Positions 1 to 46,597 of a stretch of 46,597 nucleotides of DNA are shown here, in pieces. This DNA is from an uncultured Elusimicrobia bacterium (GTDB taxonomy: Bacteria > Elusimicrobiota > Elusimicrobia > Elusimicrobiales > Elusimicrobiaceae): the NCBI GenBank assembly GCA_947306425.1, contig CAMZGO010000010.1, positions 1 through 46,597 of the forward strand, written 5' to 3'. The position numbers were made by a program, and so were the translations under genes. Every line of letters begins with the position of its first letter. The first letter of the stretch is position 1. The notes below the pieces were generated by a model. That model had not been told where the DNA came from. It made no database searches and worked only from the letters and a program-made list of their open reading frames with translations.

Positions 1-43
1 AAGGAAAAGATACTTAATCAGCAACATTTTTGACCATTAGACC
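1..43. repeat. Right end of a MITE-like element, cut by the window edge
   Basis: These 43 bases are the exact reverse complement of 30343-30385. Bases 20-43 are the 24-bp terminal inverted repeat seen at both ends of the element at 30343-30685, so this is the end of a second copy whose body lies outside the window. Confidence 0.8.
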
Positions 44-165
44 GAAAATTTTATTTTTTAAAAAAGGAGAGCAAAAGCGCGTTATATGGATTTGACAAAA
101 TTTTTCGTCATAAAAATGCGTAAAAAATCTTAAAATATGGTATAATAGCATATATAGGGGTTAAT

Positions 166-861
166 ATGCAAGCATTTTTACAGCCCAACCTCGCTTATCA
201 AACATTAGTTAAAGAAGTTGCAGAAATTTGCCTCTCATGCGGACGAAATCCCAAAGAGGTTAAAATTTTGCCTGTTGTAAAATATGCAACCATTACCCAA
301 ATTAAAAATTTGCTGACGGATAAAACTATTTCCTGTATTGCTGAATCCCGTTTGCAAGACAGTTTAAAAAAATGGCAAAGTGCAGAACTTAAACCCTATA
401 AAGTAAAAAAATTTTTTATCGGCCGTTTACAAAAAAATAAAGCGGCAAAAGTTTTAGAGTATTTTGACTTGATTTGCTCACTGGACAATCAAACTTTAGC
501 GCAATTTATAAACGAAAAAGCAAAAGAACAAAATAAAATTGCGGAATGTTTGGTGCAAATAAAATTGACGGATAAAGATACCCAGGGCGGTGCAAGTTTA
601 AACGAAGCAAGCGCTTTAATTGAAGAAATTTTAAGAACTTGCCCGAATATAAAATTAAAGGGCCTTATGGCAATTGCCCCGCAAGCAAGTGAAGATATTA
701 TAGAACAAAAATTTTTAGCGGTAAAAAAATTATTTGATAAATATTTTAAGCCCTCAGATATTTTATCCTTAGGTATGAGCGGGGACTATAAAATAGCCAT
801 AAAATCCGGCAGCAATATGATACGGATCGGCGGTAAAATTTTTGAAAATTCGGAGGATTAA
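166..861 (+). CDS. YggS-family pyridoxal-phosphate homeostasis protein
   Basis: The 231-aa product matches the YggS/PROSC family, single-domain PLP-binding proteins with the fold of the alanine racemase N-terminal barrel. They buffer free PLP rather than catalyse a known reaction. The likely PLP-binding lysine is Lys39 in PVVKYATI. GRLQKNK (about residues 87-93) and the C-terminal LGMSGDYKIAIKSGSNMIRIG are family signatures; SGD stands where most members have SxD. Length is normal. A TATAAT at 141-146 and an AGGGG at 156-160 support the ATG at 166. The stop codon is directly followed by the ATG of the next gene, so the two are co-transcribed. Confidence 0.9.
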   Translation: MQAFLQPNLAYQTLVKEVAEICLSCGRNPKEVKILPVVKYATITQIKNLLTDKTISCIAESRLQDSLKKWQSAELKPYKVKKFFIGRLQKNKAAKVLEYFDLICSLDNQTLAQFINEKAKEQNKIAECLVQIKLTDKDTQGGASLNEASALIEEILRTCPNIKLKGLMAIAPQASEDIIEQKFLAVKKLFDKYFKPSDILSLGMSGDYKIAIKSGSNMIRIGGKIFENSED

Positions 862-1125
862 ATGATAATTAAAGTAAGGGCGATATCAACTAAAGGGGAA
901 AATGCTATTGTCAGCCGTATCGGCAGCGTGCTTCGCATGAAAGTAAGAACCTTAAAAATATCCACTGAAGCCAATGACATTATAAAAGACTTCCTTGTTG
1001 ATTTTTTTGACGTTCCCCCAAGCGGTATAAACATAATTAAAGGTAACAACGGCAAGGAAAAAACCGTTGAAGTTCGCGGCAAAAGCGAAGAAGAATTAAA
1101 AAAAGTAATGGATGCCGTACCATAG
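862..1125 (+). CDS. DUF167 / YggU-family protein
   Basis: This 87-aa protein fits the small UPF0235/DUF167 family. The order of conserved segments agrees: an N-terminal strand (IIKVRAIS), the LKISTEANDIIKDFLVDFF segment (family: L(K/R)V.APP.DGKAN..L..FLA) and a C-terminal GNNGKEKTVEVRG (family: G..sR.K.v.i.g). The usual proline pair before the Asn/Gly-containing helix is replaced by STEAND, so it is somewhat divergent. It starts on the base after the yggS stop. yggS-yggU neighbours are common in bacteria. Molecular function is unknown for the family. Confidence 0.8.
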   Translation: MIIKVRAISTKGENAIVSRIGSVLRMKVRTLKISTEANDIIKDFLVDFFDVPPSGINIIKGNNGKEKTVEVRGKSEEELKKVMDAVP

Positions 1126-1149
1126 ATTATGGATTAATTCCGGTTTAAA

Positions 1150-1178
1150 GCGGGAGGGTTAATAACTCTCCCGTTTTT
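1150..1178 (+). terminator. Intrinsic terminator of yggS-yggU
   Basis: The stem CGGGAG/CTCCCG around an AATA-containing loop (1151-1173) is followed by TTTTT. T-runs are present only on the plus-strand side. Confidence 0.8.
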
Positions 1179-1206
1179 CATTTTCTAAAAATTTACTGCT
1201 TTTAAA

Positions 1207-1731
1207 TTATTTAAATTGATATGAATTCTTTCCAGTTAAGATATAAGTATTAGCTGTTGTTTTACCAGTCAAATTTTGGCAAACTTTATTTGCTAAATCG
1301 TCCTCTTTAGCATAACAAAATGCTCTATTCCTATAAAAATCAGCCTCACTACTAGTATTATTAGTAAAAAATATTATATAACCCATTTCCGGTTTATCCA
1401 TTTCAAAAACAATGCTTGCAGCAATTTTATTAAGATAGAAATATCCAAATTGGGTTTTGCAAGAAGAGTTTCCTAATTTATTCTCACAATCAATATCCAA
1501 ATCATCGAACTTCATTGTATATCTTCCATTTAGCATCCAATATCTTTCTTCTGCTTCTTTAACTGCTTTTGCAAAATTCATCCCGGTCGTATAACGAGAT
1601 TTTGCAACCACTAATTTATACTGCGGCAGTGCAATTGCTGCAAGTATGCCGATAATAAGAACTACTACCAGCAGTTCAAGCAAAGTAAAACCTTTGCTGC
1701 TATTTTTTACTTCTAATTTTTTTTGTTTCAT
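1207..1731 (-). CDS. Type IV pilin-like (PilE/PulG) major-pseudopilin family protein, copy A
   Basis: The protein begins with a short basic leader, a prepilin peptidase site and a hydrophobic helix: KGFTLLELL, then VVVLIIGILAAIALPQYKL, with Glu at +5 of the mature N-terminus. It would be cleaved and N-methylated by prepilin peptidase and assembled in a pilus or pseudopilus. The globular part (about residues 50-174) has four or more Cys (CENKLGNSSCK, FCYAKE, VCQNLTG) suited to disulfides. The start is set at the ATG at 1731 because AGGAGAAAAT precedes it; the longer frame up to 1788 runs through the terminator hairpin of the leader. No pilus assembly genes are adjacent, so it is a solitary pilin. 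It is preceded by structured leader A. Confidence 0.9.
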   Translation of the reverse strand: MKQKKLEVKNSSKGFTLLELLVVVLIIGILAAIALPQYKLVVAKSRYTTGMNFAKAVKEAEERYWMLNGRYTMKFDDLDIDCENKLGNSSCKTQFGYFYLNKIAASIVFEMDKPEMGYIIFFTNNTSSEADFYRNRAFCYAKEDDLANKVCQNLTGKTTANTYILTGKNSYQFK

Positions 1732-1746
1732 ATTTTCTCCTTTTAT

Positions 1747-1907
1747 AAAATAAAAACGGCGATTATCAGAGCCCTTGGAATAACCCATATAATCGCCGCC
1801 TGTTTATAAATAAACAGATTAGCGATTATTTAAGCTTCCAAGGTGCCGTCAAGTTAATTTAACTCGTTCAGCTCTGCTTAACCCAAAGTTAAGCTTCTTA
1901 AATAATC
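1747..1907 (-). promoter_or_regulatory. Structured leader A of pilin A: P1-P2-P3 domain plus antiterminator/terminator
   Basis: Read as RNA on the minus strand. P1 is GATTATTTAAG (1907-1897) with CTTAAATAATC (1834-1824). It encloses P2 (GTTAAGC stem, 1894-1876) and P3 (AGTTA/TAACT, 1864-1852). Antiterminator: AATAATCGC (1830-1822) with GCGATTAT (1796-1789). Terminator: CGGCGATTAT/ATAATCGCCG (1798-1789 with 1766-1757), then a T-rich tract. Its apical loop holds TTCCAAGGGCTCTG (1780-1767). This is the exact complement of linker 1 CAGAGC (1876-1871) plus linker 2 CCTTGGAA (1843-1836), which flank P3. P1, antiterminator and terminator share strands and exclude one another pairwise. I do not recognise a known riboswitch class. 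Confidence 0.8.
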
Positions 1908-1920
1908 TTCTACTGCACAA

Positions 1921-1945
1921 ATTTTAAAAGCCGCTATTTCGGCTT
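1921..1945 (-). terminator. Intrinsic terminator of galT
   Basis: AAGCCG/CGGCTT with a 6-nt loop, followed on the minus strand by a TTTTAAAATTT tract, 8 nt after the galT stop. The T-tract contains TAAAAT, which could serve as a weak -10 for leader A. Confidence 0.7.
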
Positions 1946-1952
1946 AACTAAA

Positions 1953-3461
1953 TTACTTTCCCCCTAATACTTTAATAAATTTTAGCAAATTTTGTTTGCC
2001 GGTTTCATCTTGTTTAAACACAGCGCAACCTTCTAAAGATGCAACAAAAGTGTACCCAATTTGAGTACGCAAAAATTTTTGTACTTCCGCTAAATTTTTA
2101 AATTTTTTACCGGAACAGATTTCTTTAACCCAAGCATAATGCAATTTCAGATTTTGGTCTTTTTTAATATTTTCAATTTTATTCTTGCTGATTAATTCCG
2201 CAATTTCTGCCATCTGCTTTTTAAGCCGGCCCGGCAGCACCGCAAGCCCCAAAACTTCAATAAGCCCTATATTTTCACGTTTGATATTATGATATTTTTC
2301 CGGCGTATTAAAAATACCGAAAGGATGCGTTTCGTCAGTACGGTTATTACGCAGCGCCAAATCAATTTCATATTTACCTCTTTTATAACGTGCAATAGGC
2401 GTAATTGTGCTGTGTTGTTCCCCATTTGTTGTGTGTAATATACCGGCATTTGAATCATCATATTTTTGCCAAGTTTTCAATATATGCGCGCAAGCCAAAG
2501 CCACCTGTTTTTTAGGCCCGCGTACACGCAAAACCGTAACGGGCCATTTAAGCCAGGAAAATTCCACTTGCTTAAATTTCGGTAAAGTAAATTTCAAATT
2601 TGTTTTGGCTTGCTCCAAAGCGAAAGTATAACGACCGGCCTGATAATGGTCGTGGTTCAAAATACTGCCGCCCACAAGCCCCAAATCAGCGTTTGAACCG
2701 ATAAAATAATGCGGGAATTCCGTCAAAAAATCAAGCAAATTAACAAAAGTTTTGGGGGTAATTTTCATCGGTCTATGCTCGCTTGAAATAACTATACTAT
2801 GTTCTTTGTAATAAGAAAAAGGCGAATATTGAAAAAACCAATCTCCCCCCCCAAGTTTTAAGGGTATCACTCTCAAATTTAGGCGCGCACTATAACCAAG
2901 ACGTCCGAAATATCCCTCATTTTCCGCACAAAGTACGCATTTGGGGTAAGTATTTTCTTTTAACGGCTGTTTGCCAAGTAAGGCAATCTCTTTTGGGTCT
3001 TTTTCCGGTTTAGCAAGATTTATTGTTAAACCGATATTTCCATATTTAGTAGGAACTTTCCAAGAAATATTTTTCGCAATTTGTTCGGTTCGTATATAAT
3101 TTACCGCTTTACAGTATTTATAAAAATTGTTGGTTGCAAGTTTAGGACTCTTTTGTTTATCGTCAAAAAACTTTCTATGAACCTCACTCGGAGGTTTTAC
3201 AAAAACGCCCATTAAAGCTATTTCAAAATTATCTTTCAGTCCTTTAATATCTTGTATCAGTCCGCGTTTTACCGCGTAATCTGACAGATTATTTAAAATC
3301 TCTGTTATTCTTTTTCCTGTCGGGCTAGGCAAAATTTCTGAGGTATTACCATTATTACCAAGCAAACAATAAAGTGCATTTTTTGCCCAAAATTTATCAA
3401 CTTTGTTAATTAATTTATTTTTTACGGCGTATGCAATCAAAGCTTCAATGTTTGCTCTCAT
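1953..3461 (-). CDS. galT: Class II galactose-1-phosphate uridylyltransferase
   Basis: The 502-aa protein matches the long (class II, Firmicutes-type) GalT family by length and motifs: PKCVLCAENEGYFGR, a metal/substrate region, and YKEHSIVISSEHRPM. The nucleotidylation signature follows, GGSILNHDHYQAGRYTF, with the His-x-His centre. The enzyme exchanges UMP between UDP-glucose and galactose-1-phosphate in the Leloir pathway. No galK or galE is adjacent. GAGAGG before the ATG and TATAAT at 3488-3483 support the start. It is divergent from the SpoIID-like gene, with overlapping control regions. The terminator hairpin follows directly. Confidence 0.88.
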   Translation of the reverse strand: MRANIEALIAYAVKNKLINKVDKFWAKNALYCLLGNNGNTSEILPSPTGKRITEILNNLSDYAVKRGLIQDIKGLKDNFEIALMGVFVKPPSEVHRKFFDDKQKSPKLATNNFYKYCKAVNYIRTEQIAKNISWKVPTKYGNIGLTINLAKPEKDPKEIALLGKQPLKENTYPKCVLCAENEGYFGRLGYSARLNLRVIPLKLGGGDWFFQYSPFSYYKEHSIVISSEHRPMKITPKTFVNLLDFLTEFPHYFIGSNADLGLVGGSILNHDHYQAGRYTFALEQAKTNLKFTLPKFKQVEFSWLKWPVTVLRVRGPKKQVALACAHILKTWQKYDDSNAGILHTTNGEQHSTITPIARYKRGKYEIDLALRNNRTDETHPFGIFNTPEKYHNIKRENIGLIEVLGLAVLPGRLKKQMAEIAELISKNKIENIKKDQNLKLHYAWVKEICSGKKFKNLAEVQKFLRTQIGYTFVASLEGCAVFKQDETGKQNLLKFIKVLGGK

Positions 3462-3482
3462 AAAATACCTCTCATATAAATT

Positions 3483-3515
3483 ATTATAATATATTTGCCC
3501 TTTGTTTGCTATAAT
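3483..3515. promoter_or_regulatory. Divergent -10 elements of galT and the SpoIID-like gene
   Basis: Minus strand: TATAAT at 3488-3483, 21 nt before the galT ATG, with an RBS. Plus strand: TATAAT at 3510-3515, 6 nt before the ATG at 3522, with no RBS. I see no convincing -35 hexamer for either. Confidence 0.6.
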
Positions 3516-3521
3516 TTAAGT

Positions 3522-5690
3522 ATGAGAATTATTAAAATTTTGATACTTTTATTCATTTGTGCCCCTTTGGCGGCGCAAACTTTAAATGAAGCCTTAAGCG
3601 GAAATACAACCTTGCAAGTAAATACACAAACGGAAGAAAAACAAAAACAAACAACTCCGCTTTCCTCATTGGGTGAAACGGAACAGGTACAATCTATAAC
3701 AGTCAGCCGTTTACCCGATATAAAACTAAATGAAGAAGTGTTGACAAAAACCGTATTTACATATACTGTTCCGCAGGAAATTGAGCAAGAAAATGAACTT
3801 TTTCTAAGGGGTTTTGCTACACAGGCATTACAATTTTTAACGGCGAAAGAAAATCCGTCTTCTCAAGCGGAAGCGGCTTTAATTTTACTTCAAAGAAGAG
3901 ATTATAAAAATGCACAAATTGCCCTTGATAAGGCTTTAAAAACGAAACCGCAAGAACCTATATATAATCTCTTACAAGTATGGCTTTATGCTGCGCAAGG
4001 CGAGGTCAAAAAAGCACAAGATACATATAACAATATGTTATTTCTAACGGCTGATTTTGAGTATTTGGCCTCGGGCAAATTAGCTTTGGCACAGTCATAT
4101 TTTGATAAAGGAAAATTTAAAGAAGCCGGCACAATTTTGCAGGATATTTACAGTAATGACCCCTATAAGATATCACATGCAATTTATTTAATTGCACGTA
4201 TTTATTTTAAAAACGGTAACAAAAAAGCCGCAAAAACACTTTTTGAACAGGCACTTTTACATGATGAAAGCAATTATATGCCCCAGCTTTATTTGGCCCG
4301 GGCGCAATATAAACTTAAGGAATATATTCCCTCTTGGCAAAGTTATGCAAGTTTATTTATTTTAGACGGAAAAAATAAAGAAGCAGCTAAATATTTACAA
4401 AAACTTTCTAAGCATATTAAAGGGGAGCAGCAGGATTATTTATTTTATTCGCGCTTAAATGAGATGTACATAAAGAATGCCGAAACGTCTGAAAATGCAC
4501 CGCTTAAAATCGGCCTCTACTCAGCGCCGAGCGGGGTATTAACCGATATTACCGGTTTTACTTTCTCCACAAGTTCACCCTACTCCATAAGGGATGATAA
4601 ACGCGGTTTTATTTTAAAAGCCGATGCCTTTGTGGCAAAAAACATAATTTTTGATAAAGAAAATAAAGGCGTACATATTCAAAACAAATGGGGTACTTAT
4701 GATTTTTCTACTAAAAACCCTTTTGTAATTGAACTTGAAAATAAAAAATTGAGCATGCTTATAAAGGACCCTAAGGCTGATAATATTTTTGCCACAAATT
4801 TAGGTGATAAGGAACTTATCGGCTCTTTGTTGGTTATACCTACGGATAAAGGTATGCAGCTTATAAATATAACTTCTCTTGAAGGAACCGTTGCCCCGCT
4901 TTTAACAACAGCCCTGCGCGGTGTACGCCAACAAGCAGTATTAGAAGCGATGGCTATTGCTATCAGAACACGCCTTTATAATTTGGTAAATTTAACGGAG
5001 GACTTTGACTTTACTATACCGGATAATGTGCCTGAATTTAATTTTGGCGGGAATAATATGGTTTCTTTCTTGGCACAAAAAGCGGCGACTGCAACTAAAA
5101 ACCAAGTGCTTATGGACGCTGATAATGAACTAGCTTTGGCGAAGATATATAAAGCATGCGGAACCGTCAGTGAGGACGGTATAAAAAATACCAAAACCAA
5201 AATAGACTTTATGCCCAGCGCTTTGAACATTTTTAAATATATGTTTTCAAATCCGCCGGCTGATTTACTTTCCGCACCTAAAGACCCTACAGCATGGTCC
5301 GAAACAAAGTGGATTTATTCCATTCCGTTAAAAGATATTCAAACCCGTTTAAAACAAAATTATAATATCGGCAAATTAAAATATTTTGAAGTCTCGGATT
5401 TTTCAGACACAGGCCGCATATTAAGTGTACGTTTTGTGGGAACAAAAGGGAATGCTGAATTGCCTTTTAAGGAAGCCAACTTTGTGCTTTCTGCAAATAC
5501 TTTACGCTCAAATTTCTTTACCTTTGTGCCTTTTAAAAATGAAGTTTTATTTATAGGCTCTGACACAGGGCTTGGCAGCGGTATTTGCATTGCGGGTGCA
5601 ATCGGGCTTGCAAGCCAAAACAAAAACGCCAAAAATATTTTGGAGTATTATTACCCGTCTTATAAAATAGGCCTATGGCAACAAAAATAG
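3522..5690 (+). CDS. Exported TPR protein with a degenerate SpoIID/LytB domain
   Basis: This is about 722 aa from the ATG at 3522; an upstream TTG at 3495 lies in the promoter. A signal peptide (RIIKILILLFICAPLAAQ) is followed by TPR-like helical repeats at about residues 100-310 (ALIL..RDYKNAQIALDKAL, ARIYFKNGNKKAAKTLFEQAL). From about 330 there is a SpoIID-like part: LRGVRQQAVLEAMAIAIRTRLY (family: LKAQAVAARTYA) and C-terminal GLGSGICIAGAIGLA..ILEYYYPSYKI (family: GHGVGLSQ.GA..IL.hYYPG). The family cuts peptidoglycan glycan strands, but here the expected Glu is Leu460 (VAPLLT) and the GHG histidine is Ser. It may bind rather than cut. The last 16 bases overlap the glycosyltransferase. Confidence 0.78.
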   Translation: MRIIKILILLFICAPLAAQTLNEALSGNTTLQVNTQTEEKQKQTTPLSSLGETEQVQSITVSRLPDIKLNEEVLTKTVFTYTVPQEIEQENELFLRGFATQALQFLTAKENPSSQAEAALILLQRRDYKNAQIALDKALKTKPQEPIYNLLQVWLYAAQGEVKKAQDTYNNMLFLTADFEYLASGKLALAQSYFDKGKFKEAGTILQDIYSNDPYKISHAIYLIARIYFKNGNKKAAKTLFEQALLHDESNYMPQLYLARAQYKLKEYIPSWQSYASLFILDGKNKEAAKYLQKLSKHIKGEQQDYLFYSRLNEMYIKNAETSENAPLKIGLYSAPSGVLTDITGFTFSTSSPYSIRDDKRGFILKADAFVAKNIIFDKENKGVHIQNKWGTYDFSTKNPFVIELENKKLSMLIKDPKADNIFATNLGDKELIGSLLVIPTDKGMQLINITSLEGTVAPLLTTALRGVRQQAVLEAMAIAIRTRLYNLVNLTEDFDFTIPDNVPEFNFGGNNMVSFLAQKAATATKNQVLMDADNELALAKIYKACGTVSEDGIKNTKTKIDFMPSALNIFKYMFSNPPADLLSAPKDPTAWSETKWIYSIPLKDIQTRLKQNYNIGKLKYFEVSDFSDTGRILSVRFVGTKGNAELPFKEANFVLSANTLRSNFFTFVPFKNEVLFIGSDTGLGSGICIAGAIGLASQNKNAKNILEYYYPSYKIGLWQQK

Positions 5691-6817
5691 CGTTTATTAT
5701 AACCAAACTTGAACTTGGCGGCGCTCAAAAGAGCGTGCTCTATTCCGCACGGCATATAGGTGATAATTTTGAGCCTTTTTTACTTTGCGGGCAAGGCGGT
5801 TTCCTTGATAAATACGCAAAGGACCATATAAAAAATTTATATTTTATTCCTAATCTAGTCCGCCAAATTAACCCGATAAAAGATTTGCTTGCCTTTTTTG
5901 AAATCGGCAAAACATTGAAAAGAATTGCCCCGCAAATTGTGCATACGAATTGCCCGAAAGCCGGCATTTTGGGGCGCATAGCGGCAAAACTTTTTACCAA
6001 AGCAAAAGTTATACACACAACACACGGTTTTGTTTTTTATGACGGTCAAAATGTGCTAAAAAAATATTTTTATATTTTAGTTGAACGCTTTGCCGCCTTA
6101 TTTGCCGATTATATGATTTTTGTTTCAAATAAAGATTTGCGAACTGCCCTCAAATATAAGATTACAACAAAAGAGAAAGCACGCCTTATACATGCCGGCG
6201 TTACACCCAAGACAAAAGAAAGTTTACGCTTTAACAAAATTAAACTTTTTGAGGAACTTAACATAAAAGAAGGAACAAAAATCATCTTACAAACCGCTAA
6301 CTTAAAGCCGGAAAAGAACCCGCTTGACAGTGTGAGGATTGCAAGTATTGTTTGCAAAAAAATGCCAAATACCGTATTTTTATATACAGGCGCAGGCCCG
6401 TTTAAAACTAAGACGGAAAATTTAATTAAAGAACTTGGGCTTGAAAATAATTTTAAACTTATCGGATGGCGTGATGATATTCCGCATCTACTTTCCATAG
6501 CAAGTGTTTTCTTACTTACTTCAATCCGTGAAGGTTTGCCTATGGCTTTAGTTGAAGCGCTTTTTATGCGTGTTCCTGCCGTTTGTTATGACGCAGGCGG
6601 AATAAATGAAGTGTTAAAAGACGGCGAAAACGGTTTTTTAATTCCCCTTAACGACACTAAAAAGGCCGCACAAAGCATTATAAACATTTTGCAGGATAAT
6701 TTCATATTTAAAGAACAAACGCTCGCCCTATTGACTGATTTTAACATTAAAGATATGCTTTTAAGGCAAGAAGAATTATACACACTTATCGGCGATAAAA
6801 ACAGTTTGTTTCAATAA
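5675..6817 (+). CDS. GT4-family glycosyltransferase
   Basis: The 380-aa protein has the GT-B, GT4-family layout. The N-terminal domain starts ATKIAFIITKLELGGAQKSVL (donor loop GGAQ), with HTNCPKAGILGRIAAKL and HTTHGFVFY. The C-terminal domain has NLKPEKNPLDSVRIA, GAGPFKTKTENLI and the EX7E element in REGLPMALVEAL. Such enzymes build lipopolysaccharide, capsule or exopolysaccharide using nucleotide-sugars at the cytoplasmic membrane. The acceptor cannot be read from the sequence. It begins inside the end of the preceding gene, implying translational coupling with that cell-wall-related protein. Confidence 0.88.
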   Translation: MATKIAFIITKLELGGAQKSVLYSARHIGDNFEPFLLCGQGGFLDKYAKDHIKNLYFIPNLVRQINPIKDLLAFFEIGKTLKRIAPQIVHTNCPKAGILGRIAAKLFTKAKVIHTTHGFVFYDGQNVLKKYFYILVERFAALFADYMIFVSNKDLRTALKYKITTKEKARLIHAGVTPKTKESLRFNKIKLFEELNIKEGTKIILQTANLKPEKNPLDSVRIASIVCKKMPNTVFLYTGAGPFKTKTENLIKELGLENNFKLIGWRDDIPHLLSIASVFLLTSIREGLPMALVEALFMRVPAVCYDAGGINEVLKDGENGFLIPLNDTKKAAQSIINILQDNFIFKEQTLALLTDFNIKDMLLRQEELYTLIGDKNSLFQ

Positions 6818-6906
6818 TCTGCTTACTGCAAGAAACAACACATAATTACTAAAACTTAACAATTTTTTTAAGAGGTCTTGAATCCTAACAATACAATTAC
6901 AAAATT

Positions 6907-7470
6907 TTATTTCAAGGAGTAACTTCGATATGAATATGAAAGATCATTATTCGGTGTCCAAGTATTACCCACAGATCCTTTAGTTCCTAAAGAAGAACAT
7001 AAGCGATTTGCCCTTTTATTGTTCTCTCGTGCTAAACATCTGCCACCACGTCGCACCGTCTTATAGTTTTTTCCAAATAAATTTTCGACATAAATAATGG
7101 AAGCATCATTTTTTCCACAATTTATTAAGCCACTATGACTACTGCCCGAATTAGACATACAGCAAAACATATCCTTATTTTGAACACAATTTATCATATT
7201 ATCACTCTTAACTTTTATAAAGTCATTTGGCATAGTAAAAGATAAATTTTCAAATTTCTGTGTAGCAACTCCATGAATCATGTAGTATTCATCATAAGCA
7301 TCACGAAGTAAAGCAACAATCGATTGTAACTTGGCAAAGGTTGCTTTGTCTACAGACAATTGATATCGGGGCAAAGCAATAGCCGCCAAAATACCGATAA
7401 TTAAGACAACGACTAACAATTCTATAAGAGTAAAACCCTTATCTCGTTTCTTTTTATTTACTTGTTTCAT
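6907..7470 (-). CDS. Type IV pilin-like protein, copy D
   Basis: The 187-aa protein has a basic leader (MKQVNKKKRDK), prepilin peptidase site GFTLIELL and hydrophobic helix VVVLIIGILAAIALPRYQL. The globular domain is rich in Cys (NCVQNKDMFCCMSNSG, NCGKND, RCLAREN, RLCSSLG) and ends in an aromatic/Ser motif YRSYSLK. GGAGAAATAAA precedes the ATG. The gene stands alone, with unrelated genes on both sides. Its leader (leader D) is the longest of the four and is separated from the gene by a GC-rich repeat. Confidence 0.9.
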   Translation of the reverse strand: MKQVNKKKRDKGFTLIELLVVVLIIGILAAIALPRYQLSVDKATFAKLQSIVALLRDAYDEYYMIHGVATQKFENLSFTMPNDFIKVKSDNMINCVQNKDMFCCMSNSGSSHSGLINCGKNDASIIYVENLFGKNYKTVRRGGRCLARENNKRANRLCSSLGTKGSVGNTWTPNNDLSYSYRSYSLK

Positions 7471-7504
7471 TTTATTTCTCCTTTAATTTATTTAATTTTT
7501 TCCT

Positions 7505-7622
7505 TATACTCCCCGCCCCTTTGCTTGCAAAGGCGGAGGGGCTGGGGGTGGGTTGCAAAATAAAGTAAACCTTGTTTAATAACCCCACTCCTAACCTCTC
7601 CGCCTTAGGAAGGGGAGAGGAA
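7505..7622. repeat. GC-rich inverted-repeat element between leader D and pilin D
   Basis: The left arm contains GGCGGAGGGGCTGGGGGTGGG (7532-7552 region) and the right arm the inverted version AACCCCACTCCTAACCTCTC (7581-7600 region) followed by CGCC. The arms flank an AT-rich middle and each end has its own short hairpin. The same GGCGGAGGGGTTAGGGGTGGG core recurs at about 30453-30473 inside the MITE-like element. No ORF fits. It lies in the 5' UTR of pilin D. Confidence 0.65.
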
Positions 7623-7650
7623 TTAGAGGAAATACCTTAAATTCAGCCAA

Positions 7651-7847
7651 TAAAAAACGGCCGATATACTTAAGCCGGTTAGTCGCCTCTCAAATATAAC
7701 AGCCGTAGTTTGTCTTAATAACAAACATTAAACACAAAACCCACGGGTAATTAGTCCGTAAATTTTGTGTTCATACGACTGTTTTCGGAGACTAACCGTT
7801 TCACTCTTAAGCGAAGGCATTATGCAAAAGCATAATTCCAAAAACAG
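7651..7847 (-). promoter_or_regulatory. Structured leader D of pilin D: P1-P2-P3 domain plus antiterminator/terminator
   Basis: RNA sense. P1 is CTGTTTTTGG (7847-7838) with CCGAAAACAG (7788-7779). It encloses P2 (ATTATGC/GCATAAT, 7836-7819) and P3 (TTCGCT/AGTGAA, 7815-7800). Antiterminator: AACAGTCGT (7783-7775) with ACGGCTGTT (7706-7698), enclosing two extra hairpins (AACACAAAA/TTTTGTGTT and TTTGTT/ACAAA). Terminator: ACGGC (7706-7702) with GCCGT (7661-7657) and inner ATAT and TTGAG/CTTAA pairs, then TTTTTT. The terminator loop holds GACTAACCGGC (7684-7674), complementary to linker 1 GC (7818-7817) plus linker 2 CGGTTAGTC (7798-7790). A -10 TATACT lies at 7907-7902. Confidence 0.8.
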
Positions 7848-7918
7848 ATTTAAATTGTTTTAGGGTTTTTAGCCCTTATAAAAAAATTAACCTCTAAACT
7901 TAGTATATCATTTTTTTG

Positions 7919-8365
7919 TCAAATTTTTTTAGAAAGGTCTTGCACGGTTTTGTAAATTTCTTCCAAAACCTTTTCAAAACTTCTACCCGTTAAAGAAACA
8001 GGGTCTTTTATACTTTGTTCTTTGCCGTAGACATATTCATGTAAAGTAAAAACTTTGTCGGAAAACTGTGCGTATTTATCTAAAATATATTCTTTTTGGT
8101 CTTCGGTCATTGTCAAAACCAAAGTACAGTCTTGCATATCCTGGCGTGTAAGTAAAGCGGACGTATGCGGCGGCTGGTTTATACTTTTTGAAGCCAAAAA
8201 ATTTGTTATTTTAGACGGAACTTCAAAATAACTTTGCGCGTAAATACCGCGTGAAATTACTTTCACATCATCGCGTTGGGCTTTGGTTAAGAAATCTCTT
8301 AAAAAACACTCCGCACTAAAACTACGGCAAATATTTGCGTGGCATACAAAACAAATCTTATTCAA
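7919..8365 (-). CDS. Low-molecular-weight protein tyrosine phosphatase family protein
   Basis: The 148-aa protein has the P-loop CX5R at the N-terminus (ICFVCHANICRSFSAE) and the C-terminal general-acid motif DPVSLTGRSFEKV. Both are diagnostic of LMW-PTPs (Wzb/Etp and arsenate reductase relatives). The classical GN of CxGNxCRS is AN here. Such enzymes dephosphorylate tyrosine kinases controlling polysaccharide export, or other phosphotyrosine proteins. It is last in the megasynthase operon (26-nt gap), which suggests, without proof, a link to a phosphorylated product or enzyme of that pathway. Its 3' end overlaps the promoter region of leader D. Confidence 0.87.
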   Translation of the reverse strand: MNKICFVCHANICRSFSAECFLRDFLTKAQRDDVKVISRGIYAQSYFEVPSKITNFLASKSINQPPHTSALLTRQDMQDCTLVLTMTEDQKEYILDKYAQFSDKVFTLHEYVYGKEQSIKDPVSLTGRSFEKVLEEIYKTVQDLSKKI

Positions 8366-8391
8366 AATAATCCCCCAAAAATGTTATAAAA

Positions 8392-9573
8392 CTAAAAATT
8401 TATATCTAAAGCATCTATTAGTTTTTTATCATGAGTATAGGCGCGTAAAGAGAGTTTCCTGTCTACAATTTTTATATGCGCAAAATGAGGCAGGGCAAAA
8501 TATTTAGAACCCCATTCATTTTCATAAGAACTTTCTTCAAAAAACTTACCGCTCCCGCCTATAGTTAGATAAATAGGCCCGCTTTTTGCAGATGCCCCGC
8601 GCCTAATTGGCTTTGTTCTTTCATAAGCACCTTGATGACCTTGTATAACAAGTTTTACTTGGTGTGCTTCAAATAACGGAGCAAGCAAAGTACTTAACAA
8701 ATCCTCTGATTTCCCGCTTGAATAAACGGGATGATGCATTACAACTATTTTCCATTTGTCGGCATCTGTTTTTGCCAATGTAGTTTTAAGCCATTCATAT
8801 TGGGCGGATTTATTGTCAAGTTTCGGTGCCTGTAAAGCCCCGTAAAGGCTATTTGTATCAATTACTATTATACGGGCATTAGCAGTGTCAAAGTAGTAAT
8901 AATTAGGTGTACCCTTGCTCCAAGGCATATTATGATTCGCTTTATAATTTGCCGCTAAAAAACCCTTGCCTTGCTGTGTATCGGCATTAGGACCATATTC
9001 ATCAATGCCTACAGCGGAAACAAATGCAGTATTTCTCAAAATTTTCTCGTAAGGTTCAAAAAACTGTTTTGTCTCGTCAGATGCAAGGCCGGAAGATGAT
9101 ATATTACCGGTATGCAGTAAAAAATCTGCTTCAAAATTTGCCATACTGCGTGCCATAGTTTTTTTGATTTCGGATGTATCAACTTCCGCCGGTGCTGATG
9201 TGTTGCCAATAACCAAAAAATTTACTATTTTACGCTCAGGTGTAAATAAAGTTTTAAAGGTACCTTGGCTGCCTTCCTGTACGCCGTCCCCTGAATTATT
9301 TTGCACATAAGCGGTATAGCAAAACTGGGTATTAGCCGTTAAACCGTGCAAAATAAATTTATGGTTTCTTGCCGGTGCTGCTATTGCCATAAGCTGTGAA
9401 CATTTACCTATCGGCCCGTACTCAAGCCATGCAGGGGTTCCTTCCGATGCGGCAAATTTAACTACAGCGCTTTTTTGGGCAGAATCCTCAACATACGGGC
9501 CCTTTATAATTTCGGCCGCTTTAACAGGTAAAATCAAGGTAAATACCAATAAAACAAAAAGCAGATATTTCAT
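8392..9573 (-). CDS. Exported purple-acid-phosphatase-like protein with a degenerate metal site
   Basis: This is about 393 aa from the ATG at 9573 (GAGGG before it; the longer frame lies in the upstream gene). A signal peptide (MKYLLFVLLVFTLILPVKAA) is followed by an N-terminal fibronectin-like domain (about 22-110: GPYVEDSAQKSAVVKF, ANTQFCYTAYV) and a metallophosphoesterase fold (about 115-393). Family metal ligands are mostly replaced: first Asp is Asn124 (IGNTS), GD is GN157, GNH(E/D) is Gly-Ile190-Asp191-Glu, and GHxH is GH313-Q-G315. VVMH280HP and GAYERT remain. The fold is clear, but ordinary dinuclear phosphatase activity is doubtful. Fourth gene of the megasynthase operon, 7 nt after the carboxyltransferase. 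Confidence 0.82.
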   Translation of the reverse strand: MKYLLFVLLVFTLILPVKAAEIIKGPYVEDSAQKSAVVKFAASEGTPAWLEYGPIGKCSQLMAIAAPARNHKFILHGLTANTQFCYTAYVQNNSGDGVQEGSQGTFKTLFTPERKIVNFLVIGNTSAPAEVDTSEIKKTMARSMANFEADFLLHTGNISSSGLASDETKQFFEPYEKILRNTAFVSAVGIDEYGPNADTQQGKGFLAANYKANHNMPWSKGTPNYYYFDTANARIIVIDTNSLYGALQAPKLDNKSAQYEWLKTTLAKTDADKWKIVVMHHPVYSSGKSEDLLSTLLAPLFEAHQVKLVIQGHQGAYERTKPIRRGASAKSGPIYLTIGGSGKFFEESSYENEWGSKYFALPHFAHIKIVDRKLSLRAYTHDKKLIDALDINF

Positions 9574-9580
9574 AAACCCT

Positions 9581-11176
9581 CTAAAGCGGAATATTTCCTT
9601 TCGGTTCATTCATTTTTGGAACACGTTTTTTGGCCAAAACCTTCAAAGCACGAATAATAACACTTCTTGCTTTGGAAGGTTCAATAATTTCATCTATACT
9701 GCCGCTTGCCGCTGTCTGATAAGGAGAGGCAAACTTTTGTGCATATTCTTTGGTAAGTTTTTCTTTAAGTTCTTCCACCTTATCTTTTGCGGCGGCCTTT
9801 AATTCTTTAGCATATAAAATTTCCACAGCGCCGCGCGGGCCCATAACGGCAAACTCAGCGGAAGGTAAAGCAAAATTAAAATCAGCCCCAAGCGCCTTAG
9901 AACCCATGGCAATATAAGCCCCGCCGTATGCCTTACGAATTATCAGCGTAATTTTTGGAACGGTTGCTTCCCCGTAAGCATACAACAATTTAGCCCCATG
10001 CCTAATAATACCGCCGTGTTCCTGTTCTACACCGGGCAAATAACCGCCTATATCAACTAAAGTTAAAATAGGTATATTAAAATTATTAAGCATTCTTACA
10101 AAACGCGCGGCTTTATCACTTGCATTTAAATCCAAAGCACCGCCCAAATAATCAGAATTATTTGCCACTATGCCGACTACTTCCCCCCCAAGTTTAATAA
10201 AACCGGTGATAATATTTTTGGCATAATCGCGGTGTATTTCAAAGAATTTATTTTCGTCCGCAATCTCCCAAATAACATGATGTATACGGAACGGCTTACC
10301 CGGGTCCATAGAAGATAACTTTTCAAGCAAAGGGGTTTGTCTGTCAGCAACGTCTAAAGTAGAACTGCAAAGCGGCTTTTCCTTGCAATTTTGAGGCAGG
10401 AATGTTAATAATTCCCGTACCTGCCTAAAACAATCCTGCTCGCTGTTTGCTATGACATGGCAAACACCGCTTTTTTGGGCATGGGCTTTACTGCCGCCCA
10501 AAGTATTCAAGTCTACTTCTTCGCCGGTAGCGGCTTTTACTACGTTTGGCCCGGTAACAAACATATGGCTTATACCGTCTACCATAAAAATAAAATCCGT
10601 TAATGCAGGCGAATATACCGCACCGCCGGCACAAGGCCCTAAAATGACAGAAATTTGCGGAATAATACCTGAACATTTAACATTTCTTTTGAAAATTTCG
10701 CCATAGCCGTCTAAACTATCCACACCTTCTTGTATACGGGCTCCGCCGGAATCAAGCAAACCGATTATAGGAATTTTTGCTTCCAAAGCGCGGTCCATAA
10801 TATAGGCAATTTTTTTGGCATGCGCCAAACCTAAAGAACCGCCAAGTTGGGTAAAGTCCTGGGCAAAAATTGCAACTTCCCTGCCGTTAATACGTCCAAA
10901 ACCCGTAATAACACCGTCCCCTTTAAGATGCTTTTCTTTTAAGCCGAAATCCTGGCTGCGCGTTTCCACTAAAGAGTGGATTTCAAAAAAACTATTCTCA
11001 TCAAGCAAATATTGTAAGCGTTCACGGGCAGTAAATTTACCTTTAGCGTTTTGTAATTTTGCTTTTTCCTGGTCCTGCTTTTTAGCATTATCCATTAAAG
11101 TGCGGAAATTCTTTATTTTAGCAGGTGTACCTTTTAAGTCCTTACCGTTTAAATCAAATTTTTCCGTATCTTTCAT
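9581..11176 (-). CDS. Acyl-CoA carboxylase carboxyltransferase (beta) subunit
   Basis: The 531-aa protein is a full-length PccB/AccD5/MmdA-type carboxyltransferase with two crotonase-like halves. N-half: GKFTARERLQYLLDENSF, DFTQLGGSLGLAHAKKI, GLLDSGGARIQEGVDSL and GPCAGGAVYSPALTDF. C-half: NNSDYLGGALD, GYLPGVEQEHGGIIRHGAKLL and AYGGAYIAMGSK. It moves CO2 from carboxybiotin to acetyl- or propionyl-CoA, or runs in reverse in sodium-pumping decarboxylases. No biotin carboxylase, biotin carrier or membrane decarboxylase subunit is in the window. Placed after megasynthase and phosphopantetheinyl transferase with a 9-nt gap, it plausibly supplies malonyl- or methylmalonyl-CoA extender units; this is inferred from context. 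Confidence 0.9.
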   Translation of the reverse strand: MKDTEKFDLNGKDLKGTPAKIKNFRTLMDNAKKQDQEKAKLQNAKGKFTARERLQYLLDENSFFEIHSLVETRSQDFGLKEKHLKGDGVITGFGRINGREVAIFAQDFTQLGGSLGLAHAKKIAYIMDRALEAKIPIIGLLDSGGARIQEGVDSLDGYGEIFKRNVKCSGIIPQISVILGPCAGGAVYSPALTDFIFMVDGISHMFVTGPNVVKAATGEEVDLNTLGGSKAHAQKSGVCHVIANSEQDCFRQVRELLTFLPQNCKEKPLCSSTLDVADRQTPLLEKLSSMDPGKPFRIHHVIWEIADENKFFEIHRDYAKNIITGFIKLGGEVVGIVANNSDYLGGALDLNASDKAARFVRMLNNFNIPILTLVDIGGYLPGVEQEHGGIIRHGAKLLYAYGEATVPKITLIIRKAYGGAYIAMGSKALGADFNFALPSAEFAVMGPRGAVEILYAKELKAAAKDKVEELKEKLTKEYAQKFASPYQTAASGSIDEIIEPSKARSVIIRALKVLAKKRVPKMNEPKGNIPL

Positions 11177-11185
11177 AAAATCTCC

Positions 11186-11806
11186 TTATATAACCGTGGG
11201 ATATGCAATAACTAATTTATAAGCACCCAGGGTTTGGGTTTCAAAAGCGATTTTAGGGCTGCCTTTTAAAGCCCAAATATCCAATGTTTTACCAAAAAAT
11301 TGAATGTTACCGTTAATAATTTTTATTTCCTTTGTGGGTACGGTTAAACCAATTTGTAACAGTTTTAACACAGCCTCTTTTTTAGCCCAAAGTTCCGTTA
11401 AATAAACAGGGGTATTGGCTGCTATTTCTTCCTTAAAGAAATATTCATCAGCCCAACCTTTAGGGCGCGGTTCGATTTCTTCCAAATCAATACCTATCAA
11501 ATCCCCTGTAAGTGAAATGGCAGCGGCAGCATAATCTCCGCGGTGAGATATTGAAACAGTTAATTGATTCCCACCTTCCACTTGCAAGACAGGGGCTCCG
11601 TTTCGGTCATTTTTAACCTGCATTTTAGTCATCGGAAAAGTAAAAAATTCCGAAGCAAGTTTTTTCGCGGCATAACGGCCTGCAAGCCATTCTTGCGCAC
11701 GTTTGGGAACTTCAAATTTTTTATATTGTTTAAGTTCAAAAGAAGTTAAAAAATCCTCCGCCTTTGGGGTATCTTTTGTCTCTACTACTAAGTAACGATA
11801 GTTCAT
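11186..11806 (-). CDS. 4'-phosphopantetheinyl transferase (Sfp/AcpT superfamily)
   Basis: The product is about 206 aa from the ATG at 11806, which follows AGGAGATAAT; the longer frame runs into the megasynthase. It has the two magnesium/CoA motifs of the superfamily: GIDLEEIEP (G-x-D-x-E) and ELWAKKEAVLKL (W-x-x-K-E-A), plus SISHRGDYAAAA (family ...SHs...vavA). It transfers phosphopantetheine from CoA to carrier proteins. Its position 8 nt after the megasynthase gene makes that ACP the expected substrate, although the ACP has Thr at the usual attachment serine. Confidence 0.9.
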   Translation of the reverse strand: MNYRYLVVETKDTPKAEDFLTSFELKQYKKFEVPKRAQEWLAGRYAAKKLASEFFTFPMTKMQVKNDRNGAPVLQVEGGNQLTVSISHRGDYAAAAISLTGDLIGIDLEEIEPRPKGWADEYFFKEEIAANTPVYLTELWAKKEAVLKLLQIGLTVPTKEIKIINGNIQFFGKTLDIWALKGSPKIAFETQTLGAYKLVIAYPTVI

Positions 11807-11814
11807 ATTATCTC

Positions 11815-14800
11815 CTAACGGCCTAAACCGCCTATAGTTTGGAAGTCCTTTACTTCCGCCCACAAATCAAATTTTTCATCAAAAATAAAAGCATCAAAAG
11901 AACTTTTACCTTCAATTGTTTTGTCATTATATTTGGCATATACATAAAGTTTTTGCGGTGTTGTTTGCCCTTGGTGGTAAAAACGTATTTTTGATATATA
12001 TTCCGGCAAAGTAGCATACCCTTCTACGGCATAATCCCTATAACCGCAAGCCTGAAACATTGCTTCAGTTAAAAGCGGTGCGGTAAGCATAGGATAACTC
12101 TGACCCTCAAACAAAGGGGCATTTGGTGTCTGATATAAAGCTAAAACAGAATCTTGTTCAATTTTTAAAATACCGGCTAAGACTTGCAAACTCGGACCTT
12201 GAAAATAACCTTTGTAAGTATCTTCTCTTGACACTGCAAAAGTGTTAGGGATAACAATATTATTTTTAATATTATCCCAAGAAGTTTCAAAATTTTTCAA
12301 ATTTTCGGCTGTAAAATGGCAACGGGTATTCCCCATTTTTATACCTTTACTGTTAATGAAATCAGATTCTATTTCCAATCTCATGTTACTTCCTTCTTTT
12401 TCCGCTTTCAAGCGTACGGTAATTGGGTTTTGCCTAATCAATTTTACCGGCAGATAAAAATGTACTTTTTCAAAACCAGAAGGTATTTGTCCTGTTAAAA
12501 TATTAGATATTTCGGCAAAACCCTCCAAACCGAACACACCCGCAAGAAAAGGTACTTTTTCAATGGAATAGTCCTGTAAAAACGGCTGATTTGCGGTAAA
12601 GGTCTTTTCTGTTAAAACATAATTTTCGGTTTTTTCTTTTAACTCTCCGGCAAAGAAATTATTTAAATTATCTGTTTCATCAGACGGTATTTCTTGTTTT
12701 CCTTCCGGTTGTTCCGTATTTTGTACTTCGGGCATAAGCGGGGCTTCACCCTTATTTTCAAAAAAGGTTTCCTCTTGTAGCAGGGGTATTTCCTGCCCAT
12801 CTATTTTTTCTTCTTTATCTGTAATTACTTCCGTTATTTCAGTTGTATCTTCTTCATTATATTCTGCTTGGGATATTTCCTTTTCCTCTTGTTTTTCCTC
12901 TTGAGGTTCGGGGGTATTTTCTTCATTTACTTCTTGTATTTCTTCTTGTTTAGTTTCTTTTGTTATCGGTGTTGTTTGTTCTTGAACTGTTTCAAATTGT
13001 TCTTCGCAATCAAAACGAATTTGTTTATCTTGGTCTAAAGCAGAAGAATTAGCCAATATAACTTCTTGGGCCTTACCTTTTAGAATTTCATCTAAAACCA
13101 AACTTAAATATAAGTCTTTAGATAAACTTTTTCCGCCTTCTTTTTTAAACAAATTTTCTTCAAAAACAGGGCTTGAAATGTTGACACCTCTATAACCCAG
13201 CATTGTCAAAGTATATACAAGTTGACTCAAATAACCTTCCGCACTTGCCCTAACACTCTGCCCAGAGGCACCAAATTTGCTTATTAGAGAAGTATTAAAA
13301 AGGTAAAAACCGCCGTCTTTCACAAAATTAAAAGTCAAGAAATTTGATATTACTGAAACAATATTATCAAAATTCTTCCCACTTAAATCAAGTAGGTGGA
13401 AAAAACCGTCAACTCTGCCATATTTATTTCTTATCTTAAAAATTGTTTCCCTTAACTTAACACTGTTTCCTAAATCGGTACAAAAATATTCCGGCTGGCT
13501 GCCAAGTGCCTCAATTTTCTGAACGTTTTTATATATGGATACCGAGGAATCTATATCAGCAAAGTATTTCATTAAATCATCTTCCGCGATATTCGGGGCT
13601 TGTTCTTTTAATTTTTGGCTTAATTTCGCCTTTTCCGCTTTTAATTCTTCAGTATTTAAAGTGGCAAGATAGGGGGAATTTTCAAATATTTCCTTTTCTC
13701 CGATTAAAATTATGCGTGTTTTAAAGGTCTCCGCTATTTTTAATGCTAAATCTGCTCCGAGCCCTGTATCTGCACCGGTAAAAGCAAGGGTTTTGCCTTC
13801 CAAGGACAGATTCCCCCCTTCAGCAAATTTATATGGCAAATAAAGAACTGTTTGCCTATTTTCATTTTCATAAGAAATTAAACAACGGTCGTCCCCTTTT
13901 AAAATTTCAAACAAAGTTTTTTGCGCCATTACTTCCGGTGTAGTTCCCTTTGAAAAAGCAATTATTTTACTGTTTAAACCAATCCTTTCATAAAGTTCTT
14001 TTCTAAAACAAAGGGCTGCCCCTAAAACGATACCATTTGCAGGGTTCTCTTTACTTATAAAGGGCAAAGTACCGTCATTTTCAAATACGGTTGTAAGAAA
14101 AGTATCGGAATTAGACCTGTCGCTCAAATCATGCTCAAACATTTTAATTGCGAGCATTAAAGGTCTTAAATATTCTTCCTGTTCCATTGTTGGATTTTGT
14201 TTTTTATCATATTTTTTAAAAGAACAAGGCAACAAATAAACTATGCCCTGAATCGGGGCTTGATTTTCTTTAGCAAATGTTTCCAAAGCAGTCTGGGTTT
14301 CCTGTAAGGATTCCCAAGAAATCATACTTACATTTTTGCCCCTGGTTTTTAATTTAGTAAAAATATGGGTTTTAAGGCCTTCCATTTTAAAGGCATCGTT
14401 GTAGGCTTTTGTTAAAGCAGCATTATCAGAAAATATTAAAACAGTCCTTTTAGGGGACAAATTCCGATTTGCTTCTTCCGAAAGAGGGGCATCAGCCAAA
14501 ACAGGCAAAAAGCGGTGTTTTGTATTTTCCTGATTAATATCAGGCTCAACGGATTCACCCGTATCAGGAACAATAGGCTGGGTTTCCTCTTTAACTTGAA
14601 TATTCTCGCTTTGCTTAATTGCTTGTTTTGGTGCTTCCTGTTTTTCTTCCTCTTGTTTGGGGAAAGGGTCTTCTGCTTTTGCAGAAGGGGTTTCTTTTTC
14701 TTGCTTAGGGGCATTATTTTCTTTACTTGTGTTTGACATAATATAGTTAATACAATGCCTTATTGTAGGATAATCCTTTAACACCAAACCATTGTTTGAA

Positions 14801-17800
14801 GTTATACCGTACTTTTCTTGCAAGAGGATAAGCATTTCCGCCTGCTTTACGGTATCTATACCGAGTTCTGCTTCCATATCAACATCAAGTTCAAGCATAT
14901 CTTCTGGGTAGCCGGTCTTTTGAGATATAAGAGTTACAACTTCTTTAGTTACGGTTGATTCATCTAAAGGTTTGATTTCTTTTTTAGGTTCGGGTTTCGG
15001 CTCCTGTTTAACTTCGGCAGGCGGTTCTGTTTTGGGTTTCTCTTGTTTAACGATACTATCAACACCCAATTTTTCTTGTAAAGTTTTTAGTAACACTTGT
15101 GCCTGTTCTTTGGTTAAATTCAAAGTACAATTTATATTTTCTATTGTGATATTACCGGCTTTGATTTGTGTGGTTGCCGGAACTTTAACCTCTCCCGCTT
15201 TTTTAGGCATAACGGCATTAACAAAAGCAGGGTTATAGAGGGTATCATCTTTTTCCAAATCGGTTTTACTCCAATCAACTTCAATACCTGCAGCGGCAAG
15301 GTTTGCCATCAAATCATTAAATTCTGTTATACCGCCGCGTTTTGGATGGTTGGAAGCGAGAACACGTATATCTTTTTTATCTTCTAAAGTATTTGTTACA
15401 AAGGCACTCAAAATACGTTTCGGGCCAACCTCAATAAATAAGCGTACGCCGCGTTCATAGGCAAGTTCTACTTGTTTAATCCACTCAACGGAACTCATAA
15501 TTTGTTCAACCATAGTATCTTTAATTGCCTGAACATCACTTGGGTAAAAATCGGCAGAAACATTTGACGTTATAGGTAAAACAGGGGCATTAAAATGCAA
15601 AGTATCCAAAAATTTCCTATACCCTTCTGCCGCGGGCCTGACTATAGCGGAGTGGAAAGCGTGGGATACCGGTATAATAACCGCTTGCATACCCATACTG
15701 TTAAACATTGCGACGGCATCATCTACTGATTTTGACTCCCCGGCAATTACGGTTTGCGTAGGGCAATTTTTATTTGCTACAGCAACATAACCGGCAATTT
15801 TTTTAAGTTCCGGCTCCACTTTATCAGCTCTTGCAGCAACGGCAGCCATTTTACCGTTATCTTTATTATCAAGGCCTGCCATAGCGCTGCCGCGCATAGT
15901 AACTGCTTTTAAAGCATCTTCAAAAGATAAAATTCCGGCGGCAACAGCTGCACCGTACTCGCCTAAACTATGGCCCATAGTTACATCAGGTTTAATACCG
16001 AACTGATATAAAAGACGCATCATTGCGACATTTGCTGTTAAAATTGCGGGCTGTGTGATTTCGGTTCTCTTAATACCTTCTTCGCGCTCTTTAAGTTTTT
16101 CTTTACCTTCGCCTGGTTTGGACCATATAACTTCGGTTAAAGAAACACCGGCAAGTTTCATTGAAATATTATCGGCTTCTTCAAAAGTATCGCGAACAAT
16201 TTTATATTTGCTGGCTAAGTCCTTCATCATGTCCACATATTGAGCCCCCTGGCCCGGAAACATAAAACAAACCTTAGGTTTTTGTGTGCTTGGGTGGAAT
16301 GGATAAATACCTTTCATTTTAAGGTACAGGGACTGTTCCTCCCACACATTTGCACCTGCGGCAATCTTGAGAAAATATGCAATCTTACTTTTAAGTTTTT
16401 CAGTATCTTCCGCATTTATTGATACGGCAAATTGGGCCCGCGGCGCTGTATGGTTTTTATAAGCATTTTTAATCAGATAAAATTTATCGTCCGTTACTTC
16501 TCTTGCGACTTTGTTAAGCAAATCAAAAAGTTCTTCTCTTGTAGGGGCAGAAAATACTAGCATATCTCCCAACAATTTTTCCTGTTCAACTAATAATTGA
16601 TAATTCATTTTATCCTCCACTTGCTTTGTTTGTGGTAAATTTTGTTTTTCTTCTTTTTCCTCTACATTAATGTTGTATACGTGTTTTGGGTCATATTCCT
16701 CTAAAGCAACATGAGCATTAGTTCCGCCGAAACCAAAGGCGGAAACATTTGCCCTTCTTAAATTTGTACTTTCCCAAACACGGGCACGAGTGTTTACTTT
16801 AAAAGGTGAATTTTGCCAATCAATATTTTTGTTAGGTTCCGTAAAATTTATTGACGGCGGCAAAACTTTGTTATGTAAAGCCAAAGCAACTTTAATCAAA
16901 GAAGCCATACCGGCATTTGCTTTGGTATGCCCTATTTGCGATTTCACTGAACCGAGGGCAATTTCCGTTTTTACATCCTTAAAAAATTCATTTAAGGCAG
17001 CCATTTCTGCCGCATCACCGACTTTGGTTGCCGTACCATGTGCTTCCATAAGGCTAATATCCTGCGGACCGTAATCAAGACCTTCAAAAGCATTTTTTAT
17101 GGCAAGTTTTTGGCCCTCGGGATTCGGGGCTGTAATGCCTTTACCTTTACCGTCGCTTGAAAGGCCGATTGAGCGAATTACGGCATAAATTTTATCTCCG
17201 TCCTTTTGGGCTTTGCTTAAAGGTTTAAGTAATAAGGCACCGGCACCTTCGCCCATAACAAAGCCGTTGGCTTTATCATCAAAAGGTCTGCTGCCGTCAG
17301 CAGATAAAGCACCGATTTTTGAAAATTTTACATAATGGCTTGGTGCCATCATAGGGTCAGAACTAACGCAAAGCGCCATATCAAATTTGCCAAGCCAAAG
17401 CCCGTCTAAAGCACAAGCTAAAGCAAGCAAAGAACTTGCACAAGCGGCATCTACGGAGAAACTGGTCCCTCTTAAGTTAAAAACATTTGCGATACGCCCT
17501 GCGATAACGTTGGGAAGTTGGCCTACCATAGTATCTTCGGTAGTTACAGGTAAAAAATTGTTTAGATTATCGCGGGTAGTGGCAATAAGTTCTTCACCTT
17601 GCTCTGCGGTCAAACTTTGGTAAGCAGTAGATTTCTTTAAGGCCTCCCAAATAAGCGGTTCATAAATACGCATATCGGAATATTCGTTGTTCGGTCCGCC
17701 GGCGGAATTTGCTGCAATTACTGCAATACGTGAACGGTCAAAATCTTTTTTATTATAGCCGCTGTCCTCAAGTGCCTGTGCAGCGACATCCAAAGCATAT

Positions 17801-18081
17801 TGTTGGGCCGGGTCAAGCTGCTTACCGACAGCTGGCGGAATCCTGTATTTAATGGAATTGAATTTATAGTCCTTCAAAAAAGCACCGATTTTAGAATAAG
17901 TTTTGCCTTCTGCATTATGGTCAGGGGAATAATAAAGTTTTGGGTCCCATACGCTTGGGGGAACTTCGGTTATTGAGTTTTTACCTGTTATGATATTTTG
18001 CCAAAATTCTTCCTTATTATTTGCATCGGGTAATAAAGCACCGATACCGATAATTGCTATGGGTTCACGATTTTTAGACAT
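11815..18081 (-). CDS. PfaA-like type I polyketide/polyunsaturated fatty-acid synthase, KS-AT-ACP-KR-DH
   Basis: The 2088-aa protein, by residue: KS about 1-460 with Cys214 (VDAACASS) and HGTATKVGD/IGHTKANAG histidines; AT about 605-920 with Ser705 (GHSLGEY); one ACP about 1045-1115; a Lys/Glu/Gln-rich linker to about 1190; KR about 1200-1680 with TGADTGLG near 1432; an acidic linker; a hotdog DH-like domain about 1800-2088. The order matches PfaA of PUFA synthases. KS and AT look active. The ACP has Thr1077 (LGIDTVKQ) where LGxDS carries the phosphopantetheine serine, KR has Arg1611 where the catalytic Tyr is expected (GQSVRASAEG), and DH has Tyr1838 in place of His (FLQDYSIEK). PfaB, C and D partners are absent here. 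AAGGAGTC precedes the ATG; first gene of a five-gene operon. Product unknown. Confidence 0.9.
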   Translation of the reverse strand: MSKNREPIAIIGIGALLPDANNKEEFWQNIITGKNSITEVPPSVWDPKLYYSPDHNAEGKTYSKIGAFLKDYKFNSIKYRIPPAVGKQLDPAQQYALDVAAQALEDSGYNKKDFDRSRIAVIAANSAGGPNNEYSDMRIYEPLIWEALKKSTAYQSLTAEQGEELIATTRDNLNNFLPVTTEDTMVGQLPNVIAGRIANVFNLRGTSFSVDAACASSLLALACALDGLWLGKFDMALCVSSDPMMAPSHYVKFSKIGALSADGSRPFDDKANGFVMGEGAGALLLKPLSKAQKDGDKIYAVIRSIGLSSDGKGKGITAPNPEGQKLAIKNAFEGLDYGPQDISLMEAHGTATKVGDAAEMAALNEFFKDVKTEIALGSVKSQIGHTKANAGMASLIKVALALHNKVLPPSINFTEPNKNIDWQNSPFKVNTRARVWESTNLRRANVSAFGFGGTNAHVALEEYDPKHVYNINVEEKEEKQNLPQTKQVEDKMNYQLLVEQEKLLGDMLVFSAPTREELFDLLNKVAREVTDDKFYLIKNAYKNHTAPRAQFAVSINAEDTEKLKSKIAYFLKIAAGANVWEEQSLYLKMKGIYPFHPSTQKPKVCFMFPGQGAQYVDMMKDLASKYKIVRDTFEEADNISMKLAGVSLTEVIWSKPGEGKEKLKEREEGIKRTEITQPAILTANVAMMRLLYQFGIKPDVTMGHSLGEYGAAVAAGILSFEDALKAVTMRGSAMAGLDNKDNGKMAAVAARADKVEPELKKIAGYVAVANKNCPTQTVIAGESKSVDDAVAMFNSMGMQAVIIPVSHAFHSAIVRPAAEGYRKFLDTLHFNAPVLPITSNVSADFYPSDVQAIKDTMVEQIMSSVEWIKQVELAYERGVRLFIEVGPKRILSAFVTNTLEDKKDIRVLASNHPKRGGITEFNDLMANLAAAGIEVDWSKTDLEKDDTLYNPAFVNAVMPKKAGEVKVPATTQIKAGNITIENINCTLNLTKEQAQVLLKTLQEKLGVDSIVKQEKPKTEPPAEVKQEPKPEPKKEIKPLDESTVTKEVVTLISQKTGYPEDMLELDVDMEAELGIDTVKQAEMLILLQEKYGITSNNGLVLKDYPTIRHCINYIMSNTSKENNAPKQEKETPSAKAEDPFPKQEEEKQEAPKQAIKQSENIQVKEETQPIVPDTGESVEPDINQENTKHRFLPVLADAPLSEEANRNLSPKRTVLIFSDNAALTKAYNDAFKMEGLKTHIFTKLKTRGKNVSMISWESLQETQTALETFAKENQAPIQGIVYLLPCSFKKYDKKQNPTMEQEEYLRPLMLAIKMFEHDLSDRSNSDTFLTTVFENDGTLPFISKENPANGIVLGAALCFRKELYERIGLNSKIIAFSKGTTPEVMAQKTLFEILKGDDRCLISYENENRQTVLYLPYKFAEGGNLSLEGKTLAFTGADTGLGADLALKIAETFKTRIILIGEKEIFENSPYLATLNTEELKAEKAKLSQKLKEQAPNIAEDDLMKYFADIDSSVSIYKNVQKIEALGSQPEYFCTDLGNSVKLRETIFKIRNKYGRVDGFFHLLDLSGKNFDNIVSVISNFLTFNFVKDGGFYLFNTSLISKFGASGQSVRASAEGYLSQLVYTLTMLGYRGVNISSPVFEENLFKKEGGKSLSKDLYLSLVLDEILKGKAQEVILANSSALDQDKQIRFDCEEQFETVQEQTTPITKETKQEEIQEVNEENTPEPQEEKQEEKEISQAEYNEEDTTEITEVITDKEEKIDGQEIPLLQEETFFENKGEAPLMPEVQNTEQPEGKQEIPSDETDNLNNFFAGELKEKTENYVLTEKTFTANQPFLQDYSIEKVPFLAGVFGLEGFAEISNILTGQIPSGFEKVHFYLPVKLIRQNPITVRLKAEKEGSNMRLEIESDFINSKGIKMGNTRCHFTAENLKNFETSWDNIKNNIVIPNTFAVSREDTYKGYFQGPSLQVLAGILKIEQDSVLALYQTPNAPLFEGQSYPMLTAPLLTEAMFQACGYRDYAVEGYATLPEYISKIRFYHQGQTTPQKLYVYAKYNDKTIEGKSSFDAFIFDEKFDLWAEVKDFQTIGGLGR

Positions 18082-18149
18082 AGTGACTCCTTAAATATAT
18101 ACATATATCATAGCATACTCTTAGCCCCTTTGGCAAATCAAGGAAACCT

Positions 18150-18206
18150 AGTTTTACGTGTTTTCGTTCCGCGTTACATACACAAACGCGCAAAACGTGC
18201 TTGCAT
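18150..18206. repeat. REP-like palindromic repeat, copy 1
   Basis: ACGTGTTTT...CGCGTT pairs with AAACGCG...AAAACGTG in an imperfect stem-loop of about 50 bases. A diverged copy at 38480-38540 shares the spaced motif TTTTAC-CGTTCCGC-CACAAA-GCA-AAC. No coding frame is plausible. Confidence 0.6.
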
Positions 18207-18220
18207 ATTTAAGCCCTTTT

Positions 18221-18300
18221 TTATTTTTCTTTTCCTAAAGTATCGCAAGTTCGCTCCGCTCACTTTACTTCTTGATACTAGTCGTCAAAGAAAAATATAA
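18221..18300. repeat. Long palindromic repeat with conserved core, copy 1
   Basis: Outer arms TTATTTTTCTTT (18221-18232) and AAAGAAAAATATAA (18287-18300) pair. Inside lies a core CCTAAAGTATCG...CTTTACTTCTTGATACT that pairs with itself and reappears in reverse orientation at 23516-23567 with different outer arms. The gap of about 340 bases between the megasynthase and ORF6N genes contains only this and the REP-like repeat. Confidence 0.65.
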
Positions 18301-18418
18301 AATCATCTTAAATCTGCTGCGCGGCGCGAAAACACTCACTTACGCTACAGATCTAAAATATAAAATTTTTATGAACTTTTCTCAAAAATACTTGCCGGAT
18401 ATCGCACACGGTTTGACT

Positions 18419-18958
18419 TTATTTTATAAAACCGATTTGTTTTATACTTTCGTCTTTTTCATCAATGTCTAACATATTGTTAATAGTTTCTACAATTTGG
18501 CTTACCCGTTTATCGTTTTCATCCATATACTGTAAAAGGGCTTTTTCCAATATTCCTATACGATGGGTAATATTGTCCGGTTTTTGTCCCAATACATAAC
18601 GGCGTAAAGCAATAAAAGCATTGATAATTGCTATATTAATTTGGATGGCACGTTCACTATTCAGCACACTAGAGAGCATAGCCACACCATGTTCGGTAAA
18701 AGCATACGGGGTTGTTGGAGAGTGTTTGAGTTTAGCGAACCTATCGCAATTTGCGATAAGTTCCTTCTTTTCTTCTTTAGAAAGTTGAAACATAAAATTT
18801 TCAGGGAAACGCTTTTTGTTGCGTTTTACCGCTTCATTTAAACGGAAAGTTTGTATACCATATAAAGCGGCTAAATCGCGGTCTATCATAACTCTAACTC
18901 CGCGTATGGTAAAAATTTTTGATTCTATGGATAGCAATTCTAAATTTTTGTTCGACAT
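18419..18958 (-). CDS. ORF6N-domain protein
   Basis: The product is about 179 aa from the ATG at 18958; the extra upstream frame uses a TTG. The N-terminal 100 residues fit the ORF6N domain: IFTIRGVRVMIDRDLAALYGI, TFRLNEAVKRNKKRFPENFMFQLS, then TPYAFTEHGVAMLSSVL. The C-terminus is helical, probably coiled coil (LEKALLQYMDENDKRVSQIVETI). The domain is known from phage antirepressor-type DNA-binding proteins but also occurs alone in many bacterial chromosomes. No other phage gene is nearby and palindromic repeats lie just downstream, so it may be a remnant of a mobile element. Function unknown. Confidence 0.8.
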   Translation of the reverse strand: MSNKNLELLSIESKIFTIRGVRVMIDRDLAALYGIQTFRLNEAVKRNKKRFPENFMFQLSKEEKKELIANCDRFAKLKHSPTTPYAFTEHGVAMLSSVLNSERAIQINIAIINAFIALRRYVLGQKPDNITHRIGILEKALLQYMDENDKRVSQIVETINNMLDIDEKDESIKQIGFIK

Positions 18959-19008
18959 AAGCACTTTTCTCCACAAAGCTATTACAATTTAGATTATATA
19001 AAATATGC

Positions 19009-19014
19009 TATAAT
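19009..19014 (+). promoter_or_regulatory. -10 box for leader C / pilin C
   Basis: TATAAT, 32 nt before the start of helix P1 of leader C. No good -35 hexamer is visible at 16-18 nt; TTACAA at 18982-18987 is 21 nt away. Confidence 0.5.
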
Positions 19015-19045
19015 AAAACAGTAGTATTTAAAAATTTGATGATTA

Positions 19046-19226
19046 TTTGTTGAAGTGTGGGGAAAGCCCACACTGAGCAAAGGAAGGTTAAAACTTCCCG
19101 CGCGAAATTGAGGTCAACAAGTGGTCGCCCACGTCCTGCCTATTCCTTTTTTTGGGATGGGAAGGCGGCGACTGTTTGTTAAGGGTTACCTCAATTTGCT
19201 TTTAACAGATAGGCCGCCTTTTTTAT
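19046..19226 (+). promoter_or_regulatory. Structured leader C of pilin C: P1-P2-P3 domain plus antiterminator/terminator
   Basis: P1 is TTGTTGA (19047-19053) with TCAACAA (19114-19120). It encloses P2 (GTGTGGG/CCCACAC, 19055-19073) and P3 (GGAAG/CTTCC, 19082-19098). The antiterminator is a 14-bp helix with G-U pairs, AACAAGTGGTCGCC (19116-19129) with GGCGACTGTTTGTT (19167-19180). Terminator: AAGGCGGC (19162-19169) with GCCGCCTT (19213-19220), inner TGTTAA/TTAACA, then TTTTTT. The apical loop holds ACCTCAATTTGCT (19188-19200), complementary to linker 2 AAATTGAGGT (19105-19114) followed by linker 1 AGC (19076-19078, extendable to AGCAAA). GGGTTA precedes the loop target, as in leader A. Confidence 0.82.
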
Positions 19227-19266
19227 TGCTTATCTGAAATAATCTCAAAAAACAGGAGAATAAAAA

Positions 19267-19800
19267 ATGGAAATACAAGAACGAAATCTCAAACAAGGTT
19301 TTACCTTGATTGAATTGCTGGTAGTTGTTTTGATTATCGGTATTTTGGCAAGTATTGCTTTGCCGCAGTATCAAATGGCAGTAACAAAGGCAAAAGTAGC
19401 AAGCATTTTACCTATAATGCGCCGTTGGAAAGATGTATTACAAGAATATAAATTACAACATGGTAGTTATGATGATGAAGAAGGTAATTCACCGGATGCT
19501 GCAACATTAGGTGTTAATTGGCCAAGTGATTGGGAATGTTGGAATGATGAACTAACAGATTGCGGAAATGATTATTGGGATGAGTGTATCGTTAATGAAG
19601 ACCTGACAGGTAATCTTTATTGTGAACATATGACAAGTGATGGTTGGTTTCGTATATTTATGTATCAATCTGATGAACCATATGATGAAGATTTACGTGG
19701 AATGACACTTTGTGGAGCCCAAGGTACAGAAAGCCATAAAATTTGTAAAGCACTCGGCGGTAAATTAGTTGACGGTCGTGATAATTTCTATAAACTTTAG
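19267..19800 (+). CDS. Type IV pilin-like protein, copy C
   Basis: The 177-aa protein has a short leader (MEIQERNLKQ), prepilin site GFTLIELL and helix VVVLIIGILASIALPQYQM. It is unusually acidic and Trp/Cys-rich (DWECWNDELTDCGNDYWDECIV). Residues after the helix (AVTKAKVASILPIMRRWKD) are nearly the same as in pilin E (22828-23364), so C and E are paralogues with diverged surfaces. AGGAGAATAAAA precedes the ATG. It is solitary, preceded by leader C and followed by a strong hairpin. Confidence 0.9.
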   Translation: MEIQERNLKQGFTLIELLVVVLIIGILASIALPQYQMAVTKAKVASILPIMRRWKDVLQEYKLQHGSYDDEEGNSPDAATLGVNWPSDWECWNDELTDCGNDYWDECIVNEDLTGNLYCEHMTSDGWFRIFMYQSDEPYDEDLRGMTLCGAQGTESHKICKALGGKLVDGRDNFYKL

Positions 19801-19824
19801 CAAATAATATTAGTAAAAAATTTG

Positions 19825-19856
19825 ACGCAGCGCGGAAAATTATTTTCGCGCTGCGT
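19825..19856. terminator. Hairpin between convergent pilin C and rmuC
   Basis: ACGCAGCGCG/CGCGCTGCGT, a 10-bp perfect stem with a 12-nt loop, lies between two convergent genes. T-tracts are short on both sides, so it may act on both strands. Confidence 0.65.
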
Positions 19857-19861
19857 TTGAT

Positions 19862-21028
19862 TTATTTTTCTTCTTCAAATTCAATTTCGGGGAGTTGTTT
19901 GGAACTCTTGGCGCCAAGTTCTTCAAGTTTCTTAACTTGGGAAAGTATCCCCCCTTTCCCGTCAAAAGTGCGGCGGGCATCTTCATAATGGTTTAAGGCG
20001 GCATTCAAACTGCCTTTCACTTGCCCCATATTGTTACTGAAACTTGCAACCTTTTCATGCAATATTCTGCCGATTTTCAAAATTTCTTCTGTATGTTTTT
20101 GGGCAAGATAAATATTCCATAATTGTTCTATCGTTTTCAAAATCGGTATCAAAGATGATGCTGTTGCCACCATAACTTTTTTACCGCTTGCAAAAATGCC
20201 GAGGTCCTTTTGATATTCCAAAGCGCACAAATAGGCCATTTCTATCGGCACATACATTATCACAAAATCAGGCGTATGTTTATAAATTTCTTTTAATTCC
20301 TGATACTTTTTCTTTGACAATTCTTCAATTTGATTTTTAAGCGCTTTTATGTGTTCCGCTAAAAATTGTTTGCTTCTTACAGGGTCTTTTTCATTAACAT
20401 AATTATTGTATGCGGTTAAAACCATTTTACAATCAACCACCAAATACCTGTTATCCGGCATATTAATAATAAAATCGGGGCGCAGTTTGCTTTCTTTATC
20501 TGTATTTTGTTTGGTGTAATGCACACCTTCCTTTAGGCCGCAGCTTTCAAGCAGTTGTTCAAGCAGCATTTCGCCGAAATCGCCTTGCTTTTTATTATTT
20601 TTTAAGGCGTTAGCAAGGTTTGATGCCTCTTTTTGCAAATTCTCATTCAAATGTTCCATAGTTACAAGTTTTTCTTGTAAATAAATTAAATTTTTGGAAA
20701 GCGGTTCTATACCTTTATTTTGCAATTCTTCGGTTTTTTGTGTGAGCAAATTTGATGCAATTTCTTTAAATTTGCCTTCCGCAATTTTTTGCAGATTGTC
20801 AAAAATTATTTTTTGTTGTTCCTGTGTTTGTTTTTGCAATTTATTTTCCGCCTCAATTTTTGCTTTTTCTTTTTCGGTTTCGTTTATTTGGGCATATAAT
20901 TCTTGGGCTTTTAATTCAAGGTCTTTATTTTTTTCGCTTAACTCTTTAATTATTTTTGTTTTGCTGATAAATTCATAAATCGCAACGGCGATAATAATTG
21001 CAACTAAAATTATAATATAAATTTCCAT
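19862..21028 (-). CDS. rmuC: RmuC-family DNA recombination protein
   Basis: The 388-aa protein has an N-terminal membrane anchor (MEIYIIILVAIIIAVAIYEF), a long charged coiled coil (about 25-130) and the RmuC nuclease-like domain (about 145-340). Key blocks are GDFGEMLLEQLLESCGL, the acidic/Lys centre RPDFIINMPDNRYLVVDCK, and FVIMYVPIEMAYLCAL. RmuC proteins limit inverted-repeat rearrangements and share the PD-(D/E)XK-like fold. In a region full of palindromes such a function may matter, but that is only a thought. AGGAG precedes the ATG. Monocistronic. Confidence 0.92.
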   Translation of the reverse strand: MEIYIIILVAIIIAVAIYEFISKTKIIKELSEKNKDLELKAQELYAQINETEKEKAKIEAENKLQKQTQEQQKIIFDNLQKIAEGKFKEIASNLLTQKTEELQNKGIEPLSKNLIYLQEKLVTMEHLNENLQKEASNLANALKNNKKQGDFGEMLLEQLLESCGLKEGVHYTKQNTDKESKLRPDFIINMPDNRYLVVDCKMVLTAYNNYVNEKDPVRSKQFLAEHIKALKNQIEELSKKKYQELKEIYKHTPDFVIMYVPIEMAYLCALEYQKDLGIFASGKKVMVATASSLIPILKTIEQLWNIYLAQKHTEEILKIGRILHEKVASFSNNMGQVKGSLNAALNHYEDARRTFDGKGGILSQVKKLEELGAKSSKQLPEIEFEEEK

Positions 21029-21085
21029 AAAAACTCCTAAAAAAGTATTTCTACCATTTTAGCAAATTTGGCAAATGTTTATTCG

Positions 21086-21123
21086 TAAAAAAATCCCGAC
21101 GGCTATTAATAGTCATCGGGAAT
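21086..21123 (-). terminator. Intrinsic terminator of the lipoprotein gene
   Basis: TCCCGA/TCGGGA plus an inner GGCTAT/ATAGTC stem, followed on the minus strand by seven T. Confidence 0.85.
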
Positions 21124-21141
21124 TTTTATATCTACTTCCTA

Positions 21142-21678
21142 TTATAACAAGTTACTGAGAATAGTACCTTTCGTTTCTGCGGTTTCTTCTGCTTGAATAG
21201 AAATACCTTGTTTTTGACGTTCAATTACGATGTTCCTTTCCATAGGGGCAATTCTCTTAATTGTACCTTTATAACCGGTTACCGTAACTCTGTCTGCTCT
21301 ATGTACACAAGCACCGAAGATGCAGACATGTGCCTCTTGGATGGTCGTATATTGCGGGGCGATAATAATATCTGCTTTGCTTCTGTTCAAAGCATCATAC
21401 ACCGCACCTCTTGTGCATTTTGATGAAGCTAAGTTACCTGCAGGAACTTGCAAATTTGCACCGTATGTCAACTTATTCGGTTGGCTTGTGGTGAAACCAA
21501 ACCATTTTTCACAAACGGCTGTACCACTAATTTTTTGTCCGACTTCAATATCAGCTTGCATCGGGGTAGGCTCAATTAAAACGTTTTGAATAAGCATACT
21601 GTTTCTACCGTTATGTTGTTCAACTGAAGAGCACCCGACCAAACCTAACACTGCTACTACCAATAGTAATTTTTTCAT
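21142..21678 (-). CDS. Lipoprotein of unknown function
   Basis: The 178-aa product has a type II signal peptide with lipobox LVGCSS (Cys16 after KKLLLVVAVLGL). The mature part has four cysteines outside the lipobox (AVCEKWFGF, SSKCTRG, HVCIFGACVH) and a ...AVYDALNRSKADIIIAPQYTT segment. That segment resembles small lipoproteins of the type 'TRL-like/YbjP' in general layout only, and I do not recognise the family. It would be anchored in the inner or outer membrane. It has its own TTGACA-18-TAAAAT promoter, GGAGAGAG RBS and terminator, so it is a monocistronic and probably well expressed gene. Confidence 0.85.
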   Translation of the reverse strand: MKKLLLVVAVLGLVGCSSVEQHNGRNSMLIQNVLIEPTPMQADIEVGQKISGTAVCEKWFGFTTSQPNKLTYGANLQVPAGNLASSKCTRGAVYDALNRSKADIIIAPQYTTIQEAHVCIFGACVHRADRVTVTGYKGTIKRIAPMERNIVIERQKQGISIQAEETAETKGTILSNLL

Positions 21679-21712
21679 TACTCTCTCCTTTTAATAAATT
21701 TCCTACACTAAG

Positions 21713-21742
21713 ATTTTAGAAAAATACTATAAAAGATGTCAA
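21713..21742 (-). promoter_or_regulatory. Promoter of the lipoprotein gene
   Basis: TTGACA (21742-21737), 18-nt spacer, TAAAAT (21718-21713), upstream of the RBS and ATG at 21678. Confidence 0.75.
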
Positions 21743-21780
21743 GTCTTTCCAGATAATTTGATATATTTTTAACAAAAAAT

Positions 21781-21809
21781 TTGGCAAGTACTTAAATAAT
21801 TGGTAAAAT
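21781..21809 (+). promoter_or_regulatory. Promoter of tRNA-Ser
   Basis: TTGGCA (21781-21786), 17-nt spacer, TAAAAT (21804-21809), 33 nt before the tRNA 5' end. Confidence 0.75.
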
Positions 21810-21842
21810 ATATAAGTACAATTTGAGTTTTAGTTTAAGTTT

Positions 21843-21929
21843 GGAGAGGTGGCCGAGTGGTTTAAGGCACATGTCTTGAAAACATGCAACGGGGAAACCC
21901 GTTCGAGGGTTCGAATCCCTCCCTCTCCG
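21843..21929 (+). tRNA. tRNA-Ser (anticodon TGA)
   Basis: Acceptor GGAGAGG pairs with CCTCTCC and G is the discriminator. Anticodon arm CATGT-CTTGAAA-ACATG gives anticodon TGA. A variable arm of class II size (CAACGGGGAAACCCGTT) and the T-arm GAGGG-TTCGAAT-CCCTC follow. The 87-nt length fits serine tRNA. The 3' CCA is not encoded. Confidence 0.95.
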
Positions 21930-22140
21930 AAAGAATTTACCCTCCTTTTATGGAGGGTTAATTTTTTGGGATGGAGCGATGCCAACTGCTTGGCATTGCG
22001 TAGGGATTCGAAGCCAGGAGCCATATCCGAGTTTGAGCGAGAGCCTTTTAGGCGAACGCGAAAGGCGAGGATGGCGAGGGCCGGGGTGGAGGAAAATTCC
22101 GTCAGGAATTTTACCGTAACCCGAATCCCTCCCTCTCCGA
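21912..22140. repeat. Duplicated 3' end of tRNA-Ser flanking a 191-bp GC-rich segment (att-like)
   Basis: The 19-bp tRNA 3' segment CGAATCCCTCCCTCTCCGA at 21912-21930 is exactly repeated at 22122-22140. Between the copies lies sequence richer in G than its surroundings, with an inverted T-arm fragment (GGGATTCGAA near 22002-22012) and a hairpin AAAATTCC/GGAATTTT near 22093-22112. Direct repeats of a tRNA 3' end are the usual footprint of tRNA-targeting integrases. No integrase is present, so this would be a remnant or a very small passenger. Confidence 0.65.
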
Positions 22141-22164
22141 TTTTTTATTTGCTAAAATATACCT

Positions 22165-22812
22165 ATGATTAAAGCGCTTGTTTGGGACCTTGACGGTACA
22201 CTTTTAAATACTATTGATGATTTGGCAGACAGTGTAAATTTCGCATTATTAAAATATGGACTGCCAAGCAAGAGTGTATCTGAAGTTAAAAAAGCAGTCG
22301 GAAACGGTGTAAATAAACTTATTGAAAGATGCCTTGAAACCGGAAAAGATAATCTGCATTTTACACAAGTTTTGGAAAATTTTAAAGAACACTATTCACG
22401 AAATTCAGCCGTAAAAACTGCACCGTACCTAGAAATTTGCGAAATACTAAAAGAACTAAAAACACGCGGTTATAAATTAGCGGTGGTATCAAATAAATTT
22501 GAAAATGCCGTAGTGGATTTATGCAAAAAATATTTCTCAAACACTTTTGATGTAATAATTGGCGAAACACCGCAAATAAAAAGAAAGCCCGCCCCAGATA
22601 TGCTTTTTGAAGCGATAAAACTTTTAAAAGTTAAACGCGAAGAAATTTATTTCATCGGCGACAGCGAAGTCGATTTGCAAACCGCGAAAAATGCAGATGT
22701 TAAATGTTTAAGTGCTTTATGGGGCTTTCGCAGCAAAGAAATTTTACTTGCAAACGGCGGGAAATATTTATTAAACACACCCAAAGAAATTTTTGATTTT
22801 TTGAGGAATTGA
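22165..22812 (+). CDS. HAD-superfamily phosphatase, phosphoglycolate phosphatase-like
   Basis: The 215-aa protein is a HAD subfamily I enzyme. Motif I is VWDLDGTLLNT (nucleophile Asp and acid/base Asp), with a helical cap at about 15-80. Motif II Ser is in LAVVSNKFE, motif III Lys in PQIKRKPAPDML, and motif IV is FIGDSEVDLQTAKNA. Length and the KPAPD block match Gph/PGP-type phosphatases; the true substrate cannot be decided. TAAAAT at 22153-22158 lies 6 nt before the ATG and there is no RBS, so the mRNA is predicted to be leaderless. Confidence 0.9.
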   Translation: MIKALVWDLDGTLLNTIDDLADSVNFALLKYGLPSKSVSEVKKAVGNGVNKLIERCLETGKDNLHFTQVLENFKEHYSRNSAVKTAPYLEICEILKELKTRGYKLAVVSNKFENAVVDLCKKYFSNTFDVIIGETPQIKRKPAPDMLFEAIKLLKVKREEIYFIGDSEVDLQTAKNADVKCLSALWGFRSKEILLANGGKYLLNTPKEIFDFLRN

Positions 22813-22827
22813 TATTATATAGTTGCA

Positions 22828-23364
22828 CTATAGCTCGTATACTAAACACCAATAAGAACTGCAAGTAGATTCCATCTTTTTACCTCCAAGTTTTTTGCAA
22901 TATTCTTCGCCCGCACGACGTGAAGCCTCACAAGTTGTTTTGTTGCGTAATTTTTCTACAGAGAAATCTGGTTGATACATAAATATGTCAAAAAATTCAC
23001 TATCACTTAAGGCATGATGGCAACGGACACTTCCTGAAGGTTTATCGGTTGTATCGTGAAAATTTACAGAACAACGCCAGTAATTATTAGAACATAAGGT
23101 ATAATTTCCGCAAGGCTTTTCTGTATCTGATTTTTTCCAATCGCTAGGCCATCTAGCATCAATTTCGGTGGCATTATAATCTCCGTTTACCAATTTATAT
23201 TCAGTATAAGCATCTTTAAATCTTCTCATAAGAGGTAATATACTTGCTACTTTTGCTTTTGTTACCGCCATTTGATATTGCGGCAAAGCAATGCCTGCCA
23301 AAATACCGATAATTAAAACAACCACCAACATTTCAATTAAGGTAAAACCTAATTTGTTTTTCAT
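22828..23364 (-). CDS. Type IV pilin-like protein, copy E
   Basis: The product is about 178 aa from the ATG at 23364 (AAAGGAGATTAT before it; the longer frame starts at a non-ATG codon). Prepilin site LGFTLIEML, helix VVVLIIGILAGIALPQYQM, then AVTKAKVASILPLMRRFKD shared with pilin C. The globular part has many Cys (PCGNYTLCSNNYWRCSV, RCHHALSD, TTCEAS, EYCKKLGGK, TCSSYWC). Unlike the four other pilins it has no structured leader. Its promoter spacer carries a 15-T run instead. Confidence 0.9.
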   Translation of the reverse strand: MKNKLGFTLIEMLVVVLIIGILAGIALPQYQMAVTKAKVASILPLMRRFKDAYTEYKLVNGDYNATEIDARWPSDWKKSDTEKPCGNYTLCSNNYWRCSVNFHDTTDKPSGSVRCHHALSDSEFFDIFMYQPDFSVEKLRNKTTCEASRRAGEEYCKKLGGKKMESTCSSYWCLVYEL

Positions 23365-23405
23365 ATAATCTCCTTTATACAATGTTTTTGTTTATTACAT
23401 ATTAA

Positions 23406-23437
23406 ATTATAGAAAAAAAAAAAAAAATAGATGTCAA
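23406..23437 (-). promoter_or_regulatory. Promoter of pilin E with a T15 homopolymer in the spacer
   Basis: Minus strand: TTGACA (23437-23432), spacer of 20 nt made of TCTA, fifteen T and C, then TATAAT (23411-23406). The spacer is about 3 nt longer than optimal and its length would change by slippage of the T-run, as in known phase-variable promoters. Confidence 0.8.
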
Positions 23438-23490
23438 GTGGATCGTCGTGAAACTAAAGATATCCGTATACCCTTTGTAAGTATTTTTAA

Positions 23491-23584
23491 GGAAATTTTG
23501 ATTTTTTCTATACTGCGGAGTACCGCGAAGTAAAGGATCAAAGTGACGTATCGGTACTTTAGGAACAAAAAAATCAAAATTTCC
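23491..23584. repeat. Long palindromic repeat with conserved core, copy 2
   Basis: Outer arms GGAAATTTTGATTTTTT (23491-23507) and the complementary stretch 23568-23584 pair over 17 bp. The core AGTACCGCGAAGTAAAG...TATCGGTACTTTAGG is the reverse of the core at 18221-18300. Together with the promoter it fills the 300-base gap between pilin E and rpmH. Confidence 0.65.
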
Positions 23585-23658
23585 CCAAAATAAGCTACCG
23601 ACAAAAAATGAAAATTGAAAACTTCCTATCCATTATTGCATTAGATTCAAATAAATTA

Positions 23659-23664
23659 TATAAT
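23659..23664 (+). promoter_or_regulatory. -10 box of the rpmH operon
   Basis: TATAAT, 7 nt before the rpmH ATG, leaving no room for a Shine-Dalgarno sequence. Confidence 0.6.
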
Positions 23665-23671
23665 CTTTTAT

Positions 23672-23809
23672 ATGTTACCAACATACAGACCAAACAAATC
23701 AAAACGCGCTAAAACCATTGGTTTTAGGGCAAAAATGGCCACAAAAGGTGGCAGAAAAGTACTCAGCGCCAGACGTGCAAAAGGCCGCAAAGAGTTAATT
23801 CGCAAGTAA
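23672..23809 (+). CDS. rpmH: Ribosomal protein bL34
   Basis: This 45-aa protein is typical bL34: [19 protein letters not shown], then the basic [25 protein letters not shown] end. Family consensus is TYQPSKR.R.R.HGFR.RM.T..GR.VL..RR.KGR..L. It belongs to the large ribosomal subunit. It is followed 2 nt later by rnpA, the near-universal order rpmH-rnpA-yidD-yidC-jag. Confidence 0.97.
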
Positions 23810-23811
23810 TT

Positions 23812-24189
23812 GTGAAGACGCACGGCTTGCCTAAGAGCGAACGTATTTATTTGAAAGAGGATTTTAAAAATATTCTCTCCGCCGGTAAAAAGGTGCAAAT
23901 AAAAGGGTTCACTTTTTGGTGCAGGCCAAATTTGGGGGAAACGTCAAAACCCCAAATCGGAATTATTGTTTCAAAAAAGTTGGGTTCAGCGGTCGAAAGA
24001 AACCGCTGTAAACGGCTTTTAAGGGAAGCTTTTAGGTTAAATAAACATTTACTAAAAAACGCCGCTGTCCTAATTTATCCGAAAGAGAGGGAACTTTTAC
24101 CCTCTTTAAAAGCGGCTACGGAAGCCCTTTTGGTTTTGTCCGAAAAGGCAGGTATTATAAAAGAGTGCGAGGACCCAAATTTTCCTTAA
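23812..24189 (+). CDS. rnpA: Ribonuclease P protein component
   Basis: The product is 125 aa with a GTG start 2 nt after the rpmH stop. Family core: ERIYLKEDFKNILSAGKK, QIGIIVSKKLGSAVERNRCKRLLREAFRLNK (the RNR motif, here ERNRCKRLLRE) and ALIYPKE-type end. It binds RNase P RNA and helps process tRNA 5' ends. Confidence 0.95.
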   Translation: MKTHGLPKSERIYLKEDFKNILSAGKKVQIKGFTFWCRPNLGETSKPQIGIIVSKKLGSAVERNRCKRLLREAFRLNKHLLKNAAVLIYPKERELLPSLKAATEALLVLSEKAGIIKECEDPNFP

Positions 24190-24216
24190 CCTCGCTATTC
24201 TGAAGATTTTTTAAAT

Positions 24217-24435
24217 ATGGTTAAAAGTTTACTACTGAAATTTATGAGGGTATCAATCAAGTTTATAAGGCCTTTTATGGGGCCTTACGGCGTTTGCCGT
24301 TTTACACCGACTTGTTCAAATTATGCCCTGCAAGCAGTAGATAAACACGGTTGTTTCAAAGGATTATTTTTGGCATCATGGCGTTTGCTGAGATGTCACC
24401 CTTTTTGCAAAGGCGGATATGACCCTGTACCATAA
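24217..24435 (+). CDS. yidD: YidD membrane-insertion efficiency factor
   Basis: The 72-aa protein matches Yid[65 protein letters not shown]. The CRFxPTCSxYA block, RCxPFxxGGxDPVP end and amphipathic N-terminus are all present. It is thought to assist YidC-dependent insertion. Located between rnpA and yidC as expected. Confidence 0.97.
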
Positions 24436-24471
24436 GTAAAGTTTATTTTTCCTAAAGCTCAGGAGAGCTTG

Positions 24472-26097
24472 ATGGATAAAAATTTCTTCATTGCGTTTGC
24501 TGCTGCTTTGATGGTGTTTTTTGGGTATAATGCTGTTACCACAACTCAAAAAGAAATTCAAAATAAACAAGCAGATATAGCGCAACAAATAGAAGTAGTA
24601 AAAACAAAACAAGAAGCCCTTTCTACACTTACCCAAAAAACTCCTGTTTCTTTGATGCCAAAAAAACAAGAAACAGAAAAGTTTTATACCGTAGAAACCG
24701 AACACGCAAAAGTGGTGTTCACTACAAAAGGGGCGGCGATAAGAAATTTTACATATAGGGATTCTAATACTGACCTTGATTTAACCCCCTTCGGAAAAGA
24801 AGGTTATTTCGCTACTTTACCGAATGTGAATTTTGAAAAGGTTGCTTCACAAAAAGGTGAAGATATCACTTTTAAAACCAAACTTGCCGACGGTGTTTAC
24901 TTAGTTAAAAGTTATTTCATAAATAAAGAACAAGGCTTAAATACCCTTGATATAACTTTTATTAATGAAACTAAAGAGGAATTATCCCTCTCAGACTTTT
25001 ATCTAAATATGGGCCCGGGGTTAAATACTGTTAAAAGCGAACTCAGCGACAATGCCGCTAATTTGCGCGCTTTTTGCGCCAGACAGGAAAAAGGCAAAAA
25101 AAATATTTCCGTTAACGATTTAAAAGAGAAAACTTTTACCAAATCAACCCGTCTAAAAGATGCTTGTGATGGCTGGCTTTGGGCAGGTATTGATAACAGA
25201 TACTTTTTATCTGCTTTAATACCAACAAACTGGAAAGGTAATTTTGACGGCTTTGCTTTTGACAAAGAATTTTTATATGAACAGCCTTCTTTCTTCGGTT
25301 TATTCGGCAATTCCCGTACAGACGGGCCGGACTTGAAAATATTGATTCCGGCAGTATTGCCTGCCAAACAAACGATTAATTACAATTCAAAGTTTTATAT
25401 CGGGCCAAAGGATTTACCTTTGCTTGAAAGTTTGCCTTATGACTTGCAACGTTCTATACAATTTGGTTTTTTCGGGCAGCTTGGCAAATGGATGCGTAAT
25501 TTGCTTGAATGGCTTAACAAATACACTCACAATTACGGCTTTGCAATTATTTTGATGACTTTTATGATTCAAATTGTAATGTTCCCGCTTACTTATAAAC
25601 AACTAAAATCTGCGGCGGTAATGCAGCGTATACAACCACAAATGAAGATTATTCAAGATAAGTATAAAAACGACCCTATGCGCGCCCAACAAGAATTGCT
25701 TGGCTTATATAAAAAGTACGGGGCAAATCCTTTAAGCGGTTGTTTACCTCTTTTTATACAAATGCCGATATTCATCGCTTTGTTTAATGCTTTAAGGACT
25801 TCTTGGGCTTTACATGGATCACCTTTCATTTGGTGGATTGGGGATCTTTCCGCAAAAGACCCTTACTATGTATTACCGATTTTAATGGGTGTAATAATGT
25901 TTATACAACAAAAAATTACAATGCCGTCAAACATGGATAAAGATAATCCCTCTATGGCAATGATGAAATGGATGCCTGTGTTTATGACAGTCATCTTCTT
26001 AAATTTCCCTGCCGGGCTTACGCTTTATTGGTTTATCAGTAATTGTATAAGTTTTGTAGTAAATTTAATATTAAAAAGGAAATTAGCCACAGTTTAG
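24472..26097 (+). CDS. yidC: Membrane protein insertase YidC
   Basis: The 541-aa, Gram-negative-type YidC has an N-terminal transmembrane segment (NFFIAFAAALMVFFGYNAV), a large periplasmic domain (about 60-345) and the conserved five-helix core (about 350-540). Core features: a Lys/Arg-rich coil KQLKSAAVMQRIQPQMKIIQDKY, QQELLGLYKKYGANPLSGCLPLFIQMPIF, and NFPAGLTLYWFISNCIS. It inserts and folds inner-membrane proteins alone or with SecYEG. The start is the ATG at 24472 behind AGGAGAG; a TTG one codon earlier is less likely. Confidence 0.96.
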   Translation: MDKNFFIAFAAALMVFFGYNAVTTTQKEIQNKQADIAQQIEVVKTKQEALSTLTQKTPVSLMPKKQETEKFYTVETEHAKVVFTTKGAAIRNFTYRDSNTDLDLTPFGKEGYFATLPNVNFEKVASQKGEDITFKTKLADGVYLVKSYFINKEQGLNTLDITFINETKEELSLSDFYLNMGPGLNTVKSELSDNAANLRAFCARQEKGKKNISVNDLKEKTFTKSTRLKDACDGWLWAGIDNRYFLSALIPTNWKGNFDGFAFDKEFLYEQPSFFGLFGNSRTDGPDLKILIPAVLPAKQTINYNSKFYIGPKDLPLLESLPYDLQRSIQFGFFGQLGKWMRNLLEWLNKYTHNYGFAIILMTFMIQIVMFPLTYKQLKSAAVMQRIQPQMKIIQDKYKNDPMRAQQELLGLYKKYGANPLSGCLPLFIQMPIFIALFNALRTSWALHGSPFIWWIGDLSAKDPYYVLPILMGVIMFIQQKITMPSNMDKDNPSMAMMKWMPVFMTVIFLNFPAGLTLYWFISNCISFVVNLILKRKLATV

Positions 26098-26120
26098 GCA
26101 TATATAAAGGAGATAATTTT

Positions 26121-27284
26121 ATGGCAAGAAGACAAGTTATTTCAACAGGAAAAGATGTAGCATCAGCAGTTATTCGCGGCTTAAATGAACTCGGCCGCCG
26201 CCGTGACCAGGTGGATGTTACGGTTTTACAAAAACCATCAAAGGGTTTTTTGGGTATCGGCGCCAAAAAAGCACGGGTACAAATAGTAGAAAAGGCATGG
26301 GATTCGGAACATTCTACTCCAATGAGAACAGGTATCCGCAAACGCTCAAATATCAGTTATAACCCGAACCAAAAACCGCGCCGAACACGCAGGCCGCGCC
26401 ATTTGGTGGAAAAAACCGTTACTTTAAGGGAACCAAAAGCTAATGAAACCCAAAAATTACCGTCTTTGGAAATTCAAAAAGCAATTATTCCGGACAATAT
26501 TAAACAACCAATGGAAGATGCAAAAAATGCTCTAAATGAAATACTTTCTAAAATGGGTGTTAAAGTAAGCAAATTAAATGCCTGGTGGGATGAAAAACAA
26601 GAGCGTATCTTGCTAACTTTTGATTGTGATTGTCCGGCACTCGTTATCGGCAGAGAAGCAAAAACTTTACAATCTATTCAATATCTTATAACTTTGATGG
26701 TAAGCAGGAATTTCAATGCCCCTGTTTCAGTAGTAGCAGATACACAAAATTATTGGAATAAATTAGAGGAAAAATTAAATAAAGATATTGACTATGCTTT
26801 GACGACTATCAAGAGGAATAAACGCCCGTACCGTTTCCGCCCTATGTCAGCACAAATGCGCAGGTATATTCACCATTTCTTAGCAGGGGAAAAAGATATT
26901 ACCACTGTTTCGGAAGGCGAAGGCAAATGGCGCAAGGTCGTTATTAAAATAGCAAAACCGGAAGATAAATCGGTTCAACCCGTTGATGACACTCAGCCCA
27001 CCGCGGCAGCACAAGAAGCACCAAAAACCGAAGAAATACAGGAACAAAAAGCCGAAGAACAAGTACAAGATTCTTGTGTTTTAACCGCAGAAAGCACAAA
27101 TTGCCCTGCTGAAAATTTAGCAAACACAACAGCAGAACAAGAACCGGCAGTTCAAACGGAAACTAAATCTGAAACAAAATCCGCAACTCAACCGGTAACA
27201 CAGCCCGAACAGGCGCTTCAACAAGAAGCACAACCGCAAGCAAACTTGCAACCTAACGAGGTCAAACAAGAAGAAACAAAATAG
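26121..27284 (+). CDS. jag: Jag/KhpB-type RNA-binding protein
   Basis: About 387 aa from the ATG at 26121 (AAAGGAGATAATTTT before it). Jag-N domain (ARRQVISTGKDVASAVIRGL..GFLGIGAKKARVQI, about 1-55), KH domain (LLTFDCDCPALVIGREAKTLQSIQYLITLMV, about 155-205, with GREA as the GxxG loop) and R3H-like domain (MSAQMRRYIHHFLAGEKDITT, about 235-285). The last 110 residues are a Gln/Glu/Thr-rich disordered tail not usual for the family. Jag/KhpB binds RNA and affects cell elongation and division. Confidence 0.92.
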   Translation: MARRQVISTGKDVASAVIRGLNELGRRRDQVDVTVLQKPSKGFLGIGAKKARVQIVEKAWDSEHSTPMRTGIRKRSNISYNPNQKPRRTRRPRHLVEKTVTLREPKANETQKLPSLEIQKAIIPDNIKQPMEDAKNALNEILSKMGVKVSKLNAWWDEKQERILLTFDCDCPALVIGREAKTLQSIQYLITLMVSRNFNAPVSVVADTQNYWNKLEEKLNKDIDYALTTIKRNKRPYRFRPMSAQMRRYIHHFLAGEKDITTVSEGEGKWRKVVIKIAKPEDKSVQPVDDTQPTAAAQEAPKTEEIQEQKAEEQVQDSCVLTAESTNCPAENLANTTAEQEPAVQTETKSETKSATQPVTQPEQALQQEAQPQANLQPNEVKQEETK

Positions 27285-27306
27285 TTTTAAACTGTTTACG
27301 TCAGAA

Positions 27307-27342
27307 CCCCGTAATTCCATTACGTCCATTACGGGGTTTTTT
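27307..27342 (+). terminator. Intrinsic terminator of rpmH-jag operon
   Basis: CCCCGTAAT (27307-27315) pairs with ATTACGGGG (27328-27336), followed by six T. Confidence 0.92.
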
Positions 27343-27379
27343 ACTTGCTAAGCAAGTCCCTAAATGATAAACTATATTT

Positions 27380-28249
27380 ATGAAAAAGATTCTAACTTTA
27401 ACTCTAATTTTATCTTGCGCGGCCTGCGCGCCAAAGCAAGAGACACCCCCCCAAGAACCGCCGGTATATACCAACTCGCCGGTCTTGGCTTATATAGATA
27501 ATCAGCCAATAACACAAGAAGATTTTGATAAAGCCGCAAATAATTTAGACGATAGTTTTAAGAAATTCGTTACCACAAAAAGCGGAAAGGCCAATTTCCT
27601 CTCTTTTATAATAAGTGAAAAGTTGCTTATACTTGATGCTCTAAAACGCGGAATAAATCTAACACCGGAATATCAGGCAGAAATTTCAGCATTGGAAGAA
27701 GCACAAAAAACTGCCCTTGAAACAGCAAAAAATTTTGCTTTAAGGCAGCATTTGCTTGAAAGCCTAGTACAAGACGGTACATTAAGCGTTACTGAAGACG
27801 AAATTAAGGAATATTACAAAAAATATCCTTATGAAATTACTATAAGACAATTCATTATCACAGACAGCCAAAAAGCAGCCGATGTAATGAAACAAATGCG
27901 TAATGTTCGTTCTGTATCACGTTTTGCTGATTTTGCAAAACAATATTCAGATGACCCTATCTCAAGAAAAACCGGCGGGGAAATGCCGGCCTTTATTCCC
28001 GGTGAATATTTGCCGCAAATTGAAGCACCTGCCGCAAATTCAAAGATAATGGAAGTACAAGGCTTTATAACTACAGCCCAAGGTAACCACATAATAATGA
28101 AAGTAGCGGAAAACCGCCTAACTTACAATGCAGCAAAGGAAAGAATAAAACTTATTTTGGAAAATCAAAAGTTGGATTCTTATCTAAACTCTCTAAATAA
28201 AAAGTATAATATAAGTATCGTACAGGAGGAAAACAATGAAAACAAATAA
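27380..28249 (+). CDS. PpiC-type peptidyl-prolyl isomerase lipoprotein
   Basis: The 289-aa protein has a lipoprotein signal (MKKILTLTLILSCAACAPK, Cys at SCAAC). A SurA-N-like helical part follows (about 35-150: LAYIDNQPITQEDFDKAA) and then a parvulin domain (about 155-260: EITIRQFIITD..RFADFAKQYSDDPISRKTGGEMPAFIPGEYLP..GNHIIMKV). It probably folds outer-membrane or secreted proteins while anchored in a membrane. TAAACT at 27368-27373 sits 6 nt before the ATG, with no RBS. It overlaps the next foldase gene by 14 nt. Confidence 0.88.
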   Translation: MKKILTLTLILSCAACAPKQETPPQEPPVYTNSPVLAYIDNQPITQEDFDKAANNLDDSFKKFVTTKSGKANFLSFIISEKLLILDALKRGINLTPEYQAEISALEEAQKTALETAKNFALRQHLLESLVQDGTLSVTEDEIKEYYKKYPYEITIRQFIITDSQKAADVMKQMRNVRSVSRFADFAKQYSDDPISRKTGGEMPAFIPGEYLPQIEAPAANSKIMEVQGFITTAQGNHIIMKVAENRLTYNAAKERIKLILENQKLDSYLNSLNKKYNISIVQEENNENK

Positions 28250-29363
28250 AATAGCAATTTTAACAGCAACCTTGCTTATGGGGGCAACTTTGTTGAATGC
28301 TAAAGTAGTAGATTCCACAGTTGCAACCGTTAACGGACAAGCGATTTCAAGTTCACAATATAACAAATTAGTGGAAACAGTTATAAACGCATATAAGGCA
28401 AATAACCCGGAAATTTTACAAAACCCGCAAAATGTAACTGCTTTAAAACAAGAAGTTTTAAATGAACTTATAACCGAAACACTTTTAAACCAAAACGCTA
28501 AAAAAGAAGGTATAAAAGTCAAAGACAGCGAAGTAGCAGACGGTATAAATCAAGTAAAAGCACGCTTTTCCGTAGATCCTTTGACAGGGCAAAGAATAAC
28601 CGACCAAACACAAATTGATGCTTTGTTCAATAGCGAACTAAAAAAAGAGGGTTTAACTTATACCCAATTTCAAAACCGTATCAAGGAACAAATTGCCGTC
28701 AGAAAATTGGTTGACAATGTGGTAAACAGTAAAGTTGCCGCACCGACAAAAGAACAAGTACAGGCACTTTATGATGATGTTGTTTTGATAATGTCCGGCG
28801 AGCAGGAAAAAATTAAAGCATTACCTAAAGACCGCCTTGAAAAAGCTGTTCCTTTAGCGGCAAAATTAAACCAAATTACTGCAGAACAAATAAAAATCTC
28901 CCCGATATTTGTTAAATTTGAAAATAACACCGCTGCGGAAATTGAGTCAAAAGAAAAGTTAGCAAAGAAAATTAAAAAAGAAGTCAAAAAAGGAAAAAAG
29001 ACAATGGCGGAATTTATTGAAATGTATTCAGACGATAAATCCCCCCTTGCTACCGGCGGTGAAATGGTTTTGATTAAAGGCGTAATGCCCAAAGATTTTG
29101 ATGAAAAAATATTTGCCGTAAATGTAGGCGACGTCAGCGACCCTATTAAAACCGATAACGGTTATTATGTAATCAAAGTGCAAGAAAAAAAGGCAAAACG
29201 TGATTTTACTTTTGACCAAGTCGCACCGGATATGGGGCAATACCTATCAGCCGTCAAAATGCAGGAAGAAATGGTAAAATACTTAAATACTTTAAAGGAA
29301 AAATCAAAAATTAAAGTAATGATTAAATTTGACGAGCAGGCACAAAACCCTGAAAATAAATAA
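28236..29363 (+). CDS. SurA-like periplasmic foldase with a PpiC domain
   Basis: The 375-aa protein has signal peptide KTNKIAILTATLLMGATLLNA, the SurA-N module with VDSTVATVNGQAISSSQYNKLV and ELITETLLNQNAKKEGIKV, and a single parvulin domain (about 225-335). Parvulin blocks: AEFIEMYSDDKSPLATGGEMVLIKGVMPKDF and GYYVIKVQEKK. E. coli SurA has two parvulin domains and this one has one. It is predicted to escort outer-membrane proteins. GGAGGAAAACA precedes the ATG inside the previous gene, so the two foldases are coupled. Confidence 0.88.
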   Translation: MKTNKIAILTATLLMGATLLNAKVVDSTVATVNGQAISSSQYNKLVETVINAYKANNPEILQNPQNVTALKQEVLNELITETLLNQNAKKEGIKVKDSEVADGINQVKARFSVDPLTGQRITDQTQIDALFNSELKKEGLTYTQFQNRIKEQIAVRKLVDNVVNSKVAAPTKEQVQALYDDVVLIMSGEQEKIKALPKDRLEKAVPLAAKLNQITAEQIKISPIFVKFENNTAAEIESKEKLAKKIKKEVKKGKKTMAEFIEMYSDDKSPLATGGEMVLIKGVMPKDFDEKIFAVNVGDVSDPIKTDNGYYVIKVQEKKAKRDFTFDQVAPDMGQYLSAVKMQEEMVKYLNTLKEKSKIKVMIKFDEQAQNPENK

Positions 29364-29366
29364 TTT

Positions 29367-29397
29367 AAAAAGCGTGCCCAAGCGGTACGCTTTTTTT
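29367..29397 (+). terminator. Intrinsic terminator after the SurA-like gene
   Basis: AAAAGCGT (29367-29374) pairs with ACGCTTTT (29387-29394) and T continues to 29397. The next gene starts only 12 nt later. Confidence 0.85.
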
Positions 29398-29408
29398 ATC
29401 TAAAAAAT

Positions 29409-30308
29409 ATGAGACATTTAGTTATCACTTCGGGTGACCCGCTGGGTATCGGCCCGGAAGTTACAAAAAAAGCCTTAGCGAAATTGAAAAAGAGCAAAAA
29501 TATCAAAATTACTTTGCTTGGCGAAAGCGCAGAAGGTTTTTCAAATTTTGATAATTTTATTCAAATAAAAAGTAAATATAAAAAACCGTTAAAACATGAA
29601 CCTTCAAAATACGGTGCAGAAATTTCTTTTAAAGCTTTAAAAAAAGCAATAAAAATTTGTTTGGGCGATAAAAATTCTTGCCTTATAACAGCGCCGATAT
29701 CAAAAGAAGCATGGGCAAAAATAGGCATAAAATTCACAGGGCATACGGAAGTATTAAAACATTATGCCGCGGTAAATAAAGATATTTTAATGCTGTTTAA
29801 AGCAGGCGAAATTTGCACCGCACTTGCAACCGAACACCTTGCATTAAAAGATATTTCCAAACATTTAACGAAAGAAAAATTGACTGAAAAATTAAAATTA
29901 TTTTCCGCTTTCTTAAGCAATAAAAAAATTGTAATTGCCGCCTTAAACCCACACGCAGGCGACGGCGGAAAAATCGGCACAGAAGAAATAAAAATTATTG
30001 CACCGGTTATAAAAAAATTACAAAAACAGGGTTTAAATATTTATGGCCCTTTACCGCTTGACAGTGCTTGGCAAAAACATTTAGCAGGTAAATTTGACGG
30101 CATTTTTTGCCTTTATCACGACGGGGCTTTGCTACCTTTAAAAATTGCCGCTAAAACACCTGCTGTGCATATAACGTATGGGCTAAAGTTTTTACGCGTT
30201 TCGCCTGTGCATGGTACTGCTTTTGATATTGCGGGTAAAAATATTGCTGACTCAAGCAGTATGCTTGCCAGCATAAAATTTGCATTAAAATACCCGCACT
30301 CAGTATAG
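29409..30308 (+). CDS. pdxA: 4-hydroxythreonine-4-phosphate dehydrogenase
   Basis: The 299-aa protein matches PdxA: ITSGDPLGIGPEVTKKAL at the N-terminus, the ITAPISKEAWAKIGIKFTGHTEVLKHY metal/substrate block, AALNPHAGDGGKIGTEE, GPLPLDSAW and FDGIFCLYHDGALLPLKI. It is a little shorter than E. coli PdxA (about 330). It oxidises 4-phosphohydroxythreonine in DXP-dependent vitamin B6 synthesis. With yggS it is one of two B6-related genes in the window. TATCTA lies 6 nt before the ATG with no RBS; its promoter would overlap the preceding terminator. Confidence 0.93.
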   Translation: MRHLVITSGDPLGIGPEVTKKALAKLKKSKNIKITLLGESAEGFSNFDNFIQIKSKYKKPLKHEPSKYGAEISFKALKKAIKICLGDKNSCLITAPISKEAWAKIGIKFTGHTEVLKHYAAVNKDILMLFKAGEICTALATEHLALKDISKHLTKEKLTEKLKLFSAFLSNKKIVIAALNPHAGDGGKIGTEEIKIIAPVIKKLQKQGLNIYGPLPLDSAWQKHLAGKFDGIFCLYHDGALLPLKIAAKTPAVHITYGLKFLRVSPVHGTAFDIAGKNIADSSSMLASIKFALKYPHSV

Positions 30309-30322
30309 TACGGGTATTTCGT
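30289..30322 (+). terminator. Intrinsic terminator of pdxA
   Basis: AATACCCG (30289-30296) pairs with CGGGTATT (30311-30318). It begins inside the last codons of pdxA; the T-tract is weak. Confidence 0.65.
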
Positions 30323-30342
30323 TGTAAAGCAATAGATTATTT

Positions 30343-30685
30343 GGTCTAATGGTCAAAAATGTTGCTGATTAAGTATCTTTTCCTTAAAATTGTTGCTCTT
30401 TTATTTTCCTCCCCCTTTGCCGTTTTATTTTTGCCTTAGCAAAAATAAGAAAGGGCGGAGGGGTTAGGGGTGGGGGTTGCCCATTAATACATTTTACGTC
30501 TCTGAAGTTTACTAATAAGGTACCCCCCTCTTGCCTCGCAAATAAAATTTGCTCGGCTTTCTCCCGCCCATTTTTTACATAGATAAAGACCGTAAAAAAT
30601 GGGTGGCGAAAATAAAAGAGAAAGCAAAAAAATAACATTCCATCATTTTTGATACGGTATTAGCAACATTTTTGACCATTAGGCC
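30343..30685. mobile_element. MITE-like non-coding element of 343 bp
   Basis: It is bounded by 24-bp terminal inverted repeats with one mismatch: GGTCTAATGGTCAAAAATGT at the left (30343) and the same sequence, inverted, with GGCC at the right end (30662-30685). The first 43 bases equal, inverted, window positions 1-43. The interior has the GGCGGAGGGGTTAGGGGTGGG motif also found at 7505-7622 and a hairpin of GCCCATTTTTTAC/GTAAAAAATGGGT type around 30569-30603. No transposase is encoded. No clean target duplication can be seen. Confidence 0.75.
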
Positions 30686-30699
30686 TATTATTTTGTTTC

Positions 30700-31650
30700 T
30701 TAATTTGATTCTGTATTGGCTTCTGCTCTTAAACGTTCGGCTACATTATGTAGATAATCAACTCTGTCTTCTGTTGTCATTTCATACCAATCTATTGTAT
30801 AGGGATATAAACGTGCTCTAATATTTTCCAAGTTCGGATTAAGTGAAGTATAGTATTCAATATCTACAACATCATATAAAGCCTGTGCACAACTCTGACT
30901 TTTGCTATATACGATACGGAAATCATCTGTAGCACCTATATTAAATTTTGCGATAGCTGTAAATGGATTAGCTACGAAATTAGATAGTAATTCTCTCGGC
31001 GTCAAATTGAAATTAAAATATGGTTTTGCTGGTACTGCAATCAAAGCTCCTATTGCCATCACACCAAACATTGTACCCATACCTAAAAGTACTGACCCTG
31101 CGTCTAGGTCCAAGTATACATCCGTTGCGTATGTAACCAGCATTCCTAATCCTAGTCCGACAAAAACGGTAACTACCATGCTGTCTACTATACAATTAAA
31201 TCTTTCTTTATGTCTGTCATCCTTATACTGTTGTGCATTGGTAAGTTCTTCAACTAATATTGTATAAAATGCAACTTGTTCTTTTTCTTCTTCACTTTGA
31301 AAGCCATCATATCTTGCATCTTTCCTTATTCTCTTTCTGGCCTCTTCCCGCAAGAATTGTAAATATTCTTCGTAATCTGGTATATCTTTTTTTGATGAAT
31401 CTTCACTAATTACTTTCAAATTATTTTTATAGTTCACTATTGCCTTTTTATAACGTTGTTTTATATCAGATAAACGTGGGAGAATTTTAAGTTCATGTTC
31501 AGGTAAAGAGGAACTAATTTCTTCCCTTAATTCTTTTAATTCTGCCTTATTTAGAGCCGCAAAAAAATCAGCTGCTTGCAAAACAGGGGAAGCAGTAATT
31601 AAAATTATTACTACCATAGTCAAACTTATAATTTTGTTTAGTGTTTTCAT
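30700..31650 (-). CDS. Exported/membrane protein of unknown function
   Basis: The 316-aa protein has an N-terminal signal or anchor (LNKIISLTMVVIILITASPVLQAA). A charged, helical region of about 110 residues follows (KAELKELREEISSSLPEHEL, YLQFLREEARKRIRKD), then two hydrophobic segments (about 160-180, CIVDSMVVTVFVGLGLGMLV, and 188-212, SVLLGMGTMFGVMAIGALIA) and a soluble C-terminus. I do not recognise a family. It is monocistronic with its own promoter (TTGTTC-17-TACAAT) and AGGAGATAAT RBS, and lies next to the MITE-like element. Confidence 0.8.
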   Translation of the reverse strand: MKTLNKIISLTMVVIILITASPVLQAADFFAALNKAELKELREEISSSLPEHELKILPRLSDIKQRYKKAIVNYKNNLKVISEDSSKKDIPDYEEYLQFLREEARKRIRKDARYDGFQSEEEKEQVAFYTILVEELTNAQQYKDDRHKERFNCIVDSMVVTVFVGLGLGMLVTYATDVYLDLDAGSVLLGMGTMFGVMAIGALIAVPAKPYFNFNLTPRELLSNFVANPFTAIAKFNIGATDDFRIVYSKSQSCAQALYDVVDIEYYTSLNPNLENIRARLYPYTIDWYEMTTEDRVDYLHNVAERLRAEANTESN

Positions 31651-31669
31651 ATTATCTCCTATACATAAA

Positions 31670-31698
31670 ATTGTAATAAAAAACTATTTAACGAACAA
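31670..31698 (-). promoter_or_regulatory. Promoter of the unknown membrane protein
   Basis: TTGTTC (31698-31693), 17-nt spacer, TACAAT (31675-31670), 20 nt upstream of the ATG at 31650. Confidence 0.6.
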
Positions 31699-31743
31699 GG
31701 GTATTAAGACCTACCTAATATATACCCAAAAGACCTATGCATA

Positions 31744-31776
31744 AAAAACCCCTTGTACTGTAAGCACAAGGGGTTT
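31744..31776 (-). terminator. Intrinsic terminator of the mreC-rng operon
   Basis: AAACCCCTTGT/ACAAGGGGTT stem with a loop of about 9 nt, followed by six T on the minus strand, 20 nt after the rng stop. Confidence 0.92.
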
Positions 31777-31795
31777 CAAACTAAGATTTATAAAA

Positions 31796-33319
31796 TTACT
31801 CTAAAATAATTCTATAGTCTTCCCACGCGATTTGCGGGTCCGGCATAATTTTGATGGTACGTTTAATGTTCTTTTCCACCAAGTTTAACTTTTGACGCAA
31901 ATGCTCCGATAAAGCCGGATGTACAACAAGTTTTAACGTACCGCCCGGTTTACCTTGTGTTAAATCATAAATCTCACGCTGCAAGTTTATGCGCATACTT
32001 TCTGCCGATAATACGCGCCCGCTGCCATGACATTGGGGACATTCTTCGGTTATCAAATTGCCTGTACTGCGGGTGCGACGCTCACGCGTCATTTCCACCA
32101 AACCAAGGCGTGTAATAGGTAAAATACGAATCTTTGCCCTGTCGCGCTTTGTAGCATCATTTAAAGCATCAACAACTTTATGACGGTTTGAAGCCTTTCG
32201 CATATCAATAAAATCAATAACAATAATGCCGCCGATATTCCTTAAACGTAACTGCCTTGCTATGGCATAAGCGGCTTCAATATTTGTGCGGGTTACAGTT
32301 TCCTCTTGTGAATTTTCGCCTGTAAATTTGCCGGTATTTACGTCAATAGCACAAAGGGACTCCGCCTCCTGAATAATAATACTTCCGCCGTTACCTAAAG
32401 GTATTTTGATACGGCGCATACGCTCAATTTCTTGATTAATATTGTAGGCCTCAAAAATCGGGGTTTTACCGGTATATAATTTAATTCTGTCTGTAAGTTC
32501 AGGGGAAATCTTACTTACGAAATCTACCACCTTATCATAATCTTTTTTATTATCAAGCATGTAAAGGCGTACATTTTCAGTTAAAATATCCCTTGATACC
32601 TGCAAAACACTGCCCATATCTTCATGAAGCATCGACGGCGCAGGTTGGTTTTCAAAACGCGTTATGATGGTTTTCCACTGACGGTAAAGATATTTTATTT
32701 CCTTCTCAAGTTCTTCATCGCTGGCCTCTTCCGCCTCAGTACGTACTATACAACCCATACCTTCGAGATATTTTTCAGCCAAATGCTCAACATAATCATT
32801 TAATTGGTCGCGCCTTTCAAGATCCTCAATATTTTTTGAAACACCTACATACTTTTGATTCGGTGTCAAAACCAGATAGCGCCCGGGTAAAGTAACATCC
32901 ATTGTTACTTTCATACCTTTTGTGCTGATACTGTCTTTAACCACCTGTACCATAATCTCTTGGCCTTTATATAATATTTCATCAATCGGCTTTTTGCCGC
33001 CTTCAATAGTATCGGTTATATAAAGGTAGGCATTTTTCTCGTAACCAATATTTAAAAATGCACTGTTAATACCGGGTAAAACATTTTCAACGGTAGCTTT
33101 ATAAATATTACCGACCAAATTTAAAGAAGTATTTCTTCTATCCCACAAAAGTTCTACCAAAACACCGTTTTCCAAAATGGCAATTCTGGTTTCTTCAAAA
33201 GAGGTATTAACCAATACTTCCACTTCTGTTTTTCCGTCATCATTTAAATAAGCCGGTTTTATTGGTTTTAATTTCGGCTCTTTTACTGCTTTTAATGTTT
33301 TTAGATGTGACCTTTTCAT
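31796..33319 (-). CDS. rng: Ribonuclease E/G family protein
   Basis: About 507 aa from the ATG at 33319, chosen because GGGAG lies 6 nt upstream; the frame extends to a GTG at 33352 inside the previous gene. It has an S1-like part (about 75-150: GNIYKATVENVLPGINSAFLNIG), RNase E/G catalytic core with metal aspartates in CAIDVNTG and IGGIIVIDFIDM, and the zinc-link TEECPQCHGSGRV. Length fits RNase G (no long C-terminal scaffold). It processes rRNA and mRNA 5' ends. It ends the mre operon, recalling E. coli, where rng (cafA) lies beside mreBCD. Confidence 0.93.
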   Translation of the reverse strand: MKRSHLKTLKAVKEPKLKPIKPAYLNDDGKTEVEVLVNTSFEETRIAILENGVLVELLWDRRNTSLNLVGNIYKATVENVLPGINSAFLNIGYEKNAYLYITDTIEGGKKPIDEILYKGQEIMVQVVKDSISTKGMKVTMDVTLPGRYLVLTPNQKYVGVSKNIEDLERRDQLNDYVEHLAEKYLEGMGCIVRTEAEEASDEELEKEIKYLYRQWKTIITRFENQPAPSMLHEDMGSVLQVSRDILTENVRLYMLDNKKDYDKVVDFVSKISPELTDRIKLYTGKTPIFEAYNINQEIERMRRIKIPLGNGGSIIIQEAESLCAIDVNTGKFTGENSQEETVTRTNIEAAYAIARQLRLRNIGGIIVIDFIDMRKASNRHKVVDALNDATKRDRAKIRILPITRLGLVEMTRERRTRSTGNLITEECPQCHGSGRVLSAESMRINLQREIYDLTQGKPGGTLKLVVHPALSEHLRQKLNLVEKNIKRTIKIMPDPQIAWEDYRIILE

Positions 33320-33332
33320 TTGTGTCTCCCAC

Positions 33333-33938
33333 TTAAACGGACCGAAACTCACCCTTCTTATCTACCCAATAAAGGGACATACGGGTGGCTTTATATTCCT
33401 CCTTCTTAACATCTAACCTGAGCAACTTCAATAACTCCTGCACAGGGCTAAAACTTCCTAAAGGAGTGGTCCTCATTATTATTTTAACTTCCTTTGCGTT
33501 TAAACGCTCAATACTGTAAAGGTGCTTCCTTTGCACTTTAGGGCATAAGGAAAGCGCCCTGCTAATACTACCCCTAACACCTTCAATTTTATAACAGACA
33601 TGGCTTATCAAATTCTGTACATTACTAAGATGATAGGGTAACAACTCAACTTCCTTTAATACAAAACCGCTGCCCTCTAAAAACGGGGCAAGTTTTGTTT
33701 TTACATCTTCCGGGCTTGCATATACTTTGAGGAAAATTTCAGCCAGTTCGGCAAAACTTTCCTCCTCCTCAGCAGCCCCTAAATACACATATACTTTAGG
33801 GTGGTTTTTCTTTTCTGCATATTCTAAACCACTCTTAGTTACAGCGTCCATAAGAACTTGCACAAACCTATGGCACGCGAACCCCGCTGCTTTATCTAAT
33901 TTTAATCTATATTTAAAAGCGGTGTCTATATCTATCAT
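33333..33938 (-). CDS. DUF2344 (radical-SAM-linked) protein
   Basis: The 201-aa protein has the layout of the DUF2344/TIGR03936 family, usually found beside or fused to a radical SAM protein and next to rne/rng. N-terminal YRLKLDKAAGFACHRFVQVLMDAV corresponds to family Y.K.g...flSH.DL.R.l.RA; KVYVYLGAAEEEESFAELAEIFL corresponds to lG..S..Ey.d..L. The usual SH-D is CHRF. No radical SAM partner is encoded nearby. Function unknown. It sits 7 nt after rodA and 13 nt before rng, so it is co-transcribed with elongasome genes. Confidence 0.72.
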   Translation of the reverse strand: MIDIDTAFKYRLKLDKAAGFACHRFVQVLMDAVTKSGLEYAEKKNHPKVYVYLGAAEEEESFAELAEIFLKVYASPEDVKTKLAPFLEGSGFVLKEVELLPYHLSNVQNLISHVCYKIEGVRGSISRALSLCPKVQRKHLYSIERLNAKEVKIIMRTTPLGSFSPVQELLKLLRLDVKKEEYKATRMSLYWVDKKGEFRSV

Positions 33939-33945
33939 AGCATTT

Positions 33946-35286
33946 TTATACTAAGGATACACGCCTAAAATAAACGCTCTCCACTAATCCCAGCGCCCAC
34001 ATACTTGACACAAGATTAGAACCTCCGTATGATATAAAAGGCAAAGGTATGCCGGCTACCGGTACAATACCGATAAGCATACCGAAGTTAAATGCCATAT
34101 ATACAAAAAATATAGCAAATATACCTGTACAAAGTAAATAGCCGAACAAATCGCTTGCACTTTGCGCTATCAAAATTATACGCCATAATATTATTATATA
34201 TAAAGCAAGAACGGACAAAGTTCCCAAAAGACCGCCTTCTTCACCTAAAATTGCCAAAATAAAATCAGTATGCCGCTCCGGCACAAAACCAAGGCGTGAC
34301 TGTGTACCGGAAAAAAACCCTTTACCCAACACCCCTCCTGAACCCATGGCAATTTGTGCCTGCAAAACATTGTAACTTGCACCTTTTGGGTCTGCTGTAG
34401 GGGCTAAAAATGCCTCAACCCTTTTACGTTGATAAGGCTTTATATGTTTGTTTACAAAGTATCCGCTATAAAACCCCCCTACTATACTTAAAGCCAAAAT
34501 GAATACCAAACTAAAAGGAACAAATAAACGGAAATATTTTAAAATATACCATCCTAAAATAAAAAATATCAAAATACCCGCACTAAAGATAAGACCTGAT
34601 ATCATATTTAAGGAAAGTGAATTAAGCCAAGTTAAAATAAATGAACCGTCCGCTATATCCGGGTAAAGGCCGAAATAGGTCCAAAGTATAGGAAAAACTA
34701 CTGCCATTATTCCAAAAGCCATTATCAAAACAAAATAGTAAGTATTTACCCCTGCCACAAACAACAAAATAAGCAAAGCAGGGGCAGTAACAACTATGGA
34801 AGAAAAATCAGGTTGTTTCATAATAAGAGCAAAAACCGGTAAAATAAATAAAGCGAATATCGCAAGTGTTTTAAAACTTTTTATTTGCCTTGGCCTGCTT
34901 GCCAAAAAAGCAGAAGTTATCACAATTAAAGCAATACGGCAAAGTTCCGCCGGTTGAAAAGATAAAATGCCAACCCTAAACCAAGAATTTGAACCGCGCG
35001 CAACAATCCCGAATGCAAGAACTGCTACAAGTAAAAGTATCACAAAAGCATAAAGTTTTTTATAATGTTCCGCATAAATTTGATAATTAAAAAGCCACCC
35101 AAACATAAATGCAGCAACAGAAACAGGCAAAGCTATTAAATGGGTGCGTATAAGTGTTGACATTTCACTCATACCGCTGACGGCAGATAAAATTGTTAAA
35201 AACCCAATCAAACATAATCCTATTAAAGCAAACACTAGGGGCCAATCAAGCCGTTTTGTTTTAATTTGGGAATCATAATTAAACAT
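33946..35286 (-). CDS. rodA: Peptidoglycan glycosyltransferase RodA (SEDS family)
   Basis: The 446-aa polytopic SEDS protein has about ten transmembrane segments. Blocks: RGSNSWFRVGILSFQPAELCRIALIV, the catalytic-loop region HIKPYQRKRVEAFLAPTADPKGASYNVLQAQIAMGSGG, GFVPERHTDFILAILGEEGGLLG and the C-terminal GMLIGIVPVAGIPLPFISYGGSNLV. It polymerises lipid II during elongation with its partner PBP2. It is longer than E. coli RodA (370) owing to extra helices between about 180 and 265. Start ATG 13 nt after mrdA, with AAAAAGGAG before it. Confidence 0.95.
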   Translation of the reverse strand: MFNYDSQIKTKRLDWPLVFALIGLCLIGFLTILSAVSGMSEMSTLIRTHLIALPVSVAAFMFGWLFNYQIYAEHYKKLYAFVILLLVAVLAFGIVARGSNSWFRVGILSFQPAELCRIALIVITSAFLASRPRQIKSFKTLAIFALFILPVFALIMKQPDFSSIVVTAPALLILLFVAGVNTYYFVLIMAFGIMAVVFPILWTYFGLYPDIADGSFILTWLNSLSLNMISGLIFSAGILIFFILGWYILKYFRLFVPFSLVFILALSIVGGFYSGYFVNKHIKPYQRKRVEAFLAPTADPKGASYNVLQAQIAMGSGGVLGKGFFSGTQSRLGFVPERHTDFILAILGEEGGLLGTLSVLALYIIILWRIILIAQSASDLFGYLLCTGIFAIFFVYMAFNFGMLIGIVPVAGIPLPFISYGGSNLVSSMWALGLVESVYFRRVSLV

Positions 35287-35299
35287 TTTTAACTCCTTT

Positions 35300-37096
35300 T
35301 TAAACCTGTTTTTTTACCGGGGCGGCATTATTATGTTTTAAATCAAAATATGCCTTGATAATTTTACGCGCAGCAGGTGCCGCCTGAGCACCGCCGCCTT
35401 TACCGAATTGAATTAAAACAGATAAAGCAATTTCCGGTTCCTGCCCTTCTTCACCGGCAAAAGCCAAAAACCAGCCATGGTCATCACCATGCGGGTTTTG
35501 GGCGGTGCCCGTTTTTCCATATACGGCAATATCTTTTATTTTTGCCCCTCGCCCGGTGGCATTATCTACAACATTTTTCAGTGCTTTATGTATTAATTCA
35601 AAAGCACCTTTTTTTAATTGAACTTGTTCTACGAGTTCACTTTTGCCTTCTTCCAAAATTTTACCTGACGGTGAAATAATCTCCTTTATATAGTAAGGCC
35701 GCCAAATTTTACCTTTTGAAGCCAAAGCCGCTGCATAAACCGCCATTTGTATCGGTGTAAGTAAAAGTTCTCCTTGTCCGATGGAGAGGTTTAAGGTATC
35801 ACCCCCAAACCAATATGTCTTTAAAGCAGCACGTTTTGTGGGACCGTAGATATTGCCGGACTTCTCTCCCGGTAAATCTATACCTGTCTTTCGTCCGAAG
35901 CGGAACTTGCGTTGCATTTTTTCAATATTATAGGGGCCGGTCTTTAAACCCAAATTATAGAAATAAGTATCACAACTCTGTGACATACCTTCCATAAAAT
36001 CAATATGCGGGCCATGTTGTTTCCAACACTTAAATTCCCGTCCATTTTGGTAAATATGCCCGGTGCAATTTTCCTCATGATGAATATCAAGATGACCATT
36101 TTCATAAGCAGCCAAGGCCGTTATTGTTTTAAAAGTGGAAGCAGGCGGAAACAACCCTTGAATAGCAAGGTTATATTCCGGTATCCTTATTTTACTTTCG
36201 TCATTTTTATTTGTACTGTACGGGGTAAAAATATTAGGGTCAAAGTCAGGTAAGGAAACCATAGCCAAGACAGCACCGCTTTTAACATCCAAGACCACCG
36301 CAGCACCTTTACCTGTAAGAGAATTTTTTATAGCATCCTCCGCTGCTTTTTGAACGGGGGCAAGCAAGGTCGTGTAAACATCTGCCCCTTTTCGCCAACG
36401 GTTGTCTTTCATAATTTTTGTTACACGGCCTTTAGAGTTTACCTCTAAAAATAAGCCGCCGTCGCTACCTTTTAATAATTTCTCATAACGCTTTTCTATA
36501 CCGCTTTTACCGATTTTAGAATTTAAACGGTAATCAAGTTCCCCGGAAAGTTCTTTCCAAGCATGCCTTTCCATAATACCGATATAACCTGTCAAGTGGG
36601 CGGCAAAGGTACCCATAGGATAATAACGTTTCGTTTCCTCAAGCAAATATAAGCCGGGGTAAAAGTTTTGTAATTCCGCCAAAGCAAAAACATTATTGGG
36701 TGCTAAATTATCGGCTAGTAAATAAGCCTTACCGTTTTTTAAGGATTTCCTTAAAATATTTAAAATTTCTTTTTGAGGTTTAAAAGTATTTTTTGAAATT
36801 TTTTGTGCCATTTCAGTCAAAATCGAATCTTCCGGCATATCAAAAGGAGGTAGATAATACAAAGAAAATGCCGCTTGGTTTGAGGCAATAACCTCCCCCC
36901 CTTGCGCCAAAATTCTGCCGCGCGGCGCCGTTTGATATAAAATCTGAGTCCTGTTACGTTCCGCCTGGGATGTATACTTTTGATGGGAAATAAACTGAAT
37001 AAAAATTAATCTGTATGCTATTAAAGCCCCGCAAAGCAGAGCCAAAATAAACATACCTGTCAAACGGCGATTAGTAAAATTACTTTTAATTTTCAT
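35300..37096 (-). CDS. mrdA: Penicillin-binding protein 2
   Basis: The 598-aa class B PBP has an N-terminal membrane anchor (RRLTGMFILALLCGALIAYRLIFIQF), the dimerisation/pedestal domain (ERNRTQILYQTAPRGRIL to about 230) and transpeptidase domain. The transpeptidase motifs are SxxK in PPASTFKTIT, SxN-type SCD in SQSCDTYFYNLG, and KTG in VYGKTGTAQNPHGDDHGWF. GIDLPGEKSG is typical of PBP2. It crosslinks lateral wall with RodA. The ATG overlaps the end of mreD by 11 nt. Confidence 0.95.
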   Translation of the reverse strand: MKIKSNFTNRRLTGMFILALLCGALIAYRLIFIQFISHQKYTSQAERNRTQILYQTAPRGRILAQGGEVIASNQAAFSLYYLPPFDMPEDSILTEMAQKISKNTFKPQKEILNILRKSLKNGKAYLLADNLAPNNVFALAELQNFYPGLYLLEETKRYYPMGTFAAHLTGYIGIMERHAWKELSGELDYRLNSKIGKSGIEKRYEKLLKGSDGGLFLEVNSKGRVTKIMKDNRWRKGADVYTTLLAPVQKAAEDAIKNSLTGKGAAVVLDVKSGAVLAMVSLPDFDPNIFTPYSTNKNDESKIRIPEYNLAIQGLFPPASTFKTITALAAYENGHLDIHHEENCTGHIYQNGREFKCWKQHGPHIDFMEGMSQSCDTYFYNLGLKTGPYNIEKMQRKFRFGRKTGIDLPGEKSGNIYGPTKRAALKTYWFGGDTLNLSIGQGELLLTPIQMAVYAAALASKGKIWRPYYIKEIISPSGKILEEGKSELVEQVQLKKGAFELIHKALKNVVDNATGRGAKIKDIAVYGKTGTAQNPHGDDHGWFLAFAGEEGQEPEIALSVLIQFGKGGGAQAAPAARKIIKAYFDLKHNNAAPVKKQV

Positions 37097-37586
37097 TTAC
37101 CTTCTTTAAAGTATCAAAGGCCAAAAATTTATTTACAATGGCGTAGAACAAAGGCATAATAAGGCCTAAAATAATGGAACCTAAAATCAAGTCTTTCCAC
37201 CCTTGCCAAAAGAAAATCCCTGTAAATATCTTGGAAATTAAACCAAAAACCAATATAAGGAAAAAATTGAGTACACTCGTTATAGCCATTTGAGGGATGT
37301 TTTCTTTAAATTCAAAATTGTCCTTTATACGATAAAAGAGAATCATTATCAATGTATAAGCAAGCGCATGGGAACCGAAAAGAGAAGTACCTAAAAAATC
37401 CAAAAACAAACCGCTTAAAAAGGCAAAAGTATAACCGTATCTAGGCGGTAACATCACCGCAATTATTATACTGAAAGCAAACATGATATTAATGGAGAGG
37501 CCAAGCGGTGCAAAGAATATTAAGCCAAGCCAATAAAAAATCGTCGCTGCTATAAAAATTAAAAATACATTTAAAAAGCGTAACAT
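37086..37586 (-). CDS. mreD: Rod shape-determining protein MreD
   Basis: The 166-aa hydrophobic protein has about five transmembrane segments and the MreD pattern: IMFAFSIIIAVMLPPRYGYTFAFLSGLFLDFLGTSLFGSHALAYTLIMILFYRIK (family: G...G...Dl......G..al..tl). It shares one base with the mreC stop (TAATG) and overlaps mrdA, so it is tightly coupled. Confidence 0.93.
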   Translation of the reverse strand: MLRFLNVFLIFIAATIFYWLGLIFFAPLGLSINIMFAFSIIIAVMLPPRYGYTFAFLSGLFLDFLGTSLFGSHALAYTLIMILFYRIKDNFEFKENIPQMAITSVLNFFLILVFGLISKIFTGIFFWQGWKDLILGSIILGLIMPLFYAIVNKFLAFDTLKKVNEN

Positions 37587-38434
37587 TATTGACCCTCCTT
37601 ATACGGCAAGATATAAATTTCCTTTATATTGTCAAAATTTAAAGCAGGTTTTAGGGATGGCTCTTTATAGGTAGAGGCCTCAGTCAAATCTTCTGTACCG
37701 TCGCTTGAAATATAACCGACAAGTAAACGTTCCGGAAATAAAGCACTTGAAGAGGATGTAAAAACAGGTGTGTTAATTTTTAAATTTTCTTCCAAAGGAA
37801 TATATTTTAGTGTAATATTCCTTAAACCCTGTCCTTTCAAAAGAGCTTCTGTTTTAGTATTATCAAGAAATACATAAGCATTGAAATCCTCATCAGGCAA
37901 AAGCAGAATTTTGGAGGCATTTCGCGAAACTTCAACAACCATACCGGCAAGAGCGGGAATACCATCTTCCGTTATCGCAACAGCAGCCGAACGCAAAGAG
38001 ATACCATCCTCTTCCCCTTTATCAACAATTAAACTGGACATTTTATTAGGCTCTTTATAAGCAACCTTTGTCCAAATACCGGTCGTTTTTAAAGATTTTT
38101 TTAAATTAAGGGCTTGGCGTAAACGGGAATTTTCCTCCCTTAAAACGGGTATTTCCAAAGCCTCTATCTGCAAATTTTTTAATTTCTCTTTAAGTTCAAA
38201 GTTTTCCAAAGCAACATTTAACAATGTTTCTGTTCCGGAGGTGACGTCCTTAAGATATTCTTTTGCTTGATGGGCAACCCTAAGTTGAGGAATGAACAAA
38301 TATGCAAGCACCACCCTAACAGAATTAACCGTTCTTTGTAATGGCAAGAGCATAAAAGCTAAGGATAAGATTATATACACCGTCGGTAACCATTTAGAAT
38401 ATTGACTACTCGGATTTTTTGCCTTTCTTTTCAT
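37586..38434 (-). CDS. mreC: Rod shape-determining protein MreC
   Basis: The 282-aa protein has a cytoplasmic basic tail, one transmembrane helix (about 15-33), a coiled coil (about 70-115, LNVALENFELKEKLKNLQIEALEIPVLREENSRLRQAL) and the two beta-barrel domains (KVAYKEPNKMSSLIVDKGEEDGI, ILLLPDEDFNAYVFLDNTKTEALLKGQG). It organises the elongasome in the periplasm. No mreB in the window. A TAAAAT (38446-38441) lies 6 nt before the ATG with no RBS, so the operon mRNA may be leaderless. First gene of mreC-mreD-mrdA-rodA-DUF2344-rng. Confidence 0.94.
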   Translation of the reverse strand: MKRKAKNPSSQYSKWLPTVYIILSLAFMLLPLQRTVNSVRVVLAYLFIPQLRVAHQAKEYLKDVTSGTETLLNVALENFELKEKLKNLQIEALEIPVLREENSRLRQALNLKKSLKTTGIWTKVAYKEPNKMSSLIVDKGEEDGISLRSAAVAITEDGIPALAGMVVEVSRNASKILLLPDEDFNAYVFLDNTKTEALLKGQGLRNITLKYIPLEENLKINTPVFTSSSSALFPERLLVGYISSDGTEDLTEASTYKEPSLKPALNFDNIKEIYILPYKEGQ

Positions 38435-38479
38435 GCATATATTTTATATTTTTTAGCGGCTTTAGGCAAAAAAGGAAAC

Positions 38480-38545
38480 TTATTTTACATATTGACGTTC
38501 CGCATTATGTTCACAAATGTGCATAACACGGGTTCGTTCCTGTAC
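38480..38545. repeat. REP-like palindromic repeat, copy 2 (diverged)
   Basis: It shares spaced identities with 18150-18206 (GGAAAC-TTTTACAT-CGTTCCGCATTA-CACAAATGTGCATAACACG) and can form a partial stem. It occupies most of the gap between mreC and pilin B. Confidence 0.5.
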
Positions 38546-38572
38546 GCCACGGTTTAGAAAATTAAAATTTAC

Positions 38573-39103
38573 TCAACGATAGACATAGTAACAACCGCCA
38601 TTTTCGCAAGTCCCTTTTTTGCGTCCTGTTTCTATTTGGCATAAACGGTTTGCCATATTAGAAGGGTCTATACCTATTACCCTACAAATGTGAGGTTTAT
38701 TAGTATCCCTATACACATAATATGATATAGTTTTTCCAAATATTTCCCTACTACAAGCAACAAAAAGACCTGTTTGTGAAAACCAAACGCTACAACTTAT
38801 ACCTCCGGCAACGGAGAAACTAAATTGTTGAGAATCAGAGTAAGTTCCCTTTATACCATCAAAAGAAATATCTAACTGAGTATATCTTGAAGGATAAACA
38901 TTATTAACCAAATAATAACGCTGTAAGGACTCTACTATATTTTTTGTAAAATTTTTTACCATGGTAAATTGGGTTCTGCCAACTGACATTTTATACTGCG
39001 GTATCGCAATTGCGGCAAGTATGCCAATTATTAAAACTACTACCAATAACTCAAGCAAAGTAAAACCTTTGGTATTTATTTTTTTGTTTTGTTTGTTTTT
39101 CAT
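38573..39103 (-). CDS. Type IV pilin-like protein, copy B
   Basis: The 176-aa protein has basic leader (MKNKQNKKINTK), prepilin site GFTLLELL, helix VVVLIIGILAAIAIPQYKM, and a globular domain with Cys in GISCSVWF, FVACSREIFG, HICRVIG, RLCQIETGRKKGTCENGGCYYVYR. Its order of features matches pilin A most closely (FTLLELL, RTQFTMVKNFTKNIVESLQRYYL versus KSRYTTGMNFAKAVKEAEERYWM). GGAGAAAAT precedes the ATG, identical to pilin A. It is solitary, under leader B. Confidence 0.9.
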   Translation of the reverse strand: MKNKQNKKINTKGFTLLELLVVVLIIGILAAIAIPQYKMSVGRTQFTMVKNFTKNIVESLQRYYLVNNVYPSRYTQLDISFDGIKGTYSDSQQFSFSVAGGISCSVWFSQTGLFVACSREIFGKTISYYVYRDTNKPHICRVIGIDPSNMANRLCQIETGRKKGTCENGGCYYVYR

Positions 39104-39148
39104 ATTTTCTCCTTATTGCTCCATTTTTAAAGGTCAAAAAGACGTATC

Positions 39149-39304
39149 CAAATAAAAAGGCGACCTCTTTTTGGGGCTCTCAGAATGCCCAAAATGGAAA
39201 TCGCCTTCATATCAATAAAGATATGAAAAACGACTTCATTTTTAACTCTGAGAGCAACTAAATTTTTAGTCCACACCGTTCTTAACGGCCTTAAAAATAA
39301 AGTC
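39149..39304 (-). promoter_or_regulatory. Structured leader B of pilin B: P1-P2-P3 domain plus antiterminator/terminator
   Basis: RNA sense. P1 is GACTTTATTTTTAA (39304-39291) with TTAAAAATGAAGTC (39245-39232), 14 pairs with one G-U. It encloses P2 (CCGTT/AACGG, 39288-39276) and P3 (ACTAAA/TTTAGT, 39270-39257). Antiterminator: AAAATGAAGTCG (39242-39231) with CGATTTCCATTTT (39203-39191), one bulge, enclosing CATATC/GATATG. Terminator: AAGGCGA with TCGCCTT (39207-39201 and 39163-39157) plus inner TTTTGGGC/GCCCCAAAA, then TTTTTATTT. Its loop carries TCTGAGAGC (39184-39176), complementary to linker 2 GCTCTCAGA (39255-39247); two more G-C pairs can form with GG of linker 1. Confidence 0.8.
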
Positions 39305-39349
39305 AAAACGCAAATTGTTGTGTTTTTGCAAACACAGTACTGCTAAATT

Positions 39350-39379
39350 ATTATAACAAAAAAAACTTTAATCTGCCAA
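39350..39379 (-). promoter_or_regulatory. Promoter of leader B / pilin B
   Basis: TTGGCA (39379-39374), 18-nt spacer, TATAAT (39355-39350). It overlaps the rlmN upstream region on the other strand. Confidence 0.7.
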
Positions 39380-39398
39380 ATTTGATAAAATGTTATAT

Positions 39399-40424
39399 AT
39401 GAACTTTCTCAAGATAAAAGATTTTATTAAGGCCAATAATTTTCCCTCTTACCGTTTAAACCAAATTAGGCAAGGGGTGTTTGTCGATGGTAAAAGCACT
39501 TGGCAGGACATTAAAACACTGCCTAAAGATTTGCAGGAAATGTTGAGTAAAAATTTTAAAATTTTATCTTTTGACTTAGTAAAATTACAAAGTTCAAAAT
39601 TAGACAAAGTGTATAAAGCCCTTCTTAAACTACATGACGGGCCAAAAATTGAAACTGTTCTAATGAAACCCGGTAAATTTTGGAGTGTATGCGTTTCTTC
39701 TCAAGCCGGCTGCCCGCTGGGTTGTGCTTTTTGCGCTACGGGAAAACTTGGCTTTAAACGCAATTTGACGGCAGAAGAAATTTCAGACCAAGTTTTATTT
39801 TGGCATCAGTTTTTGCAAAAAGAATTTAAAGGACAACATGTTTCAAACATAGTTTTTATGGGTATGGGCGAACCGCTTTTAAATTATACGGAAGTTAAAC
39901 AAGCCGTAGAAATATTATCAAACAAGGATTACCTGAATATAGGCAAACGCCATATATCAATATCAACATCGGGCATAGCAGATAAATTTGAAAATTTAGC
40001 CAAAGATTTACCGCAAGTAAATTTGGCCCTTTCTTTACATAATGCCGATAATAAACAACGTTCCTCTTTGATGCCGATAAACCGTAAATTTAACCTTGAC
40101 ATATTAAAACAGGAACTTGAAAATTATTTGAAATTAAATGCGCGCGAAATTTTTTTGGAATATACCGTTATTGACGGCGTAAATAACCTGCCTGCTCATA
40201 TCAGGAAACTAGGTAAATGGATAAATTCTTTCAGGGACAATTATCTTTTACACGTCAATTTAATTGCTTGCAATGAGGCTACTTCTAAAGCAAAAACACC
40301 GCCAATTACAGCGGTATATGCCTTTGCTGAAGCACTTGAAAAGATGAATATCAAAGTAACTGTTCGCAAGAGTTTGGGTTCCGATATCGCCGCCGCCTGC
40401 GGACAGCTTGCTGCAAAAAATTAG
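39399..40424 (+). CDS. rlmN: 23S rRNA/tRNA adenine-C2 methyltransferase RlmN
   Basis: The 341-aa radical SAM enzyme has the CX3CX2C cluster motif in SQAGCPLGCAFCATGKLGFKRNL. Other blocks: NIVFMGMGEPLLNY, the SISTSGIADK block, and the C-terminal VRKSLGSDIAAACGQLA, whose Cys forms the methylation intermediate (another active Cys is predicted there). The ATG at 39399 is preferred over that at 39390. TAAAAT at 39386-39391 is 7 nt upstream with no RBS, so the mRNA may be leaderless. It methylates A2503 of 23S rRNA and A37 of some tRNAs. First gene of a seven-gene plus-strand run. Confidence 0.95.
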   Translation: MNFLKIKDFIKANNFPSYRLNQIRQGVFVDGKSTWQDIKTLPKDLQEMLSKNFKILSFDLVKLQSSKLDKVYKALLKLHDGPKIETVLMKPGKFWSVCVSSQAGCPLGCAFCATGKLGFKRNLTAEEISDQVLFWHQFLQKEFKGQHVSNIVFMGMGEPLLNYTEVKQAVEILSNKDYLNIGKRHISISTSGIADKFENLAKDLPQVNLALSLHNADNKQRSSLMPINRKFNLDILKQELENYLKLNAREIFLEYTVIDGVNNLPAHIRKLGKWINSFRDNYLLHVNLIACNEATSKAKTPPITAVYAFAEALEKMNIKVTVRKSLGSDIAAACGQLAAKN

Positions 40425-40432
40425 GAGGTTTT

Positions 40433-40867
40433 ATGAAAAAATATTTAGTATTATCTTTGGTTCTGTTTTCCTTAACTGCCTGCGCTACGATGCAAGGAAA
40501 TGAGGACTATATACCCATTGGTCCACAAAATTTATCCGTACAAGTGAAAGACGGTAAGGATTTGCCCGTTTTTACAAGTGTTACACAAATCACACGCCCG
40601 TGGGGGAATATAGGTGTTCAACGTATAAAAAATTTGCCTAATGACCCCAAAATAATTCAGGCAGCAATTTTAAGATTACAAAACCTTGCTGCCGCACGCG
40701 GTGCTGATGCCCTTCTAATTAAACAATATTACAATGAGGACACACAAAGCAGGTGCCCTATAACTTTAGCAACAAATATCGTAAAATACCTTGATAATTT
40801 AACTGAGGAAGATGAGGCAAAAATTACCCAATTTGCCCAAACGGCTGCATTAAGCAGGGAGAATTAA
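40433..40867 (+). CDS. Small lipoprotein of unknown function
   Basis: The 144-aa product has lipobox LTACAT (Cys after KKYLVLSLVLFSL). The mature part contains ILRLQNLAAARGADALLIKQYYNE, the '(A)RGADAL' pattern seen in small bacterial lipoproteins of the YbjQ/RcsF-like dodecin-style fold; I cannot name the family. AGGAGG precedes the ATG. It is 8 nt after rlmN and 1 nt before queC, so it is part of the operon, but its role is not evident from the neighbours. Confidence 0.82.
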   Translation: MKKYLVLSLVLFSLTACATMQGNEDYIPIGPQNLSVQVKDGKDLPVFTSVTQITRPWGNIGVQRIKNLPNDPKIIQAAILRLQNLAAARGADALLIKQYYNEDTQSRCPITLATNIVKYLDNLTEEDEAKITQFAQTAALSREN

Positions 40868-40868
40868 A

Positions 40869-41555
40869 ATGACCGCCAAAAAAATAAAAAAAGCAGTAAT
40901 CTTACATTCAGGCGGCCTTGATTCAACAACCTGTTTGTATTGGGCTTTAAACAAAGGGTATGAATGTATTTGTCTAAATGTAACTTACGGTCAAAAACAC
41001 AAAAAAGAAACAAATTGTTGCCGCAAAATATGTGAAAACTTAAAGGTAAAACTGATTGAAATAAATTTAAATTTACCTTGGCTTAAAGATGTTACGTCGC
41101 TAGTCGGAGGCAATAAAACCCCTATTCCAAATGAGCCTCTTTCTAAAATTAAAAGTATCGGGCGTTTACCGTCAACTTATGTACCTGCAAGGAATTTGAT
41201 TTTTGCCTCTATTGCCGCTTCTTTGGCGGACAGTATCGGCGCAAGCGCAATAGTTATGGGGGCAAATTCTGTTGATTATTCCGGTTACCCGGACTGCCGC
41301 CCCAGGTTTTATGTTCCTCTTGAACGTGCCATTTTTGAAGGAACTCGTTCTGCCGTAGGCGGTGCGCGCATAGCTGTATTAACACCTTTGCTTAAAATGA
41401 GCAAGGCCCAAATTACTAAACTCGGTGCTAAATTGGGCGTTCCGTTCGGCTTAACTTGGAGTTGTTACCGCGGGGGCAAAAAACCTTGCGGCAAATGTGA
41501 TGCCTGCCGTCTTAGAAAAGAGGGGTTTGATAAGGCCGGCATAAAAGATAAATAA
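40869..41555 (+). CDS. queC: 7-cyano-7-deazaguanine synthase QueC
   Basis: The 228-aa protein has the PP-loop SGGLDSTTCLYWAL, the substrate block YVPARNLIFASIAASLAD and ANSVDYSGYPDCRP, and the zinc ligands C-x-x-G-x-x-PCGKCDACRLR at the end. It converts 7-carboxy-7-deazaguanine plus ammonia and ATP to preQ0 in queuosine synthesis. No queD, queE or queF lies in the window. ATG 1 nt after the lipoprotein stop. Confidence 0.95.
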   Translation: MTAKKIKKAVILHSGGLDSTTCLYWALNKGYECICLNVTYGQKHKKETNCCRKICENLKVKLIEINLNLPWLKDVTSLVGGNKTPIPNEPLSKIKSIGRLPSTYVPARNLIFASIAASLADSIGASAIVMGANSVDYSGYPDCRPRFYVPLERAIFEGTRSAVGGARIAVLTPLLKMSKAQITKLGAKLGVPFGLTWSCYRGGKKPCGKCDACRLRKEGFDKAGIKDK

Positions 41556-41581
41556 TCTTCAGCTTTAAAAAGGAAAGATTA

Positions 41582-43618
41582 ATGAAAATATTCTCAAAAT
41601 TATTTAAGATGTTTTTATTTGTTATTATTGCCCCTTTGTTTATAACGGCAATTTTCCTTTTTCAATATCAAAAACATGCAAAGAAAGAGTTGCTGAAAAA
41701 TTACCTTAATGTTGTTGAAGTTTCTGCCGCTTCCTTGGAAAACAATGCACAAAACCTAGCCCAAAATCTGGTTGTACATCTTACAGGCAAAACCTTGCAA
41801 GAACAAACAAAAATTTTGCAAAACCAAATTAAAGGAAATAACGATATTTTATTCCTGGCTTTATTTTCGGCGCAAGGGAAAGAACTTACCCGCGCGGAAA
41901 GTGCCGGCTTTGGAAAATTACCCCTAATGAACCTAACGGAAAATGAGGCATTTAAAGAAATAAAAAAAGGCCAAACAAAAATATCATTTTTAGAAGAAAT
42001 ATTTCCCCCGTATACAACTTACTTGATACCGCAAGAAAACGGCAACGTCCTCCTGCTTGTTGCTGATTTTATGTCCCTGATTTCAAAAACCGAACAACAT
42101 AAAATCGGGCAAAGCGGGGGTTTATACTTCGTTGATAAAAACGGTTACAATTTAGTAAATAAAGGGAATTTCCCCCTCTTAGACCTTAAAGATATAGATT
42201 TAACATCTGCGCAAGGCACTATTTCCGGCTTTAAAGCAGGCACAAATTTAACTTTGGCAGGCGCTTATATAAAAAATCCTTTGGGCGACGGTTATTTATT
42301 TTTACTCCAAAGCCAAAAGGAAGCATTTTATACAATAAACCTTATTTCTTGGTTGATAATATTCTTTGTTTTGGCAACTACCACTTTATCTTATTTTGCC
42401 TCTCTGTATTTCGCCGAAGACCTTGCCGAACCGATAGATAAACTTATTGATGCCGCCCATGAAATAACGAAAAATAATCTAACTGTCAGTATAGACGAAA
42501 AAAAGTATTTAGATGAATTTACCCCCTTAATTAAAACATTCAATTTAATGGCCGTAAAATTAAAGGAATATCAGACATTACAGCTGGATAAGTTACTTGA
42601 CGAAAGGAACAAAGTGAATCTCCTTGCCCGGTTAATGAGAGACGGCATAATAATGTGTACTTTAAACGGAAAAGAACTCTTTATAAATAAAGTGGCAAGA
42701 TATATCTTAAACAGCGAAGCCTTTGTAAAAAATCTTGAAAAAACAATCCGCGCAGAAGACTTGCAAGAACCTTCTTTAAAAGAACTTTTAAAAGTGCCAA
42801 GCGGAACTATTTTTCACTATACTAAAGACGGCAGACAAGTTTATTTTGAAGTTATTATTGAGATTTTCCGTCCTCAAAATGAGGAACCCGTTGCAATACT
42901 TTTATTTAGAGATATAACCTCCGAACATGAAATAAACGAGATGAAAAACGATGTCTTTAATGCTGTCGCGCACGACCTTCGCGCACCGATACTAGGCATA
43001 CAAGGATATATTATGCTTTTGGAGGATGGAAATTTAACCCAAGAAGAACAAAAACAAATGTTGAAAGCAATTTCCAAATCTTCCAAAATGCTTGTAGGGC
43101 TTGTAGAAAATATCTTAGATATCTCAAAACTTGAACGCGGGCTTTTGATTTTAAATAAAACTACTTTTGACTTAGGTAAAACGGTTATGGAAATAGTTTC
43201 CGCTTTAACACCTCTTGCCGAACAAAAAAAATTGCAAATAAAGACTGATTTCATTACACCGCTTCCAATTTATGCAGATAAAAATTTAATTGAAAGAGTA
43301 TTCTCAAACCTAATTTCCAATGCTTTAAAATTTACTTCTGAAGGCGGAGTTGCTATAAATATAAATCAGGAGGGTAAAAATTATAAAATTTCCGTTAAAG
43401 ACAGCGGTGTAGGTATTTCAAAAGAAGAACTGCCGAAAATATTTACAAAATATCATCAGGCGGATCGTAATATCAAAGGTTACGGCCTTGGCCTTACAAT
43501 AGTTAAACAAATTATTGAAACGCATCAAGGCGAAATTGAAGTTGAATCACAGTTGGACAAAGGTACCAATTTTATTTTAACCTTACCGCTTAGTTTAGAA
43601 GGAGAGGGGGCCAAATAA
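41582..43618 (+). CDS. Membrane sensor histidine kinase
   Basis: The 678-aa protein has TM1 (about 8-28), an extracytoplasmic sensor region of Cache-like size (about 30-245), TM2 (about 250-275), HAMP (about 275-330, LAEPIDKLIDAAHEITKNNLTV) and a PAS-like segment (about 340-445). HisKA carries His464 (VAHDLRAPILGIQGY). HATPase: N-box RVFSNLISNALKFTSEGG, G1 VKDSGVGIS, F-box-like FTKYHQAD, G2 GYGLGLTIVKQI. All catalytic motifs look intact. No response regulator is in the window, so it is an orphan kinase. The signal is unknown. Its stop overlaps the next ATG by one base. Confidence 0.93.
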   Translation: MKIFSKLFKMFLFVIIAPLFITAIFLFQYQKHAKKELLKNYLNVVEVSAASLENNAQNLAQNLVVHLTGKTLQEQTKILQNQIKGNNDILFLALFSAQGKELTRAESAGFGKLPLMNLTENEAFKEIKKGQTKISFLEEIFPPYTTYLIPQENGNVLLLVADFMSLISKTEQHKIGQSGGLYFVDKNGYNLVNKGNFPLLDLKDIDLTSAQGTISGFKAGTNLTLAGAYIKNPLGDGYLFLLQSQKEAFYTINLISWLIIFFVLATTTLSYFASLYFAEDLAEPIDKLIDAAHEITKNNLTVSIDEKKYLDEFTPLIKTFNLMAVKLKEYQTLQLDKLLDERNKVNLLARLMRDGIIMCTLNGKELFINKVARYILNSEAFVKNLEKTIRAEDLQEPSLKELLKVPSGTIFHYTKDGRQVYFEVIIEIFRPQNEEPVAILLFRDITSEHEINEMKNDVFNAVAHDLRAPILGIQGYIMLLEDGNLTQEEQKQMLKAISKSSKMLVGLVENILDISKLERGLLILNKTTFDLGKTVMEIVSALTPLAEQKKLQIKTDFITPLPIYADKNLIERVFSNLISNALKFTSEGGVAININQEGKNYKISVKDSGVGISKEELPKIFTKYHQADRNIKGYGLGLTIVKQIIETHQGEIEVESQLDKGTNFILTLPLSLEGEGAK

Positions 43619-44337
43619 TGATTGTATTTTGGCATTTACTTTTAGCCCATTTACTGGCGGATTTCCCCCTCCATACCGATTATATTTACCGCAAAAAAAT
43701 TACAAACCCTTTTAAAGGCCTTTCCGTACACGGGCTTGTTTATATGGTTTGCCTCTTGATATGTTGTCTGCCCTATCTTGAAATCAGATGGTTTACTTTG
43801 GCAGGTGTCCCTTTTAACGGGGTTGAGGCCATATTCTTGCTCACATTTGTGCACATGGCAAGTGATTATATTGATATCTCGGACAATCATCATTTGGTTG
43901 GAATAAATGCTTTTATGTTTGTTTCTTGGCAGCTTATTGAAATTTCTGTTCTGTTTTTAGCCGCACCGTTGATACAGATGACGGACACTACTTTCAAACT
44001 ATTGGCTTTAAAATTTATTATAATAGCAAACGGGCTAATAATTGCCACCTATGTCTTAATGGTTTTAATACATCTCTTTATAAAGGACTTTACCCATAAA
44101 AATTACCCCTCTTTTGATGAAAGGTATGTGTCAATGATTTACACAGGCGGGTTATATATGTCTTTAATGTTACCTTCTAAAATTGCTTTCACTACTTCTG
44201 TTATTTGGGTAAGTTGTTGGTTTTTTGTTTTCGTAAAGAAAAAGATTAGTTTTATATCTAAAAAAAACATAATGGCTACAATCTTGACAATTTGTGTTGC
44301 ACTTTGGGTGAGGAATTTAATTTATTATGTATATTAG
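43618..44337 (+). CDS. DUF3307 integral membrane protein
   Basis: The 239-aa protein begins with the DUF3307 signature FWHLLLAHLLADFPLHTDYIYRKKITNPFKGLSVHGLVYMV (family: lllaHllaDF.lQ....a..K......l..H). It has about six transmembrane segments, with HMASDYIDIS in the middle. Molecular function is unknown. It overlaps the histidine kinase by one base and the exonuclease by 11, so it is co-translated with both; it may work with the kinase. Confidence 0.82.
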   Translation: MIVFWHLLLAHLLADFPLHTDYIYRKKITNPFKGLSVHGLVYMVCLLICCLPYLEIRWFTLAGVPFNGVEAIFLLTFVHMASDYIDISDNHHLVGINAFMFVSWQLIEISVLFLAAPLIQMTDTTFKLLALKFIIIANGLIIATYVLMVLIHLFIKDFTHKNYPSFDERYVSMIYTGGLYMSLMLPSKIAFTTSVIWVSCWFFVFVKKKISFISKKNIMATILTICVALWVRNLIYYVY

Positions 44338-44923
44338 AGAAGCGAAATTTGTCTGTCTTGATACAGAAACAACGGGCTTAAGTTTTGATAAAGGTGGGCG
44401 TGTATGTGAAATTGCCCTTCTTACCAGTAAAGAAGGCAAAAGGGTAAACAGTTACACTACTTTAATTAACCCTGAAATGTACATAAGCCCGGAGGTTACC
44501 GCCATACACGGTATAACTAATGAAATGGTGGCCTTGGCCCCTCATTTTAAAGATATAGCATTAACTTTGGCTGATTATCTAGAAAGCAGTGTTTTGATTT
44601 GCCATAATGTTGCTTTTGACGTTCCTTTTCTTGAACAAGAATTTGCCAATGCCGGCTTAAAAATGCCGCAAATTATCACATTAGATACACTTAAATTTGC
44701 ACGTACGCATGGTTGTTTTTCAAGGAACCGTCTTGGAATTATTGCCGAAGAACTTGGTTTTTCCGCACAAGGCTGGCACAGGGCTATGGCTGATACCGTT
44801 ATGGCGGAAAAGATTTTTTACCATTTCTTAAAGTATTTTATAAAAGCAGGTGCACAAACAGTAGAAGATTTAGTAGAATTACAAACCAAAAAAATAGGTT
44901 TAAAAATTACAGGAGAAAGATGA
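44327..44923 (+). CDS. DnaQ-family 3'-5' exonuclease
   Basis: The 198-aa DEDDh exonuclease has ExoI FVCLDTETTGLSFDKGGRVCEIA (Asp, Glu), ExoII CHNVAFDVPFLEQEF (Asp) and ExoIII HRAMADTVMAEKIF (His, Asp). All acidic residues and the His are present. Its size fits the PolIII epsilon subunit or a stand-alone proofreading/RNase T-like enzyme; the PolIII clamp-binding motif is not obvious. It begins inside DUF3307. Confidence 0.9.
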   Translation: MYIREAKFVCLDTETTGLSFDKGGRVCEIALLTSKEGKRVNSYTTLINPEMYISPEVTAIHGITNEMVALAPHFKDIALTLADYLESSVLICHNVAFDVPFLEQEFANAGLKMPQIITLDTLKFARTHGCFSRNRLGIIAEELGFSAQGWHRAMADTVMAEKIFYHFLKYFIKAGAQTVEDLVELQTKKIGLKITGER

Positions 44924-44924
44924 T

Positions 44925-46472
44925 ATGAAAAAGGTTGTTTTATTAATTCGCGACGGTTGGGGTGTTAGGCAAGATAAAGACAATAATGCCGTATTAAATG
45001 CCCAAACACCAAATATTAAGGGTTATTTGGCAAAATACCCTCATATTTTGATTGAGGCATCGGGCGAGGAAGTCGGCCTTCCTGCAGGTTATATGGGCTC
45101 ATCTGAAGTAGGACACTTAAATATGGGCGCAGGCCGCATTGTCGTGCAGGAACTCAAGCGTCTAAAAGATGCTTTTGAGGACGGTTCAATTTATAATACA
45201 CCTGCTTTTAAAGCAGTTTTAGATAATTGTGTTAAAAATAACAGCCCTTTACACTTAATGGGCCTTGTTCAAGATGAAGGCGTGCATGCACACCAAGACC
45301 ACCTTTATAATATAATCAAAAAAGCTGCAGAACTTGGCATCAAAAATGTTTGGGTACACTTTTTTGCCGACGGGCGCGATACACCGCCGAATAGTTCCCT
45401 CGGTTATCTTAAAATGCTTGAAGAAAAGTTTAAAGAGTACGGTGTAGGCCGCGTTGCCACCTTAATGGGCCGCTATTATGCTATGGACAGGAATGAAACT
45501 TGGGACTTAACTACCCAAGCCTATGACCTTATTGTTGACGCAAAAGGCCGCGTTGCAAAAACTGCCGAAGATGCAATAAAAAATTCTTATAAAAATGATA
45601 AAACACCGTCAGGCAGCAAAATGGTGGATGAATATATCCCCCCAACAGTTATTGAAGGTTACAGCGGAGTAAAAGACGGCGACAGTATCGTATTTTTCAA
45701 TTTCCGCCAAGACAGGGCGATACAGTTAACGCGCTCTTTTGTGGAAGATGATTTCCCGATAAAACGCAACCGCCGTCCAAGTATCGTTTATTGCGGTTTA
45801 ACAAAATATTATGACAGTTTTAAATATAATGCCCTTGCCCCGATGAGCGAAGGCGGCAGTATGAATAATTTGCTCGGCGAAGTTATTTCCAAGGCGGGCA
45901 AAACGCAACTTAGAATTGCCGAAACGCAAAAATTTAAACACGTAACATCTTTTTTTAACGGCAAACTTATTAAACCTTTTGCAGGGGAAGACAGAATTGA
46001 AATCAAAGGCACTTTTGACCCTGCCACATACGCCGAACATCCGGAAATGGATGCACGCACCGTCGCAGACCGCGCTGTTTCGGAAATTTCAAAAAATAAA
46101 TATGATTTTGTTGTTTTGAACTTTGCGAACTGTGATATGGTGGGCCACACAGGTTCTTTTGACGCTGCAAAAAAAGCCGTTGAAGTGGTTGATGAATGTT
46201 GCGGCAAAGTTGTTGAAGCGGCATTAAAAGCAGGTTATGCGATTTTGATTACCGCTGACCACGGCAACGCGGAAGATATGTGGGACAGCAAAATCAATAT
46301 GCCAAAAACTGCGCATACAACAAACCCCGTTGAATTTATTTATGTTGCAGATAATGCTGCAAATATTAAACTTGCCGCAGGCGGCAAACTTGCTGATATT
46401 GCCCCAACGGTTTTGAAACTTTTGGAAATTCAAAAACCGGCAGACATGACCGCAACAAGTTTGATTATTTAA
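44925..46472 (+). CDS. gpmI: 2,3-bisphosphoglycerate-independent phosphoglycerate mutase
   Basis: The 515-aa protein matches GpmI of the alkaline phosphatase superfamily. Its phosphoserine region is MGSSEVGHLNMGAGR, with HAHQDHLYNIIKKAAELG, FFADGRDTPPNSSLGYL, GRYYAMDRN, NFRQDRAIQLTRSF, NFANCDMVGHTGSFDAA and ITADHGNAEDMWD metal sites. It interconverts 3- and 2-phosphoglycerate in glycolysis. AGGAGAAAGATGAT precedes the ATG. Last gene of the run, with a clear terminator. Confidence 0.96.
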   Translation: MKKVVLLIRDGWGVRQDKDNNAVLNAQTPNIKGYLAKYPHILIEASGEEVGLPAGYMGSSEVGHLNMGAGRIVVQELKRLKDAFEDGSIYNTPAFKAVLDNCVKNNSPLHLMGLVQDEGVHAHQDHLYNIIKKAAELGIKNVWVHFFADGRDTPPNSSLGYLKMLEEKFKEYGVGRVATLMGRYYAMDRNETWDLTTQAYDLIVDAKGRVAKTAEDAIKNSYKNDKTPSGSKMVDEYIPPTVIEGYSGVKDGDSIVFFNFRQDRAIQLTRSFVEDDFPIKRNRRPSIVYCGLTKYYDSFKYNALAPMSEGGSMNNLLGEVISKAGKTQLRIAETQKFKHVTSFFNGKLIKPFAGEDRIEIKGTFDPATYAEHPEMDARTVADRAVSEISKNKYDFVVLNFANCDMVGHTGSFDAAKKAVEVVDECCGKVVEAALKAGYAILITADHGNAEDMWDSKINMPKTAHTTNPVEFIYVADNAANIKLAAGGKLADIAPTVLKLLEIQKPADMTATSLII

Positions 46473-46493
46473 CAAAAACAATCATAATTTTTG

Positions 46494-46517
46494 CCCCCTT
46501 TTACGAGGGGGTTTTTT
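46494..46517 (+). terminator. Intrinsic terminator after gpmI
   Basis: CCCCC (46494-46498) pairs with GGGGG (46507-46511), followed by six T. Confidence 0.92.
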
Positions 46518-46536
46518 ATTTTCTTTTAAATGCCTC

Positions 46537-46567
46537 TTGACAACGTTTTTTTTTTTTTTTCTACAAT
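46537..46567 (+). promoter_or_regulatory. Promoter with a T15 run in the spacer, at the window edge
   Basis: TTGACA (46537-46542), spacer of 19 nt made of ACG, fifteen T and C, then TACAAT (46562-46567). The design is the same as the pilin E promoter. An ATG at 46572 opens a frame (MYQNKNAL...) that runs off the window. Confidence 0.75.
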
Positions 46568-46571
46568 ATAT

Positions 46572-46597
46572 ATGTATCAAAATAAAAACGCTTTATA
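46572..46597 (+). CDS. Possible start of a downstream gene, truncated by the window
   Basis: The ATG lies 4 nt after the TACAAT box and the frame stays open for the 8 remaining codons. There is no RBS. It could equally be untranslated leader. Too short to judge. Confidence 0.2.

Follow-up and report, generated by a model that had tools for sequence, protein, structure and literature searches.

In transcription-attenuating riboswitches and T-box type leaders, helix P1 sequesters one strand of an antiterminator, and the antiterminator and the terminator are mutually exclusive structures upstream of the ribosome-binding site (RBS). Protein-dependent attenuators of like logic are those of PyrR and SacY/LicT, whereas in the copy-number attenuators of the plasmids pIP501 and pT181 an antisense RNA pairs with the nascent leader and decides whether the terminator forms, its specificity being set by variable complementary letters. 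Some pilin genes have GEMM/c-di-GMP riboswitches. We analysed the leaders of four pilin genes, A–D, in a 46,597-nt stretch of DNA (the window). This stretch is contig C10 in an Elusimicrobiota genome of 1.44 Mb and 99% completeness. As in riboswitch and T-box leaders, P1 of the four leaders sequesters an antiterminator strand, and the antiterminator and terminator are predicted to exclude each other upstream of the RBS; unlike these, they have neither a conserved ligand core nor a match in Rfam, and their antiterminator holds a private duplex. With the GEMM/c-di-GMP riboswitches they have in common that a pilin leader is predicted to act by attenuation, but no Rfam model matches them. Leaders A–D are members of one leader-RNA family (A, B and C divergent, D canonical) that is absent from Rfam. 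The family is real, large and lineage-restricted and, judged from its predicted folds, works like a transcription attenuator: an intrinsic terminator lies between promoter and gene, and a covarying alternative helix uses one of the terminator strands.

The full-length leader C (19046–19226, + strand) has a minimum free energy (MFE) fold of −72.6 kcal/mol, in which P1 encloses P2 and P3 and is followed by the terminator. The z score of the folding energy is −5.6, and none of 200 shuffled sequences was as low. In this OFF fold the 5′ strand of P1 (TTGTTGA, 19047–19053) pairs with its 3′ strand (19114–19120), and the adjoining segment, which we call the key (AAATTGAGG, 19105–19113), is unpaired. 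Its complement, key-prime (ACCTCAATTT, 19188–19197), is located in the loop of the intrinsic terminator, whose hairpin and T run span 19162–19224. Cut before the 3′ strand of the terminator, the RNA folds into the antiterminator, with the key paired to key-prime in a helix of 14 consecutive pairs, the number given in the preliminary description. The 5′ strand of this antiterminator (19105–19129) comprises the key, the P1 3′ strand and GTGGTCGCC; the 3′ strand (19164–19197) is common to the terminator 5′ strand and loop. The P2 (19054–19074) and P3 (19082–19098) hairpins are predicted in the full-length and in the cut RNA. That formation of P1 would release the terminator, as had been proposed, is in line with these mutually exclusive predicted folds. 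Upstream, a −10-like TATAAT can be read at 19009–19014; a search of the leader C promoter for a full sigma-70 consensus match found none. The RBS (19252–19258) and the gene for pilin C (177 aa, 19267–19800; PF07963, E 1.4e-8) follow on the same strand.

Leaders A, B and D are all on the − strand. A covariance model of the family (R1) that was built without A, B and C, but with D, recovers A, B and C at E values of 2e-6, 2e-5 and 2e-4, respectively, in a search of 175 kb; leaders B and C are not among the hits of the filtered whole-genome R1 scan. Leader A (1752–1948, R1 E 2e-6) forms P1 from 1891–1905 and 1826–1837, with the key at 1837–1845, key-prime at 1772–1780 and the terminator at 1752–1800, and precedes pilin A (1207–1731, PF07963). 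In leader B (39152–39331, R1 E 1.8e-5 and sequence), P1 (39291–39304 with 39232–39245) encloses P2 (39271–39290) and P3 (39257–39270); the key is at 39246–39255, key-prime at 39176–39185, the terminator at 39154–39208 and pilin B at 38573–39103 (PF07963). Leader D (7652–7881) is matched by R1 at E 2e-44, being part of the training set, and has the full set of canonical elements: P0 (7863–7875), P1 (7837–7847 with 7779–7789), P2 (7819–7836), P3 (7800–7815), the key (7790–7799), P4 (7730–7772), P5 (7708–7726), key-prime (7675–7686) and the terminator (7652–7706), upstream of pilin D (6907–7470, PF07963). The P4/P5 insert is missing from leaders A, B and C, which are therefore compact variants of the canonical form. 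Strand sharing, element order and RBS are thus as first described for A–D, in a family much larger than four. The claim that the leader sequences are unrelated holds between A, B and C, but fails for D, which belongs to a large set of obvious similarity (CTGTTTTTGGA ... TCCAAAAACAG ... ACGGCTGTTATATTTGGGTTA-key′-GGCTCAAATATAACGGCCGTTTTTT). Folding z scores are −7.4 for A, −6.9 for B and −8.0 for D, each with 0 of 200 shuffles as low. Since the full-length MFE fold is the antiterminator in A and B and the terminator state in C and D, the two states must be close in energy.

Searched for the pilin N-methylation domain, the whole genome gave 108 matches, mostly in scattered, solitary genes. We read the DNA upstream of all 108, and it falls into two main groups. 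Some 33 genes, A–D included, have attenuator leaders, and by a T-run criterion 56 have promoters with a T tract (14–16 T in 48 of the 56) between a TTGACA-like −35 and a TATAAT-like −10 element. The fifth pilin of the window (22828–23382, − strand) is of the latter kind; it has no attenuator leader and a 15-T promoter spacer at 23413–23427 (−). On sequence grounds these T tracts, found in about half of the pilin promoters (this one and 55 others, L001–L094), are candidates for very large-scale slipped-strand phase variation. We found no paper on leader RNAs or pilin phase variation in Elusimicrobia. In their upstream regions, several unrelated pilin loci (L002, L017, L024, L062 and L084) have a repeated element (...CTCGGCTTTCTCCCGCCC...TTTTTGACCATTAGGCC) in common that is longer than 100 bp. 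The window also contains what, by eye, is a 2088-aa ketosynthase/acyltransferase/ACP-like polyketide or fatty-acid synthase (11186–18081, −), adjoined by a small phosphopantetheinyl-transferase-like gene, also judged by eye.

All 33 pilin leaders have both a terminator and a competing antiterminator. Canonical leaders can be aligned well with each other, and in an alignment of 19 leaders the pairing is upheld by covariation, as the preliminary description had proposed for A–D: in eight helices (P0–P5 and T) 44 of 68 pairs vary on both sides and 89.8% of the cells are paired, a value reached by none of 500 shuffles. Counted separately, the antiterminator has 10 of 10 key pairs that vary on both sides, a covariation score of 0.418 (0.202 when shuffled; 0/500) and a pairing of 83.5%, versus 33–50% for control versions that were slid along the sequence.

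The genome has about 50–55 such leaders, of which R1 finds about 50. The model also finds leaders in all 17 further genomes of the same genus that were searched and in most of those of one further genus. In a sample of the phylum, 57 of 199 genomes carry them; these belong to two genera of the same family and to four genera in a distant family. When 85,000 species genomes were scanned for an exact pattern, ∼ 80 stretches came up, mostly titled Elusimicrobia or Elusimicrobiaceae and mainly from gut and rumen MAGs; most of the stretches with other titles have no R1 match. Phage records contain no match to leader C, and viral contigs no full-length leader match, the best being weak partial hits. 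The leader type is not specific to pilins, as had been assumed at first: ∼ 20 further leaders in the genome precede genes for a small TPR protein family, LicD, glycosyltransferases, SNase-type nucleases and a zinc-ribbon/TM2-like protein, and in the distant family leaders precede glycosyltransferase-like, lipoprotein-like and pilin genes (proteins judged by eye). Two leaders, L224 and L116, are nearly identical and have different downstream genes; the identity stops shortly past the terminator. Just 5′ of P0, a Shine-Dalgarno-like AGGAG followed by ATG-TAA or ATG-TAG is seen in L125, L081, L078, L036, L072 and others. As a general feature, a conserved start-stop (SD-ATG-TAA/TAG) at P0 was rejected, being present in 18 of 55 leaders here but in only 6 of 82 in relatives.

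The attenuator layout of the preliminary description stands, but the two features that are most unusual had been missed, a palindromic loop on P4 and a gene-specific key pair. The key is an 8–10-nt segment beside the P1 3′ strand, and its pairing with key-prime in the terminator loop lengthens the antiterminator. The duplex is below −7 kcal/mol in 232 of the 250 leaders parsed with R1, and several of the 18 failures are weak or reverse-strand hits; in the distant family the key pairs with key-prime in 27 of 29 leaders. Within this genome, cognate pairs have a mean duplex energy of −13.8 kcal/mol versus −3.3 kcal/mol for non-cognate pairs. Across four genomes 128 of 129 keys are distinct, and between paralogous leaders the scaffold is 40–80% identical (depending on the element) and the key 32%. 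We know of no precedent for a gene-specific pairing code in attenuators.

P1/P2/P3, the antiterminator and the terminator compete for common strands. One state would consist of P1, enclosing P2 and P3, and the intrinsic terminator; the other would be the antiterminator, which draws on the 3′ strand of P1 as well as the 5′ strand of the terminator and is lengthened by the 8–10-bp key:key-prime duplex. In predicted folds of transcripts that end after key-prime, key and key-prime are paired in 224 of 226 leaders, whereas in full-length RNAs they are paired in 26 of 226, the P1 and terminator state being on average 9 kcal/mol better. Because the antiterminator is favoured until the terminator 3′ strand appears, and P1 with the terminator usually thereafter, we infer that the choice must fall during transcription. 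Expression would then depend on timely pairing of the key with key-prime, and anything that occupies the key or stabilizes P1 would turn the gene off. We therefore read the leaders as one family of bistable, cis-acting transcription attenuators with a gene-specific RNA barcode, the effector possibly being RNA itself, and give this reading a probability of roughly two in three.

The second feature is confined to canonical members. Of 114 P4 loops in these leaders, 110 include a 4-mer that is self-complementary but varies in its letters (AATT, TATA, GATC, CATG, AGCT, TCGA, TGCA, CTAG, GGCC, GTAC); in leader D the apical loop is ACTAATTAC (7747–7755, − strand), with the palindrome TAATTA. A 6-nt palindrome is present in 31 of 47 distinct loops (5.3 expected by shuffling; maximum 12 in 2000 shuffles), an excess that is absent from L2, L3, L5, the P1–P4 joint and the key. 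In the distant family, 23 of 27 P4 loops are likewise self-complementary. The middle letters of a tetramer of the AATT or CATG type cannot pair within one hairpin, yet complementarity is kept with different letters, which suggests pairing between two molecules. Long palindromes are lacking in the compact leaders (A, B and C) and in a second P4 type; in the latter an ACC-GACG-GGT hairpin replaces the palindromic loop (L053, L060, L061:674-899, L132, L136, L137 and L138). Since the compact members (A, B, C and others) have no P4 loop at all, dimerization cannot be essential. The HIV-1 dimerization initiation site, a retroviral kissing loop, has a nine-nt apical loop with a six-nt palindrome and three conserved flanking purines (PMC4066764). 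Most canonical P4 loops likewise are nine-nt apical loops with a six-nt palindrome in the layout 2 + 6 + 1, and a self-complementary apical loop is found at a fixed place. The three flanking purines are not conserved (flanks are AC..C, CC..C or GC..C, for example). The P4 loops also differ from the viral site in that they belong to a bacterial mRNA leader, often have only the central 4 nt self-complementary, have many different palindromes and are absent from the compact members.

The alternative that survives best, although we consider it doubtful, concerns the keys: any complementary pair would work and keys would drift, while template switching at inverted repeats (quasi-palindrome correction), together with gene conversion of the scaffold, would preserve the complementarity of the arms. 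Gene conversion that homogenizes scaffolds could also give the keys an appearance of fast evolution. Neutral drift fits the finding that keys within a genome are as dissimilar as shuffled keys but not more so, that is, orthogonality beyond chance was not found. It also fits L154, whose scaffold is 98–99% identical to those of L178 and L224 (different genomes, same downstream gene), but whose key and key-prime are entirely different. As L154 and L178 have scaffold variants in common between the two arms, the arms of L154 changed together while the stretch between them did not. This exchange of key and key-prime alone also speaks for the barcode reading. A few mosaic leaders, in which key and key-prime are mismatched (L140, L228, L164, L271, L273 and L284), point the same way; they are recombinants or assembly chimeras, and the key-prime of L228 fits the key of L158 and that of L099/L166. 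Drift alone does not, however, predict the pattern seen among close relatives. Among 16 leader pairs from different genomes whose scaffold identity is 0.90 or more, 12 agree in their key, versus 0 of 33 within-genome pairs with a scaffold identity of at least 0.85 (29 of the 33 from one fragmented MAG, G009), in which a mean of 4.5 of 8 letters differ. Moreover, identical keys recur on different scaffolds, in about 18 pairs at background identity versus 2.8 expected for all pairs.

We think it unlikely that the switch depends on a lineage-specific RNA-binding protein that stabilizes P1 or the antiterminator, with the keys contributing pairing strength only. The conserved letters in P1 and in the P4 stem could be its binding site, but no candidate protein was identified, and private keys and palindromic loops would be left unexplained.

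Still less likely is a metabolite or second-messenger riboswitch, in which P1–P2–P3 would bind one ligand in all leaders and the letters of the key duplex would be irrelevant. The strand-sharing layout, the conserved letters in P1, AAUUU and the terminator, and the common surface theme of the downstream genes are what such a riboswitch would show. However, the unpaired positions are poorly conserved, which argues against a ligand-type switch: of some 105 unpaired columns, only 7–10 reach a conservation of 95% or more, the mean top-base frequency is 0.63–0.64, the P1–P3 junction, J2/3 and L3 are variable, and the highly conserved unpaired ligand core of a metabolite riboswitch was not found. 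The riboswitch analogy drawn in the preliminary description thus finds no support as far as a ligand-binding aptamer is meant. Its failure to match the core to a known class agrees with the Rfam search that it called for: only a tRNA passes the gathering thresholds in the window, the best hit below threshold at the leaders is preQ1-II on leader A (26.9 bits versus 47), and 17 further leader loci gave nothing. The c-di-GMP-I model (GEMM, RF01051) has no match in the genome, control genomes being equally silent. A helix indifferent to its letters should also not keep keys identical across genomes in near-identical leaders, yet let them differ between similar paralogs. Terminators upstream of genes are common, but ordinary intrinsic terminators or chance hairpins without regulation are a very improbable explanation, as no computed result favours them and they are at odds with z scores of −5.6 to −8.0, with covariation in eight helices and the antiterminator, and with hundreds of homologues that occupy the same position upstream of genes.

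For the bistable attenuator with its private key, the deciding signal is most likely RNA, to judge from the predicted folds. Until the antiterminator 3′ strand has been transcribed, the OFF state leaves most of the key unpaired (0.87); most of key-prime, in the terminator loop, is likewise free (0.78). Consequently, the terminated RNA has what it needs for pairing in trans with a second copy of its leader, which the read-through RNA lacks. A terminated leader would expose its key, key-prime and, in canonical members, the self-complementary P4 loop; by binding a leader that is just being transcribed from its own gene, it could let each gene keep its own ON or OFF state, and the private key would insulate each gene from its paralogs. 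This arrangement suggests gene-specific self-reinforcing states. We tentatively speculate, at odds that we put well below even, that the leaders form a barcoded, self-recognizing RNA memory: terminated leaders would dock on nascent leaders from their own gene and maintain termination in these, read-through RNA with key and key-prime paired would be inert, and ∼ 50 surface genes would hold their ON or OFF states without DNA change, insulated by private keys that diverge after duplication. Like the pIP501 and pT181 attenuators, such a device would rely on pairing of a trans RNA to the nascent leader (here a proposal), with specificity from variable complementary letters. Unlike them, the Elusimicrobiota leaders are chromosomal, occupy dozens of loci per genome, have no antisense gene and carry the complementary letters within the same leader. 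A genome scan for orphan, key-bearing half leaders as trans RNAs found none except terminator-like or decayed pieces.

Even if the keys act only in cis, the family offers a bistable RNA in several hundred natural variants, and its orthologous leaders allow the compensatory replacement of a whole helix to be studied. If the leaders are one attenuator class, present in dozens of copies in reduced gut genomes and each with its own pairing code, they would provide gene-by-gene control of a large surface repertoire of pilins, glycosyltransferases, LicD and TPR proteins. If the keys act in trans, the leaders would constitute an RNA-only, gene-specific epigenetic switch.
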